Positions 1-64,000 of a DNA stretch of 64,000 nt are shown here, in pieces. The notes beneath the pieces are model-generated. The model ran no database searches and was not told where the DNA came from. It was given only the letters and a program-made list of their open reading frames with translations. Source of the stretch: Candidatus Sulfuritelmatomonas gaucii. Its GTDB lineage: Bacteria > Acidobacteriota > Terriglobia > Terriglobales > Acidobacteriaceae. Numbering within the stretch: position 1 is the first letter of the stretch; every line of letters begins with the position of its first letter. The translations under genes and the position numbers were made by a program. The DNA is taken from the NCBI GenBank assembly GCA_900290245.1, contig OKRB01000013.1:109099-173098 (forward strand), read 5' to 3'.

Positions 1-248
1 TCGGGATGAGGCGATCGTCTCACCCCGCCGCAATATCTTACTGCCCAGCAGGAACAGATCGTTTTTTTCGACACGACCTATACCAGTTAGAACTGAAAAG
101 ACAACCTATCTATACCCTGTCTCAGCCGGTCAGGCCGACTTGTAAATGAAACAAGGAGGCATACCCCGTAATAAATACCGTTGTAAGTCAGCAAAATACC
201 CTGTGGAAATACTGTCAAGGTTCAATTCTCTTGAAGTATCCTGATCCT
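1..248. other. leader / intergenic region before the first gene
   Basis: No gene is convincing here. A possible 32-codon reading frame (146-244, plus strand) has no ribosome site in front of it. An AAGGAGG sequence lies inside that frame at about 152-158 but has no start codon at a useful distance. The stretch is richer in A and T than the following genes, so it probably holds promoter and leader sequence for the small basic protein at 249. The left end is cut by the window. Confidence 0.4.
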
Positions 249-497
249 ATGGCGATTGAAAATATTCTTGCTCAAATCGATTCCGAGATTGAGAGGCTCA
301 AGCAGGCGCGCTCTCTGCTCGCGACCATTGGAACTGCATCCGGCAACGCCGGTCGGAAAGTGAAGAAAGCGGCCGCCAAAGGCAAGCCGAGAAAGAAACG
401 GGTATTAAGTGCCGAGGCCCGCAAGCGGATTGCCGACGCGCAGCGCAAACGCTGGGCTGCGCAACGGGCGAAGGCAAAAGGCAAGGCGAAAGCATAG
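249..497 (+). CDS. small basic, H1-like protein
   Basis: This 82-residue protein has an acidic-to-neutral N-terminal helix (residues 1-25, starting MAIENILAQID) followed by a Lys/Arg/Ala-rich tail (about 35-82) with AKGKPRKKR and an ARKRIADAQRKRW motif. The composition is like histone H1 tails and bacterial nucleoid proteins, and similar small proteins are common in acidobacteria, so DNA or RNA binding is a reasonable inference but is not shown. The ATG at 249 is preferred over an in-frame TTG at 231 because the latter adds only six residues; neither has a strong Shine-Dalgarno. The next gene is 400 bp away, so it is probably transcribed alone. Confidence 0.7.
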   Translation: MAIENILAQIDSEIERLKQARSLLATIGTASGNAGRKVKKAAAKGKPRKKRVLSAEARKRIADAQRKRWAAQRAKAKGKAKA

Positions 498-895
498 TTA
501 GTAAGTTAGCCTTCCCACCTCGGACGAGAGATCGAGGTTTCGGGTCGCTGGGAATCTTCTTTTTCTGTACTGCCTGCTTATCGGCCGGTCAAGGCACTCG
601 TCCGTTTCAAGGGTTCGGAGCATAACCGTCGTGTTTCCAGCGATCATACGCACGCCACTGCTCCAAATGGAACTGGCGCGCCGTATCTATGCCGGTTCTC
701 GGCCGGCCATTGTGTAACCATCCTCCGCTTATCCGGGACGAACAGATGTACGCAGCGCCCGCGCTGCTACCCTCTTGGCTGACTCAACGTAATTTACAGT
801 TCAAAGCCGAACGCCACTCCAATCGAGCCTGAACAATATCCTCCAGTTACCTCTTGACCTGTCTAAAGGTATAGGGTTCACAGTAGGATCAGACG
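498..895. other. 398-bp intergenic region
   Basis: No reading frame of protein-like composition is visible and no tRNA-like fold was recognised. The only recognisable element is a MerR-type dyad near its right end (about 853-876), described separately. Confidence 0.4.
853..876 (+). promoter_or_regulatory. candidate MerR-family operator
   Basis: A TTGACC box at 854-859 runs into an ACCT-N6-AGGT inverted repeat followed by TATAGGG. MerR-family regulators bind dyads of this kind that overlap their promoters, and the element ends about 20 bp before the MerR start codon. Autoregulation is inferred; the -35 to -10 spacing is not clear. Confidence 0.35.
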
Positions 896-1432
896 ATGTT
901 TACGGTAACCAAACTCGCCCGCCGCTGCGGCCTGAGCCGCACTGCGCTGCTTTACTACGAATCGATCGGTTTAATGACCTCGCCGCTGCGCAGCGTCGGG
1001 AACTATCGCTGTTACGGAGAGGCGGATCTACGGCGCCTGCTGCAGATCCGCGCCTACCGTGACGCCGGCTTGAAACTCGAAGATATTCGTGCGCTCCTCG
1101 GCGCGAACGCAGATTCCCGGGCCAGTGATGCAGCAAAGGTTCTACGGAAGCGCCTGATCGAGCTGGATGCCGAAATCAGAACTCTGCGCGAGCATCAGCA
1201 CGCAATCTTCAAACTGCTTGAGCACAAAATGCTCGGAAAGGCAAAGATGATCACGAAAGAAAAGTGGGTGTCGATCATGCAGGGATGCGGCTTCAGCAAG
1301 GAGCAGATGCATCGCTGGCACGCTGAGTTTGAACGGTCCGCACCGGAGGAGCATCAGGAATTCCTGGAATTCCTGCACATCCCGCCGGAAGAAATCAAAT
1401 CCATCCGCAAACAGAGCCGCTCCGGCGCTTGA
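896..1432 (+). CDS. MerR-family transcriptional regulator
   Basis: A 178-residue regulator. Residues 1-70 form the winged helix of the MerR family, with TVTKLARRCGLSRTALLYYE and the GLM and NYRCY wing elements, followed by a helical dimerisation region (about 75-115). The C-terminal part (115-178) is helical and rich in Trp, His and Glu, without the CxC or Cys clusters of metal-sensing MerR proteins, so an organic ligand or redox signal is more likely than a metal. A dyad lies just upstream. The convergent aldehyde dehydrogenase downstream could be a target but nothing in the sequence proves it. The start ATG has a weak AGGATC ribosome site. Confidence 0.85.
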   Translation: MFTVTKLARRCGLSRTALLYYESIGLMTSPLRSVGNYRCYGEADLRRLLQIRAYRDAGLKLEDIRALLGANADSRASDAAKVLRKRLIELDAEIRTLREHQHAIFKLLEHKMLGKAKMITKEKWVSIMQGCGFSKEQMHRWHAEFERSAPEEHQEFLEFLHIPPEEIKSIRKQSRSGA

Positions 1433-1499
1433 CGACGGATCAACTACGGAGGGCGCAGACGCCTTGTCTCGCTCTCCGGGCAAATCCTTGGCCGTGCTG

Positions 1500-2945
1500 T
1501 TAACCGTTCCCCGTCATCACCAGCATTCGCGGCTCGGTCATCTCATCAATTGCCCAGCGAATGCCTTCGCGCCCGAGGCCGGAGTCCTTGACACCACCGA
1601 AAGGCATGGGATCGAGACGCCAGCTTGGAGTATCGCCAACGATCAGCGCGCCAACCTCCAGTTCGCGGTATGCGGTGAGGATGCGGCCGGAGTCGCGCGT
1701 GAGCAAGCCGGCCTGCAATCCATATTTCGAATGGTTCGCCGCGGCAAGTGCCTCTTCAAAGTCATCGTATGGCTCAATTGCCAGCACCGGCCCGAAGATC
1801 TCTTCGTCACGAACCTTCATGCCGGGCGCGGTTGCTGTAAGGATGGTTGGCGTGAGTATGGAATCCTTGCGCTCGCCGCCGGCGATCAGTTTGGCGCCAC
1901 TCTCCACCGCTTCTTTAACCCACGCTTCCACACGTTCGGCCTCGCTTGAGTTTACGAGCGGACCCACTTCAGTCGCTTCGTTCGATGGATCGCCGACCAC
2001 GAGCTTGGCCGCAATCTCCACCACCTTCCACAAGAACGTCTGAAAGATGCTGCGCTCCACAAAAACGCGCTGCACACTGATGCACGACTGCCCGGCGAAA
2101 TTGAAGGCGGCATGCGCCGTGCGCAGTGCTGCATCGTCCAGATCTTTCCAGTCGCCATGGACGATCAGCGCGGCATTCCCGCCCAACTCAAGCAGCACCC
2201 GTTTGCGGCCGGAATGCGCCTTCAGCTCCCAACCCACTGCGGCTGAACCGGTGAAGCTTACAAGCTTGATGCGATCTTCCTTCTCAGCCAGCCAGGCGGT
2301 GTCGGCATTGGCGAGCGGCAGCACGGCCAAAGCTTCTTCGGGCCAGCCGGCTTTCAGAATCACTTCGCCCAGCGCCAGCGCGGTGAACGGCGTTTGCGGC
2401 GCAGGTTTCACGATCACAGGGCATCCGGCGGCGATTGCCGGCGCGACCTTGTGCGCCACCAGGTTCAAGGGAAAATTAAAGGGCGTAATGGCCAGGACCG
2501 GCCCTACGCCGAAGCGCTGCACCAGTCCCCACCGGCCTCCGTTGCCCTCGGTCAGGTCAAGGGGAATGCTCTCGCCACCCAACCGGGCAGCCTCTTCGGC
2601 AGCAGTTTTGAAAGTGAGCACGGCGCGATCCACTTCAATCCGCGCCAGCCGAATCGGTTTGCCGGCCTCGGCGACAATGAGCTGGGCAAAGCGTTCCTTC
2701 TGCTCGATCAGTGCAGCGGCAACGTCCTCAAGGATCTCGCGGCGTTTCCATCGTGGCAGGGCGCGCGTGCGGCGAACGCTGGCCACAGCGTGATGCACTG
2801 CCTGGCGCGCATCGGCACGCGTGGCCGCAGTGACTTTTCCCACCAGGCCCTGGTCCCACGGCGATCGAACATCCAGCGCTTCTCCCTCGATCCACTCCTT
2901 ACCGCACAACAGAAATCCCGTCTGCGATCCCGGCCGCATCTTCAT
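1500..2945 (-). CDS. NAD(P)-dependent aldehyde dehydrogenase
   Basis: A 481-residue enzyme of full family length that oxidises an aldehyde to the acid. The hallmarks are present: the Rossmann FTGSAAVGWEL segment, the catalytic base in LLELGGNAALIV and the nucleophile in GQSCIS (about residue 293). The family resembles succinate-semialdehyde, lactaldehyde and phosphorylating-type glyceraldehyde dehydrogenases; the substrate cannot be read from sequence. A GGGAGC ribosome site lies 8 nt before the ATG. It converges on the MerR gene, leaving only 67 bp between stops. The divergent neighbour at 3197 encodes a membrane protein with no obvious link. Confidence 0.9.
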   Translation of the reverse strand: MKMRPGSQTGFLLCGKEWIEGEALDVRSPWDQGLVGKVTAATRADARQAVHHAVASVRRTRALPRWKRREILEDVAAALIEQKERFAQLIVAEAGKPIRLARIEVDRAVLTFKTAAEEAARLGGESIPLDLTEGNGGRWGLVQRFGVGPVLAITPFNFPLNLVAHKVAPAIAAGCPVIVKPAPQTPFTALALGEVILKAGWPEEALAVLPLANADTAWLAEKEDRIKLVSFTGSAAVGWELKAHSGRKRVLLELGGNAALIVHGDWKDLDDAALRTAHAAFNFAGQSCISVQRVFVERSIFQTFLWKVVEIAAKLVVGDPSNEATEVGPLVNSSEAERVEAWVKEAVESGAKLIAGGERKDSILTPTILTATAPGMKVRDEEIFGPVLAIEPYDDFEEALAAANHSKYGLQAGLLTRDSGRILTAYRELEVGALIVGDTPSWRLDPMPFGGVKDSGLGREGIRWAIDEMTEPRMLVMTGNG

Positions 2946-3196
2946 GATTGAGCTCCCAAAACCAGGTGTCTACGCTCTTGATGGTAAAGCGGCTGGGTGG
3001 AAGCTGTCGCTCGGCGCCCTTCGTCACGATGAGGCGGAATGAATCTCGCAGAGGCTTTTTCGCGCGGCTCGACGCCCCCAAGAGTTTTGCCTGGAGAAAT
3101 TGGTACCGCAAAGCGATATGGATCAGGTATAGTGTCTGCATTCATAAACAGGACCTGGAAAGTCTGGAAAAAGACTCTCCAAAGAAGGAAGGGAAT

Positions 3197-3793
3197 ATGC
3201 CCGACTCGATTGACAATCAGGCCTCCTTTGGAGGTCCGTCGCAGCCTTACACACCGCCGCCCCCCGTTCCTCAAGCCGTTGCGCCTCCACCCCAAAAGGG
3301 TTCGAGCGCCCTCAAGATCATTCTGATCATCGTTGGAATCTTCGTCATGATCGGCGTGATTGTTGTCGGGGTCGTTGGCTATGGAATCTACCGCGTCGCG
3401 CACACCATCCATAAGGATGCGACGACAGGCCAGATCTCGTTCAACACGCCGAAAGGCACGATCAGCGCCAACACCTCCAGTACTTTCACTGAAAGCGATC
3501 TGGGGATTGCCATTTATCCAGGCTCAACGCAAGGCAAGGGCGGCTTGCGGATGAATATCGCCGGCAAGTCGATGGTCTCGGCGAATTTCCTCACCGCTGA
3601 CTCGAAAGATCAGGTGATCGCCTTTTACAAGGACAAGGTCGGGCCGAGCGCTCAGTCGATCATGACCGACAACGGCGCGCAATTCGTGACGGCTGCGGAC
3701 AATGGAGATACCGTTACGGTGTCAATTGCGCAAAACGCCAGCATGAATGACGGCAAGACCCAGATCACTATCATTCGCGCCAGCAAGGGCTAG
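3197..3793 (+). CDS. membrane-anchored protein with Pro-rich N terminus
   Basis: A 198-residue protein with a cytoplasmic-looking Pro/Gln-rich N terminus (1-38), one strongly hydrophobic membrane segment (39-66) and an extracytoplasmic domain of about 130 residues. The domain contains the pattern GIAIYPGSTQGKGG and a segment for a stress-like SADSKDQVIAFYKDKV helix, similar to acidobacterial proteins annotated as hypothetical. I do not recognise a function. The ATG at 3197 is chosen because GGAAGGGA lies directly in front of it; an in-frame start at 2948 would overlap the divergent dehydrogenase promoter. Confidence 0.75.
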   Translation: MPDSIDNQASFGGPSQPYTPPPPVPQAVAPPPQKGSSALKIILIIVGIFVMIGVIVVGVVGYGIYRVAHTIHKDATTGQISFNTPKGTISANTSSTFTESDLGIAIYPGSTQGKGGLRMNIAGKSMVSANFLTADSKDQVIAFYKDKVGPSAQSIMTDNGAQFVTAADNGDTVTVSIAQNASMNDGKTQITIIRASKG

Positions 3794-3808
3794 CTGTTCA
3801 AGGACCCT

Positions 3809-3833
3809 GGCGGGGGCAGCCAAAACCCCCGCC
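3809..3833 (+). terminator. GC-rich hairpin after the 3197 gene
   Basis: GGCGGGGG at 3809-3816 pairs with CCCCCGCC at 3826-3833 across a 9-nt loop, 15 bp after the stop codon and between two convergent genes. There is no T tract on either side, so it may be a processing or Rho-assisted end. Confidence 0.4.
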
Positions 3834-3863
3834 TATGCCCCATCGCCAAAGCGCTGTTCGCCG

Positions 3864-5954
3864 CTACCCGCGCAAAACGAATCGCGCGCTCGCATCCTCG
3901 CCGTACCACATGATGTAGTTCGTGCCCCAGCAGTTGTTGAAGAGACACGAGTGGATCCCCCTGCTCAAATCGGGCTGATCATTCGAAAAAAGCAGCGGAT
4001 CGCGCTCTCCCAGTGCTACCACCGGGGCATCCAGTGTCTCCACGGCAAACTCCTGGGTTCCCGCGCGATACCGAAACCCGGTCGCAAGCGCGTGCATATG
4101 CCGGTTGCCGCCAGCCACCACATCGAAGGGCGAAATCCACTCACCGGATTTGTCGAGGCTCCAGCTTTTCGTGTCTTCGACGACGGGGTTGAACGTGAGC
4201 CACAGCGCCTCAGGCATGCGCGCGGCCGGTTTGCCAAACCACGACAGACTCAAATGAATCGAAGGCTCGGACTTGGGAAGCACAAGTTCGACAAACGCTT
4301 TCCGCGGAAAGGCGGCGCGTCCGGAGTCAAATGCTGCATCGTCATTGAACTGCAGGGCAACCAGAATGCGGTGTGCATCGCCGGTCTCCTCAACTAAGAC
4401 TTCTGCGTTGGCCGGTTGCCATTCCTGGCGCTTTGCGCCGAACCTCTCAATATTCGGCTTGCCAAAATCCTTACTCGCCCAATCCGCCTTCGTCGTCAAA
4501 TAGCTGGCCTGGTAGTGCGCAAAGTCTTCCGCTGAAAGCGTCTGGTAGGTCAGCAGCCCAATCGGATTCTTTTCACTCGCCCACTCGCTTCCTGTCGACT
4601 TGTTTCGCAGTTGGGTGATCGCGCCGGTTCCTTGGTCGACCTGCAGCACGAATTGTTCTGTTTCGATCGGTTTTCCTGCCGCAACCGCAATCGCTTTCCG
4701 CGCCGTAACAGGCCATGTCGGCGCCAGGCGCGCGATCGCAACCTGCGCCTCCTCACGCAGCGCCTCCGGCAATGCCTCCACGCCATCCAGCAGATCCTGC
4801 CTCTTCTCAATCCAACTGAACTCCACCACCTTGTAGTTCTTCGTATCCAGCATGTGCGCCAGATCGCTGGGGATGTAGTTGTCAAAGTCAAGCCATGTCT
4901 TGGTATCCGTGCCCCATGTGTGCTCGGGCTCGAGCAACAGGTGGCGCAGCAGCGCCACGTCAGTCGCGTCGCCCAGTTGGAATGCACCCCGCGCGATCCA
5001 CTCGTCGCGCAGCCGCGAGATCTCGCGATACCGCGCCACCTTCAACGGATCGCTCGCGCAGCCATAGATCCAGGTATCGCCGATCTCCTGTGTCATAACA
5101 GGCAGCTTTTCATGGTACGGAGCGAGCGCATTCGCCATCTCGCTCAGGCTCGCCGCTGTAATCTCCGCGTTGGGAAACCGCGCCGCCAGATTTGCATGAA
5201 TACGTGCAATCTCTTCCGGCTTGTGCGGGCCGCTGTTGTCGCCGCGCACCTCAGTTACCAGCGCCAGGTCTGAACCCGGAACGACTGCAACGCCGCCATA
5301 CTCGTGGTGGTACATCATGGCGAGGCTCGCGCCCGAAGAATCCTTCCAAAGAAATAGCGGCGGTACCTTGGCAGGTGTCGAGCCGCCGTTCACACCAATT
5401 TCCAGAAATGTCACGCCGTGCTTCGCCAGTGGCGGAATGATCCCGCGCGTGTGTCCGGGCACATCCGTCATCTTCGCGCCCGTCGATACCTTGCTGAAGC
5501 GTTGATCAAGCGACTGTGCCAGTGCCAGTCCGCCCTCGATCATCGACGGGCTCATCATCTCCGTTTGCCAGCTGAACGGCAGCGCATGCCACGCAATATC
5601 ACCGCGCGCGATGGCATCTTCCATCATCTTGCGGTCTGCAGGTGATGCTTGGTCCAGATACTCGAACACCAGCCACGATCCCGTGGTCCAAACATAGTAG
5701 CGTTTGCCGCCGGCATTTGCGGCGCGCGCAATCTCAATGGCCTCGGGGAAGAACTTCTCGAAATATCGCTTGTGCACAACGTTGTATTGAGTATCAACAA
5801 ATCCTGCATCGAAGTGGCACTTGAACATCACCATCACGCGCTTTATGCTCGGATCCGGCTGCGGTTGCTCCGCCTGAGCCATCAGCACGTCCGGCCGCAA
5901 TAGCAAACTCGCTCCCGCGGCCGTCATCGTCTTCACAAAATCGCGGCGTTTCAC
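3864..5954 (-). CDS. Tat-exported GH38-like glycosidase (DUF5054 type)
   Basis: A 696-residue protein. It starts with a twin-arginine signal (KRRDFVKTMTAAGAS, then AQA cleavage near residue 28). The N-terminal domain has FKCHFDAGFVDTQ, matching the His-x-Asp zinc motif of GH38 alpha-mannosidases, and DVPGHT with a candidate nucleophile Asp. The C-terminal half is beta-rich like GH38 tails. Mannosidase-like hydrolysis in the periplasm is inferred. The GTG at 5954 is preferred: AGGAGG lies 10 nt upstream, whereas the in-frame ATG at 6044 would place 30 extra residues before the Tat signal. It shares no operon with the next minus-strand gene in an obvious way. Confidence 0.8.
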   Translation of the reverse strand: MKRRDFVKTMTAAGASLLLRPDVLMAQAEQPQPDPSIKRVMVMFKCHFDAGFVDTQYNVVHKRYFEKFFPEAIEIARAANAGGKRYYVWTTGSWLVFEYLDQASPADRKMMEDAIARGDIAWHALPFSWQTEMMSPSMIEGGLALAQSLDQRFSKVSTGAKMTDVPGHTRGIIPPLAKHGVTFLEIGVNGGSTPAKVPPLFLWKDSSGASLAMMYHHEYGGVAVVPGSDLALVTEVRGDNSGPHKPEEIARIHANLAARFPNAEITAASLSEMANALAPYHEKLPVMTQEIGDTWIYGCASDPLKVARYREISRLRDEWIARGAFQLGDATDVALLRHLLLEPEHTWGTDTKTWLDFDNYIPSDLAHMLDTKNYKVVEFSWIEKRQDLLDGVEALPEALREEAQVAIARLAPTWPVTARKAIAVAAGKPIETEQFVLQVDQGTGAITQLRNKSTGSEWASEKNPIGLLTYQTLSAEDFAHYQASYLTTKADWASKDFGKPNIERFGAKRQEWQPANAEVLVEETGDAHRILVALQFNDDAAFDSGRAAFPRKAFVELVLPKSEPSIHLSLSWFGKPAARMPEALWLTFNPVVEDTKSWSLDKSGEWISPFDVVAGGNRHMHALATGFRYRAGTQEFAVETLDAPVVALGERDPLLFSNDQPDLSRGIHSCLFNNCWGTNYIMWYGEDASARFVLRG

Positions 5955-6062
5955 CTTAAAGAGTCCTCCTTGCGAACCACGAAGTTTACCACCCTCCGGC
6001 GACGCAAAATTCTCATCCTCGCCGCGCGAGGCAAGCGTTCGCAAACCTTTGGCGCATGCGGT

Positions 6063-6911
6063 TCAGCGCCGTCCGGAGTATCCAGTCAATTCTGACATTG
6101 CCCGGTTGTAGCCGCGACTGAAGGCATCACGGTAGGCATCCACCCGGTCGTAGGAAACATGCGGATGCCGAAACTCGTCACGGTTGTTGGGGTCGGGCCT
6201 GCGATTGTTGCTGAAGTCGTTCAATGCGCCCGCCACGCCGTCCTCGAACGCGCCGCGCATGAAGTCGTCGCCTCGTCCAAAGCCGCCTGTCAGCATGGCA
6301 TTGCCGCGCGCGTAACCGTCGCGAAACCCATCACGATATGCACCCTGCATCTCATAGGGAACATTCGGCCGCCGGTATTCATCACGATTGTTCGGGTCTG
6401 GTGTGCGGTGGTTCTGCAGATCCCTGAGCGCGCCGACCATTCCATCCTGGAATCCGTGAAGCATCACCTCGTTGTCCGGTCCGCCCGCCACACCCCAGGC
6501 GCCGCGTTCCGGGGGCGGAGCCGGCTGCACTGGTGTCGGCGCAGGCGCCGGTTGCATCGGCGGCCCGCCCATCAGGTTTTGAATGCCGCGATCGTATCCG
6601 CGCCGAAAGCCCTCCCGGTAAGCATCCCGCACTGGCGGCGGAACATTCGGGTGCCGGTACTCATCGCGGTTGTTTGGATCAGGCCGACGATGATTCTGGA
6701 TATCCTTGCGCGCTCCTTCAATACCATCGCGAAATCCCTGGCGCTGAATGTCGTTGAATTCCCGCGGCGGCGCGTCCCAATTTCCCGATTGCTGGCCGTA
6801 GTAGCCGGTCTGCGGCGGTCCCTGAGGCTGGCCGTACGCTCTTGCGTGATCTGAAATCGAAGGGCCCAGAAAAAGGACAAGCGTCATCACTGCGAATCTG
6901 TGAAGAGTCAT
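6063..6911 (-). CDS. secreted protein with three 60-residue repeats
   Basis: A 282-residue protein with a Sec signal peptide (MTLHRFAVMTLVLFLGPSI, cleavage near residue 26) and three tandem repeats of about 60-65 residues (about 52-115, 140-205, 210-275). Each repeat has a GxxDGxxGAxxDxxN helix, a PDPNNRDEYRHPNV loop and an AYRxGFxRGYxRG helix. Short Pro/Gln-rich linkers separate the first two. The repeat resembles no family that I can name; the Asp/Asn-rich loop could bind cation or a surface. AAAGGAGC precedes the ATG at 6911. The gene diverges from alkA with 90 bp between the starts. Confidence 0.8.
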   Translation of the reverse strand: MTLHRFAVMTLVLFLGPSISDHARAYGQPQGPPQTGYYGQQSGNWDAPPREFNDIQRQGFRDGIEGARKDIQNHRRPDPNNRDEYRHPNVPPPVRDAYREGFRRGYDRGIQNLMGGPPMQPAPAPTPVQPAPPPERGAWGVAGGPDNEVMLHGFQDGMVGALRDLQNHRTPDPNNRDEYRRPNVPYEMQGAYRDGFRDGYARGNAMLTGGFGRGDDFMRGAFEDGVAGALNDFSNNRRPDPNNRDEFRHPHVSYDRVDAYRDAFSRGYNRAMSELTGYSGRR

Positions 6912-7001
6912 TGCTCGAAAGCTCCTTTCCTCGGGAGGTTCAGCATACTCCTGCAAGGGGCGAGGAGGGAAACGGAACGGCGCGTGCGTTACACTCCATC
7001 C

Positions 7002-7703
7002 ATGATTCACGACGGCCGCAGCCCAAAACTTCCGTTCGATCCTAAGAAAGCCATCGCGCATCTTCGCCTCGGCGATCCCAAGCTGGGCGCGCTCATCGAT
7101 CGCGCCGGGCCGTTCGCGCTGCGCCTCGATCACTCCGCCACGCCATTCGAGTCGCTGCTCGAGTCGATCCTCTACCAGCAGTTGCACGGCAAAGCTGCGG
7201 CCGCCATCCACCGTCGTTTGCGCGAGTATTTCGGCGGCGATCCCGCGCCGCAACTTCTCCTCGACACACCCGATGAGCCGCTCCGTGCCGCCGGCGTCTC
7301 GACCAACAAGATCAAGGCGCTTCGCGATCTCGCCGCGCGCACACTCGACGGCACTGTGCCTGGCCACGCCGCGATTCTCAAGATGTCCGACGCGGATATC
7401 GTCGAGCGCCTAACGGAAGTGCGCGGCATCGGTTCCTGGACCGTGGAAATGTTGCTCATCTTCCGCCTCGGCCGCCCTGACGTGCTGCCTGTCACCGATT
7501 ACGGCGTGCGCAAGGGCTACGCCCTGACCTTCATGCGTGTGCCCAAGTCGCGCCCGCTGGAAGCAAGCGATCTGCCCAAGCCCGATGTGGTGTTCCGCCG
7601 CGGCCAGCGCTGGGCGCCTTACCGCTCCGTGGCGAGCTGGTACATGTGGCGGGCCTGCCACCTCGCCAGGAACACTGCGCCAACAGGCCGCTCGGCCCGA
7701 TAG
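7002..7703 (+). CDS. alkA: DNA-3-methyladenine glycosylase II (AlkA)
   Basis: A 233-residue base-excision glycosylase that removes alkylated purines. The helix-hairpin-helix LTEVRGIGSWTVEMLL (about 140-155) is followed by VLPVTDYGVRKG, which holds the catalytic Asp. The early FESLLESILYQQLHGKAA element is typical of the family. It lacks the N-terminal Ada-like region of E. coli AlkA, as most orthologues do. The ATG at 7002 is used because a start further upstream would run into the divergent gene at 6911. The distance to the GH57 gene is 59 bp and both are on the same strand, so cotranscription is possible, but the functions are unrelated. Confidence 0.9.
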   Translation: MIHDGRSPKLPFDPKKAIAHLRLGDPKLGALIDRAGPFALRLDHSATPFESLLESILYQQLHGKAAAAIHRRLREYFGGDPAPQLLLDTPDEPLRAAGVSTNKIKALRDLAARTLDGTVPGHAAILKMSDADIVERLTEVRGIGSWTVEMLLIFRLGRPDVLPVTDYGVRKGYALTFMRVPKSRPLEASDLPKPDVVFRRGQRWAPYRSVASWYMWRACHLARNTAPTGRSAR

Positions 7704-7762
7704 GGTCCTCAAGCCAAGCCCTAAATAACGCCATCGACTGGGCGCGCATCATAGAATATGTC

Positions 7763-10309
7763 ATGCCATCCGGCAAGCGCTTTGTTTGCATTCACGGTCA
7801 CTTTTACCAGCCGCCACGCGAAAATCCCTGGCTGGAAACAGTAGAAACCCAGGACACCGCCGCTCCTTATCACGACTGGAACGAGCGCATCTGCGCGGAA
7901 TGCTACGCGCCAAACGGCGCGGCGCGCGTAGTGAACGTGAAGAATCAAATCACGCGCATTGTGAACAACTACGCGCGGATGAGCTTCAACTTCGGGCCGA
8001 CGCTGCTGAACTGGCTGCGCGAAAACGCACCGCGCACCTACCGCATGATCCTCAACGGCGAAAGTCGGAGCCGCCAGCGTTATCACGGTCACAGCTCGGC
8101 CATGGCGCAGGTTTACAACCACATGATCCTGCCCCTTGCCAATGCGCGTGACCGCGCCACACAAGTCCGCTGGGGCATCGCCGATTATGAGTACAGCTTC
8201 GGCATCAAGCCAGAAGGCATGTGGCTTCCTGAGACCGCGGTTGATTTCGTCACTTTGGAAGCGCTTGCGATGAATGGCATCAAGTTCACCGTGCTCGCGC
8301 CACACCAGTGCAAACGCATTCGCGCGTTGCGAGCCGACGACAGCAAAAGCAAGGCGGGAGACGACAAGACTGCCGCATCGGGCGACGGCAAAAAAAGCGA
8401 GGCCGAGTGGATCGATACTCCGGCTTCCAGCGTCGACACCACGGTTCCATATCTCGTTCGCTTCGCGTCGGGTGCTTCGATTGCCATGTTTTTCTACAAC
8501 GGGCCGGCTTCCCGCGCCATCGCCTTTGAGGGGCTGCTGAACTCCGGCGACAATTTCGTGGCGCGGCTCAAAGCCGGCTTCAAAGATACCGCTCAGCCGC
8601 AGCTCGTTCACGTGGCCACCGACGGCGAGTCGTACGGTCACCATCACAAGCATGGCGAGATGGCGCTGGCCTACGCGCTGCGCCTGCTCGAGCAAGACAA
8701 GAATGTAACGCTGACCAATTACGCCAGTTTCCTGGAGCAGTTCCCGCCGCAATACGAGTGCGAGATCGTTGAGAACAGTTCGTGGAGTTGTCCGCACGGC
8801 GTCGAGCGCTGGCGCTCCAACTGCGGCTGCAACGGCGGCCATCCCGGTTGGAACCAGGCTTGGCGCGCCCCGCTGCGCCAGGCCCTCGATGAGCTGCGCG
8901 ACGCATTGACGCCGCTCACCGAGCAGGAGAACGGCAACCTTTTCCTCGACGTCTGGGATGCGCGCGATGCGTATATCCAGGTCGTGCTCGACCGCAGCGC
9001 CGACTCGGCGGATCGCTTTTTTGCCGCTCACCAGGCTCATCCCTTGACTGAAGATGAGCGCGTGCGCGCGCTGGAGCTGATGGAAATGCAGCGCCATGCC
9101 CAGCTCATGTATACGAGCTGCGGCTGGTTTTTCGACGACATCTCCGGCATCGAAACCGTGCAGGTGATTGCCTACGCCGCGCGCGTGCTGCAGCTCGCCA
9201 CACAGGTATTTGGCGAGCAGGCGGCGCCACTCGAGCCGGCGTTTCTGGCGCGACTGGCTGAGGCCCACTCCAACAACCCTGCCGCAGGCGACGGCGCGCA
9301 GATCTATAAGAAATGTGTCGACTCCATGGAGTTGCATCTCGAGCAGGTGGCGGCCCATTATGCCATCAGCTCGGTCTTCTCCGTATTTGGCGACGAGACG
9401 GACCTCTACTGTTATCACCTGCGCCGCATCTCTTACGACATTTTCACCTCTGGCCCCGGGCGCCTGGCGCTGGGCCGCGTCCACGTCGCCAGCACCATCA
9501 CGGATCACGCGCAGAGCTTTTCGTTCGCGGTTCTCCACTTCGGCGACCAGAATATTACCGCCGCCGCGAAGACCTACAGCGGGGAGGATGCAGGAGCGTT
9601 CGAAGCTTTCAGCGCTGAAGCCGCGGAACACGTGCAGCGCGCCGACTTTCCCGAGGTCATGCGCGCGCTCGATCACTTCTACGGCCATGCCGACTACTCG
9701 CTGACTTCACTTTTCTCTGACGAGCAGCGCCGCATCGTACAGCTCATCCTCAATTCAACGCTTTGGGATATAGAGAACTCGCTCACCACCATCTACCAGG
9801 ACCACGCAAGCCTGCTGCACTACCTCTCGCAGGCGGGACTTCCCAAGCCGCCCGCACTCACGCTGGCTGCGGGATTCGCCGTTAACGCCGGCCTGCGCCG
9901 GGTGCTTGAAGACGATCCCATCGATCAGGCACGATTGCGATCGTACCTCACCCTGTCCAAAGCGGACCAGGTTCCTCTCGACACGCCCACGCTCTCTTAC
10001 ATCTCCGACCAGCGCATGAAGCGGACCATGGTCGAACTGCAAATGTCTTCGGGTTCACTTGAGATGCTCGACCGCGCCCTGCAACTGGCTCGCATCATGA
10101 CCGAGCTGCCCTTCGATCTGAACCTATGGCAAGCCCAGAATCTGTGGTATGAGATCCTGCGCAGCTCAGCCGACGCGCTCACTGTGCTGGAACCGAACGA
10201 TAGTCCCCGGTGGGAAAAGGATTTTGACGAGCTCGGTGCATGCCTTAGCTTCGACACGGAGGCGATCCGCGCCGAAGAGGAAATTGAGGTCGCGACGGTC
10301 GGCGATTGA
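7763..10309 (+). CDS. GH57-family glycosidase with DUF3536 domain
   Basis: An 848-residue protein. The N-terminal two thirds is a GH57 alpha-amylase-type barrel: HGHFYQPPRENPW (motif 1), KPEGMWLPET with the probable nucleophile Glu (about residue 152-161), and VHVATDGESYGHHHKHGE with the acid/base Asp. A CPHGVERW and NCGCNGG Cys-rich stretch follows. The C-terminal DUF3536 region is mainly helical. Family members are linked to glycogen or alpha-glucan metabolism in the cytoplasm; no signal peptide is present. The start ATG at 7763 gives the usual MPSGKRFVCIHGHFYQPP N terminus. The stop lies only 6 bp from the convergent hpnI stop. Confidence 0.88.
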   Translation: MPSGKRFVCIHGHFYQPPRENPWLETVETQDTAAPYHDWNERICAECYAPNGAARVVNVKNQITRIVNNYARMSFNFGPTLLNWLRENAPRTYRMILNGESRSRQRYHGHSSAMAQVYNHMILPLANARDRATQVRWGIADYEYSFGIKPEGMWLPETAVDFVTLEALAMNGIKFTVLAPHQCKRIRALRADDSKSKAGDDKTAASGDGKKSEAEWIDTPASSVDTTVPYLVRFASGASIAMFFYNGPASRAIAFEGLLNSGDNFVARLKAGFKDTAQPQLVHVATDGESYGHHHKHGEMALAYALRLLEQDKNVTLTNYASFLEQFPPQYECEIVENSSWSCPHGVERWRSNCGCNGGHPGWNQAWRAPLRQALDELRDALTPLTEQENGNLFLDVWDARDAYIQVVLDRSADSADRFFAAHQAHPLTEDERVRALELMEMQRHAQLMYTSCGWFFDDISGIETVQVIAYAARVLQLATQVFGEQAAPLEPAFLARLAEAHSNNPAAGDGAQIYKKCVDSMELHLEQVAAHYAISSVFSVFGDETDLYCYHLRRISYDIFTSGPGRLALGRVHVASTITDHAQSFSFAVLHFGDQNITAAAKTYSGEDAGAFEAFSAEAAEHVQRADFPEVMRALDHFYGHADYSLTSLFSDEQRRIVQLILNSTLWDIENSLTTIYQDHASLLHYLSQAGLPKPPALTLAAGFAVNAGLRRVLEDDPIDQARLRSYLTLSKADQVPLDTPTLSYISDQRMKRTMVELQMSSGSLEMLDRALQLARIMTELPFDLNLWQAQNLWYEILRSSADALTVLEPNDSPRWEKDFDELGACLSFDTEAIRAEEEIEVATVGD

Positions 10310-10315
10310 AGCCGT

Positions 10316-11527
10316 CTAACTCTGCGCGACTTTCACAAGCTTGCCGCCCTTCAGCGCAAACCGTTCCCCACGCCAAACGATTGTGTCGCCGGCGAATCCC
10401 ACTATCCAGACCGCCATCGCAATCAAATCGCGCAGCGGCAGCAGCCAGAGATTCGAAATCACTTCGTGATCGGCCAGCACCCCGGCGCCCACGTTCATGG
10501 CCTGCGCAAGCCGCAGAAAAAAACTCAGCGCCAACAGCCACAGGCTCAAGGGGCTCAGTCCGCTTGCCACAATGTTCAGCAAAGCCCAGCTCAGCCCATG
10601 CGTGACAACCAGGCCTGCGTAGCCGGCAGGGCGTGAGCATCGGATGGCCCTCGCCCAGCGCAACTGGTGGTCGACGAGGCCGCGCCATGTGTAGGCCGGC
10701 ACGCTCGTCTCCACTACCTCGGATGTCAGCTCAACACGATCTCCCGCTCGTGCCACGCGCGCGCCGAGTTCGTAGTCATCAGCCAGGTAATCCACCAACG
10801 GCAGCAGGCCTCCGGTCCTCTCCAGCGCCTCGCGCCGAACGGCGAGCGTCGAGCCAAGGCCGTAATGCATTCCCCGCTCAATCCATTTCGACAGCAACAC
10901 CGATCCCATGAATTCCGCAGCAATACCCAGCGCTTCGAGTCGCGAGGGAAGAGAGCCGTGAGCTCTTCCGCGATAAAGCGCCGTGACCAGGCCCACTTGT
11001 TTTGCCTGTTGTCCCATCCTCTCCGCGTCCTTTTGCGGAGTGGGCAGGGAAGCGAAGCACGCCATTACTCTTTCCAGATAATGCGGGCCCACCGTAATGT
11101 CGGAATCGTTGATGAGCAGGAATTCGTGCCGCGCGTGCACGGCAAGCTGCACCAGCGTACTCACCTTGCCGTTGGTTCCCAGGCGCTCAGGGCACAAGAT
11201 CAAGCGGATTTCGCACTGAGGGAACTCCGCCTTCAATGTCTCCACGGCGGTAACGGCGGGATCGTCGAGGGACCAAACGCCGAATAGCAGCTCGAATTCG
11301 CCACGATAGTTTTGGCGACAATGGCTACGGAATGCCTCGAGCATGCCCGGATCAAGTCCCTTGAGAGACTTGAGAATGCTGACGCCCGGCGAGAATTCCG
11401 ACCTCTGCGCGCGCCGCTGATGCAGAAAGATGCGCGCCGCAACAAGCACCGCCAGAAAGTAAGCCATCCCGGCCACGGCCAGTGCCGTCGTCGCAATCTC
11501 CACTGCCTGCGCCAACGCATGCGGCAT
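10316..11527 (-). CDS. hpnI: HpnI-like ceramide glucosyltransferase-family glycosyltransferase
   Basis: A 403-residue membrane glycosyltransferase of the GT21-like group. An N-terminal membrane helix is followed by the GT-A fold with LINDSDITVGPHYL (metal-binding Asp), a DDYELGARV segment and the (Q/R)xxRW signature HQLRWARAIR, then three or four C-terminal membrane helices. HpnI adds N-acetylglucosamine to bacteriohopanetetrol in hopanoid synthesis; HpnK and HpnJ are not in this window. A 17-residue insertion (about residues 160-176) in the catalytic domain is encoded by a dispersed hairpin repeat. It lies 52 bp behind the last permease and may share its transcript. Confidence 0.85.
   Translation of the reverse strand: MPHALAQAVEIATTALAVAGMAYFLAVLVAARIFLHQRRAQRSEFSPGVSILKSLKGLDPGMLEAFRSHCRQNYRGEFELLFGVWSLDDPAVTAVETLKAEFPQCEIRLILCPERLGTNGKVSTLVQLAVHARHEFLLINDSDITVGPHYLERVMACFASLPTPQKDAERMGQQAKQVGLVTALYRGRAHGSLPSRLEALGIAAEFMGSVLLSKWIERGMHYGLGSTLAVRREALERTGGLLPLVDYLADDYELGARVARAGDRVELTSEVVETSVPAYTWRGLVDHQLRWARAIRCSRPAGYAGLVVTHGLSWALLNIVASGLSPLSLWLLALSFFLRLAQAMNVGAGVLADHEVISNLWLLPLRDLIAMAVWIVGFAGDTIVWRGERFALKGGKLVKVAQS
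11003..11048 (-). repeat. hairpin-repeat copy translated inside hpnI
   Basis: This copy of the dispersed hairpin family has CCCATCCTCTCCGC, a GTCCTTTT-like loop and TGCGGAGTGGG. It is read through in frame on the minus strand as part of LPTPQKDAERMGQQAKQ. It is less regular than the intergenic copies at 17944 and 62883, as expected after selection on the reading frame. Confidence 0.7.
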
Positions 11528-11543
11528 CGTAAAAGCAGTGTAC

Positions 11544-11571
11544 AGTGGTCAGTGATCAGTGGTCAGTGATC
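11544..11571. repeat. heptad array (AGTGGTC/AGTGATC) between a permease and hpnI
   Basis: A perfect 14-nt direct repeat made of two heptads, AGTGGTC and AGTGATC, occurs twice in a row. Rotated, AGTGGTC is the reverse complement of the ACTGACC unit seen at 21275 and 33628. It fills most of the gap between the start of hpnI and the stop of the 11580 permease. Confidence 0.8.
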
Positions 11572-11579
11572 ACCTTTTT

Positions 11580-12833
11580 TCACTCGTATCTCAGCGCCTC
11601 AATAGGATCGAGATTCGCCGCTTTCCACGCCGGATAAATGCCAAACACCAGGCCGATCGCGCAGGAGGAGCCAAAGCCGATGAGCACCCAAGTCGTCGAA
11701 AGCGTGGCCGGAAGTCCGATGGGCAGGAAATAGACAATCCAGGTAATGATCGCGCCCAGCAGGATGCCCAATATGCCGCCGATCGAACACAACGTCACCG
11801 CCTCCGTTGTGAATTGAGTCAGGATGGTGCGCCTGGTAGCGCCGATGGCTTTCCGCACTCCGATCTCGCGTGTTCGCTCGGTCACACTCACCAGCATGAT
11901 GTTCATCACACCCACGCCGCCCACCATCAGTCCCACACTGGAGACGGCAATCATGAAGATCACCAGTCCGGTTGTGAGCTGATCCCAGAGGCGGCTGAGT
12001 GAGTCAGGCCCGAAGATCTCGAAATCGTCCGCCTTGTCCACCCGCACCTTGCGGCGAATGCGCAGCAACTCGCGAATCTCCTCTTCAACGAGATCCTTGT
12101 TTTTTGGTGTGTCGTACTTCACGATGAGCGTCAGGTCGGTGATCTCAGGGTGAAGGTAGTGGAAGGTGTTGAACGGAAACACAAGAATGTTATCCCGCGG
12201 ATTTTTGCCGCTGCCGAAGGGCCGCTTGCGTACATCGAGCACCCCGATGACGGTGTAGACGCCCGACTCAACTTCGATATCCTTTCCCACTGCCGGCTCG
12301 TCGCCAAACAGCTCCTGCCACGTATCGTGGCCCAGCACCACCACGTGCGCGGCGCGCGCATCTTCGGCGTCGGTGAACATGCGGCCCTGCACAAGCGTCA
12401 AGTCCGTCACGTCCATAATCTCGGGAAAATCTCCTGCGAGAATGGCCCCCGCAACCTTTTTGCCCTTGTATTTTGCGCTCACGTCGCCGACCTGAAAGCT
12501 CTTGATGTATACGCCCTCTGCGTCGGTCGTGGCCACGTGCGGCAAGTCCCGCAGCGCCTTGGCGTCGTCGACGGTCAGCATTTTGCGCGCCAGCATCTCT
12601 GCAGTGGGCCGCACTCCAATAATCGGCAGGCGCCCGATCCAAAAGACATTCGATCCCAGTGAATTGATGAACCCCGAAACGCGATTATTGATTCCGCTGA
12701 CCATCGATGAGATCCCGATCACGGTGGAGACACCGATGACGATGCCCAGGATGGTCAGGCCCGAACGCAGCTTGTTGTTGCGGAGAGTATCGAGCGCCAT
12801 CCTGACAGATTCCCGGGTTTGTCCCTTTGCCAT
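11580..12833 (-). CDS. MacB/FtsX-type ABC permease (copy 1)
   Basis: A 417-residue permease with a MacB periplasmic core domain between helix 1 (about 22-45) and the C-terminal three-helix FtsX domain (about 285-405, containing VGGVGVMNIMLVSVTERTRE and ends in LDPIEALRYE). It needs an ATPase partner but none is encoded in the window. It is a near-copy of the adjacent gene at 12873 with matching start (RESVxMALDTLR), order and end, and a very high identity in the last 400 bp. AGGGGA precedes the ATG at 12833. The cargo is unknown; MacB relatives move macrolides, lipoproteins and siderophores. Confidence 0.88.
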   Translation of the reverse strand: MAKGQTRESVRMALDTLRNNKLRSGLTILGIVIGVSTVIGISSMVSGINNRVSGFINSLGSNVFWIGRLPIIGVRPTAEMLARKMLTVDDAKALRDLPHVATTDAEGVYIKSFQVGDVSAKYKGKKVAGAILAGDFPEIMDVTDLTLVQGRMFTDAEDARAAHVVVLGHDTWQELFGDEPAVGKDIEVESGVYTVIGVLDVRKRPFGSGKNPRDNILVFPFNTFHYLHPEITDLTLIVKYDTPKNKDLVEEEIRELLRIRRKVRVDKADDFEIFGPDSLSRLWDQLTTGLVIFMIAVSSVGLMVGGVGVMNIMLVSVTERTREIGVRKAIGATRRTILTQFTTEAVTLCSIGGILGILLGAIITWIVYFLPIGLPATLSTTWVLIGFGSSCAIGLVFGIYPAWKAANLDPIEALRYE

Positions 12834-12872
12834 GAAAGATCCCCTAAGAGGTCGCTACCAACTCCGATGGAC

Positions 12873-14132
12873 TCACTCGTATCTCAGCGCCTCAATGGGG
12901 TCGAGGTTCGCCGCCTTCCATGCCGGATAGATGCCGAACATCAGGCCGATGGCGCAGGACGCACCAAAGCCGGTCAGCACCCAAGTTGTGGAAAGTGTGG
13001 CTGGAAGGCCGATGGGCAGGAAATAGACAATCCAGGTAATGATCGCGCCAAGCAAAATTCCTAAAATGCCGCCGACCGAACATAACGTTACCGCTTCGGT
13101 CGTGAACTGAGTCAGGATGGTGTGCCTGGTGGCGCCGATGGCTTTGCGCACGCCGATCTCGCGTGTTCGCTCTGTCACGCTGACCAGCATGATGTTCATT
13201 ACGCCCACGCCGCCCACCATCAGTCCCACGCTGGAAACGGCAATCATGAAGATCACGAGGCCCGTGGTCAACTGATCCCAAAGCCTGCTGATCGAGTCGG
13301 GCCCGAAGATCTCGAAATCGTCGGGCTTATCCACGCGTACCTTGCGGCGAATGCGCAACAGCTCGCGAATCTCCTCCCCCACCAGGGCCTTGTTCTTCGC
13401 GTCGTCGTACTTCACGGCCACCCACATGTCCTTGTCTTCCGGGTGAAGATTGTGAAACGTACCCAGCGGAAACAGAGCCATGTTATCGGCGGGATTCTTG
13501 CCGCCGCCGAAGGGTTGCTTGCGCTTATCCAGCACGCCGATCACGGTGTAAAGACCGGACTCGATGGCCACCTCTTTGCCGACCGCAGGCTCGTCGCCGA
13601 AGAGTTCCTCCCAGGTGTCGTGGCCCAGCACCACCACGTGCGCGGCGCGCTCATCTTCAGCGTCCGTGTACATCCGTCCCTGCAGCAACGTCAAATCATT
13701 CACATCCGATATTTCGGCTGTATCTCCCTGCAAAATCGTGCCGGCAATTTTCTTCCCGTTGTATTTCACGGCTACGTCGCCCACACGGAACTGCGACCTT
13801 ACATGCTGATAGCCGCCATCTGCCGCCACCACATGTGGCAGCTTGCGCAGCGCCAGCACGTCGTCGAGCGTGAGCTTCTTGCGCGCCAGCATCTCCGCCG
13901 TCGGACGCACTCCGATGACCGGCATATGGAATACCCAGATGACATTCGATCCCAGGGTGCTAACCCACTCCGACACGCGGTTGTTCAGGCCGCTGATGAC
14001 CGATGAGATGGCAATGACTGTGGAGACGCCGATGACGATGCCCAGAATCGTCAGCCCCGAACGCAGCTTGTTGGCGCGCAGAGTATCCAGCGCCATCTTC
14101 ACCGATTCACGAGTTTGTCCGGTGCGCTTCAT
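12873..14132 (-). CDS. MacB/FtsX-type ABC permease (copy 2)
   Basis: A 419-residue permease with the same architecture as its neighbour: helix 1 near residue 22-45, periplasmic MacB core, and a C-terminal FtsX domain with GIRxxxGATRHTILTQF. The two are clearly a tandem duplication; divergence is concentrated in the periplasmic part (for example NALVGEE versus KDLVEEE segments), which is the usual place for substrate or adaptor change. The gap to copy 1 is 39 bp and to the 14255 gene 122 bp, so the three are likely co-transcribed. The ribosome site is weak (AGGAG, 15 nt from ATG). Confidence 0.88.
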   Translation of the reverse strand: MKRTGQTRESVKMALDTLRANKLRSGLTILGIVIGVSTVIAISSVISGLNNRVSEWVSTLGSNVIWVFHMPVIGVRPTAEMLARKKLTLDDVLALRKLPHVVAADGGYQHVRSQFRVGDVAVKYNGKKIAGTILQGDTAEISDVNDLTLLQGRMYTDAEDERAAHVVVLGHDTWEELFGDEPAVGKEVAIESGLYTVIGVLDKRKQPFGGGKNPADNMALFPLGTFHNLHPEDKDMWVAVKYDDAKNKALVGEEIRELLRIRRKVRVDKPDDFEIFGPDSISRLWDQLTTGLVIFMIAVSSVGLMVGGVGVMNIMLVSVTERTREIGVRKAIGATRHTILTQFTTEAVTLCSVGGILGILLGAIITWIVYFLPIGLPATLSTTWVLTGFGASCAIGLMFGIYPAWKAANLDPIEALRYE

Positions 14133-14254
14133 AGAAACAGCTACTAGCTCCTAGCAAAATCGCGATCATTAGCCTGAAATCCAAGCCGCTTGATTCATAA
14201 ACTTGAGCCCCGTCGATCGGCGTCATGAGCAAGTGGCTAGAAGATAGAAGCTCC

Positions 14255-15481
<1,227 letters not shown>

Positions 15482-15580
15482 GATGCTGCCCTTATGATAC
15501 GGACTCGACCCGGCCCAGGTGCCGGGTCTCTCACGTCGGCGCCGCCCGCATCGCTGCTTGCTGCTCCCTTGTTCCCTGCT

Positions 15581-16015
15581 TTACCTTCCCGAGCTGCCGA
15601 ACCCCTTCGCCGCTCGTTCCGAGCCTTCCAGATCACTCACCTCTTCTACGGGCCCAGTGAGCACCCTGATGGGCACCATTTGCGCGATCTTTTCGCCGGC
15701 CTTCAGTTCCACGTCCTCGTCGCCGAGGTTGGTCATCACCACCAGGATCTCGCCGCGGTAGCCGGCGTCGATCACTCCGCCGGTGGTGGCCAGGCCCCGA
15801 GCCGCCATCGACGACCGGTCGCGCACCAGCAATCCCAGTGGTTCGCCGGTCGCGGGATACCGTGCCTCCACGGCGACTCCGGTCCGCAACTTCACGGTTT
15901 GCCGGGGCTCAAGGAGCGTGTCCTCCAGGGCAAATACGTCATATCCCAGATCTTCGCCCGGATGCGCGACTGCTGGCAGCCGCGCTCCGGCCTCCAATCG
16001 CTTTACTCGCAACAT
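15581..16015 (-). CDS. dut: deoxyuridine 5'-triphosphate nucleotidohydrolase
   Basis: A 144-residue homotrimeric dUTPase that makes dUMP and keeps uracil out of DNA. The five family motifs are visible: GEDLGYDVFA (motif 1), VRDRSSMAARGL (2), GVIDAGYRGEI (3, with the catalytic Asp), GEKIAQMV (4) and the C-terminal GSERAAKGFGSSG (5), which closes over the nucleotide. The length is typical. The start ATG at 16015 gives the standard N terminus. It is the first gene of a minus-strand run with the permeases, 99 bp from the next. Confidence 0.95.
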   Translation of the reverse strand: MLRVKRLEAGARLPAVAHPGEDLGYDVFALEDTLLEPRQTVKLRTGVAVEARYPATGEPLGLLVRDRSSMAARGLATTGGVIDAGYRGEILVVMTNLGDEDVELKAGEKIAQMVPIRVLTGPVEEVSDLEGSERAAKGFGSSGR

Positions 16016-16329
16016 GTGTCTGATGTTACGGCAAAACCAGGGTGGTTGCGCCGGGATTTGCAGTGTTCAGGGACGGCTGTCGCTCTTGAATCCCCCAAAA
16101 TCGTAGCCCATTCGCAGTAACCCTTTCGTACCATTGAAGATTCGCACTTTGGGGTCCACACTGTATCCGAAAGATTTCCCCGGTTGTCTGTTTCGAGTTA
16201 CTTGGAGCCTTGCAGATCTTGCTTGCGCCTCACACCGAGCCATAAGGCCGGAAGACCCAAAATCATGTTCTTGCGCTCTTTTTGGGCGGCGGATGCGGCG
16301 AAAAAGACTTGCTTTGCCTGGCAGAGTGG
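16016..16329. other. unresolved low-GC region, decayed minus-strand ORF remnants
   Basis: This stretch has a lower GC content than its neighbours and no gene I can name. On the minus strand one frame encodes a tail with GYSVDPKVRIFNG and ends near 16067, and another frame encodes MILGLPALWLGVRRK and stops at 16198. They do not join without a shift of frame and look like remains of a gene, or simply chance. No ribosome site supports either. Confidence 0.3.
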
Positions 16330-16683
16330 ATGCCAATGGAAATTGTTGTCTTTGCCGAACAGTTCAGGAACGGAAGTTGGGACGTCTGGGAATATGAGTG
16401 CAACGCGATAGAGGCGAAGGCTCTTGTTGACTCCGCCGTTGCAAAAGCGACAGATCGTGAGATCGGGGCCAGTCCAATGCACGAGGACCTCCTTGCGAGC
16501 GCGCGTTGCCTGTTCGACGTTGCGCGAGGGACTTCGGCCATCCCACGGAACGGGGATACGCGGGTTTATTGCGTCTGCGTCGACAAGCTGGTTATCGGGG
16601 TTTACGAGAAGATTCGCCAATATTCTCAGAGCCTTACAGAAACCCGCGAGTTTGTTGAGGCCGGCATGCAAATGTCCGCCTGA
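16330..16683 (+). CDS. hypothetical protein in low-GC patch
   Basis: A 117-residue frame beginning MPMEIVVFAEQFRNG with plausible residue composition, two Cys pairs (CVCVD near 85) and a helical end. Codon use is less GC-biased at third positions than in flanking genes, which could mean recent transfer. No family is recognised and no good ribosome site precedes either Met (16330 or 16336). A competing minus-strand frame covers 16198-16773, so the coding strand is not certain. Confidence 0.4.
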   Translation: MPMEIVVFAEQFRNGSWDVWEYECNAIEAKALVDSAVAKATDREIGASPMHEDLLASARCLFDVARGTSAIPRNGDTRVYCVCVDKLVIGVYEKIRQYSQSLTETREFVEAGMQMSA

Positions 16684-16790
16684 ACGCCCGAAGAGCCGAT
16701 CGAACCTGCCCCTACAAAGCACGAGCGCCGAAGTCTCATTCGGCGGTCCGAACCAGGTGTAAGCTGCACGCAAAGCTGCGGAAAATGGTC

Positions 16791-16822
16791 AGCCCCGGCT
16801 GGGCGTTCACCCGGCCGGGGCT
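16791..16822 (-). terminator. hairpin downstream of rnpB
   Basis: AGCCCCGGC (16791-16799) pairs with GCCGGGGCT (16814-16822), with an additional inner GGG/CCC. On the minus strand the hairpin lies about 20 bp past the RNase P RNA 3' end and is followed by ACCATTTTC, a weak U tract. This is the likely terminator of rnpB. Confidence 0.6.
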
Positions 16823-16841
16823 GTCGTATTCGGCAAAAGGA

Positions 16842-17317
16842 CTCGTAAGCCGAATTCTGTTTTATGCGGTCATTCCTCTAGGCGCCGCGTTGCCGCGGGC
16901 GCTCATCAGCGACCTACCCGGAGGTTTTAGCGTGTTCCGGAACCGCCTTGCCGCATCGGGCCGATGCGCAACCGGCGCCTGGCTCCTGGCCCCGGTTTCC
17001 CTCCCTATTTGGTCTTGCTCCGTGTGGGGTTTACCCTGCCACTGACATTACTGCCAGCGCGGTGCGCTCTTACCGCACCTTTTCACCCTTACCACTGCGT
17101 GGGGCAGCCCCTTGGACAAGTCCATCGGGAGCCCCGAACGCCCCCCAAAGGAGGGTGCAGAGGCGGTATGTTTTCTGTGGCACTGGCCGTCCGTGAGCCT
17201 TTACGCTCACGTCCCGGACGTTATCCGGCACACTGCCCTGCGGAGTTCGGACTTTCCTCTCCCGGCCACCCCTGCTTTCACAGAGATCTCCGGCAGCGAC
17301 CGCCCGGTCCTCCTGCC
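16842..17317 (-). ncRNA. rnpB: class A RNase P RNA
   Basis: The RNA component of ribonuclease P, which matures tRNA 5' ends. Reading the minus strand, the conserved P4 strand GAGGAAAGTCCGAACTCC is near 17240-17260, the CR-II/III core GGTAAACCCCACACGGAGCA near 17010-17040, the second P4 strand and P1 region AGAGGAATGACC near 16865-16880, and the 3' end CAGAATTCGGCTTA near 16847. Length is about 476 nt, at the long end for class A. The boundaries are estimated from the fold, not mapped. It is transcribed away from the DoxX-like gene at 17533. Confidence 0.95.
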
Positions 17318-17532
17318 AGACACTAGTTTACCCCGAAATCGATGCGTACCGGAGCGCCGTGGCCTGCGATCCGCAGGCCACAGACCCGCCCGACAGCAAA
17401 AGCACATTAATCATTTGCATCGCTCCGCCCTCCGCAGCCATCCACTCACTACGGGCGAAATTCCGTTCCTTCCCGGGCACGACTAGAACGCTAAACCTCA
17501 CACTTTTCCGAATTCCCCCTCAGGAGAAGCCC

Positions 17533-17919
17533 ATGCGAATTGCCTCCCTTATCGCACGTTATCTGATGGCGCTTATCTTCGTTGTTTCCGGCTCCAACCA
17601 CCTCTTCAACTTTCTGCCGCAGCCGCCTCCGCCGCCCGGCGTCGCCGGCCAGTTCCTCCACATCCTCATGTCCACGGGCTATCTGTACGTTGTCGGTGTT
17701 TGTGAAGTCGTGCCCGGAATCCTGCTGCTCGTCAACCGCTTTGTTCCATTGGCCCTCCTCATTCTCGGTCCGGTCATCGTCAACATTTTTCTTACGCGCA
17801 TCTTCATCGCGTCGGCCGCGATCCCAGCGGGAATTGTGTTGGCCATTCTCTGGGCCCTGACTGCGTGGCAGGTCCGCGCCGCGTTCTTCCCAACGGTCCA
17901 GCCACGCGTGGCCACCTAA
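17533..17919 (+). CDS. DoxX-like membrane protein
   Basis: A 128-residue, four-helix membrane protein of the DoxX type: helix 1 (about 5-27) with the SGSNHLFNF motif, helix 2 ending in the CEVVPGILLLV element, helix 3 (LALLILGPVIVNIF) and helix 4 (AGIVLAILWALTAWQ). The first loop contains five Pro residues in a row. The family is linked to redox or quinone-associated roles, but this one has no firm function. GGAGA lies 6 nt before the ATG at 17533. Confidence 0.8.
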   Translation: MRIASLIARYLMALIFVVSGSNHLFNFLPQPPPPPGVAGQFLHILMSTGYLYVVGVCEVVPGILLLVNRFVPLALLILGPVIVNIFLTRIFIASAAIPAGIVLAILWALTAWQVRAAFFPTVQPRVAT

Positions 17920-17943
17920 CGCGGGAATTGCCGTAAATCTGCG

Positions 17944-17984
17944 GTTGCCCCATCCTTTCCGCGCACTTTGCGGAAAGGGTGGGG
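17944..17984. repeat. dispersed hairpin repeat, copy A
   Basis: A stem CCCCATCCTTTCCGC, loop GCACTTT and GCGGAAAGGGTGGGG: 15 bp with one G-U pair in RNA. The same loop is used at 62883. It lies between the DoxX-like gene and lipB, 60 bp before the lipB start, and could end transcription from the former or act as a mobile repeat. Confidence 0.8.
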
Positions 17985-18044
17985 AATCGCTTCCGTCGAC
18001 TTGCTGACGCGTCATCGCACGCCCCACTACAATCAAAGGAAGCG

Positions 18045-18935
<891 letters not shown>

Positions 18936-18976
18936 ATTTGCCGCTCGACCCCATCCGCTCCGCCCCGCCAGCGATT

Positions 18977-18982
18977 TATAAT
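18977..18982 (+). promoter_or_regulatory. possible -10 box for the E2 gene
   Basis: A perfect TATAAT lies 102 bp before the E2 start codon in the lipB-E2 gap. No good TTGACA-like -35 sits 16-18 bp upstream, so the call rests on the -10 alone. Confidence 0.3.
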
Positions 18983-19083
18983 CCGGCAGGAGTCCCGGGC
19001 GCCGCGCAGACGATTAGACCGATGGGGAGCGAACGCTTTTCCGGCCCCGCCGAACTCCGCTAGCTCCGCCAAAAGAGGGATGC

Positions 19084-20379
19084 ATGTCCACGGAAGTCAT
19101 CATGCCCCAGATGGGCGAATCGATCTTTGAGGGCACCATCACCAAATGGCTCAAGAAGCCGGGTGACGCCGTGCAAAAGGACGAGCCGCTCTTTGAAATC
19201 TCGACGGACAAAGTGGATGCCGAGATTCCCTCGCCGGTGGCCGGAGTCCTGACCGAGATCCGGTTCTCCGAGGGCGATGTCGTCGAAGTCAATACCGTGG
19301 TTGCCGTCATTAGCGAAGCGGGCGCCGCCGTAAGCAAGGCGCCAATGTCAAGCGCACAGGCTCCCGTCCAAAAGCCCGCGCAAGCGCCGTCGCCCGCTGT
19401 GCAACAGCCAGTCCAAAACTCTGCCCCACCGCAGGTGGCGCAGGTGCCGCCAACGGGCCGTCTCCGCTCCTCGCCGCTCGCGCGACGCATCGCCAAAGAA
19501 CATGGAATCGACATCCGCCGCGTTGCCGGAACCGGCCACGCAAACCGCATCACCAAAGAAGACGTGCTGCGCGCCGCGAGCTCCACAGCCGCACAATCGC
19601 CAGTCCAAAAGTCTGCCGCACCGCAGGTGGCCGCTGAGCGGGCGCCCGATCTTGCGACTCTTCCCACGGAACCCGTGCCGCTCACCCGCATGCGCGCCAT
19701 CATAGCCGAGCGCATGGTCGAAAGCGTGCGCGTCAGTCCGCATGTCTATTCTGTCTACAAGATCGATATGACGCGCATCGCGCGGCTGCGCGAGCAGCAC
19801 AAAGCCGCATTCGAGCAGCGCCACGGCGTCAAGCTCACCTACATGCCGTTCATTGCCGCCGCGGCCGTTGCCGCGCTGCGTCGTTTCCCCATCGTCAACG
19901 CCTCGCTCGAAACCACCTCCCAGGGTCTCGCCATCCGCTATCACCAGAACATCCATCTCGGCATCGCCGTGGCCCTCGACTGGGGGCTGATTGTCCCGGT
20001 CATTCGCGAGGCGGAGCGGCGCAGCTTCGCCGAGATCACCCGCATGATCGCCGATCTCGCTCTGCGCGCCCGAACCAAAAAGCTCTCGCCCGACGAGGTC
20101 GGCGGGTCCACGTTCACGCTCACCAATGCCGGCGCCTTTGGCGGCGAGTACGGCATGCCCATCATCAATCAGCCCGAGTCGGCCATTCTCGCCGTTGGTG
20201 GCCTGCGCAAGGAGCCTGCCGTTCTCACCGATGCAGAAGGCAACGACAGCATCGCCATTCGCTCGATGCAGTACTTCTGCCTTGGCTTCGATCACCGCCT
20301 CATCGACGGCGCCGACGGCGGCAAATTCATGCAGGAATTCAAGAAGCAGCTCGAATCCTGGTCGCAGGAGATTCTGTAA
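19084..20379 (+). CDS. dihydrolipoyl acyltransferase (E2 of a 2-oxo-acid dehydrogenase)
   Basis: A 431-residue E2 subunit. Residues 1-78 are one lipoyl domain with the lipoylated Lys43 in STDKVDAEI, followed by a Pro/Ala/Gln linker, a peripheral subunit-binding domain (about 122-160, SPLARRIAKEHGIDIRRVAG), a second Pro/Ala/Gln linker and the catalytic core with FDHRLIDGADGG (His404 and Asp408). A single lipoyl domain is compatible with pyruvate, 2-oxoglutarate or branched-chain complexes; the sequence does not settle which. E1 and E3 genes are not nearby. LipB directly upstream supports lipoylation in cis. A GAGGGA site precedes the ATG. Confidence 0.92.
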   Translation: MSTEVIMPQMGESIFEGTITKWLKKPGDAVQKDEPLFEISTDKVDAEIPSPVAGVLTEIRFSEGDVVEVNTVVAVISEAGAAVSKAPMSSAQAPVQKPAQAPSPAVQQPVQNSAPPQVAQVPPTGRLRSSPLARRIAKEHGIDIRRVAGTGHANRITKEDVLRAASSTAAQSPVQKSAAPQVAAERAPDLATLPTEPVPLTRMRAIIAERMVESVRVSPHVYSVYKIDMTRIARLREQHKAAFEQRHGVKLTYMPFIAAAAVAALRRFPIVNASLETTSQGLAIRYHQNIHLGIAVALDWGLIVPVIREAERRSFAEITRMIADLALRARTKKLSPDEVGGSTFTLTNAGAFGGEYGMPIINQPESAILAVGGLRKEPAVLTDAEGNDSIAIRSMQYFCLGFDHRLIDGADGGKFMQEFKKQLESWSQEIL

Positions 20380-20472
20380 TCTTCAAACCAATCGACCGCG
20401 GCGACACATCCGAGCTCTACTCGGGCGGGTCATTTCTAACTCTGTCAACTCCACTAGCTCTGCAGCCTTCGC

Positions 20473-21180
20473 TCACCATCCCATTTGCTGCATGCGCTCA
20501 AGGATGATTTCGCTGTAGTGATCCATGCGCGCGGGCCGTCGCTTTAGCGGCCGCGGCAGAATCGCCGCAAGCCGAGCTGCCTGATCCCGGTCGAGATTCC
20601 GCGCATCGGTGCCGTAATAGGCGCGAGACGCCACCTCCGCGCCATAAACGCCAGGGCCCCATTCCACGACGTTGAGGTAAAGCTCCAGAATGCGCCGCTT
20701 GCCGAGCACGAATTCGGCCACTGGCACCAGCGATGCCTCCGCACCCTTGCGAAGGACCGACCGCTCCGTTCCGAAGAACAAGTTCTTCACCAGTTGCTGC
20801 GTAAGAGTGGACCCTCCGCGAATGCGCCCACCTTTCTCGTCCTCCTCGGCGGCAAGTTCCATTGCCTGCCAATCGAACCCATGGTGCTGGTAGAAGCGCC
20901 CGTCCTCCGCGGCGATCACCGCGTGCTGCAAGTTCGGCGAAATCCGGCTGAGCGGAACGAATGTGTAGCGCTCGTGATAGGGCTTGTGGTGAATCCAGGC
21001 CTCGACGCGGCGCTCCATGTGCACCGCAGTCGTCGGCGGGTCAATCCACTTTGCAGCCACCAGCGTAAGCGCGGCCAGCAGCCAAAGCGACGCCACACCG
21101 ATCGCAAACCACAGAACGAACGATCGTACGGAAACCTTCCGCCGCGGTGCACTGCCTGGTTTGGTTGGCCCCGGAGTCAC
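20473..21180 (-). CDS. mtgA: monofunctional peptidoglycan transglycosylase
   Basis: A 235-residue GT51 enzyme that polymerises lipid II glycan strands. One N-terminal membrane helix (about 20-42) is followed by the catalytic AAEDGRFYQHHGFDW element with the essential Glu, then GGSTLTQQLVKNLFF and RKGAEASLVPVAEFVLGKRRILELYLNVVEWG-type helices (motifs 1-5). There is no transpeptidase domain, so it is the monofunctional form. The start is GTG at 21180 with a poor ribosome site. It lies 115 bp downstream of glpK on the same strand with a heptad array in the gap. Confidence 0.93.
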   Translation of the reverse strand: MTPGPTKPGSAPRRKVSVRSFVLWFAIGVASLWLLAALTLVAAKWIDPPTTAVHMERRVEAWIHHKPYHERYTFVPLSRISPNLQHAVIAAEDGRFYQHHGFDWQAMELAAEEDEKGGRIRGGSTLTQQLVKNLFFGTERSVLRKGAEASLVPVAEFVLGKRRILELYLNVVEWGPGVYGAEVASRAYYGTDARNLDRDQAARLAAILPRPLKRRPARMDHYSEIILERMQQMGW

Positions 21181-21274
21181 ATTTCAGGATAATTTCTCGG
21201 GGCGCAGTTTCCGAGCGGGTGGCCGGTCCTGGCTTTGTCAGGGTGGGAAATGAGCTTCGCTGGCGAACAATCAA

Positions 21275-21295
21275 CTGACCACTGACCAACTGTCT
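21275..21295. repeat. heptad array (ACTGACC) between glpK and mtgA
   Basis: Two ACTGACC heptads and a third AACTGTC form a 21-nt array that ends at the stop codon of glpK. A degenerate piece related to the hairpin family (TCAGGGTGGGAA) lies 30 bp to the left. Confidence 0.75.
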
Positions 21296-22780
21296 TTACG
21301 CCCACGCCTTTGCGCGCTCAACGGCCTTCTGCCACCGCGCGCGCCGCTCGTCCCGCTCGCCGGCCGGCATCCGCGGCTCGAATCGCACATCGCCCTTTCG
21401 TTCGGCGCGCAGCGCTTCGGGGCTGGGCCAGAATCCCGTCGCTAGCCCGGCGAGATACGCCGCGCCCAGCGCCGTCGTCTCTACCACCCGCGGACGCACC
21501 ACGGGAACGCCCAGCAAATCGGCCTGGAACTGCATCAGCAAGTCGTTCACCGCCGCGCCACCGTCTACGCGCAACGCCTGCAATGGCGCTCCGGTCTCGC
21601 TATGCACCGCTTCCAACACGTCGGCCACCTGAAAAGCGATCGCTTCGAGCGCTGCTCGCGCAATTTGCCCTAGGCCGGTATCGCGCCTGAGGCCGATCAG
21701 CATGCCCGCGGCGTGTGCGTCCCAGTGCGGTGCGCCGAGGCCGACAAACGCCGGCACAAACACCACGCCGTTGGTATCCGGCACACTCGCAGCAAGCGCC
21801 TCCACTTCCGCCGATGCACCGATGATCTTGAGATTGTCGCGCAGCCACTGCACCACCGCGCCGCCAATGAAGATGCTGCCTTCGAACGCGTATTCAAGCC
21901 GCCGTTGCGCGCTCGCGGCCACCGTCGTAATCAGCTTGTGCTTCGACCTCGCAAATTCTTTTCCGATGTTCTGCAGCAAAAAGCAGCCGGTGCCGTACGT
22001 GTTCTTGGCCTCGCCCGCGCTCCAGCATAACTGCCCGAAGAGCGCCGCCTGCTGGTCGCCGGCGATGCCCGCAATGGCCACGCCGCCCAGTCCCAGCGTG
22101 GTGGTCACCTCGCCCACGCGCTCACTCGACCAAACTACGTCGGGCAGCATGCTCGCGGGAACGCTGAAGAGCTTCAGAAGTTCGGAGTCCCACTCGCCCT
22201 TCACGATGTTGAAGAGGAGCGTGCGAGAGGCGTTGGTCACGTCGGTTACATGCTTTTGGCCGCTGGTCAGGTGCCAGATCAGCCAGCTATCCACGGTGCC
22301 GAAAGCGAGCTCGCCGCGCTCCGCACGAGCCCGCGCGCCCTCCACGTTGTCCAGAATCCACTTCACCTTGGTCGCGGAGAAATAAGGATCGATCACTAGG
22401 CCGGTCTTCGACGAAATCGCTTCTCCAGCGCCGCTCTCCTCCAGTTGTTTGCAGGTTGTCGCCGTGCGTCGATCCTGCCACACGATCGCCGGATGAATCG
22501 CCTTGCCTGTTGCCCGCTCCCACACGATCACCGTCTCGCGCTGGTTCGTGATGCCGATGGCCGCAACATCCCGTGGCCGCGCTCCAGCCTTGGCCAGCGC
22601 TTCCACCGCGCAGCTCATCTGGCTGGTCAGGATCTCCGCCGGATCGTGCTCCACCCAACCCGCCTGCGGATAGAACTGCTGGAACTCCTTCTGCGCCACC
22701 GCGGCAATCGCGCCGTTTGCATCGAACAAAATCGCCCGCGAACTTGTGGTTCCCTGATCCAGAGCCAATACATAAGCCAT
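21296..22780 (-). CDS. glpK: glycerol kinase
   Basis: A 494-residue FGGY-family kinase that makes glycerol-3-phosphate. The N-terminal ALDQGTTSSRAILFD phosphate-binding loop, the GITNQRETVIVWE region with glycerol contacts, AGIAGDQQAALFGQ and RVDGGAAVNDLLMQFQAD in the C-terminal lobe identify GlpK rather than a pentulose kinase. Length is standard. No aquaglyceroporin or GlpD gene is adjacent. A GAAAGGTGAA site precedes the ATG. The divergent enolase-superfamily gene starts 224 bp away, and transcription of both could be coordinated. Confidence 0.95.
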   Translation of the reverse strand: MAYVLALDQGTTSSRAILFDANGAIAAVAQKEFQQFYPQAGWVEHDPAEILTSQMSCAVEALAKAGARPRDVAAIGITNQRETVIVWERATGKAIHPAIVWQDRRTATTCKQLEESGAGEAISSKTGLVIDPYFSATKVKWILDNVEGARARAERGELAFGTVDSWLIWHLTSGQKHVTDVTNASRTLLFNIVKGEWDSELLKLFSVPASMLPDVVWSSERVGEVTTTLGLGGVAIAGIAGDQQAALFGQLCWSAGEAKNTYGTGCFLLQNIGKEFARSKHKLITTVAASAQRRLEYAFEGSIFIGGAVVQWLRDNLKIIGASAEVEALAASVPDTNGVVFVPAFVGLGAPHWDAHAAGMLIGLRRDTGLGQIARAALEAIAFQVADVLEAVHSETGAPLQALRVDGGAAVNDLLMQFQADLLGVPVVRPRVVETTALGAAYLAGLATGFWPSPEALRAERKGDVRFEPRMPAGERDERRARWQKAVERAKAWA

Positions 22781-23003
22781 ATGCGTCGTTCACCTTTCCG
22801 GCAACCAGTCAAACACGCCCGGCGCCACACGAGCAAGGCAGCATCGAGTTGTCCCGTTTCAGTGCTAAAATCCCCGATGTTCGAGCAACCATGCTCTCAG
22901 CGATCGTATGCAAACGCAGCTTTTTCTCCGGCCGAGGCCGGAGTGCCTGTGCCACAACTTGCGCGATCGGGCCGAAGCCTACGACACCTTCCCGGAGGAA
23001 TAC

Positions 23004-24230
23004 ATGAAAAGCGAATCCAACGGCGCCGCAGGCGCAAATCTCACACGCAGAGGCTTGCTCGGATCAGCCGGAATGGTCGGCGCGGGCATGATGATGCAGG
23101 CCACAGCTGTGACCGCACAGGGCTCAGGAGGTGCGCAAGTCAGAATTGCCTCCGTCAAAGCCACCATCCACAACGTGCCCGTAAAAGTGCCGCTCCTCAA
23201 CAAGCAGATGGTGGAGCAAATCGTCTTCGTCGAAATCGCTACCGACGCGGGCATCACTGGCTATGGCCTCACCGGAGATCTGCAAGTCTCCGGTGTTTGC
23301 GAGTTAATCAATCAGCAACTCGCACCCTTCCTCAAAGGCAAAAGTGCTCTCGACACCGAGGCGCGCTGGCAGGAGATGTTCCTCACCTTCAATCCGCGCT
23401 ATCAGACCGGAGCGTTCAGCTCCGCGCTCAGCGCCGTAGATATCGCGCTCTGGGACATCAAGGGCAAGCACCTGAACCAGCCCGTCTGGCGGCTTCTGGG
23501 CGGCGCTAAGAAGACGGTGCCTGCCTATATCACCTTTGGCCTGCTGCAGTTCGACCGCGATCAGCTAGTCGAGTTCGCCCGCCGATTCCTCGCTGATGGA
23601 CAGGACAAATTCAAAATGGTCGTCGCCATCGACAACGGCGAAAACGTAGCCGAAGATGCGGCCCGCGTCAGCGCAGTTCGCGAAGCCATCGGCCCCGACC
23701 GCGACTTGATGATCGACGGCAACTACCTTTTCTCAATGAATCGCGCCTTGCAGCTTGCGAAGCACGTTGAGCCTTACAATCTCACCTGGTTTGAAGAGCC
23801 CCTCTACGGCAACGATGCCCAGCTGCTTGCGCAGTTGCGCCAGCGTTGCTCGGTTCCCATCTCCGCAGGCCAGAATGAAGGCTTCCGCTATCGCCACCTC
23901 GAACTGCTGCAGCATGCCTCGATCGACATTCTGCAACCCAACGTCTGCTACGTCGGCGGATACACCGAGGGAATGAAGGTCGCGGCCCTTGCCCAGGCTT
24001 ATAACATCCTCATCGCCGACGGCGGCGGCTGGCCGCACCATAACATGCACCTTCAGGCAGCGGCCTCCAATGGCTGGCGCGTCGAATTCCACTACTTGAT
24101 GTGGATGACCGGCAACATGATCTACAGGAACCCTCCACAGCCGGTGAAAGGCTATGTGACGCTGACCGAAGACCCGGGCCTCGGCCTCGAGCCCAATCGC
24201 GAAGCGCTGCAGGAGTATCTGGCAGGTTAA
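23004..24230 (+). CDS. Tat-exported enolase-superfamily enzyme
   Basis: A 408-residue protein with a twin-arginine signal (LTRRGLLGSAGM, about 13-39) followed by a mandelate racemase/muconate lactonising enzyme fold. Ligands for Mg are the Asp in LMIDGN, the Glu in WFEEPL and the Glu in SAGQNE; a KFKMVV lysine and an HHN histidine are candidate catalytic bases. Members with these residues are sugar-acid dehydratases or epimerases. Export of a member of this family is unusual because most act in the cytoplasm. GGAGG lies 5 nt before the ATG at 23004, and no start upstream is needed. Confidence 0.85.
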   Translation: MKSESNGAAGANLTRRGLLGSAGMVGAGMMMQATAVTAQGSGGAQVRIASVKATIHNVPVKVPLLNKQMVEQIVFVEIATDAGITGYGLTGDLQVSGVCELINQQLAPFLKGKSALDTEARWQEMFLTFNPRYQTGAFSSALSAVDIALWDIKGKHLNQPVWRLLGGAKKTVPAYITFGLLQFDRDQLVEFARRFLADGQDKFKMVVAIDNGENVAEDAARVSAVREAIGPDRDLMIDGNYLFSMNRALQLAKHVEPYNLTWFEEPLYGNDAQLLAQLRQRCSVPISAGQNEGFRYRHLELLQHASIDILQPNVCYVGGYTEGMKVAALAQAYNILIADGGGWPHHNMHLQAAASNGWRVEFHYLMWMTGNMIYRNPPQPVKGYVTLTEDPGLGLEPNREALQEYLAG

Positions 24231-24310
24231 GCGACTCCTGCTATTCACTCCATGGGTTGTGAAACTTCACTGGAAAACCCGGCAGGAGGATGGCCCCATC
24301 TCCGCCTTCC

Positions 24311-25150
24311 CTACCGCACCTTCCCCGCCGCATTCTCCAGCACCACATTGCTCAGCACCGCCGTATCCACCGTCGTGGGCATGTGCGAGGCAAATCCGAT
24401 CCCCACGTAAAACGGCTCGTCGAGGTGCAGCTTGATCGGCGGCCCGAACTGGTGCATCGGCTCGCCATCCAGGCTCACCCACAGTGAAATCTCGTCGCCG
24501 CGCTTCTCGATCCCGATGCGTTTCGCCACAATGGTCACCAGGCTGTCTGGAGTCGCGCCGCCCGGCTGGCCGCGCCCGCCCATGCGAAACTCCATGTCGA
24601 GTACTCGCTCGTCTTTCTCAGGCCGCCACGCCAGATGCACCATGCCCGCACCGTGCAACGCGACCATCGCCGCCTTCGAATCATCGTCGAGACTCTGCCG
24701 GATCATCAGCACAGCTTTGCGGTCGCCGTAGCCGTTCGGATCGGGATAGTTGATATCCGCAGCCAGCGAAACATCGCCCGACATCCGCTTCCACAAGTAA
24801 CGAAACTCGTCGCGCGTGTACCAGATGTTGTATCCCGCCGAGAGAATCGTGTATTGCCCCGACGCCGCATCGTAACTTGCACCGCCCTGAACCAGCGCGC
24901 TGCCGACGTCCGACTGGCCTTCGAAGATCCCGATCGGCGTGTCGAAGTTGCGGCTGGTCCGGTGAAAGTCGGCCGGCGGCGCTACCTGCGCATGCGTCGC
25001 GGAGCCTGGCTGTGCCCACGCCGGAGCCTCAGGTGACGAAATTTGTGCCGGCGGAGTCTGCGCCCGCAAAACAATTGCGGCGCCGCAAACTCCCAGCGCC
25101 GTGAGTAACGCCGCAGAGCGAACTCTTCGAATGCCTTTGTATGCTCTCAT
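24311..25150 (-). CDS. secreted concanavalin-like (DUF1349-type) protein
   Basis: A 279-residue protein with a Sec signal (about 8-31, ending AQT), a Pro/Ala-rich spacer and a beta-rich C-terminal domain (about 65-275). This domain has the SAGYNIWYTRDEFRYLWKR segment and several aromatic strands typical of jelly-roll carbohydrate-binding folds like DUF1349. No catalytic residues are recognised. I would call it a possible carbohydrate-binding protein, with low certainty about function. It converges with the enolase-superfamily gene. Confidence 0.65.
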   Translation of the reverse strand: MRAYKGIRRVRSAALLTALGVCGAAIVLRAQTPPAQISSPEAPAWAQPGSATHAQVAPPADFHRTSRNFDTPIGIFEGQSDVGSALVQGGASYDAASGQYTILSAGYNIWYTRDEFRYLWKRMSGDVSLAADINYPDPNGYGDRKAVLMIRQSLDDDSKAAMVALHGAGMVHLAWRPEKDERVLDMEFRMGGRGQPGGATPDSLVTIVAKRIGIEKRGDEISLWVSLDGEPMHQFGPPIKLHLDEPFYVGIGFASHMPTTVDTAVLSNVVLENAAGKVR

Positions 25151-25307
25151 GGCAACCCACTGTAGCAGACCGGCGTCCCATCTTGAGTACCTGATTGCGT
25201 TGCATCAACTCGCCAGGGTCCGTCGAGCGAATTGGCCGCGATGCGCCGCGAGCCCGCAATGTTGTACCATTCGATAGAATCCACGCCTGCGAAAAAGGCC
25301 GTCCTTC

Positions 25308-26216
25308 ATGACTTCAACCTCCTCCCCGACACTTCTCGTTCTGGCAGCCGGAATGGGCAGCCGCTATGGCGGCCTGAAACAAATCGATCCCGTCGGCCCC
25401 GCGGGCGAAACCATCATCGATTACTCCATCTACGATGCTCTCCGCGCGGGCTTCGGCAAGCTGGTCTTCATCATCCGCAAAGACATCGAGCAGGCATTTC
25501 GCGAAACCGTCGGCGCCCGCTTTGAAAAGCGCGTTGCGGTGGACTACGTCTTTCAGTCGCTCGACGACATTCCGCCGCAATTCACCGTGCCAGCAGGCCG
25601 CACCAAGCCGTGGGGAACGACGCAGGCCATATTGCTGGCCGAGAGCGCGATTCATGAGCCTTTCGCCGCCATCAACGCCGACGATTTTTACGGAGCAGAG
25701 AGCTACCGTGAGCTTTCACGGCATCTCACCTCCGGCTCCGAAGATTACGCGATGGTCGGCTTCATTCTTCGCAACACGCTTTCGGACTTCGGCTCGGTGG
25801 CGCGCGGTGTTTGCCAGGTTTCGAGCGATGGCTATCTTGAGCACATCATGGAGATGACCAAGATCGAACGCGATGGCAACGGCGCGCGGAACACCGACGC
25901 CAACGGGAACGTCACTAAGCTTTCAGGCGACGAGCCAGTGTCGATGAACTATTGGGGATTTACTCCGCGTATTTTCGATCAGCTTCGCGTGCACTTCGAG
26001 AAATTCCTTGAGCAAAATGCGACCGACCTCAAGGCGGAGTGTTACATTCCCAACACGGTGGGCGAGCTGGTGGACGCGAGCGAAGCGCGAGTCAAGGTTC
26101 TGCGCTCCCGCGATTCCTGGTTCGGCGTCACCTACCGCGAAGACCGCCCGCGCGTCGTGGAAAGCATTCGCCGCCTGATCAGCAACGGCCAATACCCTGA
26201 ACGACTCTGGTCATGA
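25308..26216 (+). CDS. sugar-phosphate nucleotidyltransferase
   Basis: A 302-residue protein of the NTP_transferase fold. LVLAAGMGSRYGGLKQIDP (about 9-27) is the nucleotide-binding loop with the essential Arg, and later motifs NADDFYGAESY and ATDLKAECYIPN match the family. The gene overlaps the kinase gene by 4 bp (ATGA), which implies translational coupling. Its likely role is to transfer a uridylyl or other nucleotidyl group onto a sugar-1-phosphate made by the kinase. The substrate is not determined. Confidence 0.85.
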   Translation: MTSTSSPTLLVLAAGMGSRYGGLKQIDPVGPAGETIIDYSIYDALRAGFGKLVFIIRKDIEQAFRETVGARFEKRVAVDYVFQSLDDIPPQFTVPAGRTKPWGTTQAILLAESAIHEPFAAINADDFYGAESYRELSRHLTSGSEDYAMVGFILRNTLSDFGSVARGVCQVSSDGYLEHIMEMTKIERDGNGARNTDANGNVTKLSGDEPVSMNYWGFTPRIFDQLRVHFEKFLEQNATDLKAECYIPNTVGELVDASEARVKVLRSRDSWFGVTYREDRPRVVESIRRLISNGQYPERLWS

Positions 26217-27301
26217 AAGACTCTCTCGACGTTCGCGACGTAGCACGGCATTTTCAATTCCACGGTGAAGTCTCCTCGTTCGCGCCGCACGGCAACGGCC
26301 ACATCAACGACACCTACCTCATCACCTGCCGGGCAAGCAACGGACCCGCGCGTTATATCCTGCAGCACATCAACCGCAAGGTCTTTCACGATCCAGCCGC
26401 CGTCATGCGGAATATCGAGCGCGTCACGGCGCATCTTGCTGCGCAGGCGGTCGGCGAATCAGCCAGTGTTCGCCGCACGCTCAGGCTTATTCCGGCGTGC
26501 GATGGGAAGAACTGGCATGTCGATGAGGCCGGAGAAACTTGGCGAGCCTATCCCTTGATTGAGAACGCGCGCACGTACGAAACGGCGACCAGTGCAGGGC
26601 AAGCTTTCCAGGCGGCACGCGCATTCGGCCGTTTTCAGCAGCAGCTGGCTGACCTGCCAGCGCCGCGTCTCCTCGACACCATCCCCGATTTTCACCACAC
26701 ACCCAAACGCTTCACCGCGCTCGAGCAGGCGATCGCCGCAGATGCCGCAAGCCGCGCTGGGCTCGTGCAGCCAGAGATCGAGTTCGCGCTCTCGAGGCAA
26801 TCCATCACCGGCGTTCTGCTCGGCGCGGGCCTGCCCGAGCGCATTACGCACAACGACACCAAGTTCAACAATGTGCTGCTTGACGACACCACTGGCGAAG
26901 CCGTCTGCGTCATCGACCTCGACACCGTGATGCCCGGTCTCGCGCTTTACGATTTCGGCGACATGGTGCGCACCACCACCAGCCCCGCCGATGAAGACGA
27001 GCGCGATCTCTCGAAAGTCACCATGCAGTTTCCGCTGTTCGAGGCACTGGTGCGGGGCTATATTGAGTCGGCCGGCGGATTCCTGACCGCGGCGGAGAGA
27101 CAGTACATTGCCTTCTCAGGCAAGCTCATCACCCTTGAAATCGGCATCCGCTTCCTCGCCGACCATCTCGCCGGCGACACGTATTTCAAAGTGCATCGCG
27201 AAGGGCACAACCTCGACCGCTGCCGCACGCAATTCAAGCTGGTCGAGTCCATCGAGATGCAGGAAGAAAAGATGAACCGGCTCGTCGAGTCGCTGGGATA
27301 A
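26213..27301 (+). CDS. NahK-like N-acetylhexosamine 1-kinase / APH-family kinase
   Basis: A 362-residue aminoglycoside-phosphotransferase fold kinase. HGNGHINDTYLI forms the nucleotide-binding strand, ITHNDTKFNNVLL holds the catalytic Asp, and VIDLDTVMPGLALYDFGDMVR the DFG-like metal site. The overall sequence and size resemble NahK, which phosphorylates GlcNAc or GalNAc at C1. Coupled to the upstream nucleotidyltransferase by an ATGA overlap, it would salvage a free hexosamine to a nucleotide sugar. The substrate is inferred from family and context, not shown. Confidence 0.82.
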   Translation: MKDSLDVRDVARHFQFHGEVSSFAPHGNGHINDTYLITCRASNGPARYILQHINRKVFHDPAAVMRNIERVTAHLAAQAVGESASVRRTLRLIPACDGKNWHVDEAGETWRAYPLIENARTYETATSAGQAFQAARAFGRFQQQLADLPAPRLLDTIPDFHHTPKRFTALEQAIAADAASRAGLVQPEIEFALSRQSITGVLLGAGLPERITHNDTKFNNVLLDDTTGEAVCVIDLDTVMPGLALYDFGDMVRTTTSPADEDERDLSKVTMQFPLFEALVRGYIESAGGFLTAAERQYIAFSGKLITLEIGIRFLADHLAGDTYFKVHREGHNLDRCRTQFKLVESIEMQEEKMNRLVESLG

Positions 27302-27310
27302 CGGCTCGTT

Positions 27311-28390
27311 CTATTGCGTGCCTGCCGACTGCGTGCCTGCCGACGGATAGACCGGAATCTTCGGCGTGAGCCGCCGGACCAGAAACTCCTGAAACAGGTT
27401 CTGCATCGCCGTCTCCGCGGTACCAACCAGGGTGCTTTCAAATGTGAGCTCTATGCCGCTGTGTTCGTTGTCGGGGTAATAGAGATTGGAAATGCCGCCG
27501 GCCGCGATCCCGCCGAGAATACCGGAGTAGTTCGGTTGCCAGCGCCCATTATCACCCTTGCAGATGACTGAATTTGCGATCGCGTACAGGATCCGCGACC
27601 TGACGCTGCCCGTCCCCTTGTAGAAGTAACGAGGATCCTGCTTGAGGACCGATGGTAGAACTGCGCCGCCGATCATGGTACCGAAGAAACTATCGGCATA
27701 GTTCGCGCCATATCGCTTTGCACATCCCTGCGTACCCTGCCCATATCGCGTAAATGTGTTGTCGGCCTGTTCAAAGCCGGCAACGGCACCCGTCATCGCC
27801 CACGTCACCGGGTCGATTTGGGTCCTCCAGGCCAGCTGGTACTTCTGGCGCGTGGTCAGCGGAACCGCGTCGTGGTCATAGCTCACGTAGTAATTCGGAA
27901 ATACACCAAGCACCCGCTGCTGCTCTTCCAGGTTAAGCTGTTGCTGCGCGATCTCCGCCTGCGATCCGGCAGAAACCACGATGTCGCTCGAAGCAGCCGC
28001 AACCGGCAACACGACGGTGCGGGCATCGTATGCCTTGCCGGAGTGCAGCTCGCCGCGGATCTCCTGCGTAACGAAACCGGCCGACGAGATCGTGATCCTG
28101 AATTTTCCCGCGGGAAGATTGCCAAAGTTGAAGGCGCCTTCGCTGTCAGTCTGCTGGCTTGCGGCTGGTGGAGCACCTGGGCCGCTCAGCTCCAGCTCAA
28201 CGCGCGCTCCCTCGTACACGGCTCCATCCGTGCTCGTTACCACTCCATGAATGCTCGAGCCCATCGATGCCGCTGAACCGGGATCTTCAGTGGCCACCAG
28301 CGTACCTTCCTGTGCCCATGCGCATGCGCCCGCCGCAAGAATCAACGCAAGCATCCCCAGCCGGGCGCACAGAGGGCCCGGACGGGACAC
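27311..28390 (-). CDS. secreted protein with carboxypeptidase regulatory-like domain
   Basis: A 359-residue exported protein. The signal (about 8-27, ending AWAQ) is followed by a carboxypeptidase regulatory-like beta domain (about 45-115, GVVTSTDGAVYEGARVELEL and SEGAFNFGNLPAGKFRITI), common at the N terminus of acidobacterial outer-membrane proteins. The rest (about 150-345) has alternating Gly/aromatic segments with QDPRYFYKGTGS and YYPDNEHSG, likely a small beta barrel. The end repeats SAGTQ twice. Function is unknown; location in the outer envelope is inferred. Start is GTG at 28390; an internal Met at residue 13 would also begin the signal. Confidence 0.75.
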   Translation of the reverse strand: MSRPGPLCARLGMLALILAAGACAWAQEGTLVATEDPGSAASMGSSIHGVVTSTDGAVYEGARVELELSGPGAPPAASQQTDSEGAFNFGNLPAGKFRITISSAGFVTQEIRGELHSGKAYDARTVVLPVAAASSDIVVSAGSQAEIAQQQLNLEEQQRVLGVFPNYYVSYDHDAVPLTTRQKYQLAWRTQIDPVTWAMTGAVAGFEQADNTFTRYGQGTQGCAKRYGANYADSFFGTMIGGAVLPSVLKQDPRYFYKGTGSVRSRILYAIANSVICKGDNGRWQPNYSGILGGIAAGGISNLYYPDNEHSGIELTFESTLVGTAETAMQNLFQEFLVRRLTPKIPVYPSAGTQSAGTQ

Positions 28391-28588
28391 GCCTCGCGGC
28401 GCGCAGCGCAGCTTTGCTTGAATCTTGATCAGATTGCTCCCGGGACGAAGACCCCTTCATTCCAGCAAAAGGCAGCTTCGGCAGAAATACCACTTTAGCT
28501 TTAGACGTCAGAAGAGCCGCTGAGATAAGGACTCCAGCAGGCGTCGATGACCTTGGCCGACAGGAACCTCCCGATCGAATTCCGAGGC

Positions 28589-28615
28589 ATGGATTCAATC
28601 CCGGAAAGAATCCAT
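28589..28615 (-). terminator. hairpin downstream of the CDF transporter
   Basis: ATGGATTC (28589-28596) pairs perfectly with GAATCCAT (28608-28615) across an 11-nt loop, 22 bp past the stop codon of the minus-strand cation exporter. No U tract follows, so the call is tentative. Confidence 0.35.
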
Positions 28616-28636
28616 TGCGACAAGAATGACAGAGAG

Positions 28637-29593
28637 CTACTCCGGCCGCCCCGTATAGTGCTGAACGTGATGAACTTCGGCGTGATCTTCGAGCGATTCC
28701 AAATGCGTGGTCACTTCAGCGGGCATTTCCAGGTCGAGAGCAAGCTGCTCCTCCACCGTGGTCGCCAGCCGGTGCGCTTCACCCAGCTTCATGCTGTCGG
28801 GAAACAGAAGGTGAATCTCGATGATCTGTCGATAGCCCGTTGCACGGAATCGCACGCCATGGTATTCCAGGCCAAGCTCTTTGCAAATGGCGTCGAGCCG
28901 TTCGCGAATGCGATGACCGATCTTGGGATCGGAATAATCAAGCAGCCCCTTGAACGATCGCCAAAGCAGCCGGCCGCCCGTCCACAGAATGTTCGCTACG
29001 ATGGCAAACGCCACGACTGGATCGAACGCCTTCCAACCCGTCGCCATCACCAGCCCCAGGCCGGCGACCACGCCGAAACTCGTCCAACTGTCGGTCAGCA
29101 CATGTCTGCCGTCCGCTTCAAGAATCAGCGAATGATTCCGCTTTCCGATGCGCAGCAGGTAAAAGCCCAGAACCGCGTTCAATATGCCGGCGGCAATAAT
29201 GAGAAGGACTCCGCGGCCCAGGTTCTCGAGGGCCAGGCCGTGCTTCCATTTTTCGATGGTCGTATACAGAATGCTCGCCGCGGCCAGCACGATCATTGCG
29301 CCTTCAAAACCCGCGGAGAAGAATGTGATCCTCTCGTAGCCGTAGTGAAACTGAGGAACCGCCGGCCGCGCGCTCAGCCACAGGCTGAAGACGGCAAACG
29401 CCACGACCACCACGTGCACTACAGATTCCGCAGCGTCAGAGAAGATCGCCGACGACCCCGTCAGGTAATAGGCCGTCAACTTTCCCGCCAGCATCAATAC
29501 GCCAACCGCGAGCGACAGCCGCATGGCGAGGCTGGCGTCTCGATACTGCCGCAACCGCTTGTCAGTTGAGTCTTGCTTCGGCGTAACGTTCAT
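28637..29593 (-). CDS. cation diffusion facilitator transporter
   Basis: A 318-residue six-helix exporter of divalent metals (Zn, Cd, Co, Fe or Mn) driven by the proton gradient. Helix 2 carries FSDAAES with Asp ligands and helix 5 carries HVLTDSWTSFG with the His-Asp site, the two halves of the transport site. The cytoplasmic tail (about 225-318) is a small alpha-beta domain of the dimerisation type. The Asp-Asp (rather than His-Asp) site in helix 2 suggests Fe or Mn over strict Zn. AAGGATC lies 7 nt before the ATG. No metal regulator is adjacent. Confidence 0.9.
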   Translation of the reverse strand: MNVTPKQDSTDKRLRQYRDASLAMRLSLAVGVLMLAGKLTAYYLTGSSAIFSDAAESVVHVVVVAFAVFSLWLSARPAVPQFHYGYERITFFSAGFEGAMIVLAAASILYTTIEKWKHGLALENLGRGVLLIIAAGILNAVLGFYLLRIGKRNHSLILEADGRHVLTDSWTSFGVVAGLGLVMATGWKAFDPVVAFAIVANILWTGGRLLWRSFKGLLDYSDPKIGHRIRERLDAICKELGLEYHGVRFRATGYRQIIEIHLLFPDSMKLGEAHRLATTVEEQLALDLEMPAEVTTHLESLEDHAEVHHVQHYTGRPE

Positions 29594-29731
29594 AGCCGAT
29601 CCTTTGTGCCGATTTCGCAGTCCGGCGGGCCGCTTATCCCATTGGCGGATTTCCGTAGCCGCATCTCAATCCAGCATCCGGCGTTTCAAATTCATCACTT
29701 CGCGATAGGGCCCCGCGTGAGCCACGATGCG

Positions 29732-31402
29732 CTAGTGCGATTCACCCGGCATTTCCGGCGATGAATGCTTCATGCGCTTCAAATCGACGCCGAACTTGGG
29801 ATCCTCTCGCGTGCCGTTGACGTGGATCGGAACCAGGGTCCCCGCTCCATCCTTCTCAAAAAACCGATCGGCGGGTTTCAACAGCAACCCCTTCCAGCCG
29901 CCCACCATTTGCGAAACCTTGGCCTCGGTTCTGGCTGTTCCCACAAAATCCAAAGTGCTGCCGTCGATGCCATACGTCCCTTTCAAGTCAATTTCCGCTC
30001 CAGGCACAGTGTATTTCAGATTGGGCAGGCTCACCTTTTCGCCCGACAACTGAAAATCGCTTTGCATCGCCGAGCGCACATCGGATCCGGCGTTCTTTGC
30101 CGCTTTAGGATCGCCTTGCCCGCGAAGGCTCAACTGCTCCACCCAGTTCTGGATTTTGGTGCTCGTGAACTCAGTGTCGTCGAGTGAGAAATTTCCGTTC
30201 AGCGTCAAACGCTCAAGCACCGTCTCCTTCCCCGGTGGAATTTCGAGCGCTGTCTTCAAAGCGAGGACGCCGGTCAGCATTGGCGTTCCCGAGTGGCTTG
30301 CCAGACGCAGAAAATCTTCAATGTGGCCGCGATCCACATTCACCCTCAGCTCAATATCGTGCCCGCTGGGCAGAGTTCGGCCGTCCTTCAGGGTTTTCTC
30401 CTGTTGCCTGACGATCTGCCCCACGGCGGTCAAATGTGATTGCCCGAGCGTCGCATCCACCGGCTGCAGCCATGTGTCGCCGTTGGTGCCGTCCACCTGC
30501 GCATGGAAGTGCGTGTAAAGCGGGACAGGCGTGCCAAAGTGAGTGAGCCGGAAATCCGGCGTGTCGGTCTGCCCGTCAACCACAAGGTCGCGGAGCACCC
30601 CGTGGTAGTCACCGGTGGAATTGAGAATCCCCGCAATCCCTTTGAAGACCCCGAGATCCGCATGCTCGAAGCGATAGCTGCCGCTTACGGCCGTCTCGCC
30701 AGGATCTTCGACCACCCACGGTCCCAGATTACCCGAAGTGAGGATCATTCCCGCGGGCCGCGGATTGGTGAGTTGCGCGTCAAAGCGCATCGGTCCCCCT
30801 TCGGTCACGTCGGTCAGCTTGATATGAGCGATATCAAACTCCAGCGGTAGCTTTCCGGGCTTGCTCGTTTCGATTCGCAAACGTGCACCATCACACTCGA
30901 TGCGGTTCACCACAAAGTGCAGCAAGGTTGACATCGCCGGTTTTGAGGAGCCGCTCGAGCCTCCGTCTGATGCGACGTGCGTGAAATGCGTCCTGGGCGG
31001 AACGTCCACATCCAGTCCCTTCAGCTCGACCACAGAGATCCTGATTGGTTTTCCCGGCTTGTAGTGTAACGGCGCATGGAACCGGAATTCGGCGAGCTGC
31101 ATTAACGGCGGGGTCGCGCCAGGAACGGTAACTCCCACCACCTCTGAAGGCGGCCAGATTTTGAGCCCTTTCCCTTCGGCCCACAGCCCATTCACCAACG
31201 AAATATGAAAGCTGGCCAGCTCCACGCGCGCGTGAAAGTGTTCCTGGAGCTTTTCGACAATGACTTCGCGCAGGATTGGCTCGGCCCGGTGCATCAGCAC
31301 GGCAACGGCCACGCCCAGGGCCACAATGACCAGCAACAGTGCGCCTGCCACCCACTTCAACCGTCGATGCCTGCGCCAGAATCCCGCGCGCTTGCTTGCC
31401 AC
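29732..31402 (-). CDS. AsmA/DUF748-like membrane-anchored protein
   Basis: A 556-residue protein with one N-terminal membrane helix (about 20-43, LKWVAGALLLVIVALGVAVA) and a large periplasmic beta-rich region. Repeated blocks with IDLKGTYGIDGSTLDFVG-like strands are characteristic of AsmA/TamB-type lipid-handling proteins. A role in moving phospholipid or in envelope integrity is inferred from the family. GTG at 31402 is preferred because GAGG lies 7 nt upstream and the region before it (to 31498) is Arg-rich and unlike a signal anchor. It diverges from the zinc-ribbon gene. Confidence 0.7.
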   Translation of the reverse strand: MASKRAGFWRRHRRLKWVAGALLLVIVALGVAVAVLMHRAEPILREVIVEKLQEHFHARVELASFHISLVNGLWAEGKGLKIWPPSEVVGVTVPGATPPLMQLAEFRFHAPLHYKPGKPIRISVVELKGLDVDVPPRTHFTHVASDGGSSGSSKPAMSTLLHFVVNRIECDGARLRIETSKPGKLPLEFDIAHIKLTDVTEGGPMRFDAQLTNPRPAGMILTSGNLGPWVVEDPGETAVSGSYRFEHADLGVFKGIAGILNSTGDYHGVLRDLVVDGQTDTPDFRLTHFGTPVPLYTHFHAQVDGTNGDTWLQPVDATLGQSHLTAVGQIVRQQEKTLKDGRTLPSGHDIELRVNVDRGHIEDFLRLASHSGTPMLTGVLALKTALEIPPGKETVLERLTLNGNFSLDDTEFTSTKIQNWVEQLSLRGQGDPKAAKNAGSDVRSAMQSDFQLSGEKVSLPNLKYTVPGAEIDLKGTYGIDGSTLDFVGTARTEAKVSQMVGGWKGLLLKPADRFFEKDGAGTLVPIHVNGTREDPKFGVDLKRMKHSSPEMPGESH

Positions 31403-31636
31403 AACCAAACCTCGTCCGCCTCCATTTTCGCAGGATTCCCTTGCCTCTAAGCTCAGGCTCCTGCACCTTTGACGCGTTTGGCGCCGGAAATCGTCCAACT
31501 CATCGAATCATTCGCTCAGTCAAACCGCATGTCTTCGGCGACGATAGTTGCGCCGCCAAATGCTACATTCCCTTGGATGCGGCCTTCCGGCTCTCTTGGT
31601 CCTTCCTCCCCTGATGCCGTAGACTTCTTATCATTG

Positions 31637-32422
31637 ATGCAAGCTCTGATTGAGAACCTGGTAAAACTTCAATCCGTTGAGCTCGGCCGCGCCCGTCTTC
31701 ATCAGGATCTGCGCGCGCTTCCCTCCGAGGTTGCGAAGGCACAAGCGGAGCTTGCCGCCGCCGAACGCAAGTCGGCCGATATTTCAGCGGCGCTGAATCG
31801 CGAGGATGCGCTGCGCACCAAGTTGGATCGTGAGATCGACACCCACCGCAAAAAGACTGCGCGCTTCCGAGAGCAGTTGGACTCGGTCAAGACTCCGGAG
31901 CAGGCCGCCGCCATCGAGCACGAACTTCAGTTTTCGGGCGCCGAAGCCGACCGCCTTGAAAACGAAGAGTACACGAGCCTGGAGCGCACAGAAGCCCATG
32001 AAGCATCGCTGGCCCAGGCCCGCGCCCAGGTGGAAATGCTGTCTGAAGCGCTTGAAGCGACTCGCGTCCGCGTCACCGCCCGCCAGCAGGAACTTGAAGC
32101 CGAGCTTGCCGCCCTGGATGCCGACCGCGCTGCTCTCCGTGCGGCTCTCGATCACGAATGGGTCGCGCGCTTCGACCGCATCGCCGCCTCACGCGGCACC
32201 GCCATTGCGCGCGCTGAAAACCAGCAATGCACCGGCTGCCGCATGGGCGTGCGCCCGCAAACCTGGAATCAGCTCCGCGAGGGCGAATTGCTCACCTGCG
32301 ACAGTTGCAACCGCTTCCTCTACTGGGATCCGGCAATGCAGCCCGTGCCAAAAGCGCCGCAGCCTGAGCCGATCCCTGGAGAAGGCCGTGCTCCGCGCAA
32401 ATCCCACCAGGCCGGCGCCTAG
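31637..32422 (+). CDS. CdsZ-like zinc-ribbon coiled-coil protein
   Basis: A 261-residue protein. The first 185 residues are a long antiparallel coiled coil (repeating Ala/Glu/Arg heptads, VAKAQAELAAAERKSADIS). The C-terminal zinc ribbon has CTGC (about 206-209) and CDSC (about 229-232), a C-x2-C-x19-C-x2-C set. CdsZ-type proteins with this architecture are widespread in bacteria and have been linked to nucleic acid or envelope functions, but their role is not settled. A Pro-rich tail follows. ATG at 31637 gives the usual MQALIENLVKLQ start. The next gene begins 11 bp downstream, so they are co-transcribed. Confidence 0.85.
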   Translation: MQALIENLVKLQSVELGRARLHQDLRALPSEVAKAQAELAAAERKSADISAALNREDALRTKLDREIDTHRKKTARFREQLDSVKTPEQAAAIEHELQFSGAEADRLENEEYTSLERTEAHEASLAQARAQVEMLSEALEATRVRVTARQQELEAELAALDADRAALRAALDHEWVARFDRIAASRGTAIARAENQQCTGCRMGVRPQTWNQLREGELLTCDSCNRFLYWDPAMQPVPKAPQPEPIPGEGRAPRKSHQAGA

Positions 32423-32432
32423 CGAAATCTCC

Positions 32433-33590
32433 ATGCAGTCTCCTGCCACGGCCCTGTCGAGGAGGAATGGCGTCGCGCGCCTTGCCTTTCTCGCGTCTTG
32501 CTGCAGCCTGCTTCTCCCCGCGGTATCCGCTGCGAGCCCGCCTGATGGGATTCATGTTCAGGGGTCCGGCACACCTCCGCAGCTTGCCTTCGGCTGTTGC
32601 GATCAGGGAATTGCGCCGATGCAGGCCCTGTTTGCCGATCATGAAGTGATTGCTGCGCTCCATGATATGCATGCGCAGGTGGGTGTCGCCGTCGCCGATT
32701 TCTCGCCGGAACGCGTGCAGGTGGTGCGTTACCTCAATCAGCAACAGATTCCGGTGATCGCAGGCGTGACGCTCCAAACAAAAGACGGCCCCTACTTCAA
32801 TGTCGATAATGTGGCCGAAGCTCCGGCCCAGATTGCTGCCTTCGAAAAGTGGACCCGTGACAACGGCCTGCGCTGGGATGCCGTCGGCATCGACATCGAG
32901 CCCAACTTCAGCCAGCTTGCGGAGCTCAGGAATCACCGTTGGCGCCTGGTCACGACGCTCCTCCGTAACAGCCTCGACGGCAAGCGCATTCAGCGTGCGC
33001 AAGAGGCATACTCCGCATTGATCCGCCAGATTCAGTTGCAGGGGTATCCGGTGGAAACCTATACCTTGCCCTATGGTCCCGTTGAGCGCAACCTTCGCAC
33101 CACGCTGATCGACCGTCTGCTCGGTACCGTCGACGTGAGCGCCAACGAGAACGACGTGATGATCGATACCAGTTATGCGCGTCCCGTCGGATCAGCCATT
33201 ATCCTGGGTCTTGGTCCCTACTCGCAAGGCATCTTGGTCGGCGTCACCGATGGCCTGACTCCTGCAGGTTCCGGTTTCGGGCCGCTCGATTGGGATGAGT
33301 TCTCCAACGACTTGATCGTCGCCAGTCACTTCGCGCATCACATCGGCGTCTATAACCTCGAGGGCTGCGTCCGCCACGGGTATTTGCCGCGGCTCGAGAC
33401 GATGAATTGGGGAGAGTCCGTCGTCATTCCCGCGGCGTCGGTCGCACGCGCCCGGCAGCACGTGATGGCCTTCAGCATCGCGCTTTGGATCGCTTCGCGT
33501 CTGCCGTTTCTCGCCGCCGCAGTCATCCTGCCCGCCGCCTTTTGCATTTGGTGGTGGCGCAGACGCAGGCTGCGGCTTCGGCACTGCTAA
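32433..33590 (+). CDS. secreted TIM-barrel-like protein with C-terminal anchor
   Basis: A 385-residue protein with a signal peptide (about 10-33), a domain of about 300 residues and a hydrophobic C-terminal helix (about 345-375) followed by WWWRRRRLRLRHC. The middle contains WDAVGIDIEPNF, close to the beta-4 signature of GH18 chitinase-type barrels (D-x-x-x-x-D-x-E). I do not assign a family. The end (membrane helix then Arg cluster) is like a sorting or anchoring tail. It lies 11 bp after the zinc-ribbon gene, so both are made together. Confidence 0.6.
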   Translation: MQSPATALSRRNGVARLAFLASCCSLLLPAVSAASPPDGIHVQGSGTPPQLAFGCCDQGIAPMQALFADHEVIAALHDMHAQVGVAVADFSPERVQVVRYLNQQQIPVIAGVTLQTKDGPYFNVDNVAEAPAQIAAFEKWTRDNGLRWDAVGIDIEPNFSQLAELRNHRWRLVTTLLRNSLDGKRIQRAQEAYSALIRQIQLQGYPVETYTLPYGPVERNLRTTLIDRLLGTVDVSANENDVMIDTSYARPVGSAIILGLGPYSQGILVGVTDGLTPAGSGFGPLDWDEFSNDLIVASHFAHHIGVYNLEGCVRHGYLPRLETMNWGESVVIPAASVARARQHVMAFSIALWIASRLPFLAAAVILPAAFCIWWWRRRRLRLRHC

Positions 33591-33627
33591 TCTTTTCTTA
33601 GGACCGTAGTCAGCCGCCAGGCACCGC

Positions 33628-33655
33628 ACTGATCACTGACGACTGAACACTGGCC
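33628..33655. repeat. heptad array (ACTGATC/ACTGACG/ACTGAAC/ACTGGCC)
   Basis: Four heptads that all start with ACTG occupy most of the gap between the 32433 gene and the deoxynucleotidase. They match the ACTGACC unit at 21275 and, on the other strand, at 11544. Confidence 0.75.
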
Positions 33656-33679
33656 AACGTCTTTCAGGAGCAGTCCCGC

Positions 33680-34222
33680 GTGCAACGGATTTGTGTCGAT
33701 ATGGATGAGGTTATGGCCGACACGCTCTCCGAGCACATCCGACGCTACAACCAGACCTTCGATGAGGATGTATCTCCGGAAGATCTTGCCGGCAAAGGCC
33801 TCTGGGAGATCACGCCGCTCGACCGCCAGGCGCAGCTCCGCGCCTTTCTCGATGCTGAAGATTTCTTTGAAGATCTGCCGCTGATGCCTGACGCGCAACC
33901 GGTGCTCAAAGATCTCTCCGCGCGCTTTGAAATTTTCATCGCCACGCAGGCCATGGCGGTACCCAACTCGCTCGGGCCTAAGTACCGCTGGCTGCAACGC
34001 CACTTTCCCTTCATTCCGCCCACGCACTACGTTTTCTGCGGCAACAAGGGCATTCTCCGCGCCGATTACCTCATCGACGACCAACCCAAGAATCTTCTCC
34101 GCTTTGAGGGTCAGGGCCTGCTCTACACTGCGCCGCACAACCTCACTGCTACTGGCTTTATCCGCGTGAACAACTGGCTCGAAGTCGCCGGATTCTTCGC
34201 TGCCGTTCCCGCCCAATCCTGA
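33680..34222 (+). CDS. 5'(3')-deoxyribonucleotidase (NT5C type)
   Basis: A 180-residue HAD-fold phosphatase that removes phosphate from deoxynucleoside monophosphates. CVDMDEVMADTLSEH (about 5-19) holds the nucleophile Asp and the acid Asp; IATQAMAVPNSLGPKYRW contributes substrate contacts, and IDDQPKNLLRF is the C-terminal metal motif. It starts with GTG at 33680, preceded by CAGGAGCAG at 12-14 nt. It does not belong to an obvious nucleotide operon here. Confidence 0.88.
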   Translation: MQRICVDMDEVMADTLSEHIRRYNQTFDEDVSPEDLAGKGLWEITPLDRQAQLRAFLDAEDFFEDLPLMPDAQPVLKDLSARFEIFIATQAMAVPNSLGPKYRWLQRHFPFIPPTHYVFCGNKGILRADYLIDDQPKNLLRFEGQGLLYTAPHNLTATGFIRVNNWLEVAGFFAAVPAQS

Positions 34223-34381
34223 ATCGCCATCCATTCAAGCTTTGGCATCTAATTTGACGTGGCATTCTTTTTACGTTTTTCAGGCCAGGCAGAAGCCGAG
34301 CCGACTGTCGCCGACCCTCTCGTTCCGTCCCATGTGCCGTTCTCTTCAGATCTCGCCGGGCAGAATCCGATAGCATTAAAG

Positions 34382-35269
34382 ATGACAGTGGATCTCCCGC
34401 CTTCCAAGCCACCCATCTCGCGCCGCCGCTTCCTTTCCGCAGGCCTGTACGCCGGCGCGGGGCTGGCGCTCTATTCCGGCGAAATCGAGCGGCATTGGAT
34501 CGAGGTCACACGGCGCGACATATTCGTTCCCGGCCTCCCCGAAGCTTTTGACGGCTTCCGCGTAGCGCATCTCAGCGACATCCACATGGACGAATACACC
34601 GAGCCGTTTTTGGTTCGTGATGCCGTCGATCACATCAACCGCTTGCATCCCGATGCGGTGTTTCTGACCGGCGACTTTGTGACGAGAGAGCTTTTGCCAA
34701 AGAGATTGTCCATTGGCCCAGCGTGGCAATGCGCCAGCATCCTCGATAAGCTTGAGTGCCCGCGCCGCTATGCGGTCCTCGGCAATCATGACGTCATGGT
34801 GGGTGCGCCTGAAGTCACTCAGGCGCTCACCGACAATCACATCAGCGTCCTTCGCAATGCGTCCCTGCCCATCGAGCGTCCAGGCGGCAGGTTCTGGGTT
34901 GCCGGGGTCGACGATCCGGTGAAAGGCAAGCCCGATCCGGACACGGCAATTCCGCCGTCGATCAGAAATGTCTCTGGTGAGCCCATCGTTCTGCTGTGCC
35001 ACGCTCCCGACTACGCCGACAAATTATTGACCTTTTCAGCAGGCCCGTCGGTGGCGTTCATGCTCAGTGGTCATACTCATGGGGGCCAGGTTCGCCTGCC
35101 ACTGATGATGCCCTTGTTTCTGCCCCCATTGGGCAGGAAATACGTCGAAGGTTGGTACCGTATTGGGGCCACGCAGCTTTATGTCAATCGAGGCCTCGGC
35201 ACCGTCGGCTTTCCCGTTCGCTTTGCCTGTCCCCCAGAGATTACCCTGCATACACTCCGGAAAGCCTAG
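34382..35269 (+). CDS. Tat-exported metallophosphoesterase
   Basis: A 295-residue calcineurin-fold phosphoesterase with a Tat signal (ISRRRFLSAGLYAGAGLAL, about 12-30). All metal motifs are visible: AHLSDIHMDE (Asp, His), LTGDF, VLGNHDVM, LLCHAPD and LSGHTHGGQV. The family acts on phosphomonoesters or phosphodiesters such as cyclic nucleotides and lipid headgroups; here the substrate is unknown. Location outside the cytoplasm is inferred from the Tat signal. ATG at 34382 is chosen; about 160 bp separate it from the nucleotidase. Confidence 0.88.
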   Translation: MTVDLPPSKPPISRRRFLSAGLYAGAGLALYSGEIERHWIEVTRRDIFVPGLPEAFDGFRVAHLSDIHMDEYTEPFLVRDAVDHINRLHPDAVFLTGDFVTRELLPKRLSIGPAWQCASILDKLECPRRYAVLGNHDVMVGAPEVTQALTDNHISVLRNASLPIERPGGRFWVAGVDDPVKGKPDPDTAIPPSIRNVSGEPIVLLCHAPDYADKLLTFSAGPSVAFMLSGHTHGGQVRLPLMMPLFLPPLGRKYVEGWYRIGATQLYVNRGLGTVGFPVRFACPPEITLHTLRKA

Positions 35270-35327
35270 AGCAAACACGAACAGGAAATCGCCAGCCGGA
35301 TTCGGCACGGAGAGCATTCCGCGATCG

Positions 35328-36725
35328 TCACGCGCCCGCGATGGTCATCCCATCAATCCGGATCGTAGGCGAGGCCACCGACCCGCGAAAAACCAGGTCG
35401 TTGCCAATGGCAGTCACATTGCGAAGCATCTCAGCCAGGTTGCCCGCGATGGTGATCTCCTCGACGGCGTGCGTGAGCTTGCCATTTTCGATCCACAAGC
35501 CAGTGGCACCGCGCGAGTAATCGCCCGTGACCAGGTTTGTGCCGAAGCCCATCAGGCTTGTCACGTAGAGTCCCGACGAAACCTGCCCGATGACTTCTTC
35601 CGGCGTGAGCTTTCCCGGCGCAAGAAAGAGATTACCGCAGCCCGTTCCCGGCGCGCCCGCCAATCCCCGTGCGGCATTGTGCGTGGACTTCATCCCCAGC
35701 TTGCGCGCCGTATAAGTGTTGAGCAGGTAATTGCGCAGTTCGCCGTTCTCCACCACCACGGTGCGCCGTGACGGCAGTCCTTCGTCATCGAAAGGCGAAG
35801 TTCCAAAGCCGCCCACACCTGTCGGCAGCGACATCGTGTTGTCATCGACGATCGTCAGCTCGGGCGCGCCGATCGTTTCGTTCAGTCTTCCCGCAAGAAA
35901 CGATGCGCCGCGCCAGATGGCATCGCCCGATGCAGCGTCGAAGACCGATCCAATCAGAGACCGGGCCACTTCAGGCGCGAAAACGATGGGCGCTTGTTGC
36001 GTGGGCACGCGCCGGGCTCCGAGCCGGCGCAGGGTGCGCCTGGCGGCTTCTGCACCCACCGCTTCAGGCGATTCAACGTCGCCCATTCGGCGAGCGCTCG
36101 ACCACCATCCGTCGCGCTGCATCTTTCCGTCCGCGTCTTGCGCCAGCGGCGCCGCGGAGACGCCTGCGTAACTGGTGCGGTAGCCGCCGACAAATCCTCG
36201 CGAATTGGCCAGCGCCTTGCGCCCGGTCGCTGCGTCGAAGCTGCCTCCACTGGAGTTCGTAATGCGCGGGTCGGCTGCCATTGCTGCCGCTTCTGCCCGG
36301 CGCGCCCAGTCGATGCGTTCCGGCCCGGAGAGCGAGTACACGTCCTCAAAGTAAAGTTGCAGATCGCCGCCGGCGGAGCCGAATTCGCCCGCTTCCGGCA
36401 GCCCGGCGAATGGATCCTCTTCCGTCACTTTCGCCAGCGCCAGCGCCCCATCCACCAGTTGGCGAATTCCGTCGGCGGTCAAATCGCTTGTCGAAGCCGA
36501 GGCCGACCGGTTGCCCAGAAACACGCGCAAGCCCAGACCGCGCGAACCAGATTCCTTCAGCGTCTCCACCTCGCCCATGCGCACGTTCACGCTGAACTCG
36601 TCGCCCTCGCGCGCCACAGCTTCCGCGTCCGTCGCGCCCGCTTTCATGGCCAGCGCCACAACATCGGCAACCAGGGATTCGAGGTCGAGCACAGTTTCAG
36701 GTGGTTGAGCAGCGGTTTGGCTCAT
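35328..36725 (-). CDS. pmbA: TldE/PmbA-family metalloprotease subunit
   Basis: A 465-residue protein of the TldD/PmbA family that matures small peptides such as microcins and regulates CcdA. In E. coli TldD carries the active metal site and PmbA (TldE) partners it. Features are the N-terminal AGATDAEAVAREGDEFSVNVR, the AGGGRSxxG-type DDEGLPSRRTVVVENGELRNYLLNTYTARKLG segment and the C-terminal GTNLVTGDYSRGATGLWIENG. No tldD is next to it in the window. It lies 82 bp after the CRP/FNR gene on the same strand and may be read together with it. Confidence 0.9.
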   Translation of the reverse strand: MSQTAAQPPETVLDLESLVADVVALAMKAGATDAEAVAREGDEFSVNVRMGEVETLKESGSRGLGLRVFLGNRSASASTSDLTADGIRQLVDGALALAKVTEEDPFAGLPEAGEFGSAGGDLQLYFEDVYSLSGPERIDWARRAEAAAMAADPRITNSSGGSFDAATGRKALANSRGFVGGYRTSYAGVSAAPLAQDADGKMQRDGWWSSARRMGDVESPEAVGAEAARRTLRRLGARRVPTQQAPIVFAPEVARSLIGSVFDAASGDAIWRGASFLAGRLNETIGAPELTIVDDNTMSLPTGVGGFGTSPFDDEGLPSRRTVVVENGELRNYLLNTYTARKLGMKSTHNAARGLAGAPGTGCGNLFLAPGKLTPEEVIGQVSSGLYVTSLMGFGTNLVTGDYSRGATGLWIENGKLTHAVEEITIAGNLAEMLRNVTAIGNDLVFRGSVASPTIRIDGMTIAGA

Positions 36726-36807
36726 GTCCTCAAGCTATCAAAAGCCGGTGCACTCGCGATGACCCGGAGGAATCCGGACGGAAGGGGAGAGAGGAGGGAG
36801 GGGGTCT

Positions 36808-37521
36808 CTACGCCGTCAGCCGCTCGAGTTGCTCGGGCTTGACGATGGTCAGGCTGGTGCCCTTGATCGTGATCCATTGGTCGCGGCGGAATTGGTTGAG
36901 GAGCCGCGTCACCGTCTCGCGCGAGGTGCCGGCCATGTTGGCGATCTCCTCGTGCGTCAGCGCCATGGTAAAGCGGATCTCCGGCTTGCCGTTGGAAGCA
37001 CCGCGTCCCCAATCCAGCAGCAGCCGTGCCAGCCGCCCCGCCGCAGAGCCGGAGAGAGCCAGCCGCTTGGCGTCGTGAAACACCGTGAGGTATTCGCCCG
37101 ACAGCGCCTGCGCCGCATGCATTGACGCAATCCCATGGCGTCCCAGGAATTCGACGAACTCCTGTTTCCGTACGGTCTTTACCTGGCAGGGCTCAATAGC
37201 TTCAGCGGTCACCTCGTGCGGCACATTGGCCAGCACGGCGCTCAGTCCCATCACATCGCCGGGACCGGCAATCTTCAGGATCATGGTTTTGCCGTCGCGC
37301 GAGGTGGAAGAGATCTTGACCTGGCCAAAGCAGATGACAAACACGTTGCGCGCGGGATCGCCTTCGGAAAAAAGCTTGGCGCCGCGGGCATGGCTCATCA
37401 TGATCCCAATCTGGTCGTAATCAGCCAGGGCCTCCGACGTGAGATTGCAGAACATCCGCAGATGCCGGTGCTCGCAATTGAGGCAATCTTCCGGAGGGTG
37501 ATGGGAATGGAGTGCGGCCAT
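36808..37521 (-). CDS. CRP/FNR-family regulator with N-terminal Cys cluster
   Basis: A 237-residue regulator. N-terminal CLNC plus a later FC (C-x2-C-x7-C, about 14-25) resembles the Fe-S ligand set of FNR, with a further Cys near residue 58. The cNMP-fold domain follows; its phosphate-binding cassette lacks the RSA of cAMP-binding CRP. The HTH (about 187-212, LTHEEIANMAGTSRETVTRL) has Arg-Glu-x-x-x-Arg, exactly the CRP recognition residues, so a TGTGA half-site is expected. A perfect TGTGA-N6-TCACA lies 1.9 kb away before the stress protein gene. Start ATG at 37521 is preferred over an ATG 51 nt upstream. Confidence 0.88.
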   Translation of the reverse strand: MAALHSHHPPEDCLNCEHRHLRMFCNLTSEALADYDQIGIMMSHARGAKLFSEGDPARNVFVICFGQVKISSTSRDGKTMILKIAGPGDVMGLSAVLANVPHEVTAEAIEPCQVKTVRKQEFVEFLGRHGIASMHAAQALSGEYLTVFHDAKRLALSGSAAGRLARLLLDWGRGASNGKPEIRFTMALTHEEIANMAGTSRETVTRLLNQFRRDQWITIKGTSLTIVKPEQLERLTA

Positions 37522-37653
37522 ACTTCTACCAGTGGGGCTAGACGTTAAGAAAAGTATAGCGCATATCCCCATTCCACATCGTGGGCCATCGCGATCTACC
37601 CGTTTTTCGGCCTGAAATGTCCCGATTCTCGAGGCAAAGCCGCGATCCTGCTC

Positions 37654-38160
37654 TTAATGCGCCCCATTGGTGCGTCGCCGCGCAGGTATTACGCGCGTCA
37701 GGCAGCAAGTGATATAGGCGCGAGAGACTTCGCGCGCCAGTTCCTCCAGAAGACGCATCCGCAGCGGCGGATAATTCACAAACGCCTGGTGCAGCGCCTC
37801 GACCGGCAGCAGCAGCAGCGATCCGCGAGTGACGGCGCTCAGAGTGTACGTGTGATGGCCGTCTCCCAGCGCGGCGGCCAGTTCAACCAGGTCTCCAGGT
37901 CGCGCCGTTCCAAGCGTCACACGCATTTCAAAGCGCTCCGCTTTGCGCGCAAAATCGCCCGATACCACGACATACAGCCCTTTGCACACGCCTTGCTGCC
38001 GGAAGACGACCTGTCCGGGGTCGAAGTCGATCGTCCGCGATGCGCCGGCAAGTAGCCCACCGGCTTCTTGTGGGCACTCCAGCAACTCGGCGAGGGGACG
38101 AGCCGCCACGTCGGCCAATCGAGTAAATCGCGATTCGGGTTGTACGCCCAGATTTTCCAT
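37654..38160 (-). CDS. cyclic-nucleotide-fold protein without HTH
   Basis: A 168-residue protein with one cNMP-binding beta roll (about 45-145, DFDPGQVVFRQQGVCKGLYVV and GDLVELAAALG). It ends in an Arg-rich helix (VIPARRRTNGAH) but no helix-turn-helix, so it cannot bind DNA in the usual way. A role as a regulator partner, or a decayed CRP relative, is plausible. It lies 132 bp upstream of the CRP/FNR gene on the same strand, and 242 bp downstream of the universal stress protein gene. Confidence 0.75.
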   Translation of the reverse strand: MENLGVQPESRFTRLADVAARPLAELLECPQEAGGLLAGASRTIDFDPGQVVFRQQGVCKGLYVVVSGDFARKAERFEMRVTLGTARPGDLVELAAALGDGHHTYTLSAVTRGSLLLLPVEALHQAFVNYPPLRMRLLEELAREVSRAYITCCLTRVIPARRRTNGAH

Positions 38161-38402
38161 GATTGAGGCCTCACGCCCGGCTCTTTCGATCTCTCGCCTT
38201 CCTTCTGAGCCCTCCGCTTGATCGCGGTCAATGCTGTTCGCAAGCGTGCGGCAACCCGCAGTGGCGCTGGGGCCGCATGCGTCAACTCCCTACCATCCCG
38301 ATTTGCAACTGATTCCGGTCGGACAAAACGGTGCGGTTTCTCCTTTCACCCGCCCGTTCTCCTTTGCGGCGAACCGGCCCCGCTTCGAATCATTGCCTCC
38401 CG

Positions 38403-39302
38403 TTACGAAGTGGCCACGGGAACGGCAATCTCCTGCTCCATTTCCGCGCGCGCCCCCTCCGGCGGTACGCAAAGAACTGGCACGCGCGAGGCAGACAGCA
38501 AAGCAAACGCGGTCCCATGCGGCCCCGGCGTCCCGCTGGCACGCTTGACGCCCGCAACCAGGATGCATGGATGGTTCTCCGCAATTGCTTCAGCAATAGC
38601 ATCGGCCGGACTGCCATCCTTCACCAGGCAATGCACCGGGGCGTTGCCCTGGAGCCGAATGCCAAAATCCTCAAGTTTACTGGAGCATGGATTCAACAAG
38701 GCGGAAACTTCGGCCGCAGTCCGCACATGCAATACCAGCAGCGGTCGATGGAATGTATCGGCGAGCGAATACGCCGTGGCCGCCGCTGCCGCTGCAGCTT
38801 CATTGCGTTCCATGGCCAGCAATACGGGTCCACCCGGCGTGGGCCGGTTTGGGCCGGCATTCCAATCCGCAGCCACGGCTAGCACGGGGCACGGTGCAAG
38901 CCGCACCAGTTGTTCGGCGATGGCGCCAACCACCACAGGTCCGACGCCTTCCATACCCTTGGTCCCAATGACGATCAGGCCGGCCTCGTACTGCCGCGCC
39001 ACATCCACCAGCATCTCCGCCACCGTTCCCTGACGAATCTCAGAGTGGCTGTGAATGCCCTCGCGCAACAGGTCGGCCGCCAGCGCGTCGAGCACTTTGC
39101 GCGCCGCTTCCGTCAAGTGGCTTGCCACGGCGCCCGGAAGGCCATCCACCGCGGCATACTCCATCGGATCGAGCCCGTGCGCCAGCACAATGCGCGCACC
39201 ATAGTTGGTCGCCAGCTTGCGGGCATATTCCAGAGCCGCATCCGCTTGGCCTTCGAGATCAGTTGCGACCACGATGGTCTTCAAACCGTTTTCAAAACCC
39301 AT
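38403..39302 (-). CDS. universal stress protein, two-domain
   Basis: A 299-residue tandem USP protein. The first domain (1-150) carries the ATP-binding loop with the pattern GTKGMEGVGPVVVGAIAEQL and the second (about 155-299) a related but degenerate loop (GVKRASGTPGPHG). Two-domain USPs act in the cytoplasm in stress or starvation; ATP binding is likely only in the first half. The gene is upstream of the cNMP-domain and CRP/FNR genes. A perfect CRP-type site lies 94 bp before the start, so regulation by the neighbouring regulator is a strong hypothesis. Confidence 0.9.
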   Translation of the reverse strand: MGFENGLKTIVVATDLEGQADAALEYARKLATNYGARIVLAHGLDPMEYAAVDGLPGAVASHLTEAARKVLDALAADLLREGIHSHSEIRQGTVAEMLVDVARQYEAGLIVIGTKGMEGVGPVVVGAIAEQLVRLAPCPVLAVAADWNAGPNRPTPGGPVLLAMERNEAAAAAAATAYSLADTFHRPLLVLHVRTAAEVSALLNPCSSKLEDFGIRLQGNAPVHCLVKDGSPADAIAEAIAENHPCILVAGVKRASGTPGPHGTAFALLSASRVPVLCVPPEGARAEMEQEIAVPVATS

Positions 39303-39682
39303 GGTTCGCCCTCACTGCAACGCTGCGCACAGTTCGTTGGATTTTGAGTGTGCGCCTTCAAATCAGGCTGGGCAGTGACACCATTCACCCCCTCATGTGA
39401 CTAAGGTCACAACGGGCAAAATCCTGATTCTGTTGGAGAACGCGGAGCCTCAAAACATGAGGCCTGGCCCGCAATGAACGGCCATTTCAAAAGGCTTCAA
39501 GGGTGCCCTGAGCCTCAAGGCTGCCCCGGTCCTGCTCTTTCTTCGAACCCACATTGTTGATGCCCCCCTTCGAGAATCGGAGCCAACCAGAGAGCCCGAA
39601 GGAGAGCACAAACCAGTGCGAACCTCGATGGTGCTTCCGGCCCTATACATCAGGCGGCCTGATGCGTTACCGTGGGCGCGTT
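39303..39682. other. 380-bp divergent intergenic region
   Basis: This gap separates the stress protein gene (minus) and the GH3 gene (plus). It holds the CRP-type site at 39396-39411 and a small GCCTCA/TGAGGC inverted repeat at 39447-39463. No further gene is apparent, and a weak TGGGCG ribosome site sits before the GH3 ATG. Confidence 0.5.
39396..39411 (-). promoter_or_regulatory. perfect CRP-type operator
   Basis: The sequence TGTGACTAAGGTCACA is a perfect TGTGA-N6-TCACA palindrome and fits the CRP consensus fully. It is centred about 101 bp before the start of the double universal stress protein. The CRP/FNR protein coded 1.9 kb downstream carries the matching R-E-x-x-x-R recognition helix. 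Confidence 0.8.
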
Positions 39683-41827
39683 ATGGAAAAGCAATTGAAA
39701 CGCTCTCTTTCTGCATTTGTTCTCGTCATTTTGGCCGCGGTTTCTTGCACCGGCATTGCGGCGGCCCAGGCTCCCGCGCCCGACTCGCCTGACATCGAAG
39801 CGCAAGCCCACGCCATGCTCGCCAAGCTGACCCTGGAACAGAAAATTGAACTGCTGAGCGGGATCGACAACATGTTCACCCGGCCCATGCCCGCCATCGA
39901 TCTTCCACGCTTCAAAATGTCCGACGCCTCGGTTGGCGTGCGAACCTGGGGCCCGACCACGGCCTACGCAGGCGGCGCGGCGCTGGCCGCCAGTTGGGAT
40001 CCCGAACTTGCGCGCAAGATCGGCGAGAGCCTCGGCCGCGATGCCCGCGCCCGCAATGTCAACTTCCTGCTCGGCCCCGGAGTCAATATCGCCCGCTCGC
40101 CACTCAATGGCCGCAACTTCGAATACCTCTCCGAAGATCCGTTCTTGAACTCGACCCTCGTGGTGCCGTTCATCGAAGGCGTGCAATCGCAGGGCGTCAT
40201 CGCCACGGTGAAGCACTACGCGCTCAACAACTCCGAGTTCAACCGGCACAACATCGATGCCGAAGTGGACGAGCGCACCATACGCGAAATCTATTTGCCG
40301 TCATTTGAGGCAGCCGTCACCGAAGGCCACGTGGATGCGGTCATGGACTCCTATAACCTCGTCAACGGAGTCCACTCCACGCAAAACGACTTCCTCAACC
40401 TGAAGGTGCTCAAGAGTGATTGGGGATTCCAGGGCGTGCTTATGTCCGACTGGGATGCAACGTATGACGGCGTCGCCGCCTGCAACAACGGGCTCGACCT
40501 CGAAATGCCCAGCCCTAAGTTCATGAACGCCAAAAATCTCCTTCCTGCCGTGCAGAGCGGCGCAGTCAAGGAATCGACGATCGACGAACACGTCCTGCGC
40601 CTGCTTCGCACCGAGCTGCGCTACGGCTTCACCACTCGTCCGCAGTTCGATCCCGCTGACTCCACCTACTCGGTTGCCGACCGCACTGTCGCGCTCCAAG
40701 GCGCTCTCGAAAGCATCACTCTCCTCAAGAATCAGGATCATCTCCTTCCGCTCGATCCGGCGAAAGTGAAAAACATCGCCGTCATCGGCCCCGACGCATA
40801 TCCGGCAGTCACCGGCGGCGGCGGCTCGTCTGAGGCTCATGCCTTCGAGCCGGTCAGTATTCTCACCGGCATCGCCAACCTGCATGGCCCCGACGCGCAT
40901 GTCTTCTACAGCCCCGGCATGCCCGAAGATCCCGCTGAAAAGAAGGCCGTCGAACAGGCCGATGTTGTCTTCGTGGCAGTTGGCTTCAATCCCAAAACCG
41001 AGAGCGAAGGTCGCGACCGAACTTTCACTCTGCCGCCCGGTCAGGACGCGCTCATCGAAGCAGCCGCGGCAGCCAATTCGCACACCATCGTGCTTCTCAC
41101 CGCGGGCGGCGGTGTCGACACCAGCCGCTGGCTCGATAAAGTTCCCGCTTTTATGCTGCTCTACTACCCGGGACAGGAAGGCGGCACCGCCGTCGCGCAA
41201 ATCCTCTTCGGCCAGCACGACCCCGAGGGCAAATTGCCCGTCTCGTTTGATCGCAGTTGGGAATCGAATCCGTCAGCGAAGTGGTACTACGGCGACCCCA
41301 AGGACAATACGACCCTTCACACCACCGGCGAAAATGACCAGCCCAAGGACTACACGATTGAGCATGTGAAATATGGTGACAAGCTCATGGTCGGGTATCG
41401 CTACTGGACCACAAGCGGCAAGCACCCGCTGTTTCCGTTCGGCTTCGGTCTCAGCTACACCACGTTCCGTTTCTCAAATTTGCAGGCGCCGTCTTTGGCG
41501 ACGAAAGGCACAATCGACCCGAAAGGCATCGCAGTTAGCTTCGACGTCACCAACACCGGCACCGTTGCCGGGGCCGAGGTGGCCCAGCTCTATGTCTCCG
41601 ATCCCTCCGCGCAGGTCGATCGCCCCGAACGCGAATTGAAAGGATTCGAAAAGTTGCAGCTTGCGCCCGGCGAAACCCGGCACGTCACGCTCTCGCTCGA
41701 CGCGCGCGCCTTCAGCTACTGGGATGAGCCCGCGCACAAATGGATCATCGATCCCGGCAAGTTCGTCATTCGTGTCGGCGACTCCAGCGAGCACACGCCG
41801 CTCGATGCTGCTATCGACCTGCGCTGA
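39683..41827 (+). CDS. GH3-family beta-glucosidase
   Basis: A 714-residue secreted glycoside hydrolase of family 3. A signal peptide (about 4-28, IAAAQA) precedes the TIM barrel, which carries the nucleophile in VLMSDWDATYD (about 250-260). The second alpha-beta domain has GKLPVSFDRSWE; the third is a fibronectin-III-like domain with the C-terminal YVSDPSAQVDRPERELKGF. The likely substrate is beta-glucosides or xylo-oligosaccharides. It is followed 44 bp later by the SGNH hydrolase gene on the same strand. The ATG at 39683 gives a proper signal peptide; an in-frame ATG 129 nt upstream would not. Confidence 0.9.
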   Translation: MEKQLKRSLSAFVLVILAAVSCTGIAAAQAPAPDSPDIEAQAHAMLAKLTLEQKIELLSGIDNMFTRPMPAIDLPRFKMSDASVGVRTWGPTTAYAGGAALAASWDPELARKIGESLGRDARARNVNFLLGPGVNIARSPLNGRNFEYLSEDPFLNSTLVVPFIEGVQSQGVIATVKHYALNNSEFNRHNIDAEVDERTIREIYLPSFEAAVTEGHVDAVMDSYNLVNGVHSTQNDFLNLKVLKSDWGFQGVLMSDWDATYDGVAACNNGLDLEMPSPKFMNAKNLLPAVQSGAVKESTIDEHVLRLLRTELRYGFTTRPQFDPADSTYSVADRTVALQGALESITLLKNQDHLLPLDPAKVKNIAVIGPDAYPAVTGGGGSSEAHAFEPVSILTGIANLHGPDAHVFYSPGMPEDPAEKKAVEQADVVFVAVGFNPKTESEGRDRTFTLPPGQDALIEAAAAANSHTIVLLTAGGGVDTSRWLDKVPAFMLLYYPGQEGGTAVAQILFGQHDPEGKLPVSFDRSWESNPSAKWYYGDPKDNTTLHTTGENDQPKDYTIEHVKYGDKLMVGYRYWTTSGKHPLFPFGFGLSYTTFRFSNLQAPSLATKGTIDPKGIAVSFDVTNTGTVAGAEVAQLYVSDPSAQVDRPERELKGFEKLQLAPGETRHVTLSLDARAFSYWDEPAHKWIIDPGKFVIRVGDSSEHTPLDAAIDLR

Positions 41828-41871
41828 TCGTTCGATCGTTCCAGGCCACATCTGAAGTAGAGGAGATTTCA

Positions 41872-43098
41872 ATGATGTTAAAACGCTGCTTCCCCGTCGT
41901 TGCCTTTGCCGCGCTCGTCCTAGCATTCACCGCGCCCTCGCGCGCCCAATCTCCGACTCATTCGTCGTGGGTGGGAACCTGGGCCACATCTCCGTACCTC
42001 GCCGATGGTGGGTTCAATGTCCGTACGCTTACCGGCGTCACGCTGCGCGAAATCGCTCACATCTCCGTCGGCGGCGCGCAGGTGCGCATTCGCTTCACCA
42101 ACGAGTTCGGCCTTGATCCCCTGACCATCAGCGATGCCCATGCGGCGCTGAGCGCGGGCGGTGGCTCCATTCAGGCCGGCAGCGATCATGCCCTCACCTT
42201 CGGCGGCGCCACTTCAGTCAACGTTCCACCGGGAGCGGCGATCTTCTCTGATCCCGTCGCCCTTGAAGTCGCCCCGCTCTCCGACGTCGCAGTCACGTTT
42301 TATCTGCCGCCGCAGATCATGCGCGCCGAGACCTATCACGGCTTCGCCGATCAGGACAATTATCTTGCCACCGGCGACGTTGCAACGGCACAGCAGCTTC
42401 CCCAGTCCACTACGATTCCTTCGTGGTATTTCTTCGATGGCATCGATGTGCCTGAGGTCTCAAGCTCGCGCGCCATCGTCACGCTTGGCGATTCGATCAC
42501 TGACGGCGCGCACTCCACGCATAATGCCAATCTGCGCTGGCCCGATGTTCTCGCCAGCCGCATGCACGACGATCCGAATCTGAAAAACATCTCCGTCCTC
42601 AATGAAGGCATCGGCGGCAATCGCGTGCTCAATGAAACCACGGGGCCCAGCGCGCTTTCGCGCATCGACCGCGATGTTCTGGCGCAGAGCGGCGTGCGCT
42701 ACGTGATCGTGCTTGAAAGCATCAACGACATCGGCCGGCTTGCCCGCTTGCAAACACCTTGGGATGAGATCACCGCACAGCAGTTGGAAATGGGACTCAA
42801 ACAGATCGCTGACGCCGCACACGAGCACGGCATCAAGGCCATCGGCGCAACCCTCACGCCCTACGGGGGAGCGAATTATTACTCCGACAAAGGCGAGGAA
42901 GTGCGCGAAGCCGTCAACGATTGGATTCGCACCAGCGGGACCTTCGACGGGGTGGTCGACTTCGACAAGGCCACGCGCGACCCGCAGAATCCCACGGCCT
43001 TCAATCCGGCATGCGACTCGGGCGATCACCTGCACCCCGGCGACGAAGGCTATAAAGCGATGGCCAACGCCATCGACCTAACACTCTTCGCCAAATAA
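41872..43098 (+). CDS. SGNH/GDSL hydrolase with N-terminal beta domain
   Basis: A 408-residue secreted esterase. Signal peptide (about 7-26, ending RAQS), N-terminal beta domain (about 30-180, WVGTWATSPYL), and the SGNH core: VTLGDSITDGAH (Ser block I), EGIGGNRVL (block II), LESINDIG (block III) and DHLHPGDEGY (Asp and His block V). The arrangement is seen in plant cell-wall acetylesterases. Partnered with the GH3 enzyme upstream (44 bp), it may remove acetyl groups from hemicellulose. An AGGAGA site lies 6-7 nt before the ATG at 41872. Confidence 0.9.
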   Translation: MMLKRCFPVVAFAALVLAFTAPSRAQSPTHSSWVGTWATSPYLADGGFNVRTLTGVTLREIAHISVGGAQVRIRFTNEFGLDPLTISDAHAALSAGGGSIQAGSDHALTFGGATSVNVPPGAAIFSDPVALEVAPLSDVAVTFYLPPQIMRAETYHGFADQDNYLATGDVATAQQLPQSTTIPSWYFFDGIDVPEVSSSRAIVTLGDSITDGAHSTHNANLRWPDVLASRMHDDPNLKNISVLNEGIGGNRVLNETTGPSALSRIDRDVLAQSGVRYVIVLESINDIGRLARLQTPWDEITAQQLEMGLKQIADAAHEHGIKAIGATLTPYGGANYYSDKGEEVREAVNDWIRTSGTFDGVVDFDKATRDPQNPTAFNPACDSGDHLHPGDEGYKAMANAIDLTLFAK

Positions 43099-43153
43099 CC
43101 AAACCCCGGTGCGCCCTCTCACGAGAAGCAAACTTACCACGACATTGGGTGCA

Positions 43154-43177
43154 CCGGGTCTCGTCTCTGAGACCCGG
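43154..43177. repeat. nine-bp hairpin between convergent genes
   Basis: CCGGGTCTC (43154-43162), loop GTCTCT and GAGACCCGG (43169-43177) form a perfect 9-bp stem. It lies in the gap between the convergent SGNH and coiled-coil genes and, with the hairpin at 43208, may serve as terminator for one or both. No T tract. Confidence 0.6.
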
Positions 43178-43207
43178 GAACCACCAAAGCCAAAATTGAA
43201 AAGCCCG

Positions 43208-43249
43208 GTTGCCCTATCCTTTCCGCGCTCTTGGCGGAAAGGGTGGGAA
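43208..43249. repeat. dispersed hairpin repeat, copy B
   Basis: TTGCCCTATCCTTTCCGC, a GCTCTTG loop and GCGGAAAGGGTGGGAA form a 14-bp stem. The stem sequence is almost the same as copy A at 17944, with a different loop. It lies 12 bp from the stop of the 43261 gene. Confidence 0.75.
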
Positions 43250-43260
43250 CCCGCGCGAAT

Positions 43261-44205
43261 CTATTGCTGGCTGGCTTCGCTACTCGGCAAAGGGAGCCGT
43301 TGCCGGACAGCAGGCTGCGCGTTCGCCTGCCCCGAGCCAGTTCCCGGCGCAGCTCCCACAATGTCGTTGTCGCCTTGACCGGAGTTCGCCACCTGTTCCG
43401 AACCAGACGCGGCGTTCGACATCGCATCCAGCTCCGACTTCCGATACTTCGGTGCGCTCACGTACCCGTGTATGTGGTCCTTGGAGATGTTGTTGATGAT
43501 CACCTGGATGGGCTGCGGGCTGTCGGGCTCGTAGAACATCGCGGGCTGATAGAGGTTCACATGCTTCTGCGTCAGGTTGCGGTCATCCACCAGCAACGTC
43601 AGGTCGGCGTACTGATGCTTGGTGTTGGCCTTCCTCAGGCTGATGCCAACCGGCCCTTCGTGCTTGAACTCCTTCGATTTCAGGATGTCGAATTCGTAGT
43701 AGTTGCACTCGCCCTTTTTCTCGAGCAGCACAAGCTCACCATGGGTGCGCGCGATGGAGCCGCCCAGCTCTGTCTTCGCGCTGGCCAGGTCCGTGCGAGT
43801 ATCGTCGATCTCCTTGCCCTGTGCGTCGAGCTGCGACTGCATCTTCTTGAATCTTGTGTCCTGCGCGCTCGAGCGGTGCGTAATCGCGCGGTGGCTGGCT
43901 GCTCTGCCGGTGGCAGGGATCGCAGGTGACGGCTTGGCTTCGCCGGGCGTTGCTTCGTTGCCTGACCCAAGAGTGTTCACCCTGGCTTCGAGCGCGTTGA
44001 GCTGCGTACGCGTCAGGGCGAGTTGGGCCGTCACCTGTTCATTCTGCGCCGCTAGTGCCTGCTTCTGCGCGGCCATAGCCTGCGCGCTGTTGTGCTCGTG
44101 CACCGCATAACCAATGCCCCCACCGGCAACCACCACGGCGGCAATGATTCCACCCACCACCTTCGCGAAAGACGACTGTGGTTGAAGCAAAGAATCTTCC
44201 ATCAT
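43261..44205 (-). CDS. membrane-anchored coiled-coil protein
   Basis: A 314-residue protein with one N-terminal membrane helix (about 14-36, VVGGIIAAVVVAGGGIGYAV), an Ala/Gln-rich coiled coil (about 42-90), a Thr/Ser linker and a beta-rich C-terminal domain (about 170-265) with YYEFDILKSKEFKHEGPVGI. The tail is Gln/Gly/Ala-rich. I do not recognise a family with an assigned function. The ATG at 44205 has GGAGG 6 nt upstream and is preferred to a second ATG right behind it (44202). Confidence 0.7.
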   Translation of the reverse strand: MMEDSLLQPQSSFAKVVGGIIAAVVVAGGGIGYAVHEHNSAQAMAAQKQALAAQNEQVTAQLALTRTQLNALEARVNTLGSGNEATPGEAKPSPAIPATGRAASHRAITHRSSAQDTRFKKMQSQLDAQGKEIDDTRTDLASAKTELGGSIARTHGELVLLEKKGECNYYEFDILKSKEFKHEGPVGISLRKANTKHQYADLTLLVDDRNLTQKHVNLYQPAMFYEPDSPQPIQVIINNISKDHIHGYVSAPKYRKSELDAMSNAASGSEQVANSGQGDNDIVGAAPGTGSGQANAQPAVRQRLPLPSSEASQQ

Positions 44206-44400
44206 ATGCAACCTCCAGACAGGAATCCCCATGAGATCGAAGCACGTTCGTCTCCAAATTTGCGAATCCGCAAGTCATTGACCGCAGGCGATTTCCGCAA
44301 GCGAGCCGCGCAGTATCCAGGGCAAAAAATTCCCGATCGTGGAAATTTTTGCGGGTCGGCAGAGTGCCTTCACGGCACCAAAGGTGGCCCCTGACTCCAT

Positions 44401-44428
44401 AACTTATTCATTCTGCGATAACTGTCAA
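44401..44428 (-). promoter_or_regulatory. candidate sigma-70 promoter for the 43261 gene
   Basis: Read on the minus strand, a perfect TTGACA (44423-44428) is followed 16 bp later by TAAGTT (44401-44406). The -35 is excellent, the -10 matches only three of six. It lies about 195 bp before the ATG at 44205, leaving a long leader. Confidence 0.35.
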
Positions 44429-44467
44429 TATTTCATTCAGAATCAATCGCTTGGGAGAATTTTGAGG

Positions 44468-45262
44468 TCATCCATTTTGCGCCAGCAGTATGTTCTCGGC
44501 GCCCGACGGAGACATCTGCGCCGGCAGCTCCTTGAACTTCGACTTCACATCGTCTTCCTGTTCCGAGATCGACTTGAAGATGAGCGCGTGTCCCTCAATG
44601 TGAATGTGCGTCTCTGTGATCGACCATTCGTTGCCGCCCACCTGGCGGCGCTCGACATCGAAGCTGCCTCCGGAATGCAGAACCCCCACCACGCCATGCC
44701 AGAACTTCACGTCATGGATCATGCGCCCCTTCAGGCTCACAATGCGATGCTGCGAATTGTCGACGGCCATCTCGCCGGCCATAGCGGCGAACACGCGCGC
44801 CTGCCACGTGGGGGGATCAAACTGCGGATTGGGCTTGAAGTGCAGAATCGTGCTGTTTCCCTGGACCCCTGTCTTTGTCCATAGAAACGCCTGCGGCAGC
44901 ATCTTGAGCATCTGCGACGCCTGCTGGTCGTCATGCCGATCGGCTTTCAGCTGCTTTGCCTGCGCATCGGAGTCGCCGACGTAGTTGCTCATGTTCTTGC
45001 GCTGGTCGCCCTTCGAAAAGATGAGACCGTTCTTCTCGATCAGGCGTTTCAAGTCTCCGATGGTCGTCTCGGCAACCCACTGCTTCACGTTCGCGCCCGG
45101 CTTGCGATCTACCTCGTAGTAAATCCAGTGGCTGTGATCCGACGCATCGGCGGCCAGCTCTGTCTGCACAGATTGCTGCACCATTTGCTTCGCATCCTGG
45201 CCGTTTGCCGAAACAGACAGGCCGATCATTGCCACACCCGCAAGCAATACTCTCCAGAGCAT
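44468..45262 (-). CDS. secreted protein of unknown function
   Basis: A 264-residue protein with a Sec signal peptide (about 1-22, GLSVSANGQDA) and a helical-then-beta mature domain. NMSNYVGDSDAQAKQLK, WTKTGVQGNSTILHFKPNPQFDPPTWQA and GGSFDVERRQVGGNEW are distinctive and seem to be conserved in related acidobacterial proteins, but I cannot name a family with a known role. It diverges from the Dph6-like gene by 115 bp. The ATG at 45262 follows GGAAGGGG by 7 nt. Confidence 0.7.
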   Translation of the reverse strand: MLWRVLLAGVAMIGLSVSANGQDAKQMVQQSVQTELAADASDHSHWIYYEVDRKPGANVKQWVAETTIGDLKRLIEKNGLIFSKGDQRKNMSNYVGDSDAQAKQLKADRHDDQQASQMLKMLPQAFLWTKTGVQGNSTILHFKPNPQFDPPTWQARVFAAMAGEMAVDNSQHRIVSLKGRMIHDVKFWHGVVGVLHSGGSFDVERRQVGGNEWSITETHIHIEGHALIFKSISEQEDDVKSKFKELPAQMSPSGAENILLAQNG

Positions 45263-45377
45263 CGACTCGCCCCTTCCTGCCGCAATCAGGCCGGCGCGAG
45301 AAGCCAACCAGTGCAGCTTCTGTGACTTAGATGCGTTTGGACGCAGGCGCGTGAAACCCGAAGGCTATCATCGATCT

Positions 45378-46061
45378 ATGAAGCGGGTTGTTCTCTCCTG
45401 GAGCAGCGGCAAAGACAGCGCCTGGACTCTTCATGTCCTTCGCCGCGATCCTTCGGTCGAGGTATGCGGCTTGCTCACCACGCTCAATACGCAGTTTGAT
45501 CGCGTGGCCATGCACGGCGTCCGCCGCACAATCCTTGAAGCGCAGGCCGCCGCAGCGCAGCTCCCGCTCTGGATCGTTCCGCTGCCGTGGCCGTGCCCGA
45601 ACGCTGTCTACGAGCAACACATGGCCGAAGCCTGCCGGCGCGCCATCAGCGAGAAGATCGACGCGGTTGCCTTCGGTGATTTGTTTCTCGAGGACGTGCG
45701 CGTCTATCGCGTGCGCCAGCTTGCTCCCACCGGGCTCGAACCGCTTTTCCCGCTCTGGCAGATTCCCACCGACACGCTTGCCCGCGACATGATCGCTGCC
45801 GGCCTGCGCGCGCGCATCTCCTGCGTCGACACCAAGCAGCTTCCGGCGAACTTCGCCGGCCGCGAGTTCGATGAAGTGTTCTTGCGCGACCTTCCGGCGG
45901 GCGTTGACCCTTGCGGCGAACGCGGCGAGTTCCACACCTGCGTCTACGCCGGCCCAATGTTTCAGGCGCCATTGATCATCGAAATGGGAGAGATCGTCAC
46001 CCGCGAAGGCTTCCGGTTCGCAGATTTCCTCTTGCCGGCCGCCGAAACTGCCACGGCTTAA
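45378..46061 (+). CDS. Dph6-like adenine nucleotide alpha-hydrolase
   Basis: A 227-residue PP-loop ATPase. The N-terminal LSWSSGKDSAWTLHVL carries the pyrophosphate-binding loop, and the family motifs GDLFLEDVRVYR and GERGEFHTCVY follow. Dph6 amidates diphthine in archaea and eukaryotes; bacterial relatives are of unknown function because bacteria lack diphthamide, though some act on tRNA or other substrates. The end overlaps the convergent xylB stop by 4 bp. ATG at 45378 is chosen because an earlier Met would shift the PP-loop inside the protein. Confidence 0.85.
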   Translation: MKRVVLSWSSGKDSAWTLHVLRRDPSVEVCGLLTTLNTQFDRVAMHGVRRTILEAQAAAAQLPLWIVPLPWPCPNAVYEQHMAEACRRAISEKIDAVAFGDLFLEDVRVYRVRQLAPTGLEPLFPLWQIPTDTLARDMIAAGLRARISCVDTKQLPANFAGREFDEVFLRDLPAGVDPCGERGEFHTCVYAGPMFQAPLIIEMGEIVTREGFRFADFLLPAAETATA

Positions 46062-47536
46062 TTCCGCAGGCTTCTCAGCGCCGGATACATCTTCCTCCAC
46101 TGCGCATACCCAGCTTTGTACGCTGCCACGTCCGCCGCATCCGGCTCGATCCTCTCCGCAACCTTGATCGCTTGACCGCAGGCCTCGTCGAGGTTTTTCC
46201 AGTGGCCCACGCCCACGCCGGCCATCAGCGCACAGCCGAACGCGCCACCCTCCTCGGCGGTGAGCACTTCCACGGCCTGCCCGTATATCCCGGCCTGGAT
46301 TTTGCGCCACAAAGTGCCGCGCGCGCCGCCGCCGCCCAGCCGGATGGCGCTAACCGGAATCCCCAGCTCGTGGAACAGCGTGAACGTGTCCTGGAGCGAA
46401 TACGCTACGCCCTCGAGCACCGCGCGGACAAAATGTGCCGCCGTGTGCTGCACGCCAATGCCGGCAAATGCCGCCCGCACTTCTGGGTCGAGATGCGGCG
46501 TGCGCTCCCCGAGCAGATACGGCGCCCACTCTAACCCTTCGCAACCAGCCGGAACGTTTGCCGCGCCGTCGCTCAGCTTGTCGTAGCTCTGTCCGGCGAA
46601 GAACGTCTCGCGCAGCCAGTGCAGGCTCAGTCCCGCGCTTTGCGTCACGCCCATCACGTGCCACAAGCCCGGAACTGCATGGCAAAACGTGTGCAGCCTT
46701 CCCTTGGGATCTTTCGTCGGCTCGGCAGTTGCAGCAAACACCACTCCTGATGTGCCGATCGTCGCCGAAACGCTGCCCGGCTGCAGAATCCCCATGCCGA
46801 CGGCGCCCGCGCCCTGGTCCCCTGCGCCCGCCGCCACCGGAGTACCCGCCGCGAACCCGGTCACCTCCGCCGCCTTGTCGCTGATCCGCGCGCAAATCTC
46901 CGGTGACTCGTAGACCTTAGGCAGCCAGCTCATGGGAATGCCCGCCGCATCAGCCAACTCGCGAGACCACCGGCGGTGCGTCACATCAAGCAGCAGCGTG
47001 CCGCTCGCTTCCTGCACGTCAATCGCAAACTCGCCCGTCAGCCGGTAGCGCACATAATCCTTCGGGCACATCACGTGCCGGATTTTCGCGAAGATTTCCG
47101 GCTGGTGCGTCTTCACCCACAGCAGCTTGGTCAGCGTGAAGTTGGGCAGCGCCGGGTTGCAGGTCAGCTCGATGAGCCGAGCGTAGCCAATCTTCTCAGT
47201 CAGCCAGTCGCACTCAGGCTGTGTCCGCGTATCGCACCAGATCAGCGCCGGCCGCAGCACTTCGCCCGTTTCGTCGAGCATGACCGCCCCGTGCATCTGG
47301 CCGGTGAGCGCAATCGCCGTAACCGGTTCCCGCGGCTCCGACGTCGTGGCCAGGGCGCCGCGGAGGGCTTCTTTCGCAGCGCGCCACCAGTCTTCGGGAT
47401 CTTGCTCGGCCCAGCCGGGATGCTCGGCGCGAAACGGTGCGTGTTCACACGATGCCGCGCCCATCAGCTTTCCTGCCGCATCCACCACAACTGCCCGAGT
47501 TCCCCCTGTGCCCACGTCCATGCCGAGAAACCACAT
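46058..47536 (-). CDS. xylB: xylulokinase
   Basis: A 492-residue FGGY kinase that phosphorylates xylulose to xylulose-5-phosphate. The N-terminal LGMDVGTGGTRAVVVDAAG is the ATP loop, GQMHGAVMLDETGEVLRPALIWCD the pentulose-binding region with the catalytic Asp, and GAGDQGAGAVGMG the C-terminal Gly motif. Product would enter the pentose phosphate pathway with Rpe. AAGGAGAA lies 5-6 nt before the ATG at 47536. There is no xylA or transporter next to it, so it may be regulated alone. Confidence 0.93.
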   Translation of the reverse strand: MWFLGMDVGTGGTRAVVVDAAGKLMGAASCEHAPFRAEHPGWAEQDPEDWWRAAKEALRGALATTSEPREPVTAIALTGQMHGAVMLDETGEVLRPALIWCDTRTQPECDWLTEKIGYARLIELTCNPALPNFTLTKLLWVKTHQPEIFAKIRHVMCPKDYVRYRLTGEFAIDVQEASGTLLLDVTHRRWSRELADAAGIPMSWLPKVYESPEICARISDKAAEVTGFAAGTPVAAGAGDQGAGAVGMGILQPGSVSATIGTSGVVFAATAEPTKDPKGRLHTFCHAVPGLWHVMGVTQSAGLSLHWLRETFFAGQSYDKLSDGAANVPAGCEGLEWAPYLLGERTPHLDPEVRAAFAGIGVQHTAAHFVRAVLEGVAYSLQDTFTLFHELGIPVSAIRLGGGGARGTLWRKIQAGIYGQAVEVLTAEEGGAFGCALMAGVGVGHWKNLDEACGQAIKVAERIEPDAADVAAYKAGYAQWRKMYPALRSLRN

Positions 47537-47694
47537 CACCGTTCTCCTTCCCGTATAAATCGCTTTTCTCCGCGCCCGAAGCATACCAGCTTCGCCTCGC
47601 CCCGAGAAAGACATCCAGGCACACTACCCGGAATCTGTCGCCGCCGTAAAATCACTCTGAACACGTCACGCACGCGATGAGGTGACTCCGGCCC

Positions 47695-49009
47695 GTGCCG
47701 CTCGATCTTCAAAGTCTCGCTTTCGATCCGGCCGACGCCAAAGCCGCGCTCGCCACGCTGCCGCACTCGCCGGCAGTCTTCGCGCTCTACGGCGGGGACG
47801 CGCTACGCGCATGCAGAGCCCTACATCGGCCGAACGCCGAATCTGCGCACCCGCCTCGAACGCCTCCTCCAGCCATCGCCGCGTCATCCGCGGCGCCTGC
47901 ACCTCGCTGGCATGGTGCGTCGCATCGCCTGGCAGCTTACGGGGTCGGAGTTCGAGTCCCTCTTGCTCCAATTTCAACTCCTTCAAAAGGTCCACGGCCC
48001 AAAATCTCTTGAGCGCATGCATCTTCGCCATCCGGCCTTTGTGCGCTTTCTCGGCGGCAATCCTTATCCACGCGTCACCGTCACCTATCGGCCAAGCCAG
48101 CGTGAAGCCGAATGGGCCTACGGGCCGTTCGCGTCGCGCGCGGCAGGCGAGCACTATGCCGAAGAGATGCTGAAGCTCTTCCTGCTGCGTCGATGCACGT
48201 TTGATCTGAACCCCGATCCCAGCTACCCCGGTTGTGTCTACTCCGAAATGAAGATGTGTCTCGCGCCCTGCTACAAGGGCTGCAGTGATGAGCGCTACGC
48301 CGAAGAGGCCGCAGCCGTCGAGAGCTTCCTCTCTACGCGGGGCGACAGCCAATTGGTCCCCCTTCGCACTCAGCGCGATCAGGCATCTGCCAATCTCGAA
48401 TTCGAATCCGCCGCCCCGCTTCACGCCCAGGTGCAAAGGGTTGAAGCGGTGCGCGCTCTTGCCCCCGAGATTGTCCGTCCGTTGAGCCGCCTGCGCGCCG
48501 TCCTCCTGCAGGCCTCGGCCCATCCTGACGAGGTGGCCGTGTTTCTGTTTGAGAATGGCGAACTCCGCGGTCCCGCCGCATTTTCAACGCTTGGCATGAG
48601 AATCCAGAATGAGCGATCCGGCTCGACGTCGCTCTTCGCACAGCCCATGGCGATCGAGCCGGTGCCGGAAGAACAAGGATCAGGGGACAGTGATCAGGGA
48701 TCACAAAGACACGCACCAAGGGACCATGGAACCGAGGGAGCTGAAGGCACGTCAACGAAAATTCCCCGTACCCTCCTCGAAACCCGCCTTGAAGCCGCGC
48801 TTGCCGAACTCTCAGCGACAGGCGCCCCGCCTTCGGCCACCATCCGCCAGGGGCATCTTGCGCTTCTCAAGCGCTGGTACTACCGCACTGAGGCGCGCCG
48901 CGAAGGCGAAATCTTCTTTCCCGATGCGGAAGATCGCTGGCCGATCAGGGCCATCCTGCGCGGCGTCGGCCGCGTCGCAGCAAAGGCGATCGTCCCGCCA
49001 GCATGCTGA
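47695..49009 (+). pseudogene. UvrC-like GIY-YIG nuclease with frame break
   Basis: A UvrC-related gene of about 438 residues split by a frame change near 47790-47812. From GTG 47695 the frame reads MPLDLQSLAFDPADAKAALA to FALYGGDA; after a +1 shift it continues AEPYIGRTPNLRTRLERLL and then the usual UvrC order: ELLL-like SEFESLLLQFQL, a Cys cluster (CVYSEMKMCLAPC), a UVR helix (QRDQASANLEFESAA) and a WYYRTEARREGEIFF end. UvrC's RNase H-type C-terminal nuclease is absent, as in other short relatives. A heptad array (48675-48702) is inserted near the end. It could be an assembly error or a real pseudogene. Confidence 0.8.
48675..48702. repeat. heptad array inside the UvrC-like gene
   Basis: Four heptads, AAGGATC, AGGGGAC, AGTGATC and AGGGATC, lie end to end. 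The third matches the array at 11544. They encode an unusual Gln/Gly/Ser/Asp stretch in the protein, followed by a second non-conserved section up to about 48765, and do not belong to the conserved UvrC core. Confidence 0.75.
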
Positions 49010-49111
49010 TCGGCACGTAAACAAATCCGTGGCCCCGCGCACCCCTCCCGATCTATCATCCCTTCAAGTTCTTTCCTTTCTCGCACCGCAATTCCGATGA
49101 GGAGGTCCCCG

Positions 49112-50968
49112 GTGCGCAATTGGCTGCTTGCCCTGTTCGTCGCCTTGCCCTGCGCTCTTTGCGCTCAGATCGTGGAGGTCCCTCCCAGCCAGTGTGTCTA
49201 CCGGCTGGGCGACAACCCGGCCTGGGCTGCGGCCAACGTCGACCCCACCGGCTGGATACCCTACCCCGACTACCGCATCGCCGGCGAAGCCTATGTGGTT
49301 TGGGTGCGATGCACCGTCGACTTCGATACCATCAGCGTCCGGCATCCCGCCCTGATGGTCACGTCCGACGGGCCCGAGCAAGGCGAACTTTTTGTCGATG
49401 GACTGAGGGTAAGCGGGCTCGACTCCGGGGGTTTGCCCATCAGGATTTTTCCCATCACTCTGGGTCCCGCGCACGCGACGCACATCGTTGCCGTGCGTGT
49501 TTTTCAAAAACTGCTTGCTCCCGGCCTGACACCGGGCCGCCCTATGTACCTCGATTTCGGCAATCAAGCCTATATTCGGTCGTTCGTCGCGGCCATTTTG
49601 GGCGACGACCTCAGGAGAGATGTGCCCGTTTACTCCTGCTATCTCCTGATCGGCGCATCCGGCCTCTTCCTGCTGGGACTCTATTTCTTTGATCGCACGC
49701 AGAAGGCTGCCTTCTGGCTCGGCATCTATTGTTGTTCCGTTTGCCTGCCACGGATCAACATGATGTTTCATTACCTGTTGCTCGGCAGCTATCCCAGTCT
49801 GGTTCAGGCTTTAATCTTCGGTCTCTCCATGTTTGAATCTTGGGCGCTGGTTCGCGTCAACTTTGCTTTGGTCCAGCGGCGGGTTCCTGCCATTTATTGG
49901 TTGGTTTTTGCCGCCTGGCTATTCATCTTGCCTGGCTCCGTACTGCCGATCTTTCTTCCCGCCAGGTTGGCCTTGCCACTTTCGCTTTTTGCGCAGGTCA
50001 CCTGCTTCAAGCCCATCTGGTGCATTTGGACCTTCGCATGTACGGCTCCATTCGTTGCATTCTGGCCTTGGACCCGGTTGCACGTCCGGTTGCGCATCGT
50101 CGCAGCACTTTGCGCAATCTGGGCCCTCATCGAGGGTTGGTTCCAATTGCAGCAAGTCGTCCTTAATCGCAACACCTGGTCCAACGGGGTGCAGAACTGG
50201 ATGTCTCTGGCAATCGCTGCGCTCGTTGTCGCTATTCTCGGCTACATCTTTCATGAGCAGCGCATAGCGGCCGACGAGCGCGCCGAGCTCCGCGGCGAGC
50301 TCACCGCTGCCCGTCAGGTACAGCATCTCCTCATTCCCGGCAAAGCCGACGTCGCCGCCGGCGTTACGATCAGTGCGGCCTTCCTGCCGGCTCACGATGT
50401 AGGCGGCGATTTTTACCTCTGCCGTGCTCTCCCCGGCGGAACGCAGCGCGTTCTGCTGGGCGACGTCAGCGGCAAAGGAGTCGCCGCCGCGCTCACTTCG
50501 GCGCTCCTTCTCGGTGCGGCTGATCGCCGCGACAACCTCCGCCCCCAGGCGGTGCTGAAAGAACTGAATGCATCCCTGCGCAACAGCGGCATCGCCGGCT
50601 TCACCACCTGCCTCTGCGCCGATCTCTTGCCCAGTGGCGTCCTGGTCATCGCCAATGCCGGGCAGTTGCCGCCCTACCACAATGGCCGCGAGATCGATGT
50701 CCCCGCCGGGCTTCCACTCGGCGTTGATCCTGCCTCCGAATACAGCGAATCCCAATTGCAGCTCGCGCCTGGCGATGCTCTCACGTTTCTCTCCGACGGA
50801 GTGGTTGAAGCACGCAATGCCGCAGGCGAGCTCTTCGGCTTTGAACGCACCCGCCAGATCAGCTCGCGTGCGGCGGAACAGATCGCCGAAGCGGCCGTCG
50901 CCTTCGGGCAGCAGGATGACATTACCGTGCTGACGCTGTCGCTGGCGCCGAGCGCTGCCATTGCGTAA
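49112..50968 (+). CDS. membrane RsbU-type PP2C phosphatase
   Basis: A 618-residue signalling phosphatase. A signal-like first helix (about 4-20) precedes an extracytoplasmic beta domain (about 25-165, possibly of the 7TMR-DISMED2 type), then seven or so membrane helices (about 175-385) and a cytoplasmic linker (RAELRGELTAARQVQHLLIP). The C-terminal SpoIIE/RsbU phosphatase has PAHDVGGDFYLCRAL, LLGDVSGKGVAAALTS, ANAGQLPPY and FLSDGVVEA, with the metal Asp residues in place. It would dephosphorylate an anti-sigma antagonist or similar. GTG 49112 is chosen: AGGAGG (49099-49104) lies 7 nt before it and would otherwise be read as codons from an ATG at 49097. Confidence 0.88.
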   Translation: MRNWLLALFVALPCALCAQIVEVPPSQCVYRLGDNPAWAAANVDPTGWIPYPDYRIAGEAYVVWVRCTVDFDTISVRHPALMVTSDGPEQGELFVDGLRVSGLDSGGLPIRIFPITLGPAHATHIVAVRVFQKLLAPGLTPGRPMYLDFGNQAYIRSFVAAILGDDLRRDVPVYSCYLLIGASGLFLLGLYFFDRTQKAAFWLGIYCCSVCLPRINMMFHYLLLGSYPSLVQALIFGLSMFESWALVRVNFALVQRRVPAIYWLVFAAWLFILPGSVLPIFLPARLALPLSLFAQVTCFKPIWCIWTFACTAPFVAFWPWTRLHVRLRIVAALCAIWALIEGWFQLQQVVLNRNTWSNGVQNWMSLAIAALVVAILGYIFHEQRIAADERAELRGELTAARQVQHLLIPGKADVAAGVTISAAFLPAHDVGGDFYLCRALPGGTQRVLLGDVSGKGVAAALTSALLLGAADRRDNLRPQAVLKELNASLRNSGIAGFTTCLCADLLPSGVLVIANAGQLPPYHNGREIDVPAGLPLGVDPASEYSESQLQLAPGDALTFLSDGVVEARNAAGELFGFERTRQISSRAAEQIAEAAVAFGQQDDITVLTLSLAPSAAIA

Positions 50969-51124
50969 GGCCGCCTCGCGCCGCCAAAGTTCAATCCATG
51001 AAAAATGCGCGCTCTCCAACCCAGGTTGCGCAGGCCCGTCGCTTCATACCTAAGCCCAACCTCTTTCTCAGGAGACCGGTATCTCGTACACTGGAGTGTC
51101 GCACCGCCTCGGAGATCCATTTCG

Positions 51125-53371
51125 GTGAAACTCATCTTTATCGTCGCGTGTCTTTTTCTCGCCGCCAACTTCGCCTCCACTCAGTCGAAAACCAATTCAG
51201 ATCTCGTCACCCAGCGCACTGAAGAACGACTCAGCTTTCAAAGCGGCGATCCCTGGACGCCGCGCATCAACCTGAACGCCGATGTGGCGATGGCCTACGG
51301 CATCGGGCCCAGGCTGCCCAGCCTCGTGCAGTCGTGGCGCGATCACGGATACATCGTCGACCTGATGACGGGTTCGGCCTGGGGCGGCTATCAGGATTAT
51401 CTCGACGGCAAATTCGACGGCACCAACCACTGGGACCAGGCGCAGACCGACAGCGCCGGCAACCATATCGTTCACGGCGGCAATCCCACAGTGCCCTACA
51501 TTTCGCCGGGCGCGGCTTACGGCCAGTATCTTTCCGTTGGTGTTAAACGCGCGCTCGACCTTGGTGTGCAGGCCGTCTCTCTTGAAGAGCCGGAGTTCTG
51601 GGCGCGCAGCGGAGGGGAAGACAACTTCAAGCGGGAATGGAAGGCCTACTACCACGAAGACTGGGAGCCGCCCGACTCCTCGCCCGACGCGCAATATCGC
51701 GCGTCGAAGCTGAAGTACTATCTCTATCGCCGCGCCCTGGGGCAGGTCTTCGACTCCGTCGCGGCCTATGGCAAAGCCCATGGCCGCACCGTCCCCTGCT
51801 ACGTGGCCACCCACTCGCTCATCAACTACTCCACGTGGCGCATCGTCAGTCCCGAGTCGTCGCTCATCGGCGTGGGCACGGCCGGATACATTGCGCAGGT
51901 GTGGACGGGGACGGCGCGCGTGCCCAACATGTACGATGGCAAGCTCGCGCAGCGCACATTCGAGACCGCGTTCCTGGAATACGGCGTCATGCAGAACCTC
52001 GTGCGCGCCTCAGGCCGCCGCATCTGGTACCTGAATGATCCCGTCGCGGACAGCCCGAACAATACTTGGGACGATTACCGCTCCAACTGGCAAAGTACAC
52101 TGACGGCTTCGCTCTTGCAGCCCGAGGTCTGGCGGTACGAGGTTATGCCGTGGCCGAAGCGCGTTTTCAACGGAATGCACCCGGCGACGGAAGAGGATGC
52201 AGAGAAACTCCGTCGCGGATCGAGCGTGAACCCCACGGGCGCGGCCCGCACCACGCCTCCACCGAAGCTCACCGTGCCGATGAAAGGCATCCCGCCCGTC
52301 TACGCAACCGAATTGCAAACCGTGATTGCCGCGCTCGGCGACATGAAGCAGGCCGACGTCCGCTGGGAGGTCGCGGGCACGCGCGGCGCGGGCGTTCTCG
52401 TTTCAGACACCATGATGTTTGAGCGCGCCGCGCCGCAGCCGTCCGACCAATATCTCGGTTCGTTTTACGGGTTGGCGATGCCGCTCGTCATGCGAGGAGT
52501 TCCCGTCGATCCCGTGCAGATCGAGAGCGCGACCGCGCCCGGATTCCTCAGCCACTACAAGCTGCTCTTCCTCACGTACGAAGGCCAAAAGCCGCCAACG
52601 CCGGAGTTTCACGCGGCGCTGGCGAACTGGGTGCGTAACAGCGGCGCTCTCGTCGTGGTCGATAACGACGACGATCCGTATAACGCGGTCCGCGAGTGGT
52701 GGAACACCGCTCCGAACTCGTACAAAACGCCGCGCGAGCACCTGTTCGCCCAATTGCACATTCCCATCGACGGCGCCGGTCTGTTTCACGTGGGCCGGGG
52801 AATGGTTTTGTCGGAACGGGTTTCGCCGGCGGCACTCACGTATCAGCCCGACGGCGGCGACACGCTGCGCGGCTATGCACGCCAGGCAGCCGCAGCTGCT
52901 CATCTGCGCTGGAGCGAGACCAATGCATTCGTCCTGCGCCGCGGCCCCTACATCGTCGACGCCGGCCTCGACGAGCCAGTTCCCGGCGCGGCGCCCGTCA
53001 TGCTCCACGGGCACTTTGTCGATCTTTTCGACGCCGATCTTCCCGTCCTCACCACGGTCACGCTCACTCCGGGAACCCGCGATCTGCTCTTCGACCTGGA
53101 CTACAAGAGGACCGCATCAGCCATGCCGCGCGTGGTTGTCGCAGCGTGCCAGGTGCGCGATGTACATGCGACTGCTCGCCGTCTCACGTTTGCGGCGGAA
53201 GGCATCGCCGACACCAACGCGGTGGTACGCATTCAGTCGCGGTTGAAACCAACCAGTGTCTCCATTGGCGGTAAGATCCTCTCTCCATACGATTACAAAT
53301 TCGAGGACGGCACGATCTTGCTCCGCTTCGCCAACGCCGTCGATCCGGTCCCCGTCGAGGTCAGCTTCTGA
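51125..53371 (+). CDS. secreted glycosidase-like protein of unknown family
   Basis: A 748-residue exported protein with a signal peptide (about 1-19). The first 430 residues read like an alpha-beta barrel: MAYGIGPRLPSLVQSWRDHGYIVD, a possible catalytic SLEEPEFWARSG (Glu-Glu-Pro-Glu), WYLNDPVADSPNN. The C-terminal part has a glutamine-amidotransferase-like or beta-barrel arrangement (ALVVVDNDDDPYNA and GPYIVDAGLDEPV). I do not recognise the family; hydrolysis of polysaccharide is an inference. GTG at 51125 follows CGGAGA by about 12 nt. It lies 156 bp after the phosphatase gene. Confidence 0.7.
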   Translation: MKLIFIVACLFLAANFASTQSKTNSDLVTQRTEERLSFQSGDPWTPRINLNADVAMAYGIGPRLPSLVQSWRDHGYIVDLMTGSAWGGYQDYLDGKFDGTNHWDQAQTDSAGNHIVHGGNPTVPYISPGAAYGQYLSVGVKRALDLGVQAVSLEEPEFWARSGGEDNFKREWKAYYHEDWEPPDSSPDAQYRASKLKYYLYRRALGQVFDSVAAYGKAHGRTVPCYVATHSLINYSTWRIVSPESSLIGVGTAGYIAQVWTGTARVPNMYDGKLAQRTFETAFLEYGVMQNLVRASGRRIWYLNDPVADSPNNTWDDYRSNWQSTLTASLLQPEVWRYEVMPWPKRVFNGMHPATEEDAEKLRRGSSVNPTGAARTTPPPKLTVPMKGIPPVYATELQTVIAALGDMKQADVRWEVAGTRGAGVLVSDTMMFERAAPQPSDQYLGSFYGLAMPLVMRGVPVDPVQIESATAPGFLSHYKLLFLTYEGQKPPTPEFHAALANWVRNSGALVVVDNDDDPYNAVREWWNTAPNSYKTPREHLFAQLHIPIDGAGLFHVGRGMVLSERVSPAALTYQPDGGDTLRGYARQAAAAAHLRWSETNAFVLRRGPYIVDAGLDEPVPGAAPVMLHGHFVDLFDADLPVLTTVTLTPGTRDLLFDLDYKRTASAMPRVVVAACQVRDVHATARRLTFAAEGIADTNAVVRIQSRLKPTSVSIGGKILSPYDYKFEDGTILLRFANAVDPVPVEVSF

Positions 53372-53411
53372 TGCATGTTCGGATTGAAGGCGCCGGAGCA
53401 ACCAGAGCATA

Positions 53412-53978
53412 ATGCTCGCAATGACATCCACAAGAACTGCAGCGATTCTTTGTGTCCTGGCTGCGAGTTGCGTTTCGACTGCATTCGCTGCACCTCCTTG
53501 CGACGTGAACGCCGATGTACTTCAGGATACCCGCACCTTTGCCAAAACTGACAATCAAACCCCTTGGCGCGAATTCCGGTCCATCCAGGACCTCCCGGAC
53601 CTGAGCACAGATGGCGGAGCATCCGCTCAGTATTGGCGAGAAAAGGACGGATCGCCCTCCGCATTCGTCGATGAATCAAATGAGGATTTCTCTATCCACA
53701 CCCGTTACTGCTTCAACAATGCAGGTCAGCTTCAAAGTGTGGGCCTCCAGGTTCGTACAGCCTGGGGTTGGGGTTATCGGCAGGCGGCATCGGTCGTGCG
53801 AGGTCAATTGCAGGTTGATTCGTCTGAATTCTTCAGTACTACGAATGGCAAGCCAATTCCCAGGCCAGACGGCGCAGACGACATCCCAGCAGCGTTGAAA
53901 CCCGTCCTCTATCTCACGACGAGCAAGCTCCCCTTTGCTGCCCTGCTTGCTCACTTTCGAAATCCAGGGCCCAAGTAA
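53412..53978 (+). CDS. secreted hypothetical protein
   Basis: A 188-residue protein with a Sec signal (about 8-27, ending AFAA) and three Cys residues in the mature part region around 30 and 98. The mature sequence starts PPCDVNADVLQDTRT and has two conserved Trp/Tyr strands (QYWREKDGSPS and RTAWGWGYRQA). No family known. The gene is 40 bp after the 51125 gene on the same strand, so the two may be transcribed together. ATG at 53412 or 53421 would both work. Confidence 0.6.
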   Translation: MLAMTSTRTAAILCVLAASCVSTAFAAPPCDVNADVLQDTRTFAKTDNQTPWREFRSIQDLPDLSTDGGASAQYWREKDGSPSAFVDESNEDFSIHTRYCFNNAGQLQSVGLQVRTAWGWGYRQAASVVRGQLQVDSSEFFSTTNGKPIPRPDGADDIPAALKPVLYLTTSKLPFAALLAHFRNPGPK

Positions 53979-54034
53979 CTCGCAACCCCTTTCGCTTGAT
54001 ACACTGTCCCCGCAAGGAGTTCTGCACGATTTCC

Positions 54035-54745
54035 ATGGTTGAGCTGCTGCCTTCCATCCTGTCCGCCGATTTCGCCCATCTGGCCGATGAGATCGCCGCG
54101 GCCGAGCGCGGTGGCGGCACCACCATCCACGTGGACATCATGGACGGCCACTTCGTCCCCAATATCACCATCGGGCCGCCCGTGGTCGCCAGCATCCGCA
54201 AAGCCACCCGGCTGCCGCTTGACTGCCACCTGATGATCGATAACCCCAATGAATACATCGCCGCGTTCGCCGAGGCCGGCGCCAACTGGCTCAGCGTCCA
54301 CTACGAAGCCTGCACGCACCTCCATCGCTCGCTCGAGTTGATCATTCACCATGGCATGAAGCCCGGAGTGGTGCTCAATCCTGCGACCCGCGTTGACCTG
54401 ATCGTTGAAATTCTCCCCATGGTCCACCATGTGCTCATCATGAGCGTGAATCCCGGCTTCGGCGGGCAGGAATTCATCCACTTTTCCCTCGACAAGATCC
54501 GCCGCCTGGCTGATTTACGGCAGGAAATGGGCCTGAAATTTAAGATCGAGGTCGATGGCGGCGTGGCTCACGATACAGTTGCCGCAGTCGTCCAAGCTGG
54601 TGCGGAATTGCTGGTGGCGGGCAATGCTGTTTTCGGGGCGGGACACCCGGAACGGGACGCACGCTCCCTGCTGGCCGCAGCCCGCGAGGCAGACGACCAG
54701 ATCACCGCGAGCAGGGCTCTGGGCGGAAAGAGTAAAATTCACTAA
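54035..54745 (+). CDS. rpe: ribulose-phosphate 3-epimerase
   Basis: A 236-residue TIM-barrel enzyme that interconverts ribulose-5-phosphate and xylulose-5-phosphate. LLPSILSADFAHLADE, IHVDIMDGHFVPNITIGPPVV (catalytic Asp and metal His), DCHLMIDNP and MSVNPGFGGQEFI, then KIEVDGGVAHDT (second Asp) are all in order and complete. It links to xylB product. The start ATG is at 54035; an AAGGAG is 15 nt upstream, which is long but no better start exists. Confidence 0.95.
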   Translation: MVELLPSILSADFAHLADEIAAAERGGGTTIHVDIMDGHFVPNITIGPPVVASIRKATRLPLDCHLMIDNPNEYIAAFAEAGANWLSVHYEACTHLHRSLELIIHHGMKPGVVLNPATRVDLIVEILPMVHHVLIMSVNPGFGGQEFIHFSLDKIRRLADLRQEMGLKFKIEVDGGVAHDTVAAVVQAGAELLVAGNAVFGAGHPERDARSLLAAAREADDQITASRALGGKSKIH

Positions 54746-54916
54746 ATAGCATTGCCCGGCTCGGTCACGCGGAACCGGCGAGCGCCAAGTGGATGCTTCC
54801 GCGAGAAGAATCCACAACATACGGAATTGTCGGTTCGCCAGTGATCCGGGAAATGCAGCCAAAGCGCAAGCGTGAAATGGATGGTCCCCCCCCGGGCCGT
54901 CATCGGATGAGGTGGT

Positions 54917-56479
54917 ATGAACCGGTTGTCTTTCAAGATCGTCGTTTTCGCACTTTTCGCATTGTTTCTTAGCGGAGGCCCGGCCCAGGCCCAGGACCAG
55001 AACGCCGCCGGGAATCAGAAGACCGCTCAGAACCAGGACGATGTCCGTGCCCCAAGGTACAAGAAGAAGAAAAAGAAGCCCTATGACCTGAACGCCAACC
55101 CCCTCGCTGGCGTGCAATCGAAACAGCCCGATAAGGAACTCTACGACAAGGCCATGGTGGCCATGAAGAAGGGCCGCTACGACGTGGCCCGCCTCGACCT
55201 GCAAACCCTACTCAATACCTACCCCGAGTCGGAATACCGCATGCGCGCCAAGCTGTCAGTCGGCGATACCTGGTTCAAGGAGGGCGGCTCCGCAGCACTG
55301 ACCCAGGCCGAGGCCGAGTACGAAGACTTCATTACCTTCTTCCCCAACGCTCCAGAGGCTGCCGAAGCGAAGATGAAAGTGGCCGACATCTACTACCAGC
55401 AGATGGAGAAGCCTGACCGCGACTACTCAAACGCGCAGCAGGCCGAAAAAGAATACCGTGACATGATCAACATGTTCCCGGATTCAACGCTGGTGCCGCG
55501 CGCCAAGCAGCGCTTGCGCGATGTGCAGGAGGTTCTGGCCGAGCGCGAGTTCCAGATCGGCAGCTATTACCTCAGCCGCGAAGACTTCGTGGCCTCCATC
55601 GCCCGGCTTGAGACCGTAGCCGACACCTATCCGCTTTACTCCAGGAGCGACCAGGTGCTCATCGACATCGGCGATGCCTACGCCGGCGAAGCGCACAACG
55701 TGCTGATCGCCAATGGCCTGCCCGGCGCGGTGCGCGAGCGCATGCACACCATCTATGAGGACAAAGCCGCCGAAGCCTATGACAAGGTGATCACGCGCTA
55801 TCCCATGGCGCCGCACGTTGAGGATGCCCGCGACCGCCTGGTGGCCATGAATCGCCCCGTGCCCGAGCCGTCCGAATCAGCCATTGCCGAAAGCGATGCC
55901 GAGGAACGCAGCCGCCAGCCTTTGCACTTCACCGACCGGACACTCGACATCATCAAGCGCGGTCCCACCGTGGTTGAGGCAGTCCACGTAGGCGAGCCTA
56001 CCCTTGAAGACCCCAAGCGCACGCTCTCAACGGACGTTTCCAACCAGAACAAGACGATCTTTGTGAATGCCATCAACGCGGGCAGGCCGCCTGCCCCCGC
56101 CACCGCAGTTCAGCCCACCGGACCCAACGAGCCGCCGCGCAGCGATCAGCCTTCCACCGCTCCGCTGCAGATGCAGGCGCCCGGAGGCGGCACCGGCGTT
56201 GGCGTTGAGGTGGTGAGTGCGCCCAACGGCCCGGCTCAATCCGATCCCAATGCCCTCGTCAAGTCGGTGGGACCGACCAACAACGCGCTGCCTGCAGCCG
56301 AAAAGCCCACTGAAGCGCCTCTTCAGGTGAATGACATCAAGACTGGCGAGAACCCCGCTCAAGCAACCACTGAAACCAAGGCCAACGGCAAGACCAAGAA
56401 GCCAAAGGCGAATTTGGGCGACGAGTCCTCAAGCAAGAAGAAAAAGAAGAAGGGTCTGGACAAGCTCAACCCGTTCTAG
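54917..56479 (+). CDS. bamD: BamD-like outer-membrane assembly protein with C-terminal tail
   Basis: A 520-residue protein. A Sec signal (about 8-26, AQA) precedes a Lys-rich stretch (YKKKKKKPYD, near 48) and TPR-like helices (about 70-305; LYDKAMVAMKKGRYDVARLD, PESEYRMRAKLSVGDTWF, GSYYLSREDFVASIARLE) typical of BamD/YbgF-type proteins that support BamA-driven outer-membrane insertion. There is no lipobox Cys, so it is not lipidated as in E. coli. Residues about 330-520 are a disordered Pro/Ala/Thr/Gly tail ending in a Lys cluster. A GAGGTGGT precedes the ATG. Confidence 0.82.
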   Translation: MNRLSFKIVVFALFALFLSGGPAQAQDQNAAGNQKTAQNQDDVRAPRYKKKKKKPYDLNANPLAGVQSKQPDKELYDKAMVAMKKGRYDVARLDLQTLLNTYPESEYRMRAKLSVGDTWFKEGGSAALTQAEAEYEDFITFFPNAPEAAEAKMKVADIYYQQMEKPDRDYSNAQQAEKEYRDMINMFPDSTLVPRAKQRLRDVQEVLAEREFQIGSYYLSREDFVASIARLETVADTYPLYSRSDQVLIDIGDAYAGEAHNVLIANGLPGAVRERMHTIYEDKAAEAYDKVITRYPMAPHVEDARDRLVAMNRPVPEPSESAIAESDAEERSRQPLHFTDRTLDIIKRGPTVVEAVHVGEPTLEDPKRTLSTDVSNQNKTIFVNAINAGRPPAPATAVQPTGPNEPPRSDQPSTAPLQMQAPGGGTGVGVEVVSAPNGPAQSDPNALVKSVGPTNNALPAAEKPTEAPLQVNDIKTGENPAQATTETKANGKTKKPKANLGDESSSKKKKKKGLDKLNPF

Positions 56480-56584
56480 CAGTTTCGTTCGCACGCGCCG
56501 AAAACCCAGGGGCCGCCAACCAGGCGGCCCTTGCCGCTTGTGGATGAGCGGGCCGCTCCGTATCGGCAATTTGTTGGAGACCAC

Positions 56585-57331
56585 GTGACAATCGTTGTGC
56601 AAAAGACCGAACTCGCGAGCATCCTGCCGCTTCGCGCCCTCTTCCTGCAGGAATCAAACTTTCAGGTTCGCTATAACGCCTGCCACGAGCGCGGCTGGTC
56701 CGACTCCTAGTTGCTCAAACTTGATGATCGCGGCGTGGGCTACGGCTCCATCAAAGGGCGCGAGATTCCCGATCGCGACACTTTGTTCGAATTCTTTGTG
56801 ATTCCGCCGTTCCGGAAACACGCGAGCGATCTGTTTCGTGAATTTCTCAATGCAGCGCGGCCTCAATTCATCGAGTGCCAAAGCAACGACCGGTTGCTCA
56901 CCGCGATACTCTTCGAGTTCGCGCACAACATCTCGGCCGACACAGTCCTTTTCGAAGACCACTGCGTCACCAATCTGGCGATCCCCGGCGCCATCGTGCG
57001 CCGCAAACGCGACGCCGACGCGATCTTTCCTCATGGTGTCGAGCCCGTCGGAGAGTACGTGGTCGAGCTGAACAGCGAGATCGTCGCCACCGGCGGATTC
57101 ATGCTCCACTACAACCATCCCTTCGCCGACCTCTACATGGAAGTCCGCGAAGATCACCGGCGCCGCGGCATCGCCAGTTTTCTCCTGCAGGAAGTGAAGC
57201 GCGAGTGCTATCTCGCGGGCCGTGTTCCCGCGGCTAGAACCGGCATCAACAACCTCGGCTCGAGAGGCGCGCTCACCAAAGCCGGCCTCCGCGTGGCCGG
57301 ATTCATGTTGACGGGCGAAGTGCGCTCGTGA
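56585..57331 (+). pseudogene. GNAT acetyltransferase interrupted by an amber codon
   Basis: A GNAT-family protein of about 248 residues. The frame begins at GTG 56585 (GGAG six nt upstream) and reads RALFLQESNFQVRYNACH, then GWSDS followed by TAG at 56708-56710, then LLKLDDRGVGYGSIKG and on without break to 57331. The C-terminal half has the acetyl-CoA loop DHRRRGIASFLL. The position of the stop looks like a Tyr codon (TAC/TAT to TAG). Translation could restart at the TTG at 56711, but this would lose the first beta strand. A real nonsense mutation or an error in the sequence are both possible. Confidence 0.8.
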
Positions 57332-57374
57332 TCCCCTCATGGCTCGCGCTGCTACGCTCGAGAGAGCCTGCCGG

Positions 57375-57417
57375 CCCCGACGGTGAATTAGGCTAATGGA
57401 AGGGTCCGTTGTCGGGG
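57375..57417 (+). promoter_or_regulatory. leader hairpin upstream of valS
   Basis: CCCCGAC (57375-57381) pairs with GTCGGGG (57411-57417) across 29 nt, followed at once by a GGGCG/CGCCC hairpin. It lies in the 129-bp leader of valS. No T-box element (no AGGGTGGNACCGCG) is present, so it is unlikely to be a classic tRNA-sensing leader. Confidence 0.3.
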
Positions 57418-57460
57418 TTGTGCGGGCGAACCCGTCCGCCCAAGTAACCGAGTTGAGCCG

Positions 57461-60079
57461 ATGATCATTAGCGAATTGCCCAAGCACTTTGATACCCAGG
57501 CAGCAGAGAGTTCCTGGGAAGCGCGCTGGCGCGAACTGGGAGTCTACCGATACGCCGAAACCACCGCCCGGGAAGGCCGGTTCGCGATCGACACTCCTCC
57601 GCCGACAGTCTCCGGCTCCCTGCATGTGGGCCATGTTTTTTCGTACACGCATACCGACCTGATCGCCCGTTTTCAGCGCATGCGCGGCAAGAGCGTCTTC
57701 TATCCCATGGGCTGGGACGACAATGGCCTTCCGACAGAAAGGCGGGTCCAGAACTACTTCCACGTGCGCTGCAATCCGAGCTTGAAGTACGAGCTGGAGC
57801 TGCAGCTTCCGGCCCCGGAAAGCATCGATCCGAAATCGCCGCCGCGGGAAATTTCCCGGCGTAATTTCATCGAGCTCTGCCTGCGCCTCACCCAGGAGGA
57901 CGAAAAGAGCTTCAAGCAACTGTGGGGCCGTCTGGGATTGTCAGTGGATTGGACGCAGGAGTACTCCACAATCGATGCGCGTTGCCGGAGGGCGGCGCAG
58001 CGCAGCTTTCTCGACCTGTGGCGCAAAGGGCATATCTATAGCGTGGAAGCGCCGACCATGTGGGACGTGGACTTCCAGACCGCCGTCGCCCAGGCTGAGG
58101 TCGAAGACCGCAAAATTCAGGGGCATTTCCACCATGTTCGCTTCGGGGTTGAGGGCAGCAACGACGGCTTCACCATTGCCACCACGCGCCCCGAGCTATT
58201 GCCGGCATGCGTGGGCGTCACTGCGCATCCCGATGACGCGCGCTACCGGCATCTTTTCGGGAAACGCGCCCTGACACCGCTCTTCGGCGTACCGGTGCCG
58301 ATCTTTCCCTCCGATCTTTCCGATCCTGAAAAAGGCACCGGCATCCTGATGGTCTGCACATTCGGTGACGCGACCGACGTCCGCTGGTGGCGCGAACAGA
58401 GCCTTGCCAATCGCCAGATCCTGGGGCGCAATGGCCGGCTGCTCGCGGTGAAGTTTGGCGAGACGAATTGGCCCTCGATCGACCCGGAGCGGGCCAATGT
58501 CCTTTATGCGGAACTCACCGGCAAGAGTGTGAAACAAGCGCGCCGGGTCATTCTGGAGCAACTGCGCGCGCCCGATGAGCCGGTTCTGCGTGGCCAGCCT
58601 CCGCTCGAAAAGGAACCGATGCCCATCGAGCATCCCGTAAAGTTCTTCGAGAAAGGCGATCAGCCGCTCGAATTCATCACCACCCGGCAGTTCTTTGTTC
58701 GCCTGCTCGACAAGAAGCAGATGCTGCTCGATGCCGGCGATCAGATTCAATGGCATCCAGAATTCATGCGTCATCGTTATCGCACCTGGACAGAAAATCT
58801 GGCCTTCGATTGGGCAATTTCGCGCCAGCGCTATTTCGGCGTTTCGTTCCCGGTATGGTATCCAATCGGCGCCGAGGGCGAAGTGGATTATGCCAATCCG
58901 ATCGTGGCAGCGGAGGAAAGTCTCCCACTTGATCCGGCGGACGCGACGCCACCAGGATTTACCGAAGACCAGCGCGGAAAGCCTGGCGGATTCCAGGCGG
59001 AGGCGGATGTCTTCGACACCTGGTTCACCTCGTCGCTGACGCCGATGATCGCAACCGGATGGGGCGAGCAACCAGATCGATTCCGGTCGCTTTTCCCAAT
59101 GGATCTGAGACCGCAGAGCCACGAGATCATTCGCACCTGGGCGTTCTACACGATCGTTAAGTCCTGCCTGCATGAGGACAAAATCCCGTGGAAGAATGTA
59201 GCCATCTCCGGCTGGATTCTCGATCCCGACCGCAAGAAGATGTCGAAGAGCCGCGGCAACGTCATCACGCCGATGCACCTGTTGGATGAATACGGCTCCG
59301 ATGCCGTGCGATACTGGGCCGCCGGCGCGCAATTGGGCGCCGACACAGCTTTCGATGTGAACGTGCTGAAGGTGGGCAAGAGGCTGGTGACGAAAATCTT
59401 CAACGCCTCCAAGTTTTTCCTCGGAAAAGAAGGCTTGCCCGGCCTCATCGTATACCCGATGGATCGGGTGTTTCTTCTGCGCCTGCGGGAGTTGGTGCTG
59501 AATGTTACGCGGCACTTTGAGAGCTACGAACACCAGCAGGCGCTTGCCGAAACCGAACGGTTTTTCTGGACGGCGTTTACGGATTCCTATATCGAAATGA
59601 GCCGCGCCAGAACCCTTGGAACCTACGGCACTGAAGCGCAAGGCTCCGCGCTGGCGACGCTGCGCATTGCGCTCAGCGTGTTCCTGCGCCTGTTTGCGCC
59701 GTTCCTGCCCTACATTGCCGACGAAGTCTGGTCATGGAGCTACGCTGAGGAAACCGGATGCGCAAGCATTCATGCCGCCGCGTGGCCTTCTGAGTCGGAT
59801 TTTCCCGAGCTCGCCGCGGACGGGAATGAAGGAATCTTCGAAATCGCCGTGGAAGCGCTATATGCAATCAATCGCAGCCGCGCTGGCGCCGGAGTCTCTT
59901 CCGCGCGAGAAATCAAAACCGCGACGCTGGCCGCAAAACCCGAAGCCTTTCCACTTCTCAAGGCGGCGTGCGAAGATATTCGACTGGCGGTGCGGGCCAA
60001 CGAACTGCTGGCCGTAGAAGAGCCGCAACTCGACGGAATGGGGATTGAGGTCCGGCAGATCGAATTTATCTCCGCCTGA
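57461..60079 (+). CDS. valS: valyl-tRNA synthetase
   Basis: An 872-residue class I aminoacyl-tRNA synthetase that charges tRNA-Val. The HIGH signature is PPPTVSGSLHVGHVFS (about 46-61) and the KMSKS signature is RKKMSKSRGNVI (about 590-601). Between them are the CP1 editing domain (GVTAHPDDARY) and the anticodon-binding helical C-terminal domain. It lacks the long C-terminal coiled coil of some bacterial ValRS and is somewhat shorter. The ATG at 57461 begins ELPKHFDTQAAESSWEARW. Complete and full length. Confidence 0.97.
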   Translation: MIISELPKHFDTQAAESSWEARWRELGVYRYAETTAREGRFAIDTPPPTVSGSLHVGHVFSYTHTDLIARFQRMRGKSVFYPMGWDDNGLPTERRVQNYFHVRCNPSLKYELELQLPAPESIDPKSPPREISRRNFIELCLRLTQEDEKSFKQLWGRLGLSVDWTQEYSTIDARCRRAAQRSFLDLWRKGHIYSVEAPTMWDVDFQTAVAQAEVEDRKIQGHFHHVRFGVEGSNDGFTIATTRPELLPACVGVTAHPDDARYRHLFGKRALTPLFGVPVPIFPSDLSDPEKGTGILMVCTFGDATDVRWWREQSLANRQILGRNGRLLAVKFGETNWPSIDPERANVLYAELTGKSVKQARRVILEQLRAPDEPVLRGQPPLEKEPMPIEHPVKFFEKGDQPLEFITTRQFFVRLLDKKQMLLDAGDQIQWHPEFMRHRYRTWTENLAFDWAISRQRYFGVSFPVWYPIGAEGEVDYANPIVAAEESLPLDPADATPPGFTEDQRGKPGGFQAEADVFDTWFTSSLTPMIATGWGEQPDRFRSLFPMDLRPQSHEIIRTWAFYTIVKSCLHEDKIPWKNVAISGWILDPDRKKMSKSRGNVITPMHLLDEYGSDAVRYWAAGAQLGADTAFDVNVLKVGKRLVTKIFNASKFFLGKEGLPGLIVYPMDRVFLLRLRELVLNVTRHFESYEHQQALAETERFFWTAFTDSYIEMSRARTLGTYGTEAQGSALATLRIALSVFLRLFAPFLPYIADEVWSWSYAEETGCASIHAAAWPSESDFPELAADGNEGIFEIAVEALYAINRSRAGAGVSSAREIKTATLAAKPEAFPLLKAACEDIRLAVRANELLAVEEPQLDGMGIEVRQIEFISA

Positions 60080-60138
60080 TCGAAAAATATCGGCAGGCAC
60101 GAGAGTTCGGGCTCTCGACTTTGCTTATGGAGGCTGAA

Positions 60139-60164
60139 AGCTGATAGCTGATAGCTGATAGCTG
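60139..60164. repeat. AGCTGAT heptad array in the nadC leader
   Basis: Three AGCTGAT units and a partial fourth sit between a strong GGAGG (60129-60133) and the nadC ATG at 60169. The unit differs from the ACTGACC family but is also 7 nt. It places the ribosome site 35 nt from the start codon. Confidence 0.8.
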
Positions 60165-60168
60165 TTTT

Positions 60169-61062
60169 ATGGATTGGAAGAGCCACCGCATTGACGCGCT
60201 GCTCGAGCAAGCTCTGGTTGAGGACCAGGCCGCTCTTGATGCCACCACCAACCTCACCATCGATCCCGGCCTGCGCGCCGATGGCTCCATCATTGCCCGC
60301 GAAGAGCTGGTTGTTGCCGGCCTCGGCGCAATTCCGCGCTTCTTTGAGATCTTCGCCCGCCTCGACCGGCGCCCACAGGCGCAGACCCGCTTCGAAGTCG
60401 TCAGCCACCCGGAGATCTTTGATGGCGTGCGTGCCCACGCCGGCCAGGTCCTCGCCGTCATCCGCCACAACGCCCGCGCACTACTCAGTTGCGAGCGAGT
60501 CATTCTCAACCTGCTCCAACACCTCAGCGGCATTGCCACGCTCACGCGCAAATACGCTGACGTCATCCAGGGCACGCATGCCCGGGTGCTCGACACCCGC
60601 AAAACCGTCCCTGGCATGCGTGCCCTCGAAAAATACGCGGTGCTCTGCGGCGGCGGCACCAATCACCGCATCGATCTCTCCTCCGGCATTCTCATCAAGA
60701 ACAACCACATCGCGCTCGGAGGCGGCATCGCCGCGGTGCTCAATCGCGCGCTTGAGCAGCGCAAGCCGGGCCAGCGTGTGCAGGTGGAGGTGCGCAACGC
60801 ACGGGAGCTCGAAGAAGCCCTCGCCCACGGCGCCGAGGCCATCCTTCTCGACAACATGTCGCCCGCCGACGTCCGCAGCTCGATCGAGCGCATCAAGAAA
60901 GAAACCGGGCGCTGGATCCCGACCGAGGCTTCGGGCGGCATCCAGCTCGAAAACATCCGCGCCTACGCCGAAACCGGCGTGGACTTCATCAGCGTGGGCG
61001 CGCTCACCCACTCCGCCCGCGCCGCCGACATCTCCATGACAATTACCGCGGAGCCGGGCTGA
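60169..61062 (+). CDS. nadC: nicotinate-nucleotide pyrophosphorylase (carboxylating)
   Basis: A 297-residue quinolinate phosphoribosyltransferase that makes nicotinate mononucleotide in NAD synthesis. The N-terminal alpha-beta domain and the barrel with ARVLDTRKTVPGMRALEKYAV, CGGGTNHRIDLSSGILIKNNHI and the phosphate-binding ISVGALTHS are complete. No nadA or nadB is adjacent. The ATG at 60169 has an unusual leader: GGAGG 35 nt upstream, separated by a heptad array. No ribosome site at normal distance is seen. Confidence 0.95.
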   Translation: MDWKSHRIDALLEQALVEDQAALDATTNLTIDPGLRADGSIIAREELVVAGLGAIPRFFEIFARLDRRPQAQTRFEVVSHPEIFDGVRAHAGQVLAVIRHNARALLSCERVILNLLQHLSGIATLTRKYADVIQGTHARVLDTRKTVPGMRALEKYAVLCGGGTNHRIDLSSGILIKNNHIALGGGIAAVLNRALEQRKPGQRVQVEVRNARELEEALAHGAEAILLDNMSPADVRSSIERIKKETGRWIPTEASGGIQLENIRAYAETGVDFISVGALTHSARAADISMTITAEPG

Positions 61063-61234
61063 ATCGTGTTTTCGCCTGAGTCCTCATTCATATCAGTGCG
61101 ACCCCCCATCCCCGCTGTCATCCTGAGCGACCGGACCCTGAGACCGCATGGCGGACGAAGGGGAAGGGAGTCGAAGGATCTGCGGTTGTTTTTTCAGCAC
61201 ACGAGTAAGAAATCTCGGGAGCGAACATGCACCC

Positions 61235-62029
61235 ATGTATGACCTAACCGCCCTCGATGCAGCTCTCTCCGGCACGCTTTTTGCCGGCAAGCTCCACTTC
61301 GCCCGCACCACCGGCTCCACAAACGCTGACGCCATGGCCGCCGGCCGCGCGGGAGCGCCGCACGGCTCCGCCTACCTGGCCGATGAACAGACCGCCGGCC
61401 GCGGGCGCGGCGATCACGGCTGGCACTCCGCGGCTGGCGAAGGGCTCTACGTCAGCATCTTGCTTCGTCCGGCCATCCCCGCGGCGCACCTGCCCCTGCT
61501 TCCTCTCGCCGCGGGCCTCGCCGCCGCCGATGCCATCTGCTCCGCCGCCAGCCTCGCTGTCGACCTGCGCTGGCCCAACGATCTGCTGATCAGCGAGCGC
61601 AAAACCGGCGGCATCCTCGTTGAGGCGAACATTGAGTCCGAAGGCCCGCCCCACGCAGTGGTCGCAGGCATCGGCATCAACGTGCATCAGCGCGAATTCC
61701 CTCAAGGCCTCGCGTCACCAGCCACCTCCCTCGACCTGGAGACTGGCCGCCGCATCAGCCGCCAATTACTCCTCGTGGCCCTGCTAAAATCGCTTGAGCG
61801 CGAGACCTCCGAGCTGCTCGATCCTGCAGGGGCAATCAAAATTCCCCAGCGTGTTGAGCAGGCTTCAACGTGGGTACGCGGAAGGAACGTGGTCGTGCAC
61901 GGGCCGCAGGCCTGCCACGGCGTTACGGCCGGCCTCGACAAGGATGGTTTTCTCCTCGTCGAAACAGCGGCAGGAGTTGTCACGGTACAAACCGGCGGCC
62001 TGCGCGCCGCGGAAAAAACTGGCTGCTAG
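61235..62029 (+). CDS. birA: biotin-protein ligase (BirA, group I)
   Basis: A 264-residue enzyme that makes biotinyl-AMP and attaches it to acetyl-CoA carboxylase. The catalytic TAGRGRGDHGWHS loop (about 55-70) and the ERKTGGILVE element are present, with a C-terminal SH3-like domain (about 215-264). The N-terminal DNA-binding HTH of E. coli BirA is absent, so it cannot repress biotin genes directly. It lies 13 bp before coaX and is probably co-transcribed. The ATG at 61235 is the best start; there is a GGGAG 16 nt upstream. Confidence 0.93.
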   Translation: MYDLTALDAALSGTLFAGKLHFARTTGSTNADAMAAGRAGAPHGSAYLADEQTAGRGRGDHGWHSAAGEGLYVSILLRPAIPAAHLPLLPLAAGLAAADAICSAASLAVDLRWPNDLLISERKTGGILVEANIESEGPPHAVVAGIGINVHQREFPQGLASPATSLDLETGRRISRQLLLVALLKSLERETSELLDPAGAIKIPQRVEQASTWVRGRNVVVHGPQACHGVTAGLDKDGFLLVETAAGVVTVQTGGLRAAEKTGC

Positions 62030-62042
62030 GAGCTGTCTTACT

Positions 62043-62858
62043 TTGCTGCTTGCGCTCGATGTCGGCAACACCAACACCACCCTCGGCCTCTACAAGCTAG
62101 ACGGCGAAAAGGCGGAGCTCGCCGCGCACTGGCGCGTCACCTCGCATCGCACCCAGACTGTCGACGAGTACGGCGTGTTCTTCGTGAATCTTTTTGAGAT
62201 GCACGGCATGGCGCCCAGCCAGGTCACCGACATCATCATTGCCTCCGTCGTCCCACCCGTCGACTCCACATTGCGCCAGGTCTGCGAAACCTACTTTCAC
62301 GTCGAGCCCATGTTCGTCGAGCCCGGCATCAAGACCGGCATGAAGATGCTCATCGACAACCCCACCGAGCTTGGCGCCGATCGCATCGCTGACTGCATTG
62401 CTGCTTACGAGCGCTATGGCGGCCCGTGTATCGTGGTCGATTTCGGTACCGCCACCAAGTTTGAAGTCATCTCGGAGCGAGGCGAATATCTCGGCGGAGC
62501 TATTGCGCCTGGCCTGGGCCTCAGTGCCGATGCACTGTTCAACCGCGCCGCGCGCCTCAGCCGCGTCGACATCAAGCGCCCCGCAAAGGTCATTGGCACC
62601 AATACCGTCGCACATCTGCAAAGCGGCCTCTACTTCGGCTACATCAGCCTTGTCGATGGCATCATCGAACGCATCCTGGCTGAACTTGGCGCCGACCCGG
62701 CGAAACCGCCGCGCATTATCGCCAGCGGCGGCCTGGCGCGCATGATCGCAGCCGACTCTCGTTACATCCACGAGATCGACGAGCTGCTCACCCTCGACGG
62801 CCTGCGCATTCTCTTCGAGCGCAATCGCACCGCCCGCCCCCGCGGCCATGCCCACTAA
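62043..62858 (+). CDS. coaX: type III pantothenate kinase
   Basis: A 271-residue CoaX kinase, the first step of coenzyme A synthesis and insensitive to feedback by CoA. The N-terminal LALDVGNTNTTLGLY (ATP), NPTELGADRIADCIAAYE and VVDFGTATKFEVIS are conserved motifs. The start is TTG at 62043, because AGGAG (62028-62032, overlapping the birA stop region) is 10 nt in front and the conserved LLLALDVGNTN must begin there; no ATG is in frame. The pair birA-coaX is common. Confidence 0.93.
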   Translation: MLLALDVGNTNTTLGLYKLDGEKAELAAHWRVTSHRTQTVDEYGVFFVNLFEMHGMAPSQVTDIIIASVVPPVDSTLRQVCETYFHVEPMFVEPGIKTGMKMLIDNPTELGADRIADCIAAYERYGGPCIVVDFGTATKFEVISERGEYLGGAIAPGLGLSADALFNRAARLSRVDIKRPAKVIGTNTVAHLQSGLYFGYISLVDGIIERILAELGADPAKPPRIIASGGLARMIAADSRYIHEIDELLTLDGLRILFERNRTARPRGHAH

Positions 62859-62882
62859 AGCTTTACAGCTTGAATAACCCTG

Positions 62883-62933
62883 GGTGCCCCATCCTAAACG
62901 CGCACTTTGCGTTTAGGGTGGGATCCCACAATT
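62883..62933. repeat. dispersed hairpin repeat, copy C
   Basis: GTGCCCCATCCTAAACGC, loop GCACTTT and GCGTTTAGGGTGGGATCCC form a 14-bp stem with one G-U pair, 24 bp after the coaX stop and before the MFS stop. The loop is identical to copy A. It may act as a bidirectional transcription terminator between these convergent genes. Confidence 0.8.
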
Positions 62934-62937
62934 CTCT

Positions 62938-64000
62938 TCAAAGCCCCGCCAAAATCTCCTTCGCATCCGGTACCTGATCTCGTAAACTCTCGGCCGTGAG
63001 CTCATCCGCTTTGCGCAAATCAGGAAACAGCGCGGTCCAAACGCCAGCCACAACAAGCGATCCAATCCCGCCAATCACCGTGGCCCGCACCGCGCCCCAC
63101 CACTGTGCGGTCAGCCCGCTCTCAAACTCTCCAAGCTCGTTTGAAGCGCCAACAAACAGCGAGTTCACCGCGCTCACACGGCCGCGCATCCCGGGCGGCG
63201 TAGACAGTTGCAGCAGCGAACCGCGAATAATCACGCTGATAGTGTCGGCCGCCCCGGCAATGGCCAGTGACACCAGCGAAAGCCACAAGCTGCGCGAGAC
63301 GCCGAACACCACCGTAAACGCGCCGAAGATCGACACGCACACAAACAGCCATTGCCCGGCCCGCCTGCGCATCGGAAACCGCGCCATAATGAGTGACATC
63401 GTCACCGCGCCCACTGCCGGAGCAGCGCGCAACATGCCCAGCCCGCGCGGTCCCTGGTGCAGAATCTCGTGTGCGAAGATCGGCATCAGCGCCGTCGCCC
63501 CTCCCAGCAGCACCACGAACAGGTCCAGCGAAAACGATCCCAGCAGCAACTGCGACCGCCGGACATACTGAAAACCGGCGAGCATAACCTTGAGCGAGAT
63601 ATCGCGGTGCTCCATACGCCCGAGCCGCACGCGCAATGTGCTCACCATCGCCAGGTACCACACCAGCGTTGCCAGCGTGAAGCAATATACAATCCCCGCG
63701 CCCTCCAGTCGCGAACCCGGAACAAAGTGCGTGAGTGGAAACGTGAAGAGCAGCCCACCCAGCGCCGGCCCCGTGATGTTCGCCAACTGAAAGATCGCTC
63801 CGCCCCACGTAACGGCGTTCACGAAATGCGTTTCCGGCACAAGGTGCGGGATCAACGCTGAGCTCGCCGGCCCCGAGAACGCGCGTCCCGTGCCGATGAA
63901 AAACAACACCGCGTAGATGGCAAGAATGTTTTGCGTATTGTTGAGCGCCAGCCACACCAGCGCTCCGGTACAAAGCATCTGCAGCGAGTAGCACGTCAGA
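62938..64000 (-). CDS. MFS exporter, incomplete at the window edge
   Basis: At least 353 codons of an EntS-like major-facilitator exporter. The frame stays open across an ATG at 63978 to the window edge, so the true start lies beyond position 64000 and the protein is longer than seen. Several membrane helices are visible, for example AVLFFIGTGRAFSGPASSALIPH, LLLGSFSLDLFVVLLGGATALMP and VTMSLIMARFPMRRRAGQWLFV. The pattern of GRxxGP and PxxxRGR in helix 8-9 resembles siderophore and drug exporters. Substrate unknown. Confidence 0.85.
   Translation of the reverse strand, partial: LTCYSLQMLCTGALVWLALNNTQNILAIYAVLFFIGTGRAFSGPASSALIPHLVPETHFVNAVTWGGAIFQLANITGPALGGLLFTFPLTHFVPGSRLEGAGIVYCFTLATLVWYLAMVSTLRVRLGRMEHRDISLKVMLAGFQYVRRSQLLLGSFSLDLFVVLLGGATALMPIFAHEILHQGPRGLGMLRAAPAVGAVTMSLIMARFPMRRRAGQWLFVCVSIFGAFTVVFGVSRSLWLSLVSLAIAGAADTISVIIRGSLLQLSTPPGMRGRVSAVNSLFVGASNELGEFESGLTAQWWGAVRATVIGGIGSLVVAGVWTALFPDLRKADELTAESLRDQVPDAKEILAGL

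Follow-up and report, generated by a model that had tools for sequence, protein, structure and literature searches.

The window analysed here, a stretch of 64,000 nucleotides from Candidatus Sulfuritelmatomonas gaucii, carries on its minus strand a cluster of three genes. The first (38403–39302, start codon ATG at 39302) encodes a tandem-type universal stress protein (USP) with two Usp domains (Pfam Usp, 1.2e-32, two stretches); the best NCBIfam match of its product was UspE, far under the cut-off. It is followed by a gene for a 168-aa cNMP-fold protein without HTH (37654–38160, Pfam cNMP_binding only) and by a gene for a CRP/FNR-family regulator of 237 aa (36808–37521, Pfam HTH_Crp_2 and cNMP_binding); the first in-frame start of the latter gene is at 37572 and would add 17 residues. 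The intergenic gaps are 242 and 132 bp. A scan found no terminator-like site on the same strand within the cluster; an operon of the three genes, with co-transcription, is therefore plausible. On the plus strand a divergent gene encodes a GH3 glycoside hydrolase (39683–41827). Homologous loci were found in Acidobacteriaceae, among them Occallatibacter savannae AB23, Terracidiphilus sp. and many MAGs.

An exact TGTGA-N6-TCACA, which the preliminary description had reported before the double USP gene, is indeed present at 39396–39411 on the minus strand (site 1, TGTGACCTTAGTCACA read toward the USP gene), 93 bp from the USP ATG. This 16-mer is the sole match in the window, even at one mismatch. 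With up to one mismatch allowed, dinucleotide shuffles of the window gave a mean of 1.10 matches; a single window therefore cannot settle the site and conservation has to decide. We fetched 77 homologous named loci and dropped 15 where the USP gene was missing or cut. In all 62 informative loci the site lies no more than 250 bp from the USP start; 45 of these sites are exact, 16 carry one mismatch and one carries two, while the best of 29 permuted half-site palindromes reached only four loci at up to one mismatch. Genomes of the genus contain 20 orthologous loci, 19 of them with the USP gene, and the site lies upstream in 19/19 (14 exact, five with one mismatch); the 77 named loci overlap these genomes, hence the two counts are not independent. 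Judged by this conservation, site 1 is a genuine operator under selection before the USP gene.

The site is one of a pair whose second copy had been overlooked. We stacked 63 promoters (the 62 informative loci and the window) without gaps and observed a second block, GGTGA-N6-TCACT, beginning 22 bp after the first. In the window this is site 2 (39374–39389, minus strand, GGTGAATGGTGTCACT), centred 22 bp downstream of site 1. At exactly +22 the core GTGA-N6-TCAC is exact in 53/63 promoters and has one mismatch in 8/63; it has two mismatches in locus L142 and is absent at this offset in L136. From the stacked promoters, the USP operator is a tandem of two sites 22 bp apart, with site 1 as the upstream member.

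Further downstream a hexamer CACACT (39347–39352, minus strand) may serve as a −10 element. CAGACT-like hexamers are located 59–60 bp from the start of site 1 in 57/63 promoters; if they are the −10 element, the centres would fall close to −42 (site 2) and −64 (site 1), a predicted layout of class II plus class I. In a scan for sigma-70-like promoters none reached the threshold. Conservation of the CRP base contacts extends widely through the family, unlike that of E. coli AR1 (PMC12531629), so that the class I contact here may differ from that of E. coli. One promoter, L136, offers a natural deletion test: one operator copy has apparently been lost, and the remaining single site lies 37 bp from CAGACT, about the usual place of site 2 and thus at class II distance.

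Outside the genus we fetched 16 related regulators, four of which have a nearby USP match; two of these four also have two sites. In one genome of another genus (G179, regulator 57% identical), TGTGATCCTCGTCACA and GGTGACTCGAATCACC are located 22 bp apart between the regulator and USP genes. In the other (G187, also of another genus), a 60%-identical regulator follows USP and the two sites are 29 bp apart.

The consensus of Rex, TTGTGAA-N4-TTCACAA, overlaps TGTGA-N6-TCACA, and the half-sites of Rex and site 1 thus overlap as well. A Rex site needs an inner A and T, whereas site 1 has C/T and A/G at these positions in 63/63 promoters; the operator TGTGAA-N4-TTCACA was rejected on these inner bases. 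That Rex is reported to share sites with the CRP/FNR-family protein HcpR1 in Desulfovibrio (PMC5701242) speaks for Rex as the owner of the site, an assignment that we nevertheless regard as highly improbable.

The linked regulator belongs to the CRP/FNR superfamily by the agreement of its domains (PF00027 and PF13545), its AlphaFold2 model and its PDB matches. We aligned it to E. coli FNR and CRP. Its residues R201, E202 and R206 correspond to R180, E181 and R185, the base contacts of E. coli CRP (PMC12531629), and the Arg-Glu-x-x-x-Arg recognition helix noted earlier is thus borne out. Among relatives with an HTH this motif is kept in 54/55 (RER in 54, RET in one); 3/58 relatives are without HTH. 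TGTGA-N6-TCACA is also the operator consensus of E. coli CRP (PMC5701242); thus both base contacts and consensus are the same as here. The two proteins differ elsewhere: the regulator is without the Arg-Ser of the cAMP pocket, and it has an N-terminal Cys extension absent from E. coli CRP. H102 and E103 occupy the positions of CRP R83 and S84 (numbering with Met), in accord with the earlier remark that the pocket RSA is missing.

These replaced pocket residues argue against a cAMP-dependent CRP circuit, in which the exact consensus would be an ordinary catabolite-control site, perhaps serving the divergent GH3 gene as well. No class III cyclase (PF00211, the one cyclase class searched for) was found in the organism's own genome, which is 94% complete. 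In favour of a cAMP circuit, pairwise sequence comparison places GlxR and Mtb CRP first among the PDB matches of the regulator, and the GH3 glycosidase is divergent from the site in 41/62 site-keeping loci; still, 21/62 keep the site with no GH3 match, 20 of them with at least 1 kb of sequence on that side. On this count the GH3 gene was set aside as a neighbour that is probably not the main target. Taken with its points on both sides, we consider the cAMP circuit very unlikely.

FNR binds TTGAT, has V208 at the first contact of the recognition helix and holds its oxygen-labile [4Fe-4S] cluster on C20, C23, C29 and C122. In the alignment C13 and C16 of the regulator match FNR C20 and C23; R22 stands at the position of C29, with C25 three residues further, and K115 at that of C122, while C64 falls at FNR R72. 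The FNR-like N-terminal Cys cluster of the preliminary description is therefore real, but its spacing is CX2CX8C and not the CX2CX5C of FNR, and the candidate fourth ligand is C64. E202 and R206 match FNR E209 and R213, and R201 stands in place of V208. With C29, C122 and V208 unmatched, the aligned sequence does not qualify as FNR proper. A likeness exists at the level of gene neighbourhood: fnr adjoins uspE in E. coli, as the regulator gene here lies in a cluster with a USP gene.

Among 58 relatives, C64 tracks the pair C13 and C16 without exception (present in the 51 with both, absent in the seven without). C13, C16, C64, R201, E202 and R206 are invariant in a 46-member alignment; the 46 were drawn from the 58 with most members lacking the motif omitted, and the invariance of the Cys is partly due to this selection. 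C112 is also conserved, in 69/70 orthologues though not among paralogues, and the four-Cys ligand set is accordingly a candidate one. The AlphaFold2 model (pLDDT 88.4) has as its best fold match A. fischeri holo-FNR (residues 10–237, 225 residues, Z 26.1), tied with GlxR (Z 25.6). When the first 80 residues alone were searched against the PDB, none of the 21 matches was an FNR.

The four Cys could instead bind Zn or act as a thiol (disulfide) switch, responding to oxidants or metal and not to O2 via Fe-S. The CX2CX8C spacing, unlike that of FNR, and the fourth Cys located elsewhere would fit such a site. Set against this are the two of three N-terminal Cys that align with FNR C20 and C23, the top position of holo-FNR in the fold list (Cys loop included, the tie with GlxR notwithstanding) and three order-level relatives (L059–L061) that combine an FNR-like CX2CX5C with the same Cys64 and R-E-x-x-x-R. 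A Zn or thiol sensor is possible but, on balance, rather unlikely; an Fe-S cluster on Cys13, Cys16, Cys25 and Cys64 appears to be the better prediction.

A genome scan for TGTGA-N6-TCACA, proposed earlier as a check, gave a clear excess of the correct spacing. The 25 genus genomes contain 245 N6 sites versus 147 sites for N7–N10 together (∼37 per wrong spacing). The reversed TGTGA pattern had 17 matches in the same genomes; this control flatters the enrichment and the spacing control was preferred. Two counts weigh against the reading that we favour below. Family f2, which is without a regulator orthologue, still has an N6 excess, with 18 sites against 15 for the four wrong spacings combined. 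TTGAT-N4-ATCAA boxes number 90 in the 25 genomes; their reversed-pattern control (90 versus 5) was left unused as poor, because it contains TAG.

Our survey of neighbours covered 52 site loci in six genomes, comprising every one of the 12 in the organism's own genome and a subset of 40 of those in G004, G005, G009, G013 and G017. Among the matches listed, ccmF (cytochrome-c assembly) adjoins the site in at least four genomes (G000, G009, G013 and G017), and other two-domain USPs do so in G005, G009, G013 and G017. In G000 and G013 the neighbour is a CXXCH protein (L010 and L181, CSGCHTTP) without a Pfam match; it has two CRP-type sites, 26 bp apart in both genomes. Single-case neighbours among the matches listed were ATP synthase b, a proton-antiporter subunit, an Fe-S protein and FeoA; some of these will be chance. 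The match at icd in G004 (L188) includes a ribosome-site-like run AGGAGG just before the start, is probably chance and was rejected as a target. Autoregulation at the regulator's own start was also rejected, as there is no conserved upstream block and an exact site is present in only 5/69. The idea of a local stress circuit remains plausible, with the site beside the linked regulator gene, but the circuit would not be only local, since ccmF, other USPs and the CXXCH protein carry sites too.

The ccmF site was found at up to one mismatch in 20/20 informative genomes (14/14 of a first set, 6/6 of a second); uninformative were G006, cut by a contig end, and G022 and G024, with no ccmF match. Permuted palindromes reached at most 1/16. 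Two of the 20 genomes, G016 and G017, have no regulator match; in G016 the CNB gene (for the HTH-less cNMP protein) starts at a contig end and in G017 the tandem USP promoter lies at one. G005 and G021 have neither a regulator orthologue nor a CNB orthologue. At ccmF the best match in G021 has two mismatches, whereas that in G005, TGTGCTTCCCCTCACA, has one, which falls on an A kept in 20/20. From these sequences we read the site as lost in both genomes, arguably so in G005, and the joint loss with the regulator is therefore not a clean one.

At ccmF the site could act in either direction. A −10-like nAnAnT is located 37–38 bp from the site start in 19/20 ccmF promoters (nAGAnT in 15), which is the spacing of the CAGACT-like hexamers after site 2 in USP promoters (57/63), while TAnnAT is located 26–27 bp from the site in 18/20. 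As a −10 element TAnnAT would imply repression and nAnAnT a class II position.

Assignment of the sites to the linked regulator is a prediction, because the organism's own genome encodes three other HTH proteins with RExxxR (L013, L020 and L023). The tandem could be a genuine CRP-type operator whose main binder is one of these paralogue types, or which several of them share. The motif is (S/T)RETVTR in the L020 and L023 types and VRELISR in L013; a site lies ∼220 bp 5′ of an L023-type match in G017 (L175), another in G005 (L174) separates USP from a four-Cys regulator of 37% identity, and a few sites are kept in order-level relatives without the regulator orthologue. Yet the orthologue accompanies the USP-upstream site in 19/19 genus loci with USP, and orthologue, two sites and USP occur together in two other genera. 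Also, neither orthologue-less genome retains an unbroken site at ccmF even though G005 keeps the four-Cys paralogue, a comparison of two genomes only, possibly related, in which the G005 case hangs on one base. We regard a paralogue as the main binder as rather improbable, and take the linked regulator as the predicted reader of the sites.

The HTH-less cNMP protein has an orthologue in 22/25 genus genomes. A C-terminal helix-like motif, LLEELAREVSRaY, is conserved among 68 HTH-less cNMP sequences, which end 20–31 residues past the conserved REVS (56 in L107); no HTH was found past this motif in the sequences compared. In two genomes of another genus (G161 and G113) 172-aa HTH-less proteins retaining all four Cys are encoded directly after a full-length regulator (L206:1858–2373 and L208:2368–2883). 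An exact TGTGA-N6-TCACA is located between two tandem HTH-less cNMP-fold genes in L002 (G000:C32, 965–2014); by eye, the organism's own genome has five similar short proteins. Four large proteins of ∼460–525 aa (L027–L030) have a cNMP domain followed by what by eye resembles a histidine kinase. A general placement of sites beside HTH-less cNMP genes was rejected: 3/12 exact sites in the own genome have it, but 0/40 scanned loci in five other genomes. It is a speculation that the HTH-less partner modulates the regulator or heterodimerizes with it.

Among the closest described parallels is HcpR1 of Desulfovibrio desulfuricans (PMC5701242). The binding site of this CRP/FNR-family protein is TGTGA-N6-TCACA, its recognition helix carries R, E and R (positions 1, 2 and 6), and it is a proposed class 3 (two-site) activator; NO and not cAMP is its reported signal, haem binding is reported, and nap and the operon of HcpR1 itself are among the targets. 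Compared by description only, HcpR1 shares the operator consensus, the R-E-x-x-x-R helix and the two-site arrangement with the system predicted here; it differs in its reported haem binding, where the present regulator has a conserved four-Cys set, with USP and ccmF as likely targets.

As a whole, we find it reasonably likely that the tandem operator in the promoter of the USP, HTH-less cNMP and CRP/FNR genes is bound by the linked, FNR-like Fe-S regulator with CRP-type reading, which activates USP and respiratory genes; the linked protein as binder, activation, the Fe-S cluster and the signal are all predictions. The regulator would read TGTGA half-sites in a CRP-like manner via R201, E202 and R206, occupy both copies and activate transcription from about −42 (class II) and −64. 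It would be independent of cAMP, would most likely hold its cluster on the four Cys, and would switch with oxygen or redox state to induce USPs together with respiratory genes, ccmF among them. A bolder picture, which we offer only tentatively, is of an Acidobacteriota branch of Fe-S CRP/FNR proteins in which Cys64 of the beta-roll has become the fourth ligand and which does the job of FNR on CRP sites, tuned by the HTH-less cNMP protein (and, in another genus, by HTH-less four-Cys partners) through a C-helix heterodimer.

Neither a regulon study of an Acidobacteriota CRP/FNR protein nor a description of the Cys64-containing four-Cys set together with CRP-type reading and a USP promoter was among the literature matches listed, the search having mostly lain outside the subscription literature. 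The separate parts have precedent (the HcpR1 consensus, the fnr-uspE neighbourhood). The findings suggest that within the CRP/FNR family the kind of sensor is not tied to the kind of operator, for which HcpR1 is already an example; it is therefore unsafe to infer control by cAMP merely from a TGTGA-N6-TCACA sequence. The regulator is also a candidate for a natural alternative ligand arrangement of an FNR-like cluster, and the locus yields directly testable elements: the operator with its predicted regulator, the promoter layout and a set of recurrent targets.
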